From positions 1 through 53,404 of the forward strand of contig VGBI01000008.1 in NCBI GenBank assembly GCA_016870595.1: a stretch of DNA of 53,404 bases. The letters are read 5' to 3'. Below the pieces are notes generated by a model. The model was not told the origin of the DNA and did not search any database. It was given only the letters and a program-made list of their open reading frames with translations. The position numbers were made by a program, and so were the translations under genes. The number at the start of each line of letters is the position of its first letter. Position 1 is the first letter of the stretch. This DNA comes from Actinomycetota bacterium. GTDB taxonomy: Bacteria; Actinomycetota; Acidimicrobiia; IMCC26256; PALSA-555. Below are positions 1-53,404 of the stretch, one piece after another.

Positions 1-411
1 GCGCAGGATGTGCCAGGGCACCACGTTGGCGTGGTGCTCGAGGTGACTGAGGACGATGGCGTCGCCGGGCTGCAGGTTGGCCCGGGCCCATGAGTAGGCG
101 ACGAGGTTGATGGCCTCGGTGGCGTTGCGGGTGAAGACGATCTCGCGTGACTCCCGGGCGCCCACGAAGCGTGCGACCTTGGTGCGGGCCGCCTCGAACA
201 GCGTGGTCGCCTCCTCGGCGATCGTGTAGGCGCCCCGGTGCACGTTGGCGTACGACTCGCGGTAGACGCGGTCCATGGCGTCGAGCACGGCCTGGGGCTT
301 CTGGGCCGACGAGGCCGAGTCGAGGTAGACCAGGCGCTTGCCCCGCACCTCGCGGCGCAGGATCGGGAAGTCGGCCTGGATGCGGGCGACGTCGAGGGCG
401 GTCGTGCTCAC
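1..411 (-). CDS. sufS: Cysteine desulfurase SufS (N-terminal part; runs off window start)
   Basis: Minus-strand translation MSTTALDVARIQADFPILRREVRGKRLVYLDSASSAQKPQAVLDAMDRVYRESYANVHRGAYTIAEEATTLFEAAR...; GTG start overlaps sufC stop (GTGA, 408-411). Confidence 0.9.
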   Translation of the reverse strand, partial: MSTTALDVARIQADFPILRREVRGKRLVYLDSASSAQKPQAVLDAMDRVYRESYANVHRGAYTIAEEATTLFEAARTKVARFVGARESREIVFTRNATEAINLVAYSWARANLQPGDAIVLSHLEHHANVVPWHILR

Positions 412-1166
412 GCCGACACCTCGGTCCGGAATGCGTCGAAGCCGTCACGCTCGACCCGGGCCGCGACCTCGGGCCCACCGCTGACGGCGATCCGGCCGTC
501 GAGGAGCACGTGCACGCGGTCGGGGGCGAGGTGGTCGAGGATCCGCTGGTAGTGGGTGATCACGAGGAGGGCCAGCGCGGGCCGGTCGGCCCGGATCTCC
601 TGGATGCTGCGGGCGACGTCGACGAGGGCGTCGATGTCGAGGCCGGAGTCGGGCTCGTCGAGCACGGCGAGGTCGGGCTCCATCAGCGCCATCTGCAGGA
701 TCTCGTTCTTCTTGCGCTCCCCGCCCGAGAACCCCTCGTTGAGGTAGCGGGAGACGAAGCGGTCGTCCATGCCGAGCCGCCCGGACCACGCCAGCACCGC
801 CATGCGCACCTCGAGGACCGAGAAGTCGGCGATCCCCTTGCGGTTGGCCAGTGCCTGGCGCAGGAAGTTCAAGACGCTGACCCCGGGGATCGCCTCGGGG
901 TGCTGGAAGCCGAGGAACATGCCCCGGGCCGCCCGGCCGTCGGGTCCGAGGTCGGTGACGTCCTCGCCCCGGAAGCGGATCCGGCCCGCGGTCACCGTGT
1001 ACCCAGGGTCGGCGAGGAGGGTCTTGGCCAGCGTGGACTTGCCGGAGCCGTTGGGGCCCATGAGCGCGTGCACCTCGCCCTCGGGCACGGCCAGCGACAC
1101 GCCCCGGAGGATCTCGTGGTCGCCGACGGCGACATGGAGGTCGTCGAGCTCGAGGACGGGAGCCAT
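408..1166 (-). CDS. sufC: Fe-S cluster assembly ATPase SufC
   Basis: ORF 252 aa; Walker A GPNGSGKST, signature FSGGERKKNEILQ, LDEPDSGLDIDAL typical of SufC. Confidence 0.95.
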   Translation of the reverse strand: MAPVLELDDLHVAVGDHEILRGVSLAVPEGEVHALMGPNGSGKSTLAKTLLADPGYTVTAGRIRFRGEDVTDLGPDGRAARGMFLGFQHPEAIPGVSVLNFLRQALANRKGIADFSVLEVRMAVLAWSGRLGMDDRFVSRYLNEGFSGGERKKNEILQMALMEPDLAVLDEPDSGLDIDALVDVARSIQEIRADRPALALLVITHYQRILDHLAPDRVHVLLDGRIAVSGGPEVAARVERDGFDAFRTEVSA

Positions 1167-1200
1167 GCCCGTAGTGTAATTCCCACTACCGCCGTAGTGG
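1167..1200 (-). promoter_or_regulatory. sufC promoter with candidate operator (GTAGTG..CCACTAC-cgcc-GTAGTGG)
   Basis: Perfect 7-bp inverted repeat CCACTAC(1183-1189)/GTAGTGG(1194-1200) plus a third half-site GTAGTG(1171-1176); minus-strand TACACT (1178-1173) lies 6 nt before the ATG. Confidence 0.6.
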
Positions 1201-1227
1201 AAAAGTCCGGGAGCGCCCGTGCCGCCG

Positions 1228-2355
1228 TCAGCGTCGGCCGGCGGCGGCCCGGGTGAGCTCGTCGGCGATGCGCCCGGGCGGATCCGGGGCCCGCAGGGGC
1301 GGCCGGCGGCGGCGGCGCTCGGCCGACGTGGGCCCGGTGGTCCCGAGCCGGTCGGCGAGCGCGGTGGCGAGGGCGGCGGCGTCGCCGACCCGGACCAGGT
1401 CGGCCGCGCCCGGGGCGGCCGCCGCGGCGATCTCCCGGGGCCCGCCCGCGTCGGACATCACCACCGGGGTCCCGCAGGCCAGGGCCTCCACCGCCACGAG
1501 GCCGTAGGGCTCGGGCTCGGTCGACGGCACGGCGAGCACGTCGAGGTCGGCGAGCAGCTCGGCGACGTCGGTGCGGGGACCGAGCCAATGGGTGCGGGGC
1601 AGGGTGGCGGCGAGGACGTGCAGCGCCTCGGCGTAGGCCTCCTTGCCGCGCACCGGCGCGCCCGCCACCACGAGGTGCGCGTCGGGGACCCGGGCCCGCA
1701 CGAGCGGCAGCGCGTCGAGCAGCACCTCGACGCCCTTCCACGTGTCGATCCGCCCGGCCATCCCGATCACCGGTACGTCGTCGGGGATCCCGGCCCCGGC
1801 CCGGAACGTCCCGGCGCGCGCGGGGGAGAACTCGGCGGGGTCGGCCGTCTCGTGGACGACGACGACGTCGGCACCTGGGAGCTGGTCGGCGACCGCCTGC
1901 GACACCGCGAGCACCCGCGTCGCGAAGTGCCGGGTGAGCACCTGCTCGACCCGCAGTGCCGCCGTCGATTGCACGGTGATCTCGCGGGCGTGCCACACGT
2001 GGGGCCGCCGGGTCAGGGCCGCGGCGGCCCAGCCGTACCACGAGTGCAGCGAGTTCGAGTGCACGACGTCGATGTCGAGGGCGCGGATCAGCCGGGTGAT
2101 CCGACCCACGGCGACCGGCCAGCCGGCCCCGTAGCGCGCCCAGTCCGCGGATCCGTGCGACGTCGAGATGCGGGCCATGGGCACGACGTGCACCGCGGCG
2201 CCCGCCGCCTCGAGCCCCGGCCGCAGCGGCGGATCGGCCGGGACGACGACGTGGCACTCGAACGCCGCGGGTGGCAGGCTGCGCAGCATCCTGACCAGGG
2301 CCTGATCCGAGCCGCCGCGCTCGGCGACGGGTTGGATCGTGAGCAGCCGGACCAT
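1228..2355 (-). CDS. GT4-family glycosyltransferase
   Basis: MVRLLTIQPVAERGGSDQALVRML...GMAGRIDTWKGVEVLLDAL...VPSTEPEPYGLVAVEALACGTPVV: GT4 C-terminal motif. ORF extends upstream, but this start is the natural one. Confidence 0.85.
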   Translation of the reverse strand: MVRLLTIQPVAERGGSDQALVRMLRSLPPAAFECHVVVPADPPLRPGLEAAGAAVHVVPMARISTSHGSADWARYGAGWPVAVGRITRLIRALDIDVVHSNSLHSWYGWAAAALTRRPHVWHAREITVQSTAALRVEQVLTRHFATRVLAVSQAVADQLPGADVVVVHETADPAEFSPARAGTFRAGAGIPDDVPVIGMAGRIDTWKGVEVLLDALPLVRARVPDAHLVVAGAPVRGKEAYAEALHVLAATLPRTHWLGPRTDVAELLADLDVLAVPSTEPEPYGLVAVEALACGTPVVMSDAGGPREIAAAAAPGAADLVRVGDAAALATALADRLGTTGPTSAERRRRRPPLRAPDPPGRIADELTRAAAGRR

Positions 2356-3544
2356 GCGCGTCGCCCTCAACCTCGAGCAGCTCCTCCAGCCGACTCCGGG
2401 CGGGATCGGCCGGTACGCCGCGGAGTTGGCGAGGGTACTGCCCACTCTCCCAGCGTCCGACGACCCGGGCGCGGGCGCAGCCGACGACCCGGGCGCGGCC
2501 GTCGACGCGGGCGCGGTCGAGGTCGTCCCGTTCGTCGCCCGCCACCCCGGCCCGGTGGTGGACGCGACGATGCGGGCGGCCGGGCTCGGCCCCGCCACCG
2601 TCCTCCCGTGGCCGCGCCCGCTGCTCTACGAGCTCTGGAACCGGTGGGGCCGGGCCGATCCGCTCCGCCGTCTGCCCGCCGGGGCGGTCGACGTCGTGCA
2701 CGCACCCTCGGTGGCGGTCCCGCCGCGGCGCCGGACGCCGCTGGTGGTCACCGTGCACGACGCCGCCCCGATGCGGTTCCCCGACACCTATCCGCCCCGG
2801 GGCCGGCGCTTCCACGAACAGGGGGTGCGGGCGGCGGCGGCGCGGGCCGACGCGGTCGTGGCCCCGACCGCGGTGGCCGCCGACGAGGTCGCCGAGTTCA
2901 CCGCGATCCCCCGGGACCGGATCGTCCCCATCCACCACGGGGTGGACCACACGCCGGCCACCGACGCCGAGGTCGCGGCGGCCCGGGCCGACCTCGGGCT
3001 CGGCGATCGTCCGTACGTGTGCTGGGTCGGGACGCTCGAGCCCCGCAAGGACGTCGGGGTGCTGATCGACGCGTTCGCCCGGCTCGTCGATCGGGACGAC
3101 CCCCCGCACCGACTCGTGCTCGTGGGTCCGAGCGGATGGCTCGACGGCGCCGGGGCCGCCGTGACGCGGGCTGCGACCCTCGGCGACCGGGTCCGCTTCA
3201 CCGGAGCCGTCCCGGCCGACCGTCTGCGCGCGCTCTACGGCGGTGCCGACTGCTTCGCGCTGCCGAGTCGTCACGAGGGCTTCGGGCTCCCCGTGCTCGA
3301 GGCCGCGGCGCAGGGCACGGCGGTGTTGGCGTCCGACCTCCCGGTGCTGCGGGAGATCGCGGGCACGGCGGCGCGCTTCGTCCCCGTCGGGGACGTGGAG
3401 GCGTGGACCCACGCGCTCGGCGACCTCCTCCGAGACGACGCCGCGCGCGCCGCCCTGGGCGCAGCCGGTCGGGCGCGGGCCGCCGAGTTCACCTGGGCGC
3501 GCAGCGCGCGCGCCCACCTCGCCGTCTACCGGTCCGTCTGCTGA
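2354..3544 (+). CDS. GT4-family glycosyltransferase
   Basis: MRVALNLEQLLQPTPGGIGRYAAEL...WVGTLEPRKDVGVLIDAFARL...LPSRHEGFGLPVLEAAAQGTAVLASD. Alternative in-frame GTG at 2339. Confidence 0.85.
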   Translation: MRVALNLEQLLQPTPGGIGRYAAELARVLPTLPASDDPGAGAADDPGAAVDAGAVEVVPFVARHPGPVVDATMRAAGLGPATVLPWPRPLLYELWNRWGRADPLRRLPAGAVDVVHAPSVAVPPRRRTPLVVTVHDAAPMRFPDTYPPRGRRFHEQGVRAAAARADAVVAPTAVAADEVAEFTAIPRDRIVPIHHGVDHTPATDAEVAAARADLGLGDRPYVCWVGTLEPRKDVGVLIDAFARLVDRDDPPHRLVLVGPSGWLDGAGAAVTRAATLGDRVRFTGAVPADRLRALYGGADCFALPSRHEGFGLPVLEAAAQGTAVLASDLPVLREIAGTAARFVPVGDVEAWTHALGDLLRDDAARAALGAAGRARAAEFTWARSARAHLAVYRSVC

Positions 3545-3590
3545 GGCCGGTCCGTCTGCTGAGCCCGGTCCGTCTGCTGAGCCCGGTCCG
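3529..3590. repeat. 18-bp tandem repeat (ccggtccgtctgctgagS), 3 full copies plus partial, spanning the GT4 stop codon
   Basis: Copies 3529-3546, 3547-3564, 3565-3582, partial from 3583; each carries TGA at the same phase. Confidence 0.85.
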
Positions 3591-3591
3591 T

Positions 3592-3628
3592 GGTGATCCC
3601 CGCTCCGGCGCGGTGCGGGGCGATCACC
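3592..3628. terminator. Imperfect hairpin between convergent genes
   Basis: GGTGATCCCCGC - loop - GCGGGgcGATCACC; lies at the convergent 3' ends; no T-tract. Confidence 0.45.
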
Positions 3629-4235
3629 AGCCCCGGTCGGCCCACTCCTGGAGGTACGGACGCTCGTGGGCGAGCGTGGTGTCGAGGCCGTGTCCGGGCA
3701 TGACCAGCAGGTCGCCCGCCAAGGCGAACAGCCGACGGTCGATGGACTCGAGGATGCGGGGGAAGTCGCCCTCGGGCGACCGGGTGTTGCCCGGTCCCCC
3801 GGGGAACAGGGTGTCGCCGGTGAACAGCACCGGGTGCCCCTCGATCCGGAACGAGGTCGAGCCCGGGGTGTGCCCGGGGTTGTGGATCGTGCGGAGGCGC
3901 AGGCGACCCACCTCGATCACCTCGTCGTCGGGCAGCACGAAGTCGTAGCCCGGGAGCATCGCGGCGTCGGCCTCGGCGATCCCGACGTCGATCCCGGCGT
4001 CGCGCAGGGCCGTCACCGCCTGGATGTGGTCCCAGTGGCCGTGGGTCGTGAGGACCCGCCGGACCCCGCTGGCCCGGGCCACCTCGAGCAGCAGGTCGTG
4101 CTCGTTGGCCGCGTCGACGATCACGGCGTCGCCGGAGGTCGTGCACCGGACCACGTACACGTTGTTCTCGAACGGGCCGACCACCAGCTTGTCGACCCGG
4201 ACGCCGGTGGCCTCGTAGTGGGGACGCCGGGGCAT
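3624..4235 (-). CDS. MBL-fold metallo-hydrolase (glyoxalase II-like)
   Basis: MPRRPHYEATGVRVDKLVVGPFENNVYVV...THGHWDHIQAV...NPGHTPGSTSF...LFTGDTLFPGGPGNT: THxHxDH motif. Confidence 0.88.
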   Translation of the reverse strand: MPRRPHYEATGVRVDKLVVGPFENNVYVVRCTTSGDAVIVDAANEHDLLLEVARASGVRRVLTTHGHWDHIQAVTALRDAGIDVGIAEADAAMLPGYDFVLPDDEVIEVGRLRLRTIHNPGHTPGSTSFRIEGHPVLFTGDTLFPGGPGNTRSPEGDFPRILESIDRRLFALAGDLLVMPGHGLDTTLAHERPYLQEWADRGW

Positions 4236-4400
4236 GGGTCGAGGGTAACGGTCCCCGGCCGCGGGGCCGGGCCGGGGGCGGTGACGGACGGTGTAGGTTG
4301 CCACCGGCCCGGGTCCCGCCCGACCGGTCCCGGCCCGCGAACCGCACCGTCAGCCGGATCGGCATCGACCGCCCGACCGGCACGACCAGGAGGACCCGTC

Positions 4401-5531
4401 ATGAACTTCGCCTTCTCGGAGGAGCAGGAGCAACTCCGCGACGCCGTCCGGCGGTTCATGGAGACCAAGTCGGCGTCCGAGGACGTCCGGCGGCTGATGG
4501 AGACCACCGACGGCTACGACCCGGCCGTGTGGGCCCAGATGGCCAACGAGCTCGGGCTCCAGAGCCTCGCCATCCCCGAGGAGTTCGGGGGGCAGGGCTT
4601 CACCTTCGTCGAGCTCGGCATCGTGCTCGAGGAGATGGGCCGGGTGCTGCTGTGCGCCCCCTACTTCTCCTCGGTGGTGCTCGCGGCCAACGCGATCCTC
4701 AACGCCGGGACCGACGCGCAGAAGGCCGAGCTCCTGCCCGGCATCGCGGCGGGCGAGACCATCGCGGCGCTCGCGTTCACCGAGCCGAACGGCAAGTGGG
4801 ACGCCGACGGGATCACCATGGAGGCGGTCGGCGGTGGCGACGCCTACACCCTGACCGGCACCAAGCACTTCGTCATCGACGGGCACACCGCCGACACCAT
4901 CGTGGTGGTGGCGCGTCAGGCGGGGACCACCGGCGAGGACGGCATCGGGTTCTTCGTCGTCGCGGGTGACGCCGCCGGCCTCACCCGCACCCCGCTCGCC
5001 ACCATGGACCAGACCCGCAAGCAGGCCCGGCTCGACTTCGCCGGGGTGGCGGCCACGCCGCTCGGCACCGTGGGCGCGGGCTGGCCGGCCCTGTCCAAGA
5101 CGCTCGACCAGGCTGCGGTCGCGATGGCCAACGAGAGCATCGGCGGCGCGCAGAAGTGCCTCGAGATGGCGGTCGAGTACGCCAAGGTGCGCGTGCAGTT
5201 CGGCCGTCCGATCGGATCGTTCCAGGCCATCAAGCACAAGTGCGCCGACATGCTGCTCGAGGTGGAGTCGGGCAAGTCGGCGGCCTACTACGCCGCCTGG
5301 GCGGCCGGCGAGGACAACGAGGAGCTCCCCGTGGTGGCGAGCCTGGCCAAGGCCTACGTCTCCGACGCCTACTTCCACGCCGCGGCCGAGAACATCCAGA
5401 TCCACGGCGGGATCGGGTTCACCTGGGAGCACGACGCCCACCTGTACTTCAAGCGGGCCAAGAGCTCCGAGATCCTCCTTGGCGATGCCACCTATCACCG
5501 CGAGCTCCTCGCCCAGCGCATCGGCATCTGA
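4401..5531 (+). CDS. Acyl-CoA dehydrogenase
   Basis: MNFAFSEEQEQLRDAVRRFMETKSASEDVRRLMET...AFTEPNGKWDADG...RVQFGRPIGSFQAIKHKCADML...QIHGGIGFTWEHDAHLYFKRA. Confidence 0.93.
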   Translation: MNFAFSEEQEQLRDAVRRFMETKSASEDVRRLMETTDGYDPAVWAQMANELGLQSLAIPEEFGGQGFTFVELGIVLEEMGRVLLCAPYFSSVVLAANAILNAGTDAQKAELLPGIAAGETIAALAFTEPNGKWDADGITMEAVGGGDAYTLTGTKHFVIDGHTADTIVVVARQAGTTGEDGIGFFVVAGDAAGLTRTPLATMDQTRKQARLDFAGVAATPLGTVGAGWPALSKTLDQAAVAMANESIGGAQKCLEMAVEYAKVRVQFGRPIGSFQAIKHKCADMLLEVESGKSAAYYAAWAAGEDNEELPVVASLAKAYVSDAYFHAAAENIQIHGGIGFTWEHDAHLYFKRAKSSEILLGDATYHRELLAQRIGI

Positions 5532-5564
5532 CCGGTCCGCGCCCACGGACCGCGGGCGGCGGCC

Positions 5565-6080
5565 CTGAGCGAGCTCGCCGCCCTGGTCTACGGCGCGGCG
5601 GCGCTGCTCCTCCTCGTCGGCGGGGCGCTGAAGCTCGTCGATCCGTCGGGCTCGGTCGGCGCGCTGCGCGTCCTCGGGATCCCGGTCGCACCGGGAACGG
5701 TGCGGGGGATCGCCGCCGCCGAGGTCGCGCTCGGGGCCGTCGCGCTCGCCGTGTCGGTGCCCGTGGTCGCGATCGCGGTGGGGGTGTCGTACGCGACGTT
5801 CTTCGGGGTCACGGCCGTCGCGCTGGCCCGGCGGCTCCCGATCGACTCGTGCGGGTGCCTGGGGCGGCTCGAGACGCCACCCGGGGTCCGCCATCTCGTC
5901 GTGCTCGGCATCGGCGTGCTCGCCGCGTTCGCCGAGGTGGTCGACCCGACCCCGGCCGCCCTCGAGCGCCTCGGGGAGCGGGGCGGGGCCGGCGTGCTGT
6001 TCGGCCTCGGGGTCGCCCTGTGCACCGGCGTCGCGGTGGTCGCCTTCCGGGCGGGCCGACGGCCTGCGACCCCCCGGTAG
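5565..6080 (+). CDS. MauE/DoxX-like membrane protein (probable CTG start)
   Basis: LSELAALVYGAAALLLLVGGALKLVDPSGSVGALRVLGIP...DSCGCLGRLE...; frame open from TGA 5529-5531 with no ATG/GTG/TTG until 5700, but similarity-like sequence starts at 5565. Confidence 0.65.
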   Translation: MSELAALVYGAAALLLLVGGALKLVDPSGSVGALRVLGIPVAPGTVRGIAAAEVALGAVALAVSVPVVAIAVGVSYATFFGVTAVALARRLPIDSCGCLGRLETPPGVRHLVVLGIGVLAAFAEVVDPTPAALERLGERGGAGVLFGLGVALCTGVAVVAFRAGRRPATPR

Positions 6081-6090
6081 CGTTCGCGCC

Positions 6091-6543
6091 GTGGACACCC
6101 TCGTCGTGCTGCTGCTCGTCGTCGGACTCGTGGTCGCGATCGCGGCGGTGCTCGTGGTCCGGGAGGCCATCCGTCTCGCCACGGCGCCGCCCCCCGTGGT
6201 CTTCGCGTTGGACGAGGCCTACGAGTGGGTGGTGGAGCGTCTCCCCGACGAGGTCGCCGCGACCCTCACCCCCGCCGACGTGCAGCGGATCCTGCGGTAC
6301 CAGGTGGATCTCTTCGACCGGTCGGGGGTGACCGGCAGCGGCACCAACGGCTCCACCCCGCACGCCCCGTCGGTCGTGGGGACCGCGGAGCTGGTCGACG
6401 AGATCGTGCGGCGGTCCGAGGCCGATGCCGACCCGTTCATCCCCGAGCAGGTGTACCCGGTGGTCGAGATCCTGCTCGAGTACCTGGCTGCGACCGGGGC
6501 CGTGAGCGCGCCGGCCGACCCGGAGCCCCCCGACCCGACCTGA
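6091..6543 (+). CDS. Hypothetical protein with N-terminal transmembrane helix
   Basis: ORF MDTLVVLLLVVGLVVAIAAVLVVREAIRLATAPPPVVFALDEAYEWVVERLPDEV...; TAGCGT 7 nt upstream of GTG. Confidence 0.7.
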   Translation: MDTLVVLLLVVGLVVAIAAVLVVREAIRLATAPPPVVFALDEAYEWVVERLPDEVAATLTPADVQRILRYQVDLFDRSGVTGSGTNGSTPHAPSVVGTAELVDEIVRRSEADADPFIPEQVYPVVEILLEYLAATGAVSAPADPEPPDPT

Positions 6544-6587
6544 CCCGGCGCGCCGTGCGATCGTGTCGGAAATACTGGGCGTCGGGG

Positions 6588-6614
6588 GGTGACGCGTGCT
6601 ACAAACGCGTCACC
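6588..6614. promoter_or_regulatory. Perfect 10-bp palindrome centred on a -10-like box (GGTGACGCGT-gctacaa-ACGCGTCACC)
   Basis: Arms 6588-6597 and 6605-6614; TACAAA at 6600-6605 inside; directly upstream of extended Shine-Dalgarno. Confidence 0.6.
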
Positions 6615-6637
6615 AGGGAAAGGAGGTGGTCCAACAC

Positions 6638-6679
6638 ATGCATGATCAACATGGGACCCTGGAGGTGCGCGGCCGCTAG
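6638..6679 (+). CDS. Candidate 13-aa mini-ORF (MHDQHGTLEVRGR) behind an extended Shine-Dalgarno
   Basis: AAAGGAGGTGGTCC (6619-6632) matches the 16S anti-SD complement AAAGGAGGTGATCC at 13/14 positions; ATG 6638, TAG 6677-6679. An overlapping 68-aa frame starts at ATG 6642 and ends 6848. Confidence 0.4.
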   Translation: MHDQHGTLEVRGR

Positions 6680-6860
6680 GCGTTCACGCCGGCCACACAC
6701 TCAGCCGGACCGCCAGGCGGAATCCCTCCGCCGCACCGGCACCGACTCGGCGGGATCTGGTCCCACCCGCACCCGACCGCCCATCGCAACTCCGCGGTGG
6801 CGCAGTCCTCAACGAGCGGTGTGCTCCACGAACACTCGGTCCTCGTGATCGACGGAGACA

Positions 6861-6889
6861 GTGGCCGGGGTCATCGACCCCGGCCACTT
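6861..6889 (+). terminator. Strong hairpin (13-bp perfect stem, 3-nt loop)
   Basis: AGTGGCCGGGGTC-ATC-GACCCCGGCCACT; downstream of mini-ORF unit; followed by TTCC, no long T-tract. Confidence 0.7.
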
Positions 6890-6953
6890 CCGTTGCGTGC
6901 GCGTGTTGCCCGGGTGGGCGCGGCCCGGCGGTCGGGGGAGTAGGTTTCGGTCC

Positions 6954-7175
6954 ATGCCGAGGCCCACCGCGTTCGAGCACCACCGCTACGTCGGCGACAA
7001 GCGGACCCAGCGCGTCTACGACCTCGATCTCGTCGACGTCGACGAGGACGTGGCCCGGGCGGTCGCCGACATCATGGCGGCCGAGAGCTTCCTCGCCTTC
7101 GCGCCCGACACGTTGGCCGAGGCCCGCAACCGCGGCTACCGGCCCGACCGGGCCACCCGCGCCGCCGCCGACTGA
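6954..7175 (+). CDS. Small conserved-looking hypothetical protein (73 aa)
   Basis: MPRPTAFEHHRYVGDKRTQRVYDLDLVDVDEDVARAVADIMAAESFLAFAPDTLAEARNRGYRPDRATRAAAD; TAGGTT 7 nt before ATG. Confidence 0.7.
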   Translation: MPRPTAFEHHRYVGDKRTQRVYDLDLVDVDEDVARAVADIMAAESFLAFAPDTLAEARNRGYRPDRATRAAAD

Positions 7176-7194
7176 CGCCGGCTGCTACGGCGGA

Positions 7195-7401
7195 TCAGCG
7201 CAGCGCCATCACCTTCGGCGCGTCCTTCACCGGGCCACCGTCATCTCGCGGTTGCGCTGCCGGTGCGTCCGGGCCGACGTCGACCGGGCGCACCCGGACC
7301 GCGTCGGGGACCCCGTCGTGGTCGAGGTCGAGGTACTCGACCATCACGGTGACCGGTCGGCCACCGGGGTCGGGGATCCGGAGCAGCTCGAACGAGTCCA
7401 T
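7195..7401 (-). CDS. Small hypothetical protein with DxDxDG-type loop
   Basis: MDSFELLRIPDPGGRPVTVMVEYLDLDHDGVPDAVRVRPVDVGPDAPAAQPRDDGGPVKDAPKVMALR (68 aa). Confidence 0.55.
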   Translation of the reverse strand: MDSFELLRIPDPGGRPVTVMVEYLDLDHDGVPDAVRVRPVDVGPDAPAAQPRDDGGPVKDAPKVMALR

Positions 7402-7601
7402 CGTGTGCCTCCGCCCGAGGACGGTCGGCCACGACCCCGTTGTCGTGGGGCTCCGCCCTCTCCCCGCACGATGCCCGCAGGAGGTGGCCAACGGGTGCTC
7501 GGCGGATTGCCGGTGGGCGACGATCGGATGACGACACGGTGTCGGTGGGGCCACCGGTGGTTCTCTCGGACGGGCCGGACCGTGAGCCCGGTCGGGCCGG
7601 A

Positions 7602-8228
7602 TCAGCCGACGGTCGGCTCGGCGAACCCGTCGGGCAGGTCGTTGGCGGCGAAGCCGAGCCGGGCGGTGAACGCCTCGTCGGTCAGGGCCGGCTCCGACGC
7701 CAAGACGCCGGGGTCGTCGGGGAGCTCGGTGAGGTCGACCCACGAGGTGCAGCCGCCGTACCCGTCGCGGAACGGCACCGTGATCGGCTCGGCGAGTCGG
7801 TGGGCCCGGAGGGCGAGCACCCAGAGCGCGTCGCGGGCCTTCCACCGCAGGCGGGAGGCGGCGTAGGCGCCGGTCCAGACGAACTTGCCCTCGATCCGGG
7901 CCAGGTGCTCGGGGTCGGTGATCCGGGCGACGCCCACGATGTCGGCCCAGCCCTCGACCCGGATCGCGCGGTCGGGAGGAGCCTCGCGCTCGGCGTCGTC
8001 GATCCAGCGGCGGTAGGCGGGCCGCACCAGGTCGGGCGCCTGGTGCTCGATCGTCGGGTAGAGCCAGACCCGGGTGGACCGGAGCGCGAACCGCCGCCCC
8101 TCCTCACGGATCCCGCCCTTGCGCAGGTCGAGGATCTGCTCGCCGGCGAGCAGCGCCCGCACCACGACCGCCCACTCCTTGAGGGCGACCGCCCGTCCCG
8201 GGTCGGGTTCGATGGCGGGCGGGGTCAC
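7602..8228 (-). CDS. DUF1802-like protein
   Basis: ALKEWAVVVRALLAGEQILDLRKGGIREEGRRFALRSTRVWLYPTIEHQAPDLV resembles DUF1802; GTG start with TATCCT 7 nt upstream. Confidence 0.7.
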   Translation of the reverse strand: MTPPAIEPDPGRAVALKEWAVVVRALLAGEQILDLRKGGIREEGRRFALRSTRVWLYPTIEHQAPDLVRPAYRRWIDDAEREAPPDRAIRVEGWADIVGVARITDPEHLARIEGKFVWTGAYAASRLRWKARDALWVLALRAHRLAEPITVPFRDGYGGCTSWVDLTELPDDPGVLASEPALTDEAFTARLGFAANDLPDGFAEPTVG

Positions 8229-8256
8229 GGCGTGGAGGATACTGGCGGGTCTGGAC

Positions 8257-9000
8257 GTGTCGATCTCCTCCGACGGGCTCCGCCTCGCCGCGTACCTCGC
8301 CGCGCCGGCCGGGGCCGGGGCCGCGCCTGCGGTGGTGCTGTGCCACGGGTTCCCGACCGGGCCGCGCGGCGCGGCTGCGTCGTCGGCGACGTTCCCGGAG
8401 CTCGCCGACCGGATCGCGCGCGAGTGCGGATGGTGGGCGCTCGCCGTCAACTTCCGCGGCACCGGCGGATCGGCGGGGGACTTCTCGGTCGCCGGGTGGC
8501 TCGCCGACATCCGCGCGGCCGTGGGCTTCCTGGACCGCCGCTCCGAGACGCGGGGGGTCTGGCTCACCGGGGTCGCCGAGGGGGGGACGCTGGCGGTGAT
8601 GGCGATGGCGGCGGATCCGCGGGTCCGCGGCTGCGCGACGCTCGCGGCGCCGGTGAACCTGCGGGACTGGGGCCGTGACCCCGCCCGGCTGCTCGAGTAC
8701 GCCCGTCGGGTCGGGATGATCCGCACCCCGGGCTTCCCGGCCTCGGTGTCGGCGTGGGCGCGCAGCGTGGCCGGGGTCGATGCCGTGGCCGCAGCGGCGA
8801 AGCTGGCGCCCCGTCCACTGCTCGTCTGCGTCGGCACGGCCGACGCGGTGGTCCGGATCGACGACGCGCGGGCCTTGGTCGCGGCGGCCGGGGCCACCGG
8901 CGAGCTGCGCATCGTCGGCGGGGCGGGTCACGAGCTCCGCCACGACCCCCGGGCCGTCGCCTCCCTGCTCGGCTGGCTCGACCGCCAGGTCAGCGAGTGA
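8257..9000 (+). CDS. Alpha/beta hydrolase
   Basis: VSISSDGLRLAAYLAAPAG...VVLCHGFPTGPRG...VNFRGTGGSAGDFS...GGAGHELRHDP. Confidence 0.83.
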   Translation: MSISSDGLRLAAYLAAPAGAGAAPAVVLCHGFPTGPRGAAASSATFPELADRIARECGWWALAVNFRGTGGSAGDFSVAGWLADIRAAVGFLDRRSETRGVWLTGVAEGGTLAVMAMAADPRVRGCATLAAPVNLRDWGRDPARLLEYARRVGMIRTPGFPASVSAWARSVAGVDAVAAAAKLAPRPLLVCVGTADAVVRIDDARALVAAAGATGELRIVGGAGHELRHDPRAVASLLGWLDRQVSE

Positions 9001-10120
9001 GCACGAGCGTGCGGTAGGTCGACACCAGCGCATCGGTCGTCGCCGTCCACGAGTAGCGCGCGACCTGCGCGGTACCGGCGCGGCGAAGGCGGTCGGCCGT
9101 TTCGGGATCGTCGAGGACCTGCGCCAGTGTCGTGGCGAGGTCGGGCACCGAGGTGGGGTCGGCGAAGGCCGCCGCGTCCCCGAGCACCTCGGGGAGCGCG
9201 CCGGCCACGGCTGCGACCACCGGGACCCCGGCGCGCATGGCCTCGAGCGGCGGGTGGCCGAAGCCCTCGTCGAGCGACGGGTAGGCGAGCGCGGCGGCGC
9301 CGGCGAGGAGGTCGCGGCGGTCGCCGTCGCTGACGTAGCCGAGCCGGACGACCCGGTCGCCGTGCGTCGCGGCGCGGATCGCGTCACCCAGCGCAGCGTC
9401 GCCCCACCCGGGGGCACCGGCGATCACGAGGTGGAGCCCGGGTCGGGTCGCCGCGACCCGGTCGAACGCCGCGACGAGACGGGGATAGTTCTTCCGGGGC
9501 TCGACCGTTCCCACCGCGAGGACGTACGTCGCCGCGCCCGCTCGCCGGCGTCCCCGCTCGGGGTCGCCGGCCGCGGTCTCAACGATGCCCGGATGGATGC
9601 GCACGACGCGCTCGGGCGGGCAGCCCAGCCGCGCGCGGACCGCGTCGCCGACGGTGTCGCTGAAGACCTGCACCGTTGCGCCCCGCCGGACGGCCGCGCG
9701 CAGCAGGCCTGCGTACCGGCGCGACGCCGGCGTCACGAGATCGGGCGCGGTCGCGAACACCATGTCGTGCACGGTGACGAGCGCGGCCGCGACGGTCGGC
9801 GGCACCACGAAGTTGGTGCCGTGGACGACGTCGACGGGGCCGGTCCACCGGTCGATCCGGGGGTGCCCCAGCCAGCGCCAGGCGTCGAACAGCGCCCGGG
9901 CCGGGACCCCCGTGACCCGCAGCGGGGTCCCGGCCGGGAGGGCCAGGTCGCGGGTGCCCGGTCGGGTGCGGCTCACGGCGTACGCGACCAGGCGCACGTC
10001 GGGCCGGGCGGCGAGGTGCTCGACCATCGCCGCGGTCACGTGACCCACCCCGGTCCGGGGGCCCACGAGCGGCGTGACGTCGATCGCGACGCGGATCGGT
10101 GCGGTGGGTGCGTGGGGCAC
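8990..10120 (-). CDS. GT4-family glycosyltransferase
   Basis: IRVAIDVTPLVGPRTGVGHVTAAMVEHLA...LAVGTVEPRKNYPRLVAAFDRV...YPSLDEGFGHPPLEAMRAGVPVVAA; start codon uncertain (GTG 10120 chosen). Confidence 0.82.
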   Translation of the reverse strand: MPHAPTAPIRVAIDVTPLVGPRTGVGHVTAAMVEHLAARPDVRLVAYAVSRTRPGTRDLALPAGTPLRVTGVPARALFDAWRWLGHPRIDRWTGPVDVVHGTNFVVPPTVAAALVTVHDMVFATAPDLVTPASRRYAGLLRAAVRRGATVQVFSDTVGDAVRARLGCPPERVVRIHPGIVETAAGDPERGRRRAGAATYVLAVGTVEPRKNYPRLVAAFDRVAATRPGLHLVIAGAPGWGDAALGDAIRAATHGDRVVRLGYVSDGDRRDLLAGAAALAYPSLDEGFGHPPLEAMRAGVPVVAAVAGALPEVLGDAAAFADPTSVPDLATTLAQVLDDPETADRLRRAGTAQVARYSWTATTDALVSTYRTLVLTR

Positions 10121-10160
10121 CGGGTTCGTCGCGCTGATGGGTTCTAGGCTACGTCGTCTC

Positions 10161-11363
10161 ATGGCGTCGCAGACCCGATCGGGCCGGCTCGCGTTCGTGC
10201 CCGTGCGCTTCGGCGACGACCTCGTCGGTGGGGCCGAGATGCTCGTGCGCGAGACCGCCGACGGGCTCGCGGCCCGGGGTTGGTCGGTCGACGTGCTCAC
10301 CGGCTGCGCCCGGGACCACTTCCGCGAGCCGCACCACTACGCGCCGGGTGTCACCGAGCGCCCGGGGGCGGCCCGGCTGGTGCGCTTCCCGAGCGTGGTG
10401 TCTTCGCACCGGGCCGATCGGGTGCTCGGGAACCGGGCCCTGGCGGCCGGTCGCCCGCTCACCGTCGCCGAGCAGTACCGCTGGTGCAACGACGACGTCC
10501 GGGTCCCGGGCCTGTTCGACCACCTCCTGGCGCACGGCCACGAGTACCGAGCCGTCGTCTTCGCCCCGTACCTCTACTGGACCACCGTGGCCGGCGTGCA
10601 GGCGGTGCCCGACCGATCGGCGCTGATCCCGTGCCTGCACGACGAGCCCACCGCCGCGCTCGACGTGGTGGCGGCCCCGTTCCGATCCGCGCGCGACGTG
10701 TGGTTCTGCACCGAGCCCGAGGCCGACCTGGCCCGTCGGCGGCATCCCGACCTCGCGCCGCACGCCGTGCTCGGCACCGGGGTCACCGAGCCGGGACCCG
10801 CGGATCCCGAACGGTTCCGGGCCCGCTTCGGGATCGACGGGCCGTTCGCCCTCTACGCGGGACGGCGCGAGGTGGGCAAGGGCTTCGATGCGCTCCTCGC
10901 CGACTTCGTGGCCGCAGTCGAACACGTGCCCGAGCCCGTCCGGCTCGTGTGCATCGGCCCGGGCCCGGCGCGCCTCCCGGAGCGGGCCCGGCGCGTGGTG
11001 GTCGACCTCGGCCAGGTCGACGCGTCCGCCCGTGACGACGCCATGGCCGCGGCCACTGCGGTGCTGCAGCCGTCGCCGTGGGAGAGCTTCTCCCGCACGA
11101 TGATGGAGGCGTGGCTCGCGGGCGCGTTCGTGATCGCGAACCGGGCCTGCGCCGTGAGCGCCTGGCACTGCGCGCGTGCCGGCGCGGGTGCCACCTACGC
11201 CGACCCGGACGACCTCGCTGCGGCGCTCCGCCGGGCCCTCGGGCCGGATGCCGCAGCAGACGGTGGGCGTGGGCGCGAGTACGTGCGGCGCGAGTACACG
11301 TGGTCCGCGGTGCTCGACCGGATCGAGGCCCGGCTCGACGCGCGCTTCCCGGTGGCGTCGTGA
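10161..11363 (+). CDS. GT4-like glycosyltransferase
   Basis: MASQTRSGRLAFVPVRFGDDLVGGAEMLVRETADGLAARGWSVDVLTG...LYAGRREVGKGFDALL...QPSPWESFSRTMMEAWLAGAFVIAN. Confidence 0.8.
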   Translation: MASQTRSGRLAFVPVRFGDDLVGGAEMLVRETADGLAARGWSVDVLTGCARDHFREPHHYAPGVTERPGAARLVRFPSVVSSHRADRVLGNRALAAGRPLTVAEQYRWCNDDVRVPGLFDHLLAHGHEYRAVVFAPYLYWTTVAGVQAVPDRSALIPCLHDEPTAALDVVAAPFRSARDVWFCTEPEADLARRRHPDLAPHAVLGTGVTEPGPADPERFRARFGIDGPFALYAGRREVGKGFDALLADFVAAVEHVPEPVRLVCIGPGPARLPERARRVVVDLGQVDASARDDAMAAATAVLQPSPWESFSRTMMEAWLAGAFVIANRACAVSAWHCARAGAGATYADPDDLAAALRRALGPDAAADGGRGREYVRREYTWSAVLDRIEARLDARFPVAS

Positions 11364-11848
11364 ACCGGGTGGTGGTGGTGGTGGGTCCGTACCCGCCCGC
11401 GGCCGATCCGATCGCGACGGAGGTGCTCGACGCGGTGCGGACGCTGCGCCGCGACGGGGTGACCGTGCTCGTGGTATCGCCGCAGCCGTCGGCGGCCCCG
11501 GTGACTGCCGATCTGACGACCCGGCTCGGTGTGGCGCGCTTGGCCACTCTGCTTGTCGGGGTCGAACGGGTGGTGTGGTTCGCGCCCCCGGGTGCCCGAC
11601 CTTCGCGACGCCTGGCCAGGCTCTCGACGAGGGGATTGACACTGGAGATCCGTCCAGGTGCCGCAGCGTCTCCGCCCCGGCCCGGCCCGGGCACCCGAAT
11701 CCGCCGCCTGTGGGTGGGTGCGCCGACGTGGGTCCGCACGCGCCGTCCGCGATCCTGGGGAGCCGGTGCGCGTCCCGGTCAGCCCCCGAACGAGCGCATC
11801 AGCGGTGCGAGCCGGCGAACACCGAGACGGCCGCCGATCGGGGAATAG
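11360..11848 (+). CDS. Hypothetical protein, possible GT-like N-terminal domain with degenerate C-terminus
   Basis: GTG start overlapping previous stop; VNRVVVVVGPYPPAADPIATEVLDAVRTLRRDGVTVLVVSPQPSAAPV...; 3' end overlaps convergent GT2. Confidence 0.5.
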   Translation: MNRVVVVVGPYPPAADPIATEVLDAVRTLRRDGVTVLVVSPQPSAAPVTADLTTRLGVARLATLLVGVERVVWFAPPGARPSRRLARLSTRGLTLEIRPGAAASPPRPGPGTRIRRLWVGAPTWVRTRRPRSWGAGARPGQPPNERISGASRRTPRRPPIGE

Positions 11849-12528
11849 GCGACGATGCAGAAGATCGCCCGCACGCCGTCGCGCCACCCGATCTTCTTGC
11901 CCTCGTCGTAGGTGCGCCCGGAGTACGAGATCCCCACCTCGAAGATACGCAAGTTGCCCGCAGCGAGCTTGGCGGTGACCTCGGGCTCGAATCCGAAGCG
12001 GTCCTCCTCGATGGTGATGCCCTGGATCACCTCACGCCGGAACGCCTTGTAGCAGGTCTCCATGTCGGTCAGGTTCAGGTTGGTGAACATGTTGGAGACC
12101 GTGGTGAGGAACTTGTTGCCGAGGTAGTGCCAGAAGTAGAGGACCCGGTGAGGTCGCCCCGACAGGAAGCGAGATCCGAACACGACATCGGCCTTGCCGT
12201 CGAGGATCGGGGTGACGAGTTGGGAGAACTCAGCCGGGTCGTACTCGAGGTCCGCGTCCTGGACGATCACGATCGGCTGTGTGGCGTGGATGAATCCCTC
12301 GCGCAAGGCGGCGCCCTTGCCTCGGTTCCCGGGCTGGAAGATCACGCGGACCCGGGGGTCGGTGAGCGCAGCCAGGACGTCACGGCTCCCGTCGGTGGAG
12401 CCGTCGTCGACGATGACCACCTCACCGGTGAACGGCGAGGCAAGAACGGCCTCGACGACGGTGGCGATGGTCTGCCGCTCGTTGAAGCAGGGCACGACGA
12501 CCGTCAGGCATGGTGTCGGTGTACTCAC
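11779..12528 (-). CDS. GT2 glycosyltransferase (dolichyl-phosphate-sugar synthase-like)
   Basis: LTVVVPCFNERQTIATVVEAVLASPFTGEVVIVDDGSTDGSRDVL...VIVQDADLEYDPAEFSQLV...DMETCYKAFRREV. Confidence 0.9.
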   Translation of the reverse strand: MSTPTPCLTVVVPCFNERQTIATVVEAVLASPFTGEVVIVDDGSTDGSRDVLAALTDPRVRVIFQPGNRGKGAALREGFIHATQPIVIVQDADLEYDPAEFSQLVTPILDGKADVVFGSRFLSGRPHRVLYFWHYLGNKFLTTVSNMFTNLNLTDMETCYKAFRREVIQGITIEEDRFGFEPEVTAKLAAGNLRIFEVGISYSGRTYDEGKKIGWRDGVRAIFCIVAYSPIGGRLGVRRLAPLMRSFGG

Positions 12529-12538
12529 TTCGATCCCC

Positions 12539-13900
12539 TCAGATCTCGAGTTGCTCGTGCTCGATCTGCTCGACGAAGTTCACCAGGGCCTGCTCGGGGA
12601 TCCCACCCCGGATGCGCGCCACGAGGAACAGCGCCATGGCCAGCGCCGCGATGCCCGACCCGGCCACGAAGCCGAGCTCCACGCGCAGGAAGAGATCCTG
12701 GGCGGCGGCGATCGCGACGACCCAGAAGGCGATGTTGCCCACGATCCAGGCGTAGGTGGCGCGCGAGTGCCCCATCACCGCGATGAGGGCCTGGGCGAGG
12801 GTGAGGGTGAGGATGAACAGCCCACTGCCCGCTGCGAGCAGCGCGAGGTCGCGTGCTCCCAGCGTGAACTTGCTCCCGAACAGGATCTCGCCCGCGGTGG
12901 GACCGACGACGTACGCAGCGATCACGCCGAGGAGGCCGATCGCGATCACGATGCCGAGGAGCTTGCGCAGTCCGGCCCGGAACTCGTCGTGCTGGCCGGA
13001 CCCCACGAGGCCGGCCAGCTTGGGGAGGAGCGCGGCCTGGACCGCCTGGAAGAGCAGGATCGGGATGCGGGCCAGGAAGAAGCCGACGATGAAGTCGGCG
13101 GCGACGTCGCGCTGCCCGGGGTCGGCGAGCACGAGGATCCCCATGACCGGCGCGTACGAGAGCAACTGGGCGAACACCGAGCCACCGAAGAGCCAGCCCA
13201 GGTTGACCGAGAGCTCGGACCACGGTGCCTCGGGCCCCGGTTCCAGCAAGCCCCGTTGCCGCAGCAGCGCCGTGGCGCTCGCGAACACCGGTGGCAGCGC
13301 GAAGACGAGCCCGTACAGCAGGAGGTTGTCGACCCCGAACATGTACAGCAGCAGCGCGGGGACGATCCGGAACAGTCCCTCGGCGGCGAGGATCATCCCG
13401 TAGGGCCCGAAGCGACCGTTGCCCGACAGGGTGCCGCGGGTGAGGTGCTGCACGGCGTAGGTGACGAGCGCGATCAGCAGGCAGGGCAGGAGCACCGCCT
13501 TGCTGTGGAACATCACGTCGGAGAGCCCGCGCCCGGCGACCAGGTGGATGGCGACCTCGGCGAGCAGCACGAGCGCGATGAGCGCACCGCACAGCAGCGC
13601 CCCGGCCGCAGCCGCCCGGCGGACGACCGGGCCGCCCCCGACGTCCTGGGAGCGCCGGTGCGCGATGGCCCGGCCCACCTCCTGCTCGAGCGGCAGGAAG
13701 AAGCCCGGGGCGAGGACGAACGCGATCACCCAGAGTCCGTTGAGGGCGGCGTACTCCGCCTTGGGCAGCGCCCGGAACGCGAGGATCTGGAACCCGTAGG
13801 CGGTGAGCCCCGACACCACGAGGCCGAGCCCGACGGTGTAAGTGCCCTCGGGCACCGATCTGCGGGCCGCCTCGAGCAGGCGGTTGGTGCGGCTGGCCAT
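12539..13900 (-). CDS. Polysaccharide flippase/oligosaccharide transporter-like membrane protein
   Basis: Multi-TM protein MASRTNRLLEAARRSVPEGTYTVGLGLVVSGLTAYGFQILAFRALPKAEYAALNGLWVI...; Wzx/MATE-like architecture. Confidence 0.75.
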   Translation of the reverse strand: MASRTNRLLEAARRSVPEGTYTVGLGLVVSGLTAYGFQILAFRALPKAEYAALNGLWVIAFVLAPGFFLPLEQEVGRAIAHRRSQDVGGGPVVRRAAAAGALLCGALIALVLLAEVAIHLVAGRGLSDVMFHSKAVLLPCLLIALVTYAVQHLTRGTLSGNGRFGPYGMILAAEGLFRIVPALLLYMFGVDNLLLYGLVFALPPVFASATALLRQRGLLEPGPEAPWSELSVNLGWLFGGSVFAQLLSYAPVMGILVLADPGQRDVAADFIVGFFLARIPILLFQAVQAALLPKLAGLVGSGQHDEFRAGLRKLLGIVIAIGLLGVIAAYVVGPTAGEILFGSKFTLGARDLALLAAGSGLFILTLTLAQALIAVMGHSRATYAWIVGNIAFWVVAIAAAQDLFLRVELGFVAGSGIAALAMALFLVARIRGGIPEQALVNFVEQIEHEQLEI

Positions 13901-13997
13901 GGACGGTAGGGACTCCGGCTCCCTGGAGGGGTGGACGGCGGCGAGCAGGCTGCGAGCAGGTGGGTTCGTCCGCCTTCCGACCATAATGGAAGCCGCC

Positions 13998-14087
13998 ATG
14001 AGCACGCGCATGCTGGTCCTGTTGGCCGCCGGCTGTGCGGTGGCCATCCTCGCCGCCTCGGCGGTGCAGATCCTCCTCGCCCGCTAG
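13998..14087 (+). CDS. Candidate 29-aa single-TM miniprotein
   Basis: MSTRMLVLLAAGCAVAILAASAVQILLAR; CATAAT box 10 nt upstream of ATG; TAG 14085-14087. Confidence 0.5.
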   Translation: MSTRMLVLLAAGCAVAILAASAVQILLAR

Positions 14088-14157
14088 GCGGCGGCCCCGG
14101 GGTCCCGGTCGCCCTGCGAGAATGATGGCGACGAGGACGACCGGGTGGACGGCGGCG

Positions 14158-15555
14158 ATGGTGCAGACGGAACGGTTCGACGTGGTGGTGCTCGGGGGCG
14201 GCCCCGGGGGCTATGCCGCGGCCCTGTACGGCGCGGCGGCCGGGTTGTCGGTGGCCGTGGTCGAGGAGCGCCGTCTCGGGGGCACCTGCCTGCACCAGGG
14301 CTGCGTCCCGGCCAAGGAGCTGCTCCAGACCGCCGAGGTGCTGCGGACGGTCCGGCGTGCCGCCGAGTTCGGCGTGGGCGCGGCCGAGCCCGACGCCACG
14401 CTCGACCTCGTGGTGAGCCAGGCCCGCAAGCAGTCGGTGGTCGAGAAGCTGGCCAAGGGTGTCGAAGGGTTGTGCAAGGCCCGGCGGGTCCGGGTCGTCG
14501 CGGCCCGGGGGACGCTGGTCGACGGTCCCGGTCACGTCGTGCGGGCCGGTGACGTGGAACTCGTCGGGGACGCGGTCGTCCTGGCCACCGGCTCCGTGCC
14601 GCGGGCCCTCCCCGGGATCGGGTTCGACGGTGTGCGCATCCTGTCGTCCGACCACGTGCTCGCGATGGAGCAGGTCCCCGGCCGGGTCGCGATCGTGGGC
14701 GGCGGGGCCATCGGCTGCGAGTTCGCGTCGATGCTCGACGACTTCGGGGCTGCGGTCACGGTGGTCGAGGCGGCGCCGCGGCTGCTGCCCGGTGTCGACG
14801 CGCAGGCCGCCGAGTTCCTCTCCCGTCGGTTCCGGGCCCGTGGGATCGCCGTGCTCCCCGACACCCGCACCACCGGCGTCGACGACGCGCCCGACGGCGC
14901 GCTCGAGCTGCGCTACGAAGGGCCCGACGGCGCCGGGTCCGTGACCGTCGACCAGGTCGTCGTCAGCGTGGGGCGCGCGCCGCGCACCGACGGGTTCGCC
15001 GCCGCCGGGGTCGAGCTGCTGGCGTCGGGCCACGTCCGGACCGACGCGACGATGCAGACCGCGGTCCCCGGCGTCTACGCCGTGGGCGACATCGTCGATA
15101 CCCCGCAGCTCGCCCACGTGGGGTTCGCCGAGGCGATCGTGGCGGTGCAGGCGATCCTCGGCGAGGATCCCGACCCGGTCGACTACGACACCGTGCCGTG
15201 GGGGATCTACTGCCACCCGGAGGTCGCGTGGGCCGGGCTGACCGAGGCGGCCGCCCGGGACCGAGGCCTCGACGTGGTCACGACGTTGCACCGGTTCGGG
15301 GGGAACAGTCGGGCGCTGATCATGGGCGAGCCCGACGGGTTCGTGAAGCTCGTCGCCGACGCCGCCACCCACACCCTGCTCGGCGTGCACGTCGTGGGAC
15401 CGTGGGCGACCGAGCTGGTGGCCGAGGGCTACCTCGCGGTGAACTGGGAGGCGACCACCGACGACATCGGGCGCTTGATCCACGCCCACCCCACCCTGTC
15501 GGAGCTCTTCGGCGAGTCCGCGCTGGCCCTCGGTGGGCGCGGCCTCCACGCGTGA
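14158..15555 (+). CDS. lpdA: Dihydrolipoyl dehydrogenase
   Basis: VQTERFDVVVLGGGPGGYAAALYGAAAGLSVAVVEERRLGGTCLHQGCVPAKELLQ...; GGTCLHxGCVPxK redox motif; C-terminal HAHPTLSE. Start uncertain (ATGs at 14122 and 14125 also in frame). Confidence 0.93.
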   Translation: MVQTERFDVVVLGGGPGGYAAALYGAAAGLSVAVVEERRLGGTCLHQGCVPAKELLQTAEVLRTVRRAAEFGVGAAEPDATLDLVVSQARKQSVVEKLAKGVEGLCKARRVRVVAARGTLVDGPGHVVRAGDVELVGDAVVLATGSVPRALPGIGFDGVRILSSDHVLAMEQVPGRVAIVGGGAIGCEFASMLDDFGAAVTVVEAAPRLLPGVDAQAAEFLSRRFRARGIAVLPDTRTTGVDDAPDGALELRYEGPDGAGSVTVDQVVVSVGRAPRTDGFAAAGVELLASGHVRTDATMQTAVPGVYAVGDIVDTPQLAHVGFAEAIVAVQAILGEDPDPVDYDTVPWGIYCHPEVAWAGLTEAAARDRGLDVVTTLHRFGGNSRALIMGEPDGFVKLVADAATHTLLGVHVVGPWATELVAEGYLAVNWEATTDDIGRLIHAHPTLSELFGESALALGGRGLHA

Positions 15556-15566
15556 AGGGGACGATC

Positions 15567-16841
15567 ATGGACGTGCAGATGCCCCAGCTCGGCGAGACAG
15601 TCACCGAGGGCACGATCACCCGTTGGTGCAAGCGGGTGGGCGACCCGGTCCGGGCCGACGAGCCGCTGTTCGAGGTGTCGACCGACAAGGTGGACTCCGA
15701 GGTGCCGGCGCCCGCGGCGGGCGTGCTCACCGAGATCCGCGTCGCCGAGGGCGACACGGTCGCGGTGGGCACCGTCCTCGCGGTGATCGACGGTGCCGCC
15801 GCTCCGGTCGCGCCCTCCGGGCCGCCGGTGGTGGTGGCGTCCACCCCGGTGGGGGCCGATGCCGTGCCTGCGGCCGCGGTCCCGGGGGCTACCGCCGTGC
15901 CTGTGACCCCGGCCGACGCCCGCTTCACGTCCCCGGTGGTGCGGCGTCTGGTGGCCGAGCACGGCCTCGACCCCGCCGCCATCACCGGCTCGGGGATCGG
16001 GGGCCGGGTCACCCGCGCCGACGTGCTCGAGGCGGTGGCCCGCCGGGGGCCGGCGCCGTCGTCACCGCCTCCCGCCCCGGCCCCGGTTCCGGGTGCGGGT
16101 ATGGGTCCGGGCGGTGGACTCCGGCGGGAGGCGGCCCGGGTCCCGCTCTCGGTCATGCGCGTGCGCATCGCCGAGCACATGATCCGCTCGCACCACACGA
16201 GCGCGCACGCCTACACCTCGGTGGAGGTCGACTTCGAGCGGGTGGCCCGGGTCCGGGCGGCCCAGGCCGAGGCGTGGAAGTACCGCGAGGGCTTCTCCCT
16301 CACCTACCTGCCGTTCGTCGCCCGGGCGGTCAGCGACGCCATCGACGACTATCCCGTGGTCAACGCGAGCATCGACGGCGACGATCTCGTCCTGCACCCG
16401 GCACTCGATCTCGCCGTCGCCGTCGACCTCGCGTTCGAGGGGCTCATCGCGCCGGTGGTGCGGGGGGCCGACGGCAAGCGCCTGCGCCAGATCGCCCGTG
16501 AGGTCTCGGACCTCGCCACCCGGGCCCGGGCCAAGCAACTCAGTCCCGACGAGGTGCAGGGCGGCACCTTCACGATCACCAACCCGGGGCCGTATGGCTC
16601 GTACCAGACGCTGGCGATCATCAACCAGCCCCAGGTGGCGATCCTGGCCACCGACGGCATCGCCAAGCGGGTGACCGTCCGTCCGGGGCCCGACGGTGAC
16701 GACGTGATCGCCGTCCGCCACACCGGTCTCCTCACGCTCGGATGGGACCACCGTGCGTTCGACGGTGCCTACGCCGCGGCGTTCCTCAACGCGGTGCGCG
16801 ACGTGCTCGAGCACCGCGACTGGGAGACCGAGCTCGAGTGA
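15567..16841 (+). CDS. 2-oxo acid dehydrogenase E2 (dihydrolipoamide acyltransferase), one lipoyl domain
   Basis: MDVQMPQLGETVTEGTITRW...FEVSTDKVDSEVPAP (lipoyl Lys), E3-binding domain SPVVRRLVAEHGLDPAAITGSGIGGRVTRADV, catalytic DHRAFDGA. Confidence 0.92.
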   Translation: MDVQMPQLGETVTEGTITRWCKRVGDPVRADEPLFEVSTDKVDSEVPAPAAGVLTEIRVAEGDTVAVGTVLAVIDGAAAPVAPSGPPVVVASTPVGADAVPAAAVPGATAVPVTPADARFTSPVVRRLVAEHGLDPAAITGSGIGGRVTRADVLEAVARRGPAPSSPPPAPAPVPGAGMGPGGGLRREAARVPLSVMRVRIAEHMIRSHHTSAHAYTSVEVDFERVARVRAAQAEAWKYREGFSLTYLPFVARAVSDAIDDYPVVNASIDGDDLVLHPALDLAVAVDLAFEGLIAPVVRGADGKRLRQIAREVSDLATRARAKQLSPDEVQGGTFTITNPGPYGSYQTLAIINQPQVAILATDGIAKRVTVRPGPDGDDVIAVRHTGLLTLGWDHRAFDGAYAAAFLNAVRDVLEHRDWETELE

Positions 16842-18550
16842 CCACGCTGCAGGCGCGCTGGCTCGGGCGAGTGCCGTACGCGGAGGCGATGGACCTCCAG
16901 CGCGCGCTCCACGCCGAGCGTGCCGACGACTACCTCCTCCTGCTCGAGCACCCGTCGGTCTTCACCCTGGGCACTCGGGCCGACCCGACCGAGGTGCTCG
17001 TGACGCCCGCGTCGGTGGGTGCCGAGCTGGCCGTGGCCGACCGGGGTGGCGCAGTCACGTACCACGGGCCCGGGCAGCTGGTCGCGTACCCGGTCGTCAC
17101 GCTCCCCGAATGGCACGACGGCCGGCCCGACGTGGTCGCCTACGTGCGGGCGCTCGAGCGCGTCCTGCTCGGGGTGCTCGCCGACTTCGGCGTCACCGGG
17201 CGCACCCGGTCCGACGCCACCGGGGTGTGGGTGGGCGACGCCAAGATCGCCGCGATCGGGGTGAAGGTCGCGGCCGGCCGGACCCGGCACGGGTTCGCCT
17301 GCAACGTCGATCCCGACCTCGCCATGTTCGACCACATCGTCGCCTGCGGGGTGCCCGGGGCCCCGGTGACGTCGCTGGCCCGTCTGCTCGGGACTCCGCC
17401 ACCGATGGCCGAGGTGGTCGCGCGCGTCGTCGCCCGGACCGCGACCGAGCTCGGCCACCCCGACGTCGTGCTGGAGTCCGTCGCCCGCGTCGCCCCGTCC
17501 CCAGCCCCGTCCCCGCCCGGCGCCCCGCCCGGCGCCCCGCCCGGCGCCCCGTCCCCCGAGCATGTGACGCTGGGCCACGTATTTCGTGGCCCAGCGTCAC
17601 ATGCTCCTGGAGGGGCGGGGGAGCGGGCGGGGGAGCCGGTGCGGCTGCTCGGGCGGCTGGCGGCGGCGGGGGTCGCACCCGACGCCGGGGTCGGTCGGCG
17701 ACCGGAGTGGATGCGGGTCCGAGCCGACCTCGGTCCCGACTACCGCGCCACCAAGCGCCTCATGCGCAGCCTGTCGTTGACCACGGTCTGCGAGGAGGCG
17801 GGCTGCCCGAACATCTACGAGTGCTGGGGTGACCGCACCGCCACGTTCATGATCCTGGGCGAGCGCTGCACGCGCGCCTGCGGCTTCTGCCTGGTCGACA
17901 CCCGGCTCCCGCTCGCGCCCGACCCCGACGAGCCCGCCCGGGTCGCCGATGCCGTCGCGACCCTCGGGCTCGCCCACGCCGTGGTCACCAGCGTCGCCCG
18001 CGACGACCTGCCCGATGGGGGGGCTGCGCATTTCGCGGCGACGATCGCCGCGATTCGCGACCGGTCCCCCGCCACGACGGTCGAGGTGCTGATCCCCGAC
18101 TGCAAGGGCGACGCCGCTGCGCTCGGGGTGATCTTCGACGCCGCTCCCGACGTCGTGAACCACAACCTCGAGACCGTGGCCCGACTCCAGCGCGCGGTCC
18201 GGCCCAACGCGGGCTACGCGCGCTCGCTCACCGTCCTGGCCCGGGCCCACGCCGCCGGGCGGGTGGCCAAGTCCGGCCTCATCGCCGGCCTGGGTGAGAC
18301 CACCGACGAGATACGCGCCGCGATCACCGACCTGCGCAACGTCGGCGTCCGGGTCCTCACCGTCGGGCAGTACCTCCAGCCGTCGCCGCGCCACGCGCCG
18401 GTCGCACGGTGGTGGACCCCCGAGGAGTTCGACGAGTTGCGCGCCTTCGCCGAGGGGCTCGGGTTCGTCCACGTCGAGTGCGGCCCGCTCGTGCGGTCGA
18501 GCTACCACGCGAAGCGCGCGGTCGAGACGACGGTCCCGGTGCCCCGGTGA
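16838..18550 (+). CDS. Fused octanoyltransferase LipB - lipoyl synthase LipA, single ORF (570 aa)
   Basis: LipB motifs RGGAVTYHGPGQLVAYPV, GVWVGDAKIAAIGVKV, HGFACNV; then LipA motifs CEEAGCPNIYECW, CTRACGFC, RSSYHAK in the same frame with no stop. Possible internal lipA GTG at 17639. Confidence 0.85.
   Translation: MTTLQARWLGRVPYAEAMDLQRALHAERADDYLLLLEHPSVFTLGTRADPTEVLVTPASVGAELAVADRGGAVTYHGPGQLVAYPVVTLPEWHDGRPDVVAYVRALERVLLGVLADFGVTGRTRSDATGVWVGDAKIAAIGVKVAAGRTRHGFACNVDPDLAMFDHIVACGVPGAPVTSLARLLGTPPPMAEVVARVVARTATELGHPDVVLESVARVAPSPAPSPPGAPPGAPPGAPSPEHVTLGHVFRGPASHAPGGAGERAGEPVRLLGRLAAAGVAPDAGVGRRPEWMRVRADLGPDYRATKRLMRSLSLTTVCEEAGCPNIYECWGDRTATFMILGERCTRACGFCLVDTRLPLAPDPDEPARVADAVATLGLAHAVVTSVARDDLPDGGAAHFAATIAAIRDRSPATTVEVLIPDCKGDAAALGVIFDAAPDVVNHNLETVARLQRAVRPNAGYARSLTVLARAHAAGRVAKSGLIAGLGETTDEIRAAITDLRNVGVRVLTVGQYLQPSPRHAPVARWWTPEEFDELRAFAEGLGFVHVECGPLVRSSYHAKRAVETTVPVPR
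17514..17549 (+). repeat. 12-bp tandem repeat (cgcccggcgccc) x3 encoding a Pro-Gly-Ala-Pro linker
   Basis: 17514-17525, 17526-17537, 17538-17549 identical; encodes PGAPPGAPPGAP in the LipB-LipA linker. Confidence 0.9.
17558..17606. repeat. Perfect 22-bp inverted repeat with 5-nt loop inside the LipB-LipA ORF
   Basis: GAGCATGTGACGCTGGGCCACG - TATTT - CGTGGCCCAGCGTCACATGCTC; arms 17558-17579 and 17585-17606. Confidence 0.97.
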
Positions 18551-19632
18551 CGCCGGGGCCCGAGCGCTTCGCGCGTGCCCGCGCCCGGATGGAGGAGACC
18601 GGCGTCGACGCGCTCCTCCTCTCGGTCGGCCCCGACCTGCCGTACCTCACCGGCTACGAGGCCATGCCGCTCGAGCGGCTCACGATGTTCGTGTTGCGCC
18701 CGACCGGCGACCCGGTGCTCCTCGTGCCCCGGCTCGAGGCGCCCCGGGTGGCGGACCGCGGCCACTTCACGATCGAGACCTGGGACGAGACCGACGACCC
18801 GGTGGCCCGGGTCGCGGCCATGGTCGGGGCGCCCCGACGCGTCGCGATCGGCGACCACACCTGGGCCCGGTTCGTCCTCGCGTTGCAGCACGCCCTGCCC
18901 GGCACCGAGTTCGGTCCGGCCAACGCGGTGCTCGCGCCGATGCGGGCGGTCAAGGATGCCGAAGAGATCGCCGCCCTGGAGCGGGCGGGCGCCGCGGTCG
19001 ACGCGATCGCAGCCGGGCTCCGCGCCACGGCGTTCGCGGGTCGGCGCGAGATCGACGTCCACCGTGACCTGGTGGAGCGCATGCTCGCGGCCGGTCACGA
19101 GCGGGCGAACTTCGCGATCGTGGCCGCAGGCCCGAACGCTGCCAGTCCGCACCACGAGCCCGGGGACCGCGTGATCGCCGACGGCGACCTGGTGCTGTGC
19201 GACTTCGGCGGGACCATGGACGGGTACTGCTCCGACATCACCCGCATGTTCTGCGTCGGCGAGCCCACCACCGAGGTCCGGGACGCCTACGCCGTGCTCG
19301 CCGAGGCCCAGGAGGCGGGGGTGCGGGCGGCCACCGTCGGCACGCCCTGCGAAGCCGTCGATGCCGCGACCCGGGCCGTGATCGACGCTGCGGGCTACGG
19401 CGACTTCTTCGTGCACCGGACCGGGCACGGCATCGGCACCGAGGCCCACGAGGATCCCTACGTGGTGTCCGGGAACGCCACCCCGTTGGTCGCCGGACAC
19501 GCGTTCAGCATCGAGCCCGGCATCTACCTGCCCGGGCGGTGGGGGATGCGGCTCGAGGACATCGTGGTCGCCACCGAGGCCGGACCGCACCGCTGCAACC
19601 ACGCACCGCGGGATATCGCGGTGGTGGCCTGA
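18547..19632 (+). CDS. M24 family Xaa-Pro peptidase
   Basis: GTGA overlap with lipBA; LVLCDFGGTMDGYCSDITRMF, HRTGHGIGTEAHEDPY, AFSIEPGIYLPGRWGMRLEDIV metal-ligand motifs. Confidence 0.92.
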   Translation: MTPGPERFARARARMEETGVDALLLSVGPDLPYLTGYEAMPLERLTMFVLRPTGDPVLLVPRLEAPRVADRGHFTIETWDETDDPVARVAAMVGAPRRVAIGDHTWARFVLALQHALPGTEFGPANAVLAPMRAVKDAEEIAALERAGAAVDAIAAGLRATAFAGRREIDVHRDLVERMLAAGHERANFAIVAAGPNAASPHHEPGDRVIADGDLVLCDFGGTMDGYCSDITRMFCVGEPTTEVRDAYAVLAEAQEAGVRAATVGTPCEAVDAATRAVIDAAGYGDFFVHRTGHGIGTEAHEDPYVVSGNATPLVAGHAFSIEPGIYLPGRWGMRLEDIVVATEAGPHRCNHAPRDIAVVA

Positions 19633-19635
19633 CCG

Positions 19636-20415
19636 GTGCGCCTCGACCTCGCCACCGTCCTCGTCCAGTGGGCGGCGGGCGGCCTGGCCTTTGGGTGGCT
19701 GACCACCCGGCACCGGGTCGTCGGCATCGGCTACGGCTGGCTGCTGCGATCGACGTTCGCGGTGCTCGCGGTCGGGGGCGTGGTCGCCGGTGTCGCCGAC
19801 GACGATGCGGGGGTCGCGCCTGCGCTGCGGGACGGCTTCGGTGCGGCCATGGCCGTCGCCGCGGTGGCAGCGCTGGTCGTGTCGGTCGTGGTCCGCCGCC
19901 GCGGCACGACCGGTCCGGGGTCGTTCCCACCCGCACTCGACCTCGTCGCCCCGGTGCTCGGTGCGGTCGCGGTGGTGGCGGCCGCGGTGGCGGTGGGGGG
20001 CTCCGATCTCCTGGCGGTCGCCCGACTCGTCGCCGGCGCGGCCCTCCTCGGCGTGGTGACCGACGCCATGCTGCTCGGTCACTGGTACCTCGTGCAGCCG
20101 GGGCTCGCCCGCGACCCGATCGTCGAACTGGTCCGGTGGGCGGGCTGGATCACCCCGGTGCTGGTCGTGCTCATGCTCCTGCCGCCGGGCATGGTCTCCG
20201 TGCTCACCGGGTCGGTCGACGACGGCTGGGGTGGGCTGCTCGGCTGGATGTGGGTGTGCTCGGCCCTGGCGACGGTGGGGCTCCTCCTCGCCGCCCGGGC
20301 GGCGCTGCGGGAGCCGTACTACTCGGCGGTCATGGCCACCACCGGCCTGCTGTACCTCGCGATCCTCACCGCCTTCGGCACCGACGTCATGGCCCGGGCG
20401 GTGCTCGCTCCCTGA
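19636..20415 (+). CDS. Hypothetical integral membrane protein
   Basis: ORF 259 aa, multi-TM (MRLDLATVLVQWAAGGLAFGWLTTRHRVVGIGYGWLLRSTFAVLAV...). Confidence 0.7.
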   Translation: MRLDLATVLVQWAAGGLAFGWLTTRHRVVGIGYGWLLRSTFAVLAVGGVVAGVADDDAGVAPALRDGFGAAMAVAAVAALVVSVVVRRRGTTGPGSFPPALDLVAPVLGAVAVVAAAVAVGGSDLLAVARLVAGAALLGVVTDAMLLGHWYLVQPGLARDPIVELVRWAGWITPVLVVLMLLPPGMVSVLTGSVDDGWGGLLGWMWVCSALATVGLLLAARAALREPYYSAVMATTGLLYLAILTAFGTDVMARAVLAP

Positions 20416-20447
20416 TCGGGGCCCCGTCCCCTCCCTACAATCCTCCC

Positions 20448-22940
20448 ATGGCCGGTGGCGGGTTCTCGACGAGCGCGCGCGCCACCAACCTGGAGCTCCT
20501 GCGGGCCCTGGTCGTCCGGACCGACATCGAGGTGTGCTCGCTCGACGTGTTCGACACCCTCCTGCTGCGGCGGGTGGCCCGCCCGGTCGACGTGTTCGCC
20601 GTGCTCGGCCGCCGACTGGTCGACGCCGGTCGTCTGCCCCGGGGGGTGACGGCGTCGACCTTCGCCGTGCTCCGGCGGGAGGCCGAGCTGCGGGCCCGGG
20701 CCCGGTCGGTGGCGGCCGGTCGGGGACCCGAGGTCGGACTGCGGGCGGTCTACGCGGAGCTCCCGCCCGCCTACGGCGTCGCCGACGAGCTCGTGCGCGA
20801 GGAGCTGCGGTGCGAGCGGGCGCTGGTGTTCCCCGACCCCGAGATCGTCGACCTCGTGGCCCGGGCCCGGGCCCACGGGACCCGGGTGGTGTGCACCTCC
20901 GACACCTACTTCTCGGCCGCCCACCTCGAGTACCTGCTCGACGGCTGCCTCGGCGAGCCGCCCGAGCGCATCTTCACGTCGAGCGACCACGGCACCGGCA
21001 AGGGGGAGGACCTCTTCGACGTCGTGCTCGACCACCTCGACGTCGAGGCGCACCGCGTGGTGCACGCGGGTGACCACGACGTCGTCGACGTGCAACGACC
21101 CCGCGCGCTCGGGCTGCAGGTCGTCCACCTCCCCCGTGAGGACCCCGAGGTCGAGCGCCTGGTCCGGGCCGAGGGCGTCGTGCTCGACGAGGCGCTCGAC
21201 CAGGCCGCCGCCCCCCGCACCTTCGACTGGGTCGCCGGCGACCATGGGCTCACCGCGGTCCGGCTGCGCGCCGCCAGCGCGGTCGAGGGTGACGACCCGC
21301 TCGGGCCCTACCGCCGCCTGGGCGCGCTCGTGCTCGGACCGGTGTTCACCGGCTTCGCCGAGTGGGTGGTGGCGGAGGCGCAGGCGCTCGGGGCTGAGCG
21401 CGTGTACTGCCTGATGCGGGAAGGGGCCTTCCTCGCCCCGCTGATCCGGTCGGTGGCGCAGTCGATGGGGGTCGCGCTCGAGGCGCGTCCGCTGTGGCTC
21501 TCGCGCCACGTCGCCGCGCGTGCAGCCGTCACCGAGATCGACGAGCCCACGATCCGCTCGTTCCTCGTGCGTCGGCACACCCCGACCCCACGCGTGCTCG
21601 CCGAGGCCCTCGGGGTGCCCGCCCGCCTGCTCGCACCCCGCCGCCTGCTCGACGTCCCGCTCGACGACGTGATGCTCGCCAACCGGGTCGTGCTGCGCAT
21701 CGTCCACGACGCCGAGGTGTCCGCCGCCGCCGCCGCCGCTGCGTCGGCCGCCCGTGAGCGCCTCCGGCGCTACCTCGACGGGGCGCTGCACCCCGACGAC
21801 CGCGAGCTGCTCCTGGTGGACCTGGGCTGGAACGCGACCATCCAGGCCGGGTTCGCCGCCGCGCTCGACGCGCTCCCCGGGGGGCGCACCACCCGGGGCC
21901 GGTACCTCGCCACGACCCGGCCGGTCGCGTCCCGCCTGCTCGACGGGCTCGACGCCCGGGGCTTCCTCGTCGACACCGGGAGCCCCCTCGGCGACGCGCA
22001 GGCGCTCGTGCGCAGCCCCGAGGTGCTCGAGATGGTGACGCTGCCCGCGGTCGGCTCCCTGCGCGACTACACCGATGCCGGTGAGCCCGTGCTCGACGCC
22101 CGCGGTGTGCCGGCCGAGCAGCTCGACCAGGAGGCCGCCGTCCGGGAGGGGATCGAGGCCTTCGCCGCGTTGTGGGGACGCTGCCGTCCGGCCGACGCGC
22201 ACCTCGGGCTCGTGCACGCGAACCTCGCCCTGCGCATGATCGCCCGGCGGTTCGTGGCCCGACCGACCCCGTCCGAGTTCGCCCGGCTCGCGGGCTGGCG
22301 TCACGAGGACAACTTCGGCAGCACGGCCACCGACCGGCTCGACCACGTCGACCCCGGCCTCGACCTCCGCTACTCGGCCGCCACCGAGCTGTACCGCTTC
22401 CCGAACGAGACCGTGTACTGGCCCGCCGGGGTGCTCGCGGCCTCGGGCCCGCGTCTGGCGGTGGGCGCCGACCTCGCGCTCGACGGGTTCGCCCCCGAGG
22501 TGGTGGGGGACCGGCCGGTGCGCCGGGGGGTGGTGGAGCTCGAGCTCGACTCCCCGCACGTCAAGAGCCCGGCCTGGGCCGACGCGGCCCGGCTCATCGC
22601 CAACCCCGAGACCCGCTGCCTGGCCCGGCTCGTGACCATCATCCCCGCGCCGACCGCGATCCGCTGCCGGATCCGGGGGGAGGTCCCGGCGGTGCTGGTG
22701 GACCGCATCCGCCTCGTGCTGACCCGGCGGGACGGGCCGCCGACCGTCCTCGACTCCACGGATCCGGCCCGGGACTGGCCCGCCGAGCGGGGCCGGTGGG
22801 CCGGCGGCGAGCTGACGCTCGACCGCGGGGAGGCGGTCGTCGCCGTGGCCCCGGGCGCCCTGGGCGACAGCAGCGACGTCTACCGGATCGAGGTGGCGCT
22901 GTATCTTCGCCTCGTCGACGACGAGGTGCCCACCCGATGA
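20448..22940 (+). CDS. COG5610-like HAD-superfamily protein (polysaccharide cluster type)
   Basis: EVCSLDVFDTLLLRRVARPVDVFAVLG (HAD motif I), CTSDTYFSAAHLEYLL, HAGDHDVVDVQRPRALG; middle domain VYCLMREGAFLAPLIRSV. TACAAT 6 nt before ATG. Confidence 0.75.
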   Translation: MAGGGFSTSARATNLELLRALVVRTDIEVCSLDVFDTLLLRRVARPVDVFAVLGRRLVDAGRLPRGVTASTFAVLRREAELRARARSVAAGRGPEVGLRAVYAELPPAYGVADELVREELRCERALVFPDPEIVDLVARARAHGTRVVCTSDTYFSAAHLEYLLDGCLGEPPERIFTSSDHGTGKGEDLFDVVLDHLDVEAHRVVHAGDHDVVDVQRPRALGLQVVHLPREDPEVERLVRAEGVVLDEALDQAAAPRTFDWVAGDHGLTAVRLRAASAVEGDDPLGPYRRLGALVLGPVFTGFAEWVVAEAQALGAERVYCLMREGAFLAPLIRSVAQSMGVALEARPLWLSRHVAARAAVTEIDEPTIRSFLVRRHTPTPRVLAEALGVPARLLAPRRLLDVPLDDVMLANRVVLRIVHDAEVSAAAAAAASAARERLRRYLDGALHPDDRELLLVDLGWNATIQAGFAAALDALPGGRTTRGRYLATTRPVASRLLDGLDARGFLVDTGSPLGDAQALVRSPEVLEMVTLPAVGSLRDYTDAGEPVLDARGVPAEQLDQEAAVREGIEAFAALWGRCRPADAHLGLVHANLALRMIARRFVARPTPSEFARLAGWRHEDNFGSTATDRLDHVDPGLDLRYSAATELYRFPNETVYWPAGVLAASGPRLAVGADLALDGFAPEVVGDRPVRRGVVELELDSPHVKSPAWADAARLIANPETRCLARLVTIIPAPTAIRCRIRGEVPAVLVDRIRLVLTRRDGPPTVLDSTDPARDWPAERGRWAGGELTLDRGEAVVAVAPGALGDSSDVYRIEVALYLRLVDDEVPTR

Positions 22941-24019
22941 CTGCCGCCGACCCGGCCTCCGGGGCGCCCGACGGGGAGATCCTGCTCCACTCCCTCGCCC
23001 TGCTCGCCCCGTGCATCGTCCCGGCGCTCGAGCTCGCCGGGGTGCGCTCCGTCGTCGAGGTGGGCGTCGAGGGCGCCAGCATGACGGCGGTCCTGCGCGA
23101 CTACCTCGACCGGGTGGACGGGTGCGCGACCGGCATCGACCCGCACCCGAGCCCGGCGGCCCGCGCGGCCTACGCGGCCGACCGGCGGCTCGAGCTGATC
23201 GAGGCGCACAGCCCGGGCGCGCTCACCGTCGTCGGCCGGGCCGACGCCTACCTGCTCGACGGCGACCACAACCACTGGACGGTGCTCGGCGAGATGCGCG
23301 CGATCGCGGCGGCCGCGCCCGACGGGCACCCGCTCGTCTTCGTCCACGACGCGGGCTGGCCGGCCGGTCGGCGCGACCAGTACTACGACCCCGCCGCATT
23401 GCCGGCCGAGGCCGTGCACCCGCACACGTTCGCCCAGGGCGTGCGCCCGGGCATGACGGCCACCGGCGACGGCGGCTTCCGGGGCGAAGGCGCGTTCGCC
23501 TGGGCGATCGACGAGGGCGGGCCCGCCAACGGGGTGCGGACCGCGGTGGAGGACTTCGTGGCCGAGGCCCCCCGGTTCCGGTGGGCGTTCGTGCCGTCGC
23601 TGTTCGGCCTGGCGGTGGTCTGGGCCGCCGACGCGCCCTACGCCGACGCGTTGGCGCAGCACCTCGCGGTCTGGGCGGACAGCCCGCTCCTCGGCGCGCT
23701 CGAGGCCAACCGCATCGACCTGTACCTCCGGGTGCTCGACCTCCAGGACGCCCTGGCCCACGCCGGGGTCGGGGCCGGGACGCGCCTGCGTGACGAGAAC
23801 GCCCGCCTGCGAGCCCGGGTCGCCGACCTCGAGGCCCGCCTCGACGAGGTCCGGACCGACGCCGACGCGATGGGGTACCTGAAGGCCCTGCGGGCCGTCG
23901 ACGCGGTCGAGAAGGTGGCGCGGCGTCGCCGTCCGGGTGCGACCCTGCGCCAGCGGATCGGCGCGCTGGCCGACGCCGCGGCCGTCCCGGAGCGGATCGA
24001 CCCCGGAGCCGCCGGGTGA
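22937..24019 (+). CDS. Class I SAM methyltransferase-like protein with C-terminal coiled-coil
   Basis: GVRSVVEVGVEGASMTAVLRDYL...ADAYLLDGDHNHWTVLGEM...; ATGA overlap with previous gene. Confidence 0.65.
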   Translation: MTAADPASGAPDGEILLHSLALLAPCIVPALELAGVRSVVEVGVEGASMTAVLRDYLDRVDGCATGIDPHPSPAARAAYAADRRLELIEAHSPGALTVVGRADAYLLDGDHNHWTVLGEMRAIAAAAPDGHPLVFVHDAGWPAGRRDQYYDPAALPAEAVHPHTFAQGVRPGMTATGDGGFRGEGAFAWAIDEGGPANGVRTAVEDFVAEAPRFRWAFVPSLFGLAVVWAADAPYADALAQHLAVWADSPLLGALEANRIDLYLRVLDLQDALAHAGVGAGTRLRDENARLRARVADLEARLDEVRTDADAMGYLKALRAVDAVEKVARRRRPGATLRQRIGALADAAAVPERIDPGAAG

Positions 24020-24840
24020 CCAGCCTCGCCGAGTACCGGCGCAACCGGGAGCTCGCGGCCAACCTCGTCCTGCGCGAGCTGCGGAGCCGGTACAAGCGCA
24101 CCGCGCTCGGCTACGGCTGGTCGCTGCTCAACCCCCTCGCCGCCGTCGCCATCTACGGCGTCGTCTTCTCGGTGTTCCTGAAGGTGGCGCCGCCGGTGGG
24201 GGACCCGAGCGGCCTCGACAGCTTCGTGCTGTTCCTCGTGTGCGGTCTGCTCCCGTGGAACTACTTCGCCAACGTGACCAACGCGTCGCTCGACGTGCTG
24301 CTCGCCAACGCCAACCTCATCCGCAAGGTCTACTTCCCGCGTGAGCTGCTGGTGGCGTCGGTCACCGGCGCACTGCTGGTGACCTACCTGGTCGAGCTCG
24401 TCGTGCTCGTGGTGATCCTGGTATCGGTCGGGTCCATGGTGTTGCCCTGGATCCCCGTATTGCTCCTGCTGGTCGTGATCCAGACCCTCCTGGTCCTCGG
24501 GGTCGGCCTCGCCCTGAGCGTGTGCAACGTGTACTTCCGCGACGTGAAGCACTTCATGGCGCTGGTGCTGATGGCGCTCTTCTACTCGGTGCCGGTCGTG
24601 TACCCGGTCTCGCTGGTGCCGAAGGAACGGACCGTGCTCGGGGTCGAGGTGCCCGTCCGCTTCCTCTACGAGCTGAACCCGCTCGTGCGCATGGTCGAGT
24701 GCTTCCGGGCCGTCCTCTACGACCTCCGCTTCCCGCCGCTGGGGACCTTCGCCTACTTCACGGTGTCGGCGCTGGTGTGCTTCGCCGGGGGCCTCGCCCT
24801 CTTCCGTCGCCTCGACCGTCGCCTCGCGGAGGAAGTGTGA
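24016..24840 (+). CDS. ABC-2 polysaccharide export permease (Wzm-like)
   Basis: LAANLVLRELRSRYKRTALGYGWSLLNPLAAVAIYGVVFSVFLKV...LLPWNYFANV...VKHFMALVLMALFYSVPVVYPVSLVP. Confidence 0.88.
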   Translation: MTSLAEYRRNRELAANLVLRELRSRYKRTALGYGWSLLNPLAAVAIYGVVFSVFLKVAPPVGDPSGLDSFVLFLVCGLLPWNYFANVTNASLDVLLANANLIRKVYFPRELLVASVTGALLVTYLVELVVLVVILVSVGSMVLPWIPVLLLLVVIQTLLVLGVGLALSVCNVYFRDVKHFMALVLMALFYSVPVVYPVSLVPKERTVLGVEVPVRFLYELNPLVRMVECFRAVLYDLRFPPLGTFAYFTVSALVCFAGGLALFRRLDRRLAEEV

Positions 24841-26042
24841 GCCGTCCGGCGGTCGTGGTCGACGGGGTGTCGAAGCGCTACCGCCTCTACCACGAGCGCA
24901 ACCAGTCCCTGAAGGCGACGGTGCTGCGCCGCCGCCGGGCCCGCTACGAGGAGTTCTGGGCGCTGTCGGACGTCTCGTTCGAGATCGCACCGGGCCGGAC
25001 CTTCGGGCTCATCGGTGAGAACGGGTCGGGAAAGAGCACGCTGCTGAAGTGCCTCGCGCGCATCCTGCGACCCGAGCGCGGCACCGTGACCGTCGACGGG
25101 CGTCTCTCGGCGCTGCTCGAGCTCGGGGCCGGCTTCCACCCGGAGCTCTCGGGGCGCGAGAACGTGTACCTGAACGGCGCGATCCTCGGGCTCTCGCGGC
25201 GGGACCTCGATGCCCGCTTCGACGACATCGTCGCCTTCAGCGGCCTGGAGCACTTCATCGACACGCCGGTCAAGGGGTACTCGAGCGGCATGTACGTGCG
25301 CCTCGGGTTCGCGGTCGCGATCAACGTCGAGCCCGAGGTTCTCCTGGTCGACGAGGTGCTCGCGGTGGGTGACGCCGAGTTCCAGCAGCGCTGCGCCGAG
25401 AAGTTCGACGAGCTGCGCCGCGCCGGTCGCACCATCGTGATCGTCACGCACGCCATGGACTCCATCCGCAACCTCTGCGACGAGGTGGCCCTGCTCGAGC
25501 ACGGCACGTTGCGGGCCCTCGGCCCGGCGGCGACGGTGATCAACGACTACGAGGACTCGGTGCACGCGAACCGACGGGCCGACGGCGTCGGCTGGCGCTG
25601 GGGCACGGGCGAGGCCGAGATCGAGCGGGTGGAGTTCCTCGACGCCACCGGGCGGGCCGTCACCCACGTTCGCACCGGCGACCCGTTGGTGGTCCGGGTG
25701 CACCTCGCCGCCGCCGAGCCGATCGAGCAGCCCGTCCTCGGCCTGGGCGTGCACACCCTCGACGGGGTGCAGGTGACGGGACCCAACCTGCGCGAGGCCG
25801 GTCTCGTCCCCGACCGCTTCGTCGGGCGTGGCCACATCGACCACCGGATCCCCCGGGTGCCGCTGCTCCCCGGCACCTACGACTTCAGCGCCCTGCTCTA
25901 CGACTACACGATCACCCGCGCGGTCGACGCCCGCATCCGGGCCTTCCGCTTCGACGTCATCCACGGTGATCCCGCCGAGGAGCACGGCGTCGTCACCCTC
26001 GGGGGCACCTGGGATCTCGCCGGGCTGGCGGACGGCCGGTGA
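24837..26042 (+). CDS. Polysaccharide export ATPase (Wzt-like) with C-terminal cargo-type domain
   Basis: GLIGENGSGKSTLLKCLARILRPERGTVTVDGRLSALLELGAGFHPELSGRENVYLNG..., YSSGMYVRLGFAVA, plus approx. 150-aa C-terminal beta-rich domain. Confidence 0.9.
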   Translation: MSRPAVVVDGVSKRYRLYHERNQSLKATVLRRRRARYEEFWALSDVSFEIAPGRTFGLIGENGSGKSTLLKCLARILRPERGTVTVDGRLSALLELGAGFHPELSGRENVYLNGAILGLSRRDLDARFDDIVAFSGLEHFIDTPVKGYSSGMYVRLGFAVAINVEPEVLLVDEVLAVGDAEFQQRCAEKFDELRRAGRTIVIVTHAMDSIRNLCDEVALLEHGTLRALGPAATVINDYEDSVHANRRADGVGWRWGTGEAEIERVEFLDATGRAVTHVRTGDPLVVRVHLAAAEPIEQPVLGLGVHTLDGVQVTGPNLREAGLVPDRFVGRGHIDHRIPRVPLLPGTYDFSALLYDYTITRAVDARIRAFRFDVIHGDPAEEHGVVTLGGTWDLAGLADGR

Positions 26043-28147
26043 GCCCCGCCGGCCACCGGCGGGCCCGGCCGGTCCGGATCGGCGCCGTCAGCATCGTGGT
26101 CGGCGAGATCGACGGGATCGGCACGGCCACCGACGAGATCGCCGACCTCGACCTCCCGGGGTCGGGTCACGAGGTGGTGGTGCCGGTGCGCGGCCCGGGG
26201 CGCGCCCCGCGCCGCATCGGGGGCCTGGCCGTGCGCGAGGTGCGGGTCGACGACCGGATGACCGCCTCGGCGGTCCGCAACGCGGCCGCCGCGGCGGCCC
26301 GGGGCGAGTACCTCGGCTTCCTCGCCCCCGGGGCCCGACCCGCGCCCGGGTGGCTGCGGTCGGCGCTGGCCGCGTTCCGGGCCGACGCCCGGGTCGCCGC
26401 GGTCGTGGCCCGGGACCCCGACGACCCCGACGACCGGCCCACGGTCGCGGTGCTGGGAGCGCCCGCCGCCGGAGTGGTGGTGGAGACCCGCGCGTTCCAG
26501 TGGGTCGACGGCGGTCCGGTCGACGCCGGGCCGGTGGCCGCGGCCGCCGAGCTGGGCTGGCGCCTGCGGCGGGCGGGGATGACGGTGGTCTCGGTCGCGG
26601 GGTCCTGCGTGGCCGGGCCCGTCCCCGGGCCCCCGGGCCGTACGGACGGGGCCGAGGGTCCCGATGCCGTCGTCGACCGGGTGCGGCTGCTGTGGGCCAC
26701 GGCCGACACCGAGCCCGCCCACCGGGCCGTCGTGCGGGCCCGGGAGGTGCTCCCCTTCGCCGGGATCGATCCCGAGGCGCCGCGCGTGCTGGTGGTGACC
26801 CCCGACGTGCTCGCCCCGCGCATGGCCGGCCCGGCGATCCGGGCCTTCGAGCTGGCCCACGCGCTCGCCGCCGCCCCGGAGATCGGTGGGGTCGAGCTCG
26901 TCTCGATCGTCCGCTGCGACCTGGCGTCCGGGGCCGTGCCGGTCCGGGCCGTCGACGAGACGGCCCTGCGGGCCGCAGTGGCGCGCGCCGACGCGGTCGT
27001 CGTGCAGGGGCACGTCCTCGACCACCACCCGTGGCTCGCCGACACCGACCGCGTCCTGATCGTCGATGCGTACGACCCGATCCAGCTCGAGGTGCTCGAG
27101 CAGTCGCGCGAGCTGCCGATCCCGCAGCGCCGGACCCTGGTCCGCCTGACCGGCGGCACGATCGACCGGCTGCTCGCGCGCGGGGACCGGTTCCTCGTGG
27201 CCAGTGCGAAGCAGCGTGATCTCCTCATCGGACAGCTCCTGGCCTCCGGGCGCCTGAACGCCTCGGTCTACGACGCCGACCCCGGACTGCACGACCTGAT
27301 CGGCGTCGTGCCCTTCGGCGTCCCCGACGCCGACCCCGTCGCGAACGGCCCGGCGCTGCGCGGGGTGGTGCCGGGGATCGGCCCCGACGACCCGCTGATC
27401 CTGTGGGGCGGTGGGGTCTACAACTGGTTCGATCCGCTCACGCTCCTGCACGCGGTCGCCCGGCTCCGAGCCCGGGTCCCGGGGGTTCGGTGCTTCTTCA
27501 TGGGGATGCACCATCCCCACCCCGAGGTCCCGGAGATGGAGATGGCCCGCCGCACCCGTGCCCTCGCCCGTCACCTCGACCTCGTGGGCACGCACGTCTT
27601 CTTCAACGACGGCTGGATCCCCTACGACGAGCGTGCCGGCTACCTGCTCGAGGCCGACGTGGGGGTCAGCACCCACCTCGACCACGTCGAGACCGCGTTC
27701 TCGTTCCGGACCCGCATCCTCGACTACCTGTGGGCGGCGCTCCCCGTGGTGGCTACGGCGGGCGACGCCCTGGGTGACCTCGTCGCGGCGCGCGGGTTCG
27801 GCGTCGCCGTGGCGCCGGGCGACGCCGATGCGCTGGCCGACGCGCTGCACGGGCTCCTGACCGATCCGGTGGCGAACCGGGCCCGTCGCGACGCGATCAC
27901 CGCGGCGCGCCCCGAGCTGGCGTGGTCCCGGGCGGCGGCGCCGCTCGTCGCGATGGCGGCACGGCCGCAGCGCGCCGCCGACCTGGTGGATCCGCGCGAG
28001 CGGGCGGTGCGGGGCGACCGGGCCGCGGCGGCGGTGTGGGGCGTCGGCTGGGAGGCCAGCGCCCGGGGGGCCTGGGCGTCGCTGCGGCGCGGGGAGTGGG
28101 ACGACCTGGCCGGCAAGGTGCAACGTCGGTGGGCGGAGCGCCCGTGA
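26039..28147 (+). CDS. Two-domain glycosyltransferase (degenerate GT2-like N-terminus + GT4)
   Basis: N-term AVRNAAAAAARGEYLGFLAPGARPAPGWLRSALAAF GT2-like; C-term ILWGGGVYNWFDPLTLLHAVARLR...GYLLEADVGVSTHLDHVETAFSFRTRILDYLWAALPVVAT GT4-like. Confidence 0.72.
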   Translation: MSPAGHRRARPVRIGAVSIVVGEIDGIGTATDEIADLDLPGSGHEVVVPVRGPGRAPRRIGGLAVREVRVDDRMTASAVRNAAAAAARGEYLGFLAPGARPAPGWLRSALAAFRADARVAAVVARDPDDPDDRPTVAVLGAPAAGVVVETRAFQWVDGGPVDAGPVAAAAELGWRLRRAGMTVVSVAGSCVAGPVPGPPGRTDGAEGPDAVVDRVRLLWATADTEPAHRAVVRAREVLPFAGIDPEAPRVLVVTPDVLAPRMAGPAIRAFELAHALAAAPEIGGVELVSIVRCDLASGAVPVRAVDETALRAAVARADAVVVQGHVLDHHPWLADTDRVLIVDAYDPIQLEVLEQSRELPIPQRRTLVRLTGGTIDRLLARGDRFLVASAKQRDLLIGQLLASGRLNASVYDADPGLHDLIGVVPFGVPDADPVANGPALRGVVPGIGPDDPLILWGGGVYNWFDPLTLLHAVARLRARVPGVRCFFMGMHHPHPEVPEMEMARRTRALARHLDLVGTHVFFNDGWIPYDERAGYLLEADVGVSTHLDHVETAFSFRTRILDYLWAALPVVATAGDALGDLVAARGFGVAVAPGDADALADALHGLLTDPVANRARRDAITAARPELAWSRAAAPLVAMAARPQRAADLVDPRERAVRGDRAAAAVWGVGWEASARGAWASLRRGEWDDLAGKVQRRWAERP

Positions 28148-29637
28148 CGGACCGGGGTCGATCCGACGCGGCGCGGGCTGACGAACCGCACGCTGCCCCC
28201 GGGAGCGCCGGGTGGCGCACCCTCGTCCCGGCGCCGGACGAGCGCGCCGCGGCCCGCGTCCGGCTGCTGCCCTGGGCCGGGGCCCCCGGCTGGTGGCGGG
28301 CGCCGCTGGGCCTGGTTGCCGGCCTCGCCGCGGTCCGGTTGCTGGTCGGTGTCCTGAGCCCCGGGGTGTGGTTCATGAACGACTCGGCCGAGTACGTGCA
28401 GCTCGTCGGCGATCTCTTCGTGCCCCGGACCCGGCCCCCGGGCGTCGCGCTGTTCTGGCGGGGCGTCCTCGGCGTCTGGACGTCGTTCGACGCCATCGTG
28501 GTCGCCCACGGACTGCTGGGGGTCCTCGGCGGTTTGGTCCTCTTCTGCATCGCCCGGGAGGTCGGGCTGCGGACCCGGCCTGCGCTGGCGGCGGCGGTGC
28601 TGGGGTCGTGCACCCCCACCGTGTTGTTCTTCGAGCGGGTGGTCCTCACCGAGACCCTGGCGCTGTTCCTGTTGCTGATGACCACCTGGCTCGTGCTACT
28701 CGCGGTGCGGACCCGGTCCACGACTGCGTGGGCGCTGGCCGGGCTGGTCGGGGCGCTGAGCGGCGTGGTGCGGACGGTGGCCGTCATCGCCCTGCCCGTG
28801 ATCGCGGTGATTGCGCTGCTCGCGACCCGCGGCTCGTTGCTCCCTCGACTCGCAGCGGTCGTCGCCTTCGCGCTTGCGGCGGTCGTGCCGCTGGCGGGCT
28901 ATGCGTTCGCGGTGTACTTGGACTCCCGTGCGGTGACCGGCGATGGACGCTTCGGGCTCCAGTTCACCGACGGGTACGCATACTTCGCCGCCACCGCGCC
29001 GCTCACCGACTGCACGGAACCCGACCGGCCCCCTGCGATCCGGGCGCGCATCTGCGCCGTCCCGGGCTATCTCGACCAGGACCCCGACACCATCGTCTGG
29101 TCGGGGGGGCCGGTCAACGACGCGTTGCGGAGCATCCGGTACATCCAGCGCAACGACGATCTCCGCGCCCTCGCGTTCGAGAGCATCCGGCGGGACCCGG
29201 TCGGGTTCCTCGGCACCGTCGGTGGCCGGACGGTGCGCATGCTCAGCACATACGACAACGTCTACTTCACCGACGCGAGCGGTGTGGTTGCGCCGTACCT
29301 CGGATCGGTGGGGCTGCCGACCGAGCAGGACCCCGACCGGTTCGAGGCGGCGTGGCCCTTCGTGCTCGATGTCTGGGTCGTGGCTCGTCTCGCCATGTGG
29401 GTGGGGCTCGCGTCGGCGCTGGCGTGGGCGCCGCGGCGCTGGACTCGCGGTGGTCGGGAACTGGTGATCGTCGCCGCGGTGCCGGTGGTCTCGTTCCTCT
29501 GGCTGTGCGTCACCGTTACGGCCGTGGCCCGCTACCTCGTGGTCTACGAACCGGTGGCGTGGCTGGCGGTCCTGTGGTTGGCCCAGACGGTGCGGGACGA
29601 CACCCGGGCCCGCCGGGCGGAGGCGGTACGAGCGTGA
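28144..29637 (+). CDS. GT39-like/polyprenyl-sugar-dependent membrane glycosyltransferase
   Basis: Multi-TM; GVWFMNDSAEYVQLVGDLFVPRTRPPGVALFWRGVLGV; loop and TM pattern of PMT_2-type proteins. Confidence 0.6.
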   Translation: MTDRGRSDAARADEPHAAPGSAGWRTLVPAPDERAAARVRLLPWAGAPGWWRAPLGLVAGLAAVRLLVGVLSPGVWFMNDSAEYVQLVGDLFVPRTRPPGVALFWRGVLGVWTSFDAIVVAHGLLGVLGGLVLFCIAREVGLRTRPALAAAVLGSCTPTVLFFERVVLTETLALFLLLMTTWLVLLAVRTRSTTAWALAGLVGALSGVVRTVAVIALPVIAVIALLATRGSLLPRLAAVVAFALAAVVPLAGYAFAVYLDSRAVTGDGRFGLQFTDGYAYFAATAPLTDCTEPDRPPAIRARICAVPGYLDQDPDTIVWSGGPVNDALRSIRYIQRNDDLRALAFESIRRDPVGFLGTVGGRTVRMLSTYDNVYFTDASGVVAPYLGSVGLPTEQDPDRFEAAWPFVLDVWVVARLAMWVGLASALAWAPRRWTRGGRELVIVAAVPVVSFLWLCVTVTAVARYLVVYEPVAWLAVLWLAQTVRDDTRARRAEAVRA

Positions 29638-31268
29638 CGCGCCGCCGCCAGCCGGGTGCCGCGAGTCTCCTGTGGGTCAGCCTCGCCGCGTTCACGGTCG
29701 CCTTCCTCGGTACGTCGGCCCTGGGCCTGGGCCCTGACGAGCCGGCGCACTACACCAAGGCCGCGGCGGCGGCACGCGGGGACCTGCTCGGGACCCGGGT
29801 CACCGCTGCCGACGTCCGGCGCGAGTACCCCCTCGCCCGCCCGGTCGACGACACCCGAGCCGAGCGGACCCGGGCCCGGCTCACCGCCCGCAGCGGCGTG
29901 TACGCCGGCCGGTACTTCTCGCTCCCCCCGGACGTCGCGGTGGGCGGACTGTTCCCCTGCTTCGCCCAGCAGCGGTCGGTGTCGGCGGCCTGCCAGGGCG
30001 CGCCGCCGGCGGCACGGGACCCCGAGCGGGTCTACTCCTACGTCGGGGGCTACCCGCCGGTGCCGTACCTCGTGGCCGGGGCGGGAACGCTGGTGCCGGG
30101 GAGTCGGGCCGAGAAGTGGTTCGGCGCCCGGCTGATCGGCGCCGCGGTGGCGCTCGCCCTGCTCGCGGTCGCGGTGGCCCTCGCCGCCGGCGGGCGTCGC
30201 CCGGCCTGGCGGATCGCGGGGGTCGCGGTCGCCGTGGTGCCCACCGCCGTCTTCCTGCTCGCCGTGGTGAACGCATCGGCCTGGGAGATCGCCGGTGGCC
30301 TCGTCGTCGCGGCCGCAGTGGTCCGGCTCGGCCGGGACCCCGACCCGACCGCGCGCGAATGGGCGGGCATCGCGGTCGGCGCGGTGGCGCTGAGCGTGGC
30401 CCGGCCGCTCGGGCCGTTCTGGCTGGTGCCGTTCGCCGTGCTGCTCGTCGCGCGGATCGGTCCGGCCCGGGTGCGGGCGCTGTGGCGGTCGGGCCGGGCG
30501 CCCAAGGTGACGACCGGCGTCGTCGCGCTGGCCGCCGGGTCGACCCTGGTCTGGGTCCGGGCCACCGACGCCAACCTCCCGGTCCTCGGCGACCGGATCC
30601 CCGAGGCGTTCCGGCTCGCGGTGAGCGACCTCTGGCTCGTGGTCCTCCAGATCCCGGCGATCTTCGGGTGGAACGACACGCCCGTCGCGGTGCCCTGGTC
30701 CTGGATCTACGGGCTCGGCCTCGTCGCACTGGTCACCGTGGCCCTGGTCTTCGCCTCCGCCCGGGAGCGGTGGACGCTCGTCCTCGCGATCGCCGGCACC
30801 CTCGCGGCCGCGATCTTCATCGCGGCGATCCCGTTCGAGATGTACCGGCAGCGCTACGCGATGCAGGCCCGCTACGTCCTGCCCTTCGCGGTCGTGATCC
30901 CGCTGCTGGTCGGTGACCTCCTCGCCCGGGCCGCCGACCGTGCGCCGCGGTCCCGGGCGGCTGACGGCCCCTGGTACCCGTCCGGGACCCTCCTCCCGGC
31001 CCTCCTGATCGCGGGCATGACGGTGCTCCAGCTCGTGGGCTGGTGGACCAACGCCGTGCGCAACGCAGCGGGCTTCGGCGGGTTCGCGTTCTGGGGCGGC
31101 GAGTGGTCGCCCCGGTTCGGCTGGATCCCGTGGGTGCTCGTCGCGACGGTCGGGGTGGGGTGTGGGCTGGGGGCGGCCGTCGCCGTGGCCCGGTCTGACC
31201 CCGACGCGGTCAGCGTCCGGACGCCGGTTCCGGACCGGCCGGGTGCCGACGCAACGCCGGGCGTCTGA
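29634..31268 (+). CDS. DUF2142-like membrane protein
   Basis: LGLGPDEPAHYTKAAAAARGDLLG...VYSYVGGYPPVPYLVAGAG...VPTAVFLLAVVNASAWEIAGGLVVAA: DUF2142 motifs. Confidence 0.75.
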   Translation: MTRRRQPGAASLLWVSLAAFTVAFLGTSALGLGPDEPAHYTKAAAAARGDLLGTRVTAADVRREYPLARPVDDTRAERTRARLTARSGVYAGRYFSLPPDVAVGGLFPCFAQQRSVSAACQGAPPAARDPERVYSYVGGYPPVPYLVAGAGTLVPGSRAEKWFGARLIGAAVALALLAVAVALAAGGRRPAWRIAGVAVAVVPTAVFLLAVVNASAWEIAGGLVVAAAVVRLGRDPDPTAREWAGIAVGAVALSVARPLGPFWLVPFAVLLVARIGPARVRALWRSGRAPKVTTGVVALAAGSTLVWVRATDANLPVLGDRIPEAFRLAVSDLWLVVLQIPAIFGWNDTPVAVPWSWIYGLGLVALVTVALVFASARERWTLVLAIAGTLAAAIFIAAIPFEMYRQRYAMQARYVLPFAVVIPLLVGDLLARAADRAPRSRAADGPWYPSGTLLPALLIAGMTVLQLVGWWTNAVRNAAGFGGFAFWGGEWSPRFGWIPWVLVATVGVGCGLGAAVAVARSDPDAVSVRTPVPDRPGADATPGV

Positions 31269-32514
31269 CCACGGCCCCCCCGAGGGCCCGCAGGCGACGG
31301 GCCACGAGGACGGGCCGGGGGCGCCGACCGTGCGCGAGCGGTGTCGCGACGTCGCGACGCGCGTAGCTGGCCGTGACCGCGAGGTGTCGGGCTGCGCTCC
31401 GCCACCACGCGCCGGGTCCGACCTGCGTGCCGTGGACCAGCAGACGGTTGCGCTCGTTGTAGTACGCGGAGAGGGCCGAGCCCTCGACGCTGGTCGCCGA
31501 GTGCACGTGGCGCACGACCGAAGCGGGCGCGGTCCGGTAGCGCCAGCCCCGGCGGGCACCCCGGAGCGAGAGATCGACGTCCTCGTAGTACAGGAACAGC
31601 CGCTCGTCGAACAGCCCGACGTCGTCGAGATACTCGCGTCGGAGCAGCACGGCGGCGCCACACCACGCCCCGACCTCGACCGGGGTGTCGTACTGCCCGG
31701 TGTCGACCTCGAGCCACCCGCGGTCGGCGCCGTACCCGTCGGGGGCGACGACCGAGCCGACGTTGTTGCACACCTCGACCGGTACGGCGTCGCTCGGCAC
31801 CGGGTACCAGGCCGGGGTCCGCCCGACCGTGACCGTGCTGGAGACGGTGCCCGACCGCAGCGTCACCGGCGTGGGTGCGTCGGCCGCGAGGCGGAGGGCG
31901 AGATCGCCGCCGGTGCCGGTCGGGATCCGCAGGACCGCGTGCCCGTGGGTCCACTGGCCCCCGGGCTCGTCGTCGGGCATCGGCTCGTCCCCCCAGAACC
32001 CCGCGACGTGCTGGAGGCGGCGCCCCTGGTCGGCCGGACCGACCCGGGCGCCGCTGACCCGGACCCCGAGGTCCCGGGCGTCGCCCCGGCCCCGGCGGTG
32101 GGTGGGCGCCTCGAGGTGGATCTCGACCGCGGGCTCGGCGAGCAGGATCTTGGGGCAGGCGGCGCCGACCCGGGGATCGGCGGCGCAGGTCGCGACCAGG
32201 GGGCCGAGCCATCCGGGGGTGACGAACGCGTCGTTGTTGACCAGGGCCACGTAGTCGGCGTCGCCCCGGGTCCGCATCCCGAGGTTGGCGCCCCCCGCGA
32301 AGCCCCGGTTCGTCGGGCTCTCGACCACGGTGACGCCGGGCAGGTCCCGGCGCACGACCTCGGTGACCGGCAGCCGCGAGCCGTTCTCGACGAGGACGAT
32401 GCGCAGGTGCTCGGCGGGCCAGTCGGTGGCGACGAGGTGCCGCAGGCACTCGAGCGTGAGATCACCGCCGTCGTGGTCCACCACGACCACGTGGACGAGC
32501 GGCGGCGCGCTCAC
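31210..32514 (-). CDS. GT2 glycosyltransferase with inserted domain
   Basis: VHVVVVDHDGGDLTLECLRHLVATDWP...NRGFAGGANLGMRT...YVALVNNDAFVTPGWL...LLRREYLDDVGLFDERLFLYYEDVDLSLRGARRGW; approx. 130-aa insertion. Confidence 0.85.
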   Translation of the reverse strand: MSAPPLVHVVVVDHDGGDLTLECLRHLVATDWPAEHLRIVLVENGSRLPVTEVVRRDLPGVTVVESPTNRGFAGGANLGMRTRGDADYVALVNNDAFVTPGWLGPLVATCAADPRVGAACPKILLAEPAVEIHLEAPTHRRGRGDARDLGVRVSGARVGPADQGRRLQHVAGFWGDEPMPDDEPGGQWTHGHAVLRIPTGTGGDLALRLAADAPTPVTLRSGTVSSTVTVGRTPAWYPVPSDAVPVEVCNNVGSVVAPDGYGADRGWLEVDTGQYDTPVEVGAWCGAAVLLRREYLDDVGLFDERLFLYYEDVDLSLRGARRGWRYRTAPASVVRHVHSATSVEGSALSAYYNERNRLLVHGTQVGPGAWWRSAARHLAVTASYARRDVATPLAHGRRPRPVLVARRLRALGGAVVRRPALRRHPAGPEPASGR

Positions 32515-32518
32515 CGGT

Positions 32519-33364
32519 TCACCGGGTGAGCGCAGCGACGACGCGGTCCAGCGACTCGCGGTAGTGGGGGAGGGGCTCCAGGCCCGAGAGGCGGAGCGCG
32601 ACGTCGTCGAGCACGGAGTTCGCCGGGCGGGGCGCCGGTCGGGGCGGGACGAGGTCGGCGGTCGCGATCGCCTCGACCCGACCGGGGTCGTGGCCGGCCG
32701 ACTCCATCACCGCCCGGGCGAACTCGAACCACGAGACCTCGCCCTGGTTGGTGGCGTGGAACAGACCGGGGCGGCGGTCGGCGACGATCCGGCGCACGAA
32801 GGCGGCGGCGTCGGCGGCCGCAGTGGGCCGGCCCCGCTGGTCGTCGACGAACCGCAGCGTGGGCTGGTCGGCGGCCGCGCGGAGGATCGTCTTGACGACG
32901 TTGCCGCCGTGCTCGCCGAAGACCCAGGCGATGCGCACAACGGTGACGTCGGGCCGCCCGGCCAGCTCCCGCTCGCCCGCCTGCTTGCTGCGGCCGTAGA
33001 CCGATCGGGGATTGGGCACGTCCCACTCGTCGTAGGGCGTGGGCTTGGTCCCGTCGAACACGTAGTCGGTGGAGAGGTGGACGAGGTGCGCGCCGACCCG
33101 GTCGGCGGCCTCGGCGACGTGGCGGACGGCCAGCGCGTTGACCGTGTACGCGCGGTCGGCTTCGGTCTCGCACGCGTCGACCGCCGTGTAGGCCGCAGCG
33201 TTGACGATCGCGTCGGGGCGCCACCCCGCCACCGCGGCGAGGACGGCCGCGCGGTCGGTGGTGTCGAGGGTCGCCCGGTCGGCGGCGACCACGTCGTGAT
33301 CGGCGAACGCGGTGACCAGCTCGCGGCCGACCTGGCCGGCGGCTCCGGTGATCAGGACCCGCAC
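32519..33364 (-). CDS. rmlD: dTDP-4-dehydrorhamnose reductase
   Basis: MRVLITGAAGQVGRELVTAF...VNAAAYTAVDACETEADRAYTVNALAVRHVAEAA...LSTDYVFDGTKPTPYDEWDVPNPRSVYGRSKQAGE. Confidence 0.93.
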   Translation of the reverse strand: MRVLITGAAGQVGRELVTAFADHDVVAADRATLDTTDRAAVLAAVAGWRPDAIVNAAAYTAVDACETEADRAYTVNALAVRHVAEAADRVGAHLVHLSTDYVFDGTKPTPYDEWDVPNPRSVYGRSKQAGERELAGRPDVTVVRIAWVFGEHGGNVVKTILRAAADQPTLRFVDDQRGRPTAAADAAAFVRRIVADRRPGLFHATNQGEVSWFEFARAVMESAGHDPGRVEAIATADLVPPRPAPRPANSVLDDVALRLSGLEPLPHYRESLDRVVAALTR

Positions 33365-33377
33365 CGTCGGCGTCCCC

Positions 33378-34340
33378 TCAGCGACCGGGCGCCCGCAGCG
33401 GGCGCCACCACCACGAGTTGTCCCGGTACCAGGCCACGGTGGCCGCGAGGGCCTCGCGCAGCTCGCGGGCCGGGCGCCATCCGAGCGCCTCCACCTTGGT
33501 GGTGTCGATGGAGTAGCGCCGGTCGTGACCGAGGCGGTCCTCGACGTAGTCGATCATCTCGTCGCCGTGGCCGAGCAGTCCCAGGATCGCGTCGGTGAGC
33601 TCGCGGTTGGTGATCTCGTTGCCGGCCCCGATGTTGTAGATCTCGCCGACCTCACCCCGGCGCAGCACGAGATCGACCGCAGCACAGTTGTCCATCACGT
33701 AGCACCAGTCGCGCACGTTGAGGCCGTCGCCGTAGAGCGGCACCTTCCGGCCGTCGAGCAGGTTGGTCACGAACAGCGGGATGACCTTCTCGGGGAACTG
33801 GTACGGGCCGAAGTTGTTCGACGACCGGGTCACGAGGACGGGGAGGCCGTAGGTCGTGCGGTACGACATCGCGATCAGGTCCGAGCCCGCCTTCGACGCC
33901 GAGTACGGCGAGCGCGGCTCGAGCCGGTCGGCCTCGGTGAACGAGCCCTCCTCGATGGAGCCGTAGACCTCGTCGGTCGAGATGTGCAGGAAGCGGTCGA
34001 CCCCGACCCGTCGGGCCACGTCGCACATCACGTTGGTGCCGTCGCAGTTCGTGTGCACGAACTCGTCGGGCGAGGCGATCGACCGGTCGACGTGGCTCTC
34101 GGCCGCGAAGTGCACCACGGCGTCGTGCCCGTCCATGACCGCGGTCACGGCGGCGCGATCGGTGATGTCGCCCTGGACGAAGGTGAGGCGGGGGTTGCCG
34201 TCCAGGTCCTCGAGGTTCGCGAGGTTGCCTGCGTAGGTGAGCGCGTCGAACACGGTGACCGAGTCGTCGGAGTGCTCCAGGACGTGGTGCACGTAGTTCG
34301 AGCCGATGAAGCCGGCGCCGCCGGTGACGAGGAGTCGCAC
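33378..34340 (-). CDS. rmlB: dTDP-glucose 4,6-dehydratase
   Basis: MRLLVTGGAGFIGSNYVHHVLEH...HFAAESHVDRSI...HISTDEVYGSI...YSASKAGSDLIA. Confidence 0.95.
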   Translation of the reverse strand: MRLLVTGGAGFIGSNYVHHVLEHSDDSVTVFDALTYAGNLANLEDLDGNPRLTFVQGDITDRAAVTAVMDGHDAVVHFAAESHVDRSIASPDEFVHTNCDGTNVMCDVARRVGVDRFLHISTDEVYGSIEEGSFTEADRLEPRSPYSASKAGSDLIAMSYRTTYGLPVLVTRSSNNFGPYQFPEKVIPLFVTNLLDGRKVPLYGDGLNVRDWCYVMDNCAAVDLVLRRGEVGEIYNIGAGNEITNRELTDAILGLLGHGDEMIDYVEDRLGHDRRYSIDTTKVEALGWRPARELREALAATVAWYRDNSWWWRPLRAPGR

Positions 34341-34342
34341 GG

Positions 34343-34921
34343 TCAGTACCGCAGCCCGAAGCGGGGCCGCAGCGCCGGATCGATGTCGGCCCGGCGCGGG
34401 TTCGTGCGGTCACGGTCGGAGAGGATCGGCTCGGCGACGCCCCAGTCGGCGGTCACCGCCGGGTCGTCCCAGGCGACCCCGAGCTCGTCGGCCGGGTTGT
34501 AGTAGCCGTCGACGAGGTAGGTGATGGTCATGTCGGTGAGGGCGGCGAAGCCGTGCGCCACTCCCGGCGGGATGAAGATCCCGCGGTGGTCGTGTCCACC
34601 GTCGGCGGTGGCCCCGAGATCGAGGGCCAGGGTCGCACCGTCGGTCGGGGAGCCATCGCGCAGATCGTGCAGGACGACCCGGGCCGTGCCGATGGGCACG
34701 TACCAGTAGTCGGCCTGGTGCAGGTGGTAGTGGAGGCCGACGATGCAGCCGGCCTGGCGGTCGGCCCGGTTGGCCTGGATCATCTCCCGGCCCCCCTGGG
34801 GGATCCACTCGCGTCGGTACGTCTCGACGAACACGCCGCGCTCGTCGCCGAAGACGCGGGGCTCCACGACGCACACCCCGGTGATCGCGGCCGATTCGGT
34901 GACCGTGGTCATCGCTACCAT
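34343..34921 (-). CDS. rmlC: dTDP-4-dehydrorhamnose 3,5-epimerase
   Basis: VEPRVFGDERGVFVETYRREW...QANRADRQAGCIVGLHYHLHQADYWYVPIGTARVVLHDLR. Alternative ATG at 34912. Confidence 0.9.
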   Translation of the reverse strand: MVAMTTVTESAAITGVCVVEPRVFGDERGVFVETYRREWIPQGGREMIQANRADRQAGCIVGLHYHLHQADYWYVPIGTARVVLHDLRDGSPTDGATLALDLGATADGGHDHRGIFIPPGVAHGFAALTDMTITYLVDGYYNPADELGVAWDDPAVTADWGVAEPILSDRDRTNPRRADIDPALRPRFGLRY

Positions 34922-34931
34922 CAGCTCCCGG

Positions 34932-36017
34932 CTATTCGAGGTCGATCTTCGAGTGGTCGCCGAGCATCAGACGCAGGGCGCGGGGTCGGCTCCCCGAGCG
35001 GGTGACCTCGACGTCGCGCCCGACGAGGGAGTCGGCGATGCCGGCGACGCCGACGATACGGGCCCGGTCGAGCACGACCGAGTGGTCGAGCTCGGCGTCG
35101 GTGATCGTGCAGTCGGCCCCGATCGAGGTGAAGGGACCGACGTAGCTGTTGGTCACGACGGTGCCCGGACCCACGATCGACGGGCCGCGCACCCGGGAGT
35201 TGGTGATGACCGCACCGGGCTGGATGACGACCCGGCCCTCGATGCTGGAGGCGTCGTCGACGGTGCCGTGGTTCTCGGGCTCGAGCGTCTCCAGGATGTA
35301 CCGGTTGCTCTCGAGCAGCGGGTCCTTCTTCCCGGTGTCGATCCACCAGCCCTGGAGCACCTCGTGGACGACCCGGTGACCGTGGTCGAGCAGCCACTGG
35401 ATCGCGTCGGTGATCTCGAGCTCACCGCGGGGCGACGGCTGGATCGCCCGCACCGCCTCGTGGATGGTCGGGTCGAACAGGTAGACACCCACCAGCGCGA
35501 GGTCGGAGGGCGGGTGCTCGGGCTTCTCCACCAGCCGCACCACCTCGCCCGAGCCCGTCACCTCGGCCACGCCGAACTGGCGGGGGTCCTCGACCTTGGC
35601 GAGCAGGATCTGCGCCGCCGGGGCCCGGTCGCCCTCGGCGGCCCGGGTGGCGGTGAACCGGTCGACGAACTCGACCAGGCCCTGCTGGAGCATGTTGTCG
35701 CCCAGGTACATGACGAAGTCGTCGTCGCCGAGGAACTCGTGGGCGATCAGCACGCAGTGGGCCAGGCCCAGCGGGGCCTCCTGGGGGAGGTAGGTGACCC
35801 GGACCCCGAAGCGGGCCCCGTCGCCGACGGCGGCCCGGATCTCGTCGGCGGTGTCGCCGACGATGATCCCGATCTCACGGATGCCGGCCGCGGCCATGTC
35901 CTCGATCCCGTAGTAGAGGATCGGCTTGTTGGCCACCGGGACGAGCTGCTTGGCGCTCGTGTGGGTGATCGGCCGGAGCCGCGTGCCGGCTCCCCCGGCG
36001 AGGATCAGACCCTTCAT
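34932..36017 (-). CDS. rmlA: Glucose-1-phosphate thymidylyltransferase (long form)
   Basis: MKGLILAGGAGTRLRPITHTSAKQLVPVANKPILYYGIEDMAAAGI...; C-terminal left-handed beta-helix-like hexapeptides. Confidence 0.93.
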   Translation of the reverse strand: MKGLILAGGAGTRLRPITHTSAKQLVPVANKPILYYGIEDMAAAGIREIGIIVGDTADEIRAAVGDGARFGVRVTYLPQEAPLGLAHCVLIAHEFLGDDDFVMYLGDNMLQQGLVEFVDRFTATRAAEGDRAPAAQILLAKVEDPRQFGVAEVTGSGEVVRLVEKPEHPPSDLALVGVYLFDPTIHEAVRAIQPSPRGELEITDAIQWLLDHGHRVVHEVLQGWWIDTGKKDPLLESNRYILETLEPENHGTVDDASSIEGRVVIQPGAVITNSRVRGPSIVGPGTVVTNSYVGPFTSIGADCTITDAELDHSVVLDRARIVGVAGIADSLVGRDVEVTRSGSRPRALRLMLGDHSKIDLE

Positions 36018-36159
36018 CCCGGGCGGATCCTAGTGGTGGGGCCCCGCGCCGGCTCGGGTGGCGCTCCCGGGCAAGCGCGGCGCCCGCCGCTAGGCTCCCT
36101 CGACCCCGCTGCCGCCACCGGACCGAGTCCAGGGCGGCCCGGACGCCCGGACCGATCGC

Positions 36160-37347
36160 ATGCCCGACGCCACCACCGATCCCGTCCCGGCAGTCCCGTC
36201 CGCCGATCCGTCGTCGGCGCCGTCGTCGCCGGCACTGGAGTGCAGCGTCGTCCTGCCCTGCCTGAACGAGGCCGAGACCCTCGCCGTGTGCGTGCGCAAG
36301 GCCCGGGGCTGCCTCGACGCCGACAACGGCAGCACCGACGGCTCGCAGGCCATCGCCCGGGCCGAGGGCGCTCGGGTCGTCGACGTGCCCGTCGCCGGGT
36401 ACGGCGCCGCGCTCATGGGCGGCATCGAAGCGGCCCGGGGGCGGTTCGTGATCATGGCCGACGCCGACGACAGCTACGACCTCGCCGCTCTCGGGCCCTT
36501 CGTCGAGGCCCTCCGGGGCGGCGCCGACCTGGTGATGGGCAACCGGTTCGCCGGGGGGATCGCCCCGGGGGCGATGCCGCCGCTGCACCGGTACCTGGGC
36601 AACCCGGTCCTCAGCTTCATCGGGCGACTGTTCTTCCGCAGCCGCATCGGCGACTTCCACTGCGGGATGCGGGGCTTCCGGCGCGCCGCCGTCCTCGGCC
36701 TCGGCCTGCGGACCACCGGGATGGAGTTCGCGAGCGAGATGGTCGTCAAGGCCACGCTGGCCGGCTTGGCCATCGCCGAGGTGCCGACGACCCTGTCGCC
36801 CGACGGGCGCAGCCGACCGCCCCACCTGCGCACCTGGCGTGACGGGTGGCGCCACCTCCGCTTCCTCCTGCTCTACAGCCCCCGGTGGTTGTTCCTGTAT
36901 CCCGGTGTGCTCCTCATGACGCTCGGGTTGATCCTCGGGGTCGCGCTCCTCCCGGGGCCGATCGAGTTCGGGGACCGTGCCCTCGACGTCACGGCGCTGC
37001 TGTACGCGATGGCGATGGTCCTGGTCGGGTTCCAGGCGATCATGTTCGCGGTCTTCGCGCGTGCCTTCGCCATGAATGAAGGGCTCCTGCCGGTGTCGCG
37101 GGGGCTCGAGCGCGCGTTTCGCGTCGTCACCCTCGAACGGGGTCTCGTGCTCGGGGTCCTCGCCCTCGTCGCCGGGCTCGCGGTCGCCGTCTACAGCCTC
37201 GTCAACTGGGGCTCGAACGACTTCGGTGCGCTCGACACCCGCGACGCGATCCGGGTCGCGGTGCCGGCGGCGACCCTGATCGTCCTGGGGGTCCAGACGG
37301 TGATGGCCAGCTTCTTCCTCAGCGTCCTCGGCCTGGCCCGTCGATGA
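36160..37347 (+). CDS. GT2 glycosyltransferase (GtrB/DPM-like) with apparent internal deletion
   Basis: ECSVVLPCLNEAETLAVCVRKARGCLDADNGSTDGSQAIARAEGARVVDVPVAGYGAALMGGIEAARGRFVIMADADDSYD; C-terminal TM helices. Confidence 0.83.
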   Translation: MPDATTDPVPAVPSADPSSAPSSPALECSVVLPCLNEAETLAVCVRKARGCLDADNGSTDGSQAIARAEGARVVDVPVAGYGAALMGGIEAARGRFVIMADADDSYDLAALGPFVEALRGGADLVMGNRFAGGIAPGAMPPLHRYLGNPVLSFIGRLFFRSRIGDFHCGMRGFRRAAVLGLGLRTTGMEFASEMVVKATLAGLAIAEVPTTLSPDGRSRPPHLRTWRDGWRHLRFLLLYSPRWLFLYPGVLLMTLGLILGVALLPGPIEFGDRALDVTALLYAMAMVLVGFQAIMFAVFARAFAMNEGLLPVSRGLERAFRVVTLERGLVLGVLALVAGLAVAVYSLVNWGSNDFGALDTRDAIRVAVPAATLIVLGVQTVMASFFLSVLGLARR

Positions 37348-38369
37348 CGGGCGGGCCGCGGGTCACCGCCGTGGTGCTCGCGTACCGGCCCGAGCCGTGG
37401 CTGGAGCGCAGCGTCGAGGCGTTGCTCGCCTCCGTCGACGTCGATGTCGACGTGGTGCTCGTGGACAACGGCGGGACCGAGGGGGCCGTCGACCGGTTGC
37501 GGGGACGGCCGGGACTCACCGTGGTCGGCGACGGGGTGAACCTCGGCTTCTCCGGGGGGTGCAACCTCGGGGCGGCCCACGCCACCGGTGAGTACCTCGC
37601 GCTGGTCAACGGCGACCTCGTGGTGGATCCGGACGCGCTGGCCCGACTGGTCGCCGTCGCCGGGCAGCCCGACGTGGGGGTGGCCGCCGGGAGCGTGCGG
37701 CTCGGCGACGACCGGGAGCGCTGCAACTCGACCGGCAACGAGATCCACTTCCTCGGCTTCTCGTGGGTCGGGGGCTTCGGCCGCCCGGCGACGGAGGCGG
37801 CCGTCGACCGCGACGTCGCCGGGGGCATGGGTGCGCTCGTGTGCCTGCGGCGGTCCGTGTGGGACGACCTCGGTGGCTTCGCCGCGGAGTACTTCGCGTT
37901 CCACGAGGACGCCGAGCTGAGCTGGCGGTGCTGGCAACGGGGGCTGCGGGTCCGCTACGTCGCCGACGCGATCGGCGTGCACCGGTACGAGTTCGACCGT
38001 GAGCCGACCAAGCTCTACCTCGCCGAGCGCAACCGCCTGATGTTCGTCCTGACCTGCTGGGACGGCCGCACCCTCGCACTGCTCGCTCCGCTGTTCGTCG
38101 CCATGGAGGCCGCGGTGGCGCTGATGGCCTGGCGGGGCGGCTGGCTCGGCGACAAGGTCCGGGGCTGGCGCTGGCTGTGGGCGCACCGGGCGTCGCTGCG
38201 GACCCGCCGCGCCACGGTCCAGGCCGCCCGCACGGTGGGGGACCGCCGCCTGGCCCCCCGGCTGGCCGACCGGATGGACGCCCGCAACTTCCCCCTGCCC
38301 GACGCGCTCCGCCCCCTCGACGCCGCGTTGGCGCAGTACTGGCGGATCGTGCGACGGTTCCTGCGGTGA
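37344..38369 (+). CDS. GT2 glycosyltransferase (rhamnosyltransferase-like)
   Basis: RVTAVVLAYRPEPWLERSVEALLAS...VVLVDNGGTEGAVDRL...NLGFSGGCNLGAAHATGEYLALVNGDLVVDPDAL; ATGA overlap. Confidence 0.88.
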   Translation: MTGGPRVTAVVLAYRPEPWLERSVEALLASVDVDVDVVLVDNGGTEGAVDRLRGRPGLTVVGDGVNLGFSGGCNLGAAHATGEYLALVNGDLVVDPDALARLVAVAGQPDVGVAAGSVRLGDDRERCNSTGNEIHFLGFSWVGGFGRPATEAAVDRDVAGGMGALVCLRRSVWDDLGGFAAEYFAFHEDAELSWRCWQRGLRVRYVADAIGVHRYEFDREPTKLYLAERNRLMFVLTCWDGRTLALLAPLFVAMEAAVALMAWRGGWLGDKVRGWRWLWAHRASLRTRRATVQAARTVGDRRLAPRLADRMDARNFPLPDALRPLDAALAQYWRIVRRFLR

Positions 38370-39799
38370 ACGAGCCGTTGACACCCGCGACGGACGCGGT
38401 CGACGAGCCGGACGCCCCCCACGAGCCGGACGCGCCCGACGAGCCCCACGAGCCGGACGCGCCGGACCCCGGGCGTCGGGTCACCGGATGGTGGCGACGG
38501 GCCTGGCCCTACCTGGTCGTCGTCGCGGTCGCGCTCGTAGGGAGCGCCCTCCACACCGCCCGCTACACGGTGCTCTCACCCTTCGACGAGAGCCGCCATC
38601 TCGACTACATGGCCCGGATCTACGAGGACGGCTACGTGGTGAAGCTCGGCGACAAGCTCGCCGACACCGCGATGCGGCTCGAGGCGTGCCGCGGCGTCGA
38701 CGTTCCCGACTACGTCCCGCCCCCGTGCGCCACCCGCCGGTTCGACCCGGTCGCGTTCCGCGACGAGGGCTACAACAACGCGGTCAACAACCCGCCGCTC
38801 TACTACCTCGTCACCGGCGGGGTCGCCTACGGCGCCGAGGGGGTCGGTCTGTCCGACAGCGTCCTCGACCCCGCCCGGCTCATGGGCGGAGTCTGGCTCG
38901 CGGCCGGCCTCGCGCTCGTGGTGCTCGCCGGCGACCGCCTTCGGGTCCGGCGGATCCCGCTCGTCGCCGCCGCAGTGATCTTCGCCCTCGCGCCCGAGCC
39001 GTTGTTCATGGCCGCCACGGTCAACGCCGACTCCGCGGCGATCTTCGCCGGGGCCCTCACGCTCGTGGCGGCGCTCGCCTGGGAGCGTCGTCGCCTCCCG
39101 ATCGGGTGGCTCGCCGCCGTGGGCGTGCTGGTGGCGGCGCTCAAGATGACCAACCTCATCGGGGTGGGCATCGTCGCGCTCTGGTTCGCGACGCAGGCGC
39201 TCCGGGTGCGCGGCCGTGACCCCGAGGGCGGCCGCACGCCGCGTGAGTACCTCTGGGCGATCGCGCTGCTCGTGGGTGGCGCAGTGGGCATGACGCTGCT
39301 GTGGATTGCGATCGCCGGGGCCCGGGCCACGGTCGACGCCCTCGCCCTCCCGTCGAACCAGCAGTTCTACGAGCCCGGCTTCCCGTGGCAGGCCTTCGCG
39401 CTGCGCCAGAACGTCTTCTCCCTGTTCCCGCCGCTGGGGGGCCTCCGTCCGCCGGTGCTCGCGACCCGCATGAACGACACCGTGGCCTATGCGTCCGGGT
39501 GGCTGGCCGGGGCCGTGGTGATCACCGCGGCGCTGCGCTTCGACGCCCGCCGTCGGCTGGTGACCCTCGGGGCGTGGACCGGGGCGGTGCTGCTCCTCGC
39601 CGGTCCCGGCTTCATCATGTCGACGTGGGTGGTCAACCGGGTGATCTTCCAGCCGGTCGCCCGCTACGGCCTGAGCGCGATCCCGATGCTGGTCCTGGCC
39701 ACGGCCGTGACCGTCCGGGGCCGGGTCGGCACGGTGCTGATCGCCGCGTTCGCACTGCTCGCGGCCGGGACCGTGCTCGGTACCCTGACGTTCGGATGA
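38366..39799 (+). CDS. DUF2142/GT39-like membrane protein with acidic-proline N-terminal repeats
   Basis: N-term MNEPLTPATDAVDEPDAPHEPDAPDEPHEPDAPDPGRR; then FDESRHLDYMARIYEDGYVVKLGDKLADTAMR...YNNAVNNPPLYYLVTG, multi-TM. Confidence 0.7.
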   Translation: MNEPLTPATDAVDEPDAPHEPDAPDEPHEPDAPDPGRRVTGWWRRAWPYLVVVAVALVGSALHTARYTVLSPFDESRHLDYMARIYEDGYVVKLGDKLADTAMRLEACRGVDVPDYVPPPCATRRFDPVAFRDEGYNNAVNNPPLYYLVTGGVAYGAEGVGLSDSVLDPARLMGGVWLAAGLALVVLAGDRLRVRRIPLVAAAVIFALAPEPLFMAATVNADSAAIFAGALTLVAALAWERRRLPIGWLAAVGVLVAALKMTNLIGVGIVALWFATQALRVRGRDPEGGRTPREYLWAIALLVGGAVGMTLLWIAIAGARATVDALALPSNQQFYEPGFPWQAFALRQNVFSLFPPLGGLRPPVLATRMNDTVAYASGWLAGAVVITAALRFDARRRLVTLGAWTGAVLLLAGPGFIMSTWVVNRVIFQPVARYGLSAIPMLVLATAVTVRGRVGTVLIAAFALLAAGTVLGTLTFG

Positions 39800-40443
39800 G
39801 CGCCGGACCGCCGCACGACCCGCATGACCCGCACGACCCGCACGACCCGGCGCTCGCGCCCACGGCCCGGGCCGAGTACGCCGACCGCCTGCGCACCCTG
39901 CAGGGTCGGCGCTGGAAGCAGTGGGGCGACGTCCAGGCGCCCTACCGGTGGTTCCTGCGCCGCCTCCGGCTCGGCCGGACCCTCGACGTCGGGTGCGGGA
40001 TCGGCCGGAACCTCGCCAACCTCGGTGGCGATGTGGTGGGGGTCGACCACAACGCCGAGGCCGTGGCCCGGTGCCGAGCCGACGGCTTCGTCGCCCACAC
40101 CACGGCCGGGTTCGCGGACTCACCCGACGCGGTGCCCGGGGGCTACGACGCGCTGCTGTTCTCGCACGTGCTCGAGCACATGGCCCGCGCCGATGCGGTC
40201 GCCCTGGTCGCGGTCTACCGGCCCTACCTCCGGCCCGGCGGCCGGGTGGTGATGATCACGCCCCAGGAGCGGGGCTACGCGACCGACGCCACCCACGTGG
40301 AGTTCCACGACCTCGACGGGCTGCGGGGCATGGCGGGCGACCTCGGCCTCACCGTGGAGCGGGCCCGCTCGTTCCCGTTCCCCCGACCGGTGGGACGGAT
40401 CTTCCCCTACAACGAGTTCGTGGTGGTCGCCCGCGCCGACTGA
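39796..40443 (+). CDS. Class I SAM-dependent methyltransferase with HDP repeats at N-terminus
   Basis: TLDVGCGIGRNLANLGGDVVGVDHNAEAVARCRADG...LLFSHVLEHMARADAVALVAVYRPYLRPGGRVVMITPQERGY. Confidence 0.87.
   Translation: MSAGPPHDPHDPHDPHDPALAPTARAEYADRLRTLQGRRWKQWGDVQAPYRWFLRRLRLGRTLDVGCGIGRNLANLGGDVVGVDHNAEAVARCRADGFVAHTTAGFADSPDAVPGGYDALLFSHVLEHMARADAVALVAVYRPYLRPGGRVVMITPQERGYATDATHVEFHDLDGLRGMAGDLGLTVERARSFPFPRPVGRIFPYNEFVVVARAD
39814..39849 (+). repeat. 9-bp tandem repeat (caYgacccg) x4 encoding (His-Asp-Pro)4
   Basis: 39814-39822, 39823-39831, 39832-39840, 39841-39849; one C/T difference in copy 2. Confidence 0.95.
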
Positions 40444-40456
40444 GCCGGGCGCCGCC

Positions 40457-43927
<3,471 letters not shown>

Positions 43928-44009
43928 CGGCGCTGAGGCTACCGGGGCTCCCGGGGAGACCCGGTGCCCGGGCACCCACCGCTGCGGCGCGCGGGCGCGC
44001 GGTGGGGAC

Positions 44010-44636
44010 TCAGCGCACCGGGGGGGCGTCGCGGGGCAGGCGGCCGCTGCGGTCGACCAGGCACGGGTGGTCGGCGCGGGCGAGCAGCTCGCGGTCGCCG
44101 GTGCTGTCGCCGTAGGCCCACACCCGGGCCGGGGCGCCGGCGAGCCACGCGTCGAGGCGGGTCGCCTTCTCGGGCCCCCGGACGTTGGGGACGGCCAGCT
44201 CCCCGGTCAGGCGGCCGTCGGGTCCGACCGCGAGGTCGGTGGCGAGCACCGTGGGCACGCCGAGCCCGGCGGCGGCGGGCTCGAGGTAGCAGGTCAACGA
44301 GGCCGAGACGATCACGAGCTCGTGGCCCGCCCGGCGGTGCTCCTCGAGCCGCCCGGCGATCTCGGGGTGCAGGTGGTCGGCCACGACGGTGCGGGCGAAG
44401 CGGGCGCCGAGGTCGCGTACGGCGGCCGCCGACCGCCCCCGCATCGTGGCCCTGAGCACGACCGCCTTGGCGACGTCGCGCTGGGTGGGGTCCCGCCGGG
44501 AGGCGAGTGCAGCGGGGACCGCGGCGGCCAGTGCCCGCGCGGTGGTCGCGGTTCCCGCGGTCAGGCGGACGAAGCGCAGGAAGTTGTCGCGCGACGACAG
44601 GGTGCCGTCGAAGTCGAACGCAGCGACCGTGCGCAC
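44010..44636 (-). CDS. HAD-IB family phosphatase
   Basis: VRTVAAFDFDGTLSSRDNFLRFVRL...GHELVIVSASLTCYLEPAAAGLGV...VWAYGDSTGDRELLARAD. Confidence 0.85.
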   Translation of the reverse strand: MRTVAAFDFDGTLSSRDNFLRFVRLTAGTATTARALAAAVPAALASRRDPTQRDVAKAVVLRATMRGRSAAAVRDLGARFARTVVADHLHPEIAGRLEEHRRAGHELVIVSASLTCYLEPAAAGLGVPTVLATDLAVGPDGRLTGELAVPNVRGPEKATRLDAWLAGAPARVWAYGDSTGDRELLARADHPCLVDRSGRLPRDAPPVR

Positions 44637-44641
44637 GGCGG

Positions 44642-46003
44642 CTACCGGACCCGCAGGCGCCGGGCCAGGTCGGACTGCAGCACCCCGTCGGGGTCGACCC
44701 GCGCGCACAGCGCCCGGAACTCGTCGAGCCGTGGGTACATGGCCGCCAGGTGGGCGCCGTCGAGCCGGGAGTCCTTGGCGAGGTAGACGCGGCCACCGGC
44801 TTCGAGCACGAGCCGGTCCAGTCGGTCGAGCAGTGGGTCGAGGCCGGCGGTGCCGGCGGGGAGGTCGACGGCCAGGGTCCAGCCCGGCATCGGGAACGAC
44901 AGGGGTCCCGGGTCGGCGGGCCCGAACCGCTTGAGCACGGCGAGGAACGACGCGGCCCCGGCCCGGCTGAGCTCCTCGAGCGAGGCTCGGACGGTCGCGG
45001 TGGCGGCGTCGGGCACCACGTACTGGTACTGCAGGAACCCCCGACGTCCGTAGAGCCGGTTCCAGTCGCGGAGGCCGTCGAGGGGATGGAAGAACGCGCC
45101 GATCGGGGTCAGGTGTTGGGCCCGGAGGCGCGGTGCGGCACGGAACCAGGCTTCGTTGAACGCCTGCACGCTCCACCGGTTGAGGAGCCCGGTGGGGGCC
45201 CAGGGCGGTGCGGCGAGCCGGGCCTTCGGGTCGTACCGCAGGGGCTGGTCGCGCTGGCGGGGCGGGAGCGCCGCGCGCGGCGCGTGGTCGCCACGGGTGA
45301 GCACGGACCGGCCGAGCCGGGCTCCGCGCGCGAGGCAGTCGATCCACGCCACCGAGTAGCGGTACCGGTGGTCACCCTCCACCATCCTGTTCATGACGTC
45401 GTCGAGGTCGGTGGCCCGCTCGGTGTCGACCAGCAGTTGGGACGACTCGATCGGGATCAGGCGCAGCGTGGCCTCGGTGACGACCCCGGTCAGGCCCATG
45501 CCGCCGGCGGTGCCCCAGAACAGTGCGGGGTCCGAATCCGGCGTCACCGTCGTCACACCGGTGGGCCCGCGCAGGGTGAACTCGGCGACGTGGCGGGTGA
45601 AGGCGCCGTCGAGGTGGTGGTTCTTGCCGTGGATGTCGGCGGCGATCGCGCCACCGACGGTCACCTGCCGGGTCCCCGGGGTGACGGCGACGAACCACCC
45701 GGCCGGCACCGTGTGGCGCAGGAGGGTGTCGAGGCTCACGCCGGCGTCGACCCGGACGGTGCCGGCCGTGCGGTCGAACGCGCGGATCCCGGCCAGCCCG
45801 GTGCAGTCGACCACCGTGCCCCCCTCGTTCTGGGCGGCGTCGCCGTAGCTGCGGCCGAGGCCGCGGGCGATCACGCCCCGGGGCGGGGCGACCGGCCACA
45901 CGTCGTCGACCGCCGCGGGCCGGGTGGGCGTGCACACGGTCGCGGTCGACGGCGCGGTGCGGCCCCACCCGGTGAGGGTCCGGACGGTGCCGGGCTCAGG
46001 CAT
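44642..46003 (-). CDS. DprE1-like FAD-dependent decaprenylphosphoryl-ribose oxidase
   Basis: [28 protein letters not shown]...[33 protein letters not shown]...[18 protein letters not shown]...[46 protein letters not shown]. Confidence 0.88.
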
Positions 46004-46910
46004 AGACGCCGATCGCGAAGCACGCGGCCCAGAGGAGCCCGAGCACCTGCAGCACGTGGTCGTGGAAGACCACCTCCTCGGGGGCGCCGCCCCGACCCTG
46101 CTCGATGACGTGGGCGTAGCGGAGGATCCCGAGCACGAACGGCACGATCGACATCTCGAACCACACCGGCTCCCCGATCCCGGCTGCGGTGTCGAACGCC
46201 CACAGGCAGTAGGCGGTGATCGTCACCCCCGACGCCACGGCGCGGACGTAGCTGAGGTAGTTGCGGGTGTAGGCGGTGAGGGTCGCGCGGTGGGCGCCGC
46301 TGGCGTCGCCCATCTCGATCTGCTCGGAGTAGCGCTTGCCCGTCACCACGAACAGCGACGCGCCGCCGGCCACGATCAGGAACCAGTCGGAGATCTCGAC
46401 CCCGGTCGCCACGCCGCCGGCGATGGCCCGGATCACGAATCCGGCCGCGACCACGCCGAGGTCGACCACCGGCTCGTGCTTGAGCCAGGCGCTGTAGGTG
46501 AAGGTGATGGCGACGTAGGCGGCCACCACGATCGCGAGGCGTCCGTTCTGCACCGGGGCGGCCACTCCGAGCGCGAGCACGACGAGCACGACTGCGATCA
46601 CCTTGGCCGCGGGCTCGCTCACGTGTCCGGCCGCGACCGGCCGGCGCTGCTTCACCGGGTGCTGGCGGTCGGCGTGGGCGTCGAGGGCGTCGTTGAAGAA
46701 GTACGTCCCGCTTGCGGCGAGGCAGAAGGCCACGAAGGCGACGAGGGTCTGCGACAGCGGCCCCCACTGGTCGAGCACCCCCGCTGCGCCCGGTGCGGCG
46801 AAGACGAGGACGTTCTTCGTCCACTGCTTGGGCCGGGCGGTCCGCACGAGGGACCGCCACCGGGCCGGACGCGCATCGCCGACGGCGGGGACCTCGGTGC
46901 CGTCGGTCAC
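45996..46910 (-). CDS. UbiA-family prenyltransferase (decaprenyl-phosphate phosphoribosyltransferase-like)
   Basis: [24 protein letters not shown]...[33 protein letters not shown]: NDxxDxxxDxxHPxKxxRP motif. Confidence 0.87.
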
Positions 46911-46982
46911 GGGATCAGGCTACCGGCGCAGCGGAGGGCCCGACCGGGCCGAGCCTCCGGGTGGCCCCCGTAGACTCCCGCC

Positions 46983-47708
46983 GTGTCCACACCGCGCAAG
47001 GTCTACACCCGTACCGGCGACGACGGCACCACCGGCCTGCTCTTCGGGGGCCGCACCGCCAAGGACGGGCCCGGTCCCACCGCCTACGGCACCTCCGACG
47101 AGGCGGTGTCGGCCCTCGGCCTGGCCCGGGCCGAGACCGAGCGGGGTGACGAGCTCGACGGGATCCTCATCCGGCTCCAGCGTGAGCTTTTCGTCGTCGG
47201 AGCCGAGCTCGCGACCGAGCCCGAGCAGCGTCACCGGCTCCAGGACGGCACCACGCGGGTCACCGCGGACATGGTGGCGGCGCTCGAGCCCCTGATCGAC
47301 GACGTCACCGCCCGCTACGAGCCGCCCCAGGAGTTCGTGCTCCCCGGCGAGACCCGGGTCGCCGCCGCGCTCGACGTCGCCCGGACGGTCGTGCGCCGGG
47401 CCGAGCGCAAGTCGGTGGCGGCCACCCACGCCGGATGGCTGGAGCCCGAGAGTCAGGTCGTGCCCTATCTCAACCGCCTCGCCGATCTCGTGTACACGCT
47501 CGCCCGCTGGCAGGAGGGTGCGTTCCGCCCCGCCCGCCCCCGCTGGCCGCCCCGGAGGTCCCCGTGCCCGTCACCCTCACCACCAGTGCGCAGCGCCCCG
47601 ACGTCGTCCGGGCCGATCTGCTGGTCGTCCCGGCCGGGCCCGACGGTCCGCTCGGGACCGCGGCCCGGGCCCTGCGCCCGCTCGGCCCGACGCTGCGGGC
47701 GGTCGTGA
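46983..47708 (+). CDS. PduO-type ATP:cob(I)alamin adenosyltransferase (C-terminus uncertain)
   Basis: KVYTRTGDDGTTGLLFGGRTAKDGPGPTAYGTSDEAVSALGLARAE...RTVVRRAERKSVA...VVPYLNRLADLVYTLARWQEG; family-like sequence ends near 47520. Confidence 0.85.
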   Translation: MSTPRKVYTRTGDDGTTGLLFGGRTAKDGPGPTAYGTSDEAVSALGLARAETERGDELDGILIRLQRELFVVGAELATEPEQRHRLQDGTTRVTADMVAALEPLIDDVTARYEPPQEFVLPGETRVAAALDVARTVVRRAERKSVAATHAGWLEPESQVVPYLNRLADLVYTLARWQEGAFRPARPRWPPRRSPCPSPSPPVRSAPTSSGPICWSSRPGPTVRSGPRPGPCARSARRCGRS

Positions 47709-49195
47709 CGGCGACCGGGTTCGAGGGGAAGCGGGGGCAGACCGCGTTGGTGCCGGCGGGCGACGCGCTCGGCGTCCCGGCCGTGCTCCTCGTCGGGGTC
47801 GGGGATCCCGCGGCGGTCACCGTCGACGGCCTCCGCCGGGCCGGCGCGACCGTGGCCCGGGCCGCCGGCAAGGTCCGGACCGTGGCGACGACCCTGCTCG
47901 ACGCCGCGCCGCGCGGTACGGCCGAGGCCGCGGCGCAGGCGCTGGCCGAGGGCGTGCTCCTCGGCGGCTACCAGTTCCTCGAGTTCAAGTCGCAGGCGAC
48001 GCCGTCGGCGCTCCGGCGGGTGTCGGTGCTCGACGGCCGGGCCGAGGTCCGGCGCGGGCTGGCCCGGGGGTCGGCGGTCGGCGGCGCCACGGTGTGGGCG
48101 CGCGACCGTGTCAACGAGCCCCCCGACACCCAGTCGCCCGCCCAGTTCGTGGCCGCGGCCCGACGCCGCCTGGCCGGGACCGGGGTCCGGGTCGAGGTCC
48201 TCACCGAGCGCCAGATCCTGGCCCAGCGTCTCGGCGGCGTGGCCGGGGTGGGCCAGGGCTCGGCCCGCCCGCCCCGGTTCCTGAAATGCACCTACGAGCC
48301 GACCCGCCGCGCTCCCGGGCACCTGGCCCTGGTCGGCAAGGGCGTGGTGTTCGACTCGGGCGGGCTCTCGCTGAAGACCGCGGCGGGCATGGAGACCATG
48401 AAGACCGACATGTCGGGCGCGGCGGCGGTCGTGGCCGCGATGTCGGTGCTCGGGAAGGTCGGCGTGCGTCACCGCGTGACCGGCTACGTGCCGCTGGTCG
48501 AGAACATGCCCAGTGGCACTGCAATCCGGCCCGGCGACGTGCTGCGGATCCGCAACGGCACGACGGTGGAGGTGCTCAACACCGACGCCGAGGGGCGTCT
48601 CATCCTCGCCGACGCCCTGTCGCTCGCGGTCGAGAACCGCGTCGACGCCATCGTGGACCTCGCCACGCTGACCGGCGCCTGCGTGGTCGCGCTCGGTGAC
48701 AAGATCGCCGGCCTGATGGGCAACCACGACGGGTGGCGCGACCAGGTCCAGGGCGCGGCCGACCGGGCCGGTGAGCCGGTGTGGCCGCTGCCGCTGCCGA
48801 CCGACTACCGCAGGCTCCTCGACAGCGAGGTCGCCGACCTGAAGAACGTGAGTGCCGGCGGCTACGGCGGCGCGCTCACCGCCGGGATCTTCCTGCAGCA
48901 GTTCGTGGGCGACCGCCCCTGGGTGCACCTCGACATCGCCGGCCCCTCCCGGGCGTCGGGCGACGACGGCTACCTCGTCAAGGGTGGCACCGGCTTCGGC
49001 GTGCGCACCCTGGTCGAGCTGGTCAGCGGGTTCACCGTGCCGGAGGGCACGGTGACGGGCGCAAACGGCGCGTCCGGGAAGCCCCGCGCGGCCCGTACCG
49101 TTGCAAATCGGGCCGGAGCCGCCGCGAAGTCCACCAAGAAGCCGACGGCCCGCAAGTCCCTGACCCCCAAGCCCCGTCCCCCGAGGTCACGATGA
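47564..49195 (+). CDS. Leucyl aminopeptidase (M17)
   Basis: VGKGVVFDSGGLSLKTAAGMETMKTDMSGAAAV...ENMPSGTAIRPGDVLRIRNGTTVEVLNTDAEGRLILADALSLA; GGAGG 5 nt before GTG. Confidence 0.92.
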   Translation: MPVTLTTSAQRPDVVRADLLVVPAGPDGPLGTAARALRPLGPTLRAVVTATGFEGKRGQTALVPAGDALGVPAVLLVGVGDPAAVTVDGLRRAGATVARAAGKVRTVATTLLDAAPRGTAEAAAQALAEGVLLGGYQFLEFKSQATPSALRRVSVLDGRAEVRRGLARGSAVGGATVWARDRVNEPPDTQSPAQFVAAARRRLAGTGVRVEVLTERQILAQRLGGVAGVGQGSARPPRFLKCTYEPTRRAPGHLALVGKGVVFDSGGLSLKTAAGMETMKTDMSGAAAVVAAMSVLGKVGVRHRVTGYVPLVENMPSGTAIRPGDVLRIRNGTTVEVLNTDAEGRLILADALSLAVENRVDAIVDLATLTGACVVALGDKIAGLMGNHDGWRDQVQGAADRAGEPVWPLPLPTDYRRLLDSEVADLKNVSAGGYGGALTAGIFLQQFVGDRPWVHLDIAGPSRASGDDGYLVKGGTGFGVRTLVELVSGFTVPEGTVTGANGASGKPRAARTVANRAGAAAKSTKKPTARKSLTPKPRPPRSR

Positions 49196-49647
49196 CGTTC
49201 CGCCTGATCCGCCCCCTCGCCGCTGCGGTCGCCGCCGGAGTCGTCGCGGCCACCCTGGCCGCAACCGTCCCCGGTCCGGCCGGGGCGCAGACGTCGACCA
49301 CCACGACCACCACGCCCGCAGGCACGTCGTCGTCTTCGTCGTCGACGCGGGTCCGGGTGGAGGTGGGCGACAACTTCTACAAGCCGGAGCGCATCGTCGT
49401 TCCGGTGGGGACCCGGGTCACCTGGAAGAACGAGGGCAAGATCCTCCACAATGTCGTCCCCGTGAAGGGCAAGGCGTGGGGCATCCGGTCGTTGGTCACC
49501 GGCAAGTCCTATTCGTACCGGTTCAAGAAGCCCGGCACCTACGCCTACTACTGCACGTTCCACGGATCGCCGACGAGCGGTCAGGTCGGCTCGGTGGTCG
49601 TCACCGCGGCGGCGTCGGGCGCCACCACGACCACGACGGCGCGCTGA
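49192..49647 (+). CDS. Secreted cupredoxin (plastocyanin-like)
   Basis: Signal-like N-term MTFRLIRPLAAAVAAGVVAATLAATVPGPAGAQ; VEVGDNFYKPERIVVPVGTRVTWKNEGKILHNVVP...YAYYCTFHGSPTSGQVGSVVV. Confidence 0.85.
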   Translation: MTFRLIRPLAAAVAAGVVAATLAATVPGPAGAQTSTTTTTTPAGTSSSSSSTRVRVEVGDNFYKPERIVVPVGTRVTWKNEGKILHNVVPVKGKAWGIRSLVTGKSYSYRFKKPGTYAYYCTFHGSPTSGQVGSVVVTAAASGATTTTTAR

Positions 49648-49698
49648 ACGAGTCAGCGCATCCGGGAGTGGGTGCGCCGACGAGGGTGCCGCCCGGCC

Positions 49699-50883
49699 TC
49701 AGTGCCCGGTGGTGGTGCCGTCGGCGAGCACGGCGTGCGGGAGGCAGTGCTCGTCGTACTCGGCGATGACGATCGGGGCGGCGTCGTCGCTGCAGGTCGG
49801 GCAGCGCGGGTCGCGCCGCACCCTGAAGGTGCGGAAGCTCTGCTCGAGGGCGTCGTAGGCGAGGAGCCGACCCCGCAGCGGGTCGCCGAGGTCGAGCAGG
49901 AGCTTGATCGTCTCGAGCGCCTGGATCGACCCGACGATGCCGGGGAGCACGCCGAGCACGCCGGCCTCGGCGCAGCTCGGGGCGAGCTCGGGCGGCGGCG
50001 GCTCGGGCAGCATGCACCGGTAGCACGGGCCCCGGAACGGGTCGAACACCGTGACCTGGCCCTCGAATCGGAAGATCGACCCGTGCACCACCGGCACCCG
50101 GTTGAGCACCGAGGCGTCGTTGAGCAGGTACCGGGTGGGGAAGTTGTCGGTGCCGTCGACCACGACGTCGTAGCCGCTGATGATGTCGAGCACGTTGTCG
50201 GCGCCGAAGCGCACGTCGTAGGTGACGACGTTGACGTCGGGGTTCAGCAGCGTGAGCGTCTTCTTCGCCGAATCGACCTTGCGGTCCCCGACCCGGTCGA
50301 CGTTGTGCAGCACCTGGCGCTGGAGGTTCGAGGAGTCGACGACGTCCATGTCGACGATGCCGAGCGTCCCGACCCCGGCGGCCGCGAGGTAGAGCGCGGC
50401 GGGGGAGCCGAGGCCCCCGGCGCCGAGGAGCAGGACCTTCGACTCGAGCAGGCGCTGCTGGCCCGCCTCGCCGACCTCGGGCAGCAGCACGTGGCGGTGG
50501 TACCGGGTGCGCTGCTCGGGGTTGAGCACCACCGGCGTGATCCAGTCCCGGCCCTCGTTCTTCCAGCGGCCGAACCCGCCGGCCATGCTCACGACGTCGG
50601 TGTAGCCGAGTTGGGTGAGGGTGTCGGCAGCGAATGCCGACCGGGTGCCTCCGGCGCAGTACACGACCACCGGCGCGGCCTTGTCGGGGATCTTGTTCTC
50701 GATCTGGCCCTCGAGGTGGCCGCGGGGCACGAACACCGCACCCGGGATCATCCCCTGCTCGTACTCGTCGAGCTCGCGGACGTCGAGGAAGGTCGCCGAG
50801 CCGAGCCGGGTCTCGGCGTCGGCCGGGTCGATCTCGGTGATGCGTGTCTTGGTGGCGGCGAGGAGCTCTCGGAAGGTGGCCAT
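49699..50883 (-). CDS. Rhodanese-ThiF/MoeB adenylyltransferase-sulfurtransferase
   Basis: N-term rhodanese ATFLDVRELDEYEQGMIPGAVFVPRG...VVVYCAGGTRSAFAAD; C-term RYHRHVLLPEVGEAGQQRLLESKVLLLGAGGLGSPAALYLAAAGVGTLGIVDMDVVDSSNLQRQ; CYRC and CPTC zinc cysteines. Confidence 0.92.
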   Translation of the reverse strand: MATFRELLAATKTRITEIDPADAETRLGSATFLDVRELDEYEQGMIPGAVFVPRGHLEGQIENKIPDKAAPVVVYCAGGTRSAFAADTLTQLGYTDVVSMAGGFGRWKNEGRDWITPVVLNPEQRTRYHRHVLLPEVGEAGQQRLLESKVLLLGAGGLGSPAALYLAAAGVGTLGIVDMDVVDSSNLQRQVLHNVDRVGDRKVDSAKKTLTLLNPDVNVVTYDVRFGADNVLDIISGYDVVVDGTDNFPTRYLLNDASVLNRVPVVHGSIFRFEGQVTVFDPFRGPCYRCMLPEPPPPELAPSCAEAGVLGVLPGIVGSIQALETIKLLLDLGDPLRGRLLAYDALEQSFRTFRVRRDPRCPTCSDDAAPIVIAEYDEHCLPHAVLADGTTTGH

Positions 50884-50996
50884 CGCACCGTGCCCTTTCT
50901 CGGCGACCCGGGTTCCTGCGGTCCCCTGGAGGAGCCCCGGACGGGGAGAAAGCCTACCGGGGGAGTCGGGTATTCCCCCAGGGCCGCCCGCCCGGG

Positions 50997-51785
50997 TCAG
51001 ACCCGGGCCACGAGGTCGGGGAGCACGGTGCCGAGGGGGCCGCGGCCGACGGCGTCGGCGTGGCCGTCGAGCGGGGTGGCCTGGGCGTTCACGATCACCA
51101 GCCGGGCCCGGTTGGCCAGGGCGAACTCGGGGAGCGCGGCGACCGGGTACACGGTGAGCGAGGTCCCGAGCGCGAGGAAGACGTCGGCCCCGGCTGCCGC
51201 CTGCTGGGCCCGGTCGAGGTCGGCGGCGACGAGGTTCTCGCCGAAGGAGATGGTCGCCGACTTGAGGATGCCGCCGCAGCGCTCGCAGCGGGGGTCGGCC
51301 TCCCCGGCCCGGACCCGCTCGAGGGTCGGGCCCATCGGACCCCGCCACGGGCACGACAGGCACTTCACCTCACGGACGTTGCCGTGGATCTCGACGATGC
51401 GCTCCGGGGAGCTCCCGGCCGCGTGGTGGAGGCCGTCGACGTTCTGGGTCACGAGCGTGTGCAGCGAGGCCCGGCCCTCGAGGTCGGCGAGCGCGCGGTG
51501 GGCGTCGTTGGGCTCGGCGTCCCACATGCCGCTGGTGAGTCGGTTGCGCCAGGCCTGGGCCCGCACCTCGTCGTCCTCGACGTAGTGCTGCAGGGTGGCG
51601 GTCTTCTCGGCGCCGGGGTTCTTGGTCCAGAGGCCCTGCGGGCCGCGGAAGTCGGGGATCCCCGACTCGGTGGAGATGCCGGCACCGGTCAGCACCACGA
51701 TCCGGTCGGCGCTGCGCAGCCATGCCGCGACCTCGTCGAGGTCGAGGTCGAGGTCCGGATCAGGATCCGTGAAGTCGTCGTGCAT
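50997..51785 (-). CDS. Sir2 family NAD-dependent deacylase
   Basis: VVLTGAGISTESGIPDFRGPQGLW...LVTQNVDGLHHAAGS..EIHGNVREVKCLSC...CERCGGILKSATISFGE. Confidence 0.95.
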   Translation of the reverse strand: MHDDFTDPDPDLDLDLDEVAAWLRSADRIVVLTGAGISTESGIPDFRGPQGLWTKNPGAEKTATLQHYVEDDEVRAQAWRNRLTSGMWDAEPNDAHRALADLEGRASLHTLVTQNVDGLHHAAGSSPERIVEIHGNVREVKCLSCPWRGPMGPTLERVRAGEADPRCERCGGILKSATISFGENLVAADLDRAQQAAAGADVFLALGTSLTVYPVAALPEFALANRARLVIVNAQATPLDGHADAVGRGPLGTVLPDLVARV

Positions 51786-51936
51786 GGGTCGAGGCTAGGA
51801 CCCCCCGGGGACATCGCCGTGGGTTCGGCCGATTCGCTCGTGCGTCCACGTTGCTCCCGTCCCCGGGGTTGTTGCACGCTGACGCCGCGAGCGTGCCGGG
51901 CACCGGGTTCGGCAGACGGCAGGGGGAGGACCGACC

Positions 51937-52287
51937 GTGGGCACTGCGTACGTCGTCGTCGCGGGGTTCACCGCCGTCATGCTGGCGACGTCGGCCGGCA
52001 TGAAGTTGCGCCGACACCGGATCTGCGTGGAGACGCTCGAGACCTGCCGGGTGCCGGTGCGCTGGTTGCCGGGGCTGGCGATGCTCGAGGGAGCGGCTGC
52101 GGTCGGGATCGTGGTTGGGCTGTGGTGGGCGCCGCTCGGGATCGCGGCGGCTGCGGGGGCCGTGGGGTACTTCGTCGGTGCGGTCGTCGCCCACGTGCGC
52201 GTCGGCGACTGGAAGGGCATCGGCGCGCCGGCGTTCCCGCTCGTGTGCTCGGTGGCGTCGCTGGTGCTGCGGATCGTCACGGCCTGA
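51937..52287 (+). CDS. DoxX-like small membrane protein
   Basis: MGTAYVVVAGFTAVMLATSAGMKLRRHRICVETLETCRVPVRWLPGLAMLEGAAAVGIVVGLWWAPLG... Confidence 0.65.
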   Translation: MGTAYVVVAGFTAVMLATSAGMKLRRHRICVETLETCRVPVRWLPGLAMLEGAAAVGIVVGLWWAPLGIAAAAGAVGYFVGAVVAHVRVGDWKGIGAPAFPLVCSVASLVLRIVTA

Positions 52288-52373
52288 CCCGGGGACGGAT
52301 CCGACCCGGGCGTGGCCCGGTCGGTTCCGGACGGTGCCGGTCCCGACCGGGCCACGGGCGCGCGGGGGCCGGT

Positions 52374-52979
52374 TCAGGGGGCTGGGAGCACACCGGCTTC
52401 CCGCGCGGCCTCGCAGTGGCGGTCCCACGCCCAGCGCGTGGCGTCGTGGCAGACCGCCGGGTGGAACCCGCAGGAGAACAGCGCGTGCTCGACCCCGTCG
52501 AGCGTCTCGCCCTGCTCCAGCAGGGTGAGCGCGAGGCGCCGGGCCCGGCGGCGGGCGGTGACCGCCGGCGGCTCGTCGAGGTCGACGTCGCCCCAGTCGG
52601 CGTGCTCGGCCTGCAGCGCCGCCGGGAGGCGGCGGACGTGGCGCCGTTGGACCGGGGGCAGGCTGCGGCGGACCGCCACCGTGCTGCGCCCGTCGCTGCA
52701 GGCGAGGTCGACTGCTCGAGCCGGGCCAGGGGTGCGGACGATGGGCGAGCTGGTGCCGTCACGCTGGCCGAGCCCGAGCGCCTGTGACGTCGCGGCGACG
52801 GGGAGCTCGATCGAGCCGGGGTTGCGGTCGAAGCGCCCGGCGAGGTGACGCAGGAGCAGGAGTGCGGTGGGGCCGAGGGTGGGCAACCAGAACGTCTCGG
52901 CGTACCGGGATCTCGGATCGAAGCCCACGGTGTCGAGCACCGGGTCGGGCCACGGGGTGATCGTGAGCAGGTCGGGCAC
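52374..52979 (-). CDS. Hypothetical protein
   Basis: ORF 201 aa MPDLLTITPWPDPVLDTVGFDPRSRYAETFWLPTLGPTALLLLRHLAGRFDRNPGSIELPVAATSQALGLG... Confidence 0.65.
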   Translation of the reverse strand: MPDLLTITPWPDPVLDTVGFDPRSRYAETFWLPTLGPTALLLLRHLAGRFDRNPGSIELPVAATSQALGLGQRDGTSSPIVRTPGPARAVDLACSDGRSTVAVRRSLPPVQRRHVRRLPAALQAEHADWGDVDLDEPPAVTARRRARRLALTLLEQGETLDGVEHALFSCGFHPAVCHDATRWAWDRHCEAAREAGVLPAP

Positions 52980-53108
52980 GGTCCCTCCGGAGCGGTCGGC
53001 GGCGGGACCCTCCGGACCATCCCGGCGCGTCCGTGTGACGTCCGGCCGGCCGGGGCGAGTCGCCGCAGGACCCGCCTGTGGCCGTCACCGCTCCCGAACC
53101 TTCGGTGG

Positions 53109-53404
53109 ATGGTCGGCTCGTCGCCCCGTCCTGCGGCCCGGATCCAGAGGGCACGTAACGACTTCTGGCGTGCGTTCGGCTACCACCACGGACGGCTGCG
53201 GCTGCGGAACCAACCGGCACTGCTTGCGGTGGAGTCGACCAACCACTGCAACCTGCGCTGCGTGATGTGCCCACGCGCTGAGCCCGACGTCATGGAGCGC
53301 TCGCTCGGCACGATGTCCGACGCGGTGTTCGACCGTGTGCTCGACGAGGTCCGGTTCTTCGAGGAGCCGTGCTGGTTCCACCGGTTCGGTGAGCCGCTCA
53401 TGCA
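53109..53404 (+). CDS. Radical SAM protein (N-terminal part; runs off window end)
   Basis: MVGSSPRPAARIQRARNDFWRAFGYHHGRLRLRNQPALLAVESTNHCNLRCVMCPRAEPDVMERSLGTMSD...: CxxxCxxC Fe-S motif; absent from ORF track because no stop in window. Confidence 0.8.
   Translation, partial: MVGSSPRPAARIQRARNDFWRAFGYHHGRLRLRNQPALLAVESTNHCNLRCVMCPRAEPDVMERSLGTMSDAVFDRVLDEVRFFEEPCWFHRFGEPLM

Follow-up and report, generated by a model that had tools for sequence, protein, structure and literature searches.

A conserved palindrome at the suf promoters of Acidimicrobiia and a SufR-like protein that may bind it

Just upstream of sufC in an acidimicrobial contig, the letters GTAGTG recur in alternating orientation within 30 bp, which raises the question of whether they form a regulatory site and, if so, of what kind and for which protein. 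The window analyzed here is a stretch of 53,404 nt that begins within sufS; the source genome is assembled in 165 contigs and is 93% complete. An earlier note had read the three arms as an array lying over the sufC promoter, and its letters and coordinates all proved correct: GTAGTG (1171-1176), CCACTAC (1183-1189) and GTAGTGG (1194-1200), the last two forming the palindrome CCACTAC-N4-GTAGTGG with the 4-nt spacer CCGC. The minus-strand TACACT (1178-1173) that it took for a -10 box is likewise present, 6 nt from the sufC ATG (1166).

Table 1. Features of the sufC promoter region and the candidate regulator gene
Feature	Position	Strand	Basis or remark
sufS, SufS-type cysteine desulfurase	1..411	-	cut by contig end; overlaps sufC end
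sufC, Fe-S assembly ATPase, first gene of the putatively controlled operon	408..1166	-	TIGR01978
Predicted -10 box of sufC, TACACT	1173..1178	-	sequence; aligned T-A-n-n-n-T kept among relatives
Candidate operator	1180..1203	-	TTTCCACTAC-GGCG-GTAGTGGGAA on minus strand; core palindrome 1183-1200
TTTCCA, possible weak -35	1198..1203	-	inferred; inside upstream half of candidate operator
SufR-like candidate regulator	G000:C45:2191-2964		258 aa

The palindrome at sufC and its recurrence at suf loci

About 61 bp separate a glycosyltransferase ORF (end at 1228) from sufC, and the candidate operator (Table 1) is situated in this gap. The sufC reading frame scored 297 bits against TIGR01978 in a profile search (cut-off, 212.8). 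As the earlier note had proposed, the site overlaps the predicted core promoter of sufC, with 19 nt between TTTCCA and the -10 box in the window and 18 nt in most relatives. Because the start codon follows the -10 box by 6 nt, and this spacing is conserved (~6-10 nt in most of the first 30 relatives), the sufC mRNA is probably leaderless. The palindrome taken by itself says little: with 21 in the GC-rich window, exact 7-4-7 inverted repeats are no rarity, and one turns up in a shuffled 62-bp intergenic stretch with P = 0.006. Its significance therefore had to come from comparison.

That comparison covered 50 sufC promoters (the first 30 relatives, 19 further genomes and G059), with ORFs in the relatives' loci taken from stop-to-stop frames and tblastn. 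The palindrome is kept in 48 of them, and the motif is thus present upstream of sufC orthologues, a point on which the earlier note had in part staked its reading. The whole 30-bp block is conserved, the promoter in the first 30 relatives reading approximately TTTCCACTAC-N4-(G/A)TAGTG-n-TATTACAAT. In the source genome, a genome-wide search, which the earlier note had suggested as a check, finds TTNCCACTACNNNNRTAG without mismatch at exactly three places, all of them Fe-S loci: the promoters of sufC (where the match comprises both strands of one palindrome), of sufB and of a SufR-like winged helix-turn-helix (wHTH) protein. Among 61 related genomes, the exact pattern TTTCCACTACNNNNRTAG occurs 95 times, every time (95/95) at a sufR-like, sufC or sufB locus (35 at the regulator, 29 at sufC, 30 at sufB and 1 at a regulator/mrp contig edge), and a reversed control pattern has 0 occurrences in the same genomes. 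The palindrome is lifted above chance by being kept at sufC in the relatives and by recurring nowhere but at Fe-S loci; as predicted from these comparisons, it is an operator and no chance repeat.

In a sample of 397 genomes from the phylum, matches within the class again fall at sufB, sufC, sufS or the regulator, or next to one of them; matches outside the class occur at control level, and the exact out-of-class matches in two genomes (G279 and G402) are unrelated sequence at the control rate. A scan for the exact pattern across a collection of 85,000 species gave, among the matches listed, mostly unrelated chance hits, the informative ones being actinobacterial and beside suf genes. One Acidimicrobiia record has a regulator orthologue at 54% identity and an exact site 42 nt before sufB.

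Across the sufC, sufB and regulator promoters, the site consensus is TTtCCACTAY-N4-RTAGTG, and at all three, that of sufC(-sufS-sufU) included, the motif overlaps the predicted core promoter. The sufU gene comes after sufS in G001 and G026; sufB is the first gene of a convergent sufB-sufD-Rieske-sufC2 cluster, with the motif ~55-110 nt before the gene, where it reads ATTGTTACTAT-N3-CGTAGTGGAAAT; and the regulator promoter in the source genome reads TTTCCACTACCGGGATAGGTAGAATACCGACC-GTG, its mRNA being probably leaderless also. The phase of the site differs among the three, since it lies between -35 and -10 at sufC, ~5 bp nearer the -10 at the regulator, and over the -10 and start region at sufB.

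One could envision that the conserved block instead serves a dedicated sigma factor as a promoter element, or an activator as its site, because TTTCCA...TATTACAAT can be read as a -35/-10 pair and the full block is conserved at sufC. However, the block is palindromic, stands in reversed orientation at sufB, where it covers the -10 rather than lying upstream of it, and differs by ~5 bp in its distance to the -10 at the regulator, whereas a promoter element would be expected to be fixed in both spacing and orientation. We therefore regard this reading as improbable; three different phases combined with palindromy are better fitted by steric repression by a dimer.

Several observations concern the organization of these loci. 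In more distant class members, the operator is also found before sufD (G059, L159:9379-9414) or sufS (G364, L316:1501-1518), which suggests that different suf promoters come under control as the structure of the operons changes. One relative (G028) has two copies of the same sufC type (G028:C1:397930 and G028:C3:101280) with the operator at both, reflecting either duplication of a suf cluster or mixing in the assembly. Two glycosyltransferase-like ORFs on opposite strands (window positions 1228-3544) separate sufC from an MBL-fold hydrolase gene (3624-4304), and in G026 the MBL gene is directly upstream of sufC. In three genomes, sufB is split by an intein-like insertion of at least ~1 kb (L154:749-3298 in G002, L162 in G028 and L288 in G017); in the last of these, the reading frame continues into CLPGGELVAMADGDWRPIEEIRVGDRV.

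The candidate regulator

A search of the source genome for Fe-S regulators returned a single strong Rrf2 protein and a pair of SufR-like proteins. One of the latter is encoded at G000:C45 (Table 1), behind the third exact site, and combines the features by which the SufR-like wHTH superfamily is recognized, namely an N-terminal HTH_20 domain (PF12840, 41.3 bits) and conserved C-terminal cysteines spaced CX12-13C. The full cysteine pattern, C-X13-C-X32-C, is present in 30/30 close orthologues, with X12 in a few more distant ones, and a helix segment, H(P/S)NVARHHL(E/D)KL, is found in all 36 regulator sequences compared. A search of the PDB with the regulator gave weak HTH matches alone (best E = 0.026). 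In 29 of 30 loci, the gene and mrp are divergently oriented; a NifS-type desulfurase follows the gene in all 30, and its own promoter carries the operator motif in 29, the remaining locus being cut by a contig end; such a site at the own promoter is a hallmark of canonical SufR, and autoregulation is accordingly predicted.

Site and regulator also tend to be present or absent together, although few independent losses lie behind this co-occurrence. Two well-covered genomes (G023 and G058) have sufC, lack the motif there and lack a regulator orthologue, and three others (G021, G032 and G038) are without the orthologue, without this sufC and without an exact site. The exceptions are incomplete genomes: G036 (79% complete), which has a site and in which no orthologue was found, and G030, which has a fragment of the orthologue. 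The likely binder of the site is thus very probably the SufR-like protein at G000:C45, apparently autoregulated.

Genes for suf or isc functions are often under the control of Rrf2 proteins, and the one strong Rrf2 gene in the source genome (132 bits) is related to the IscR and CymR models, scoring below their cut-offs; an Rrf2-family (IscR/NsrR/RirA-like) regulator could therefore be imagined at this site. Yet that gene has neither the motif upstream nor suf neighbours, its product has two cysteines only (C97 and C101), and the site tracks the SufR-like gene and its promoter, making an Rrf2 binder very unlikely. Of the Fe-S-sensing repressors named in the earlier note, SufR or Rrf2, the general kind is thus upheld in its SufR-like form by the sites at sufB and at the regulator's promoter, and the Rrf2 part is not.

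The SufR-like reading involves a single palindrome, and here the earlier note has to be amended. Because the outer GTAGTG does pair with CACTAC as a second inverted repeat, it had envisaged two overlapping operators, 1171-1189 and 1183-1200, occupied in a mutually exclusive or cooperative manner. But none of the other genomes read shows this additional arm, not even the three that belong to the same genus, whose letters at that position are TACACTGGGGGC (G001), TACACTGGACCC (G002) and TACACTCGCCCC (G003), and only the part belonging to the -10 box is kept; the complement of that box together with positions 1171-1172 makes up the GTAGTG in question. Since the arm is not conserved, what remains is one palindrome beside one -10 box and no array, and the third GTAGTG, judged from the alignment, consists of the -10 box and letters that match by coincidence in this species. 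Dual operators are, in our estimation, highly improbable. A BlaI/MecI-type repressor, which the earlier note had offered as a further alternative and whose sites the TAC/GTA half-sites presumably resemble weakly, can practically be discounted, as PF03965 had no match in the 93%-complete genome.

A predicted autoregulated circuit

It is highly likely, in our view, that an autoregulated, Fe-S-sensing repressor from the SufR superfamily uses the palindrome as its operator, and that this repressor is the protein at G000:C45:2191-2964. A homodimer of this protein would occupy both half-sites, which are spaced 11 bp from centre to centre, or about one helical turn as counted from the sequence. In its holo form, with an Fe-S cluster on C-X12/13-C-X32-C, it would block RNA polymerase at the three promoters; when clusters become scarce, through iron or sulfur starvation, oxidants or NO, the apo form would release the DNA, permitting production of the SUF machinery and of the sensor itself. 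SufR proteins repress in the holo form and derepress in the apo form (PMC10848736, PMC13421787), and it is by analogy with them that we infer repression rather than activation, and binding by the holo rather than the apo form. Because the cysteine spacing is unlike that of proven SufR, cluster binding by this regulator is best termed putative.

Relation to known SufR proteins

The resemblance to SufR is one of working. Like cyanobacterial SufR, the regulator is a winged-HTH protein with C-terminal cysteines and a palindromic operator of ~14-18 bp at suf promoters and its own, the cyanobacterial sites being at sufR and sufBCDS; like actinobacterial SufR (Rv1460 of Mycobacterium tuberculosis and SufR of Streptomyces avermitilis), it is predicted to repress suf and itself. 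In descent and detail, the proteins differ. The regulator scores 20.4 bits against the NCBIfam SufR model TIGR02702, below the cut-off of 178.8, and experimentally known actinobacterial SufR types, which also fall below that cyanobacterial cut-off, reach 66-94 bits, far more than the regulator does. In a tree, the regulator is separated by a 98/96 branch from the clade of cyanobacterial and actinobacterial SufR. Its C-X12/13-C-X32-C contrasts with C-X12-C-X13-C-X14-C in cyanobacteria and with C-X3-C-X12-C-X27-C or C-X12-C-X25-C-X1-C in actinobacteria; the C-X12-C-X27-C of the Rv1460 cluster ligands (C203, C216 and C244) is replaced by C-X13-C-X32-C in 30/30 close orthologues. Whereas actinobacterial SufR is encoded by the first gene of the suf operon, this regulator stands between mrp and a nifS-like gene, and its suf genes, unlike theirs, are in two operons.

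The operator differs as well. Known SufR operators have the form CAAC-N6-GTTG (PMC11995493, PMC13421787), which in Streptomyces overlaps the -10 and start site (PMC11995493), as against CACTAY-N4-RTAGTG here. CAAC-N6-GTTG was present at the control loci (three cyanobacterial and two Streptomyces SufR) and was not found in the scanned suf and regulator loci of the source genome and its relatives. A low family score, a separate clade, another cysteine spacing and another operator together mark a non-canonical SufR; by these measures, the regulator is not orthologous to the SufR of cyanobacteria, Mycobacterium or Streptomyces, and it is a protein that, as predicted, resembles SufR in working and is outside the SufR orthologous group.

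It thus appears likely that canonical SufR is replaced in the class by a non-orthologous Fe-S sensor that has a cysteine spacing (C-X12/13-C-X32-C), an operator (TTtCCACTAY-N4-RTAGTG) and a neighbourhood (mrp/regulator/nifS) of its own and that controls two separate suf operons and itself jointly, some of the promoters being leaderless. This would provide a closed three-promoter Fe-S regulon, together with a candidate regulator, in a class that is large and for the most part uncultured; no paper on SufR in Acidimicrobiia was found in the open-licence literature, and an earlier description elsewhere is possible. If this reading holds, one Fe-S sensor was swapped for a distant cousin with a new spacing of cluster ligands and a new DNA code, the circuit logic of an autorepressed SUF system being retained despite the exchange. 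The invariant helix segment and the operator together make the DNA code of the wHTH superfamily directly testable.

The second SufR-like protein of the source genome (L166:1420-2073, G000:C1) was considered as the binder and rejected, its own promoter having no copy of the operator. It shares with the regulator at G000:C45 the same half of the tree, a CX13C spacing and a place beside an mrp gene, but belongs to a distinct clade (100/99) and is followed by erpA instead of nifS. Its layout, with another mrp divergent to it and the gene of an ErpA-type carrier behind it, parallels the mrp/regulator/nifS arrangement, and its promoter carries a different, AT-rich stretch (AATAAAACC...TGTTGAAAATAGT).
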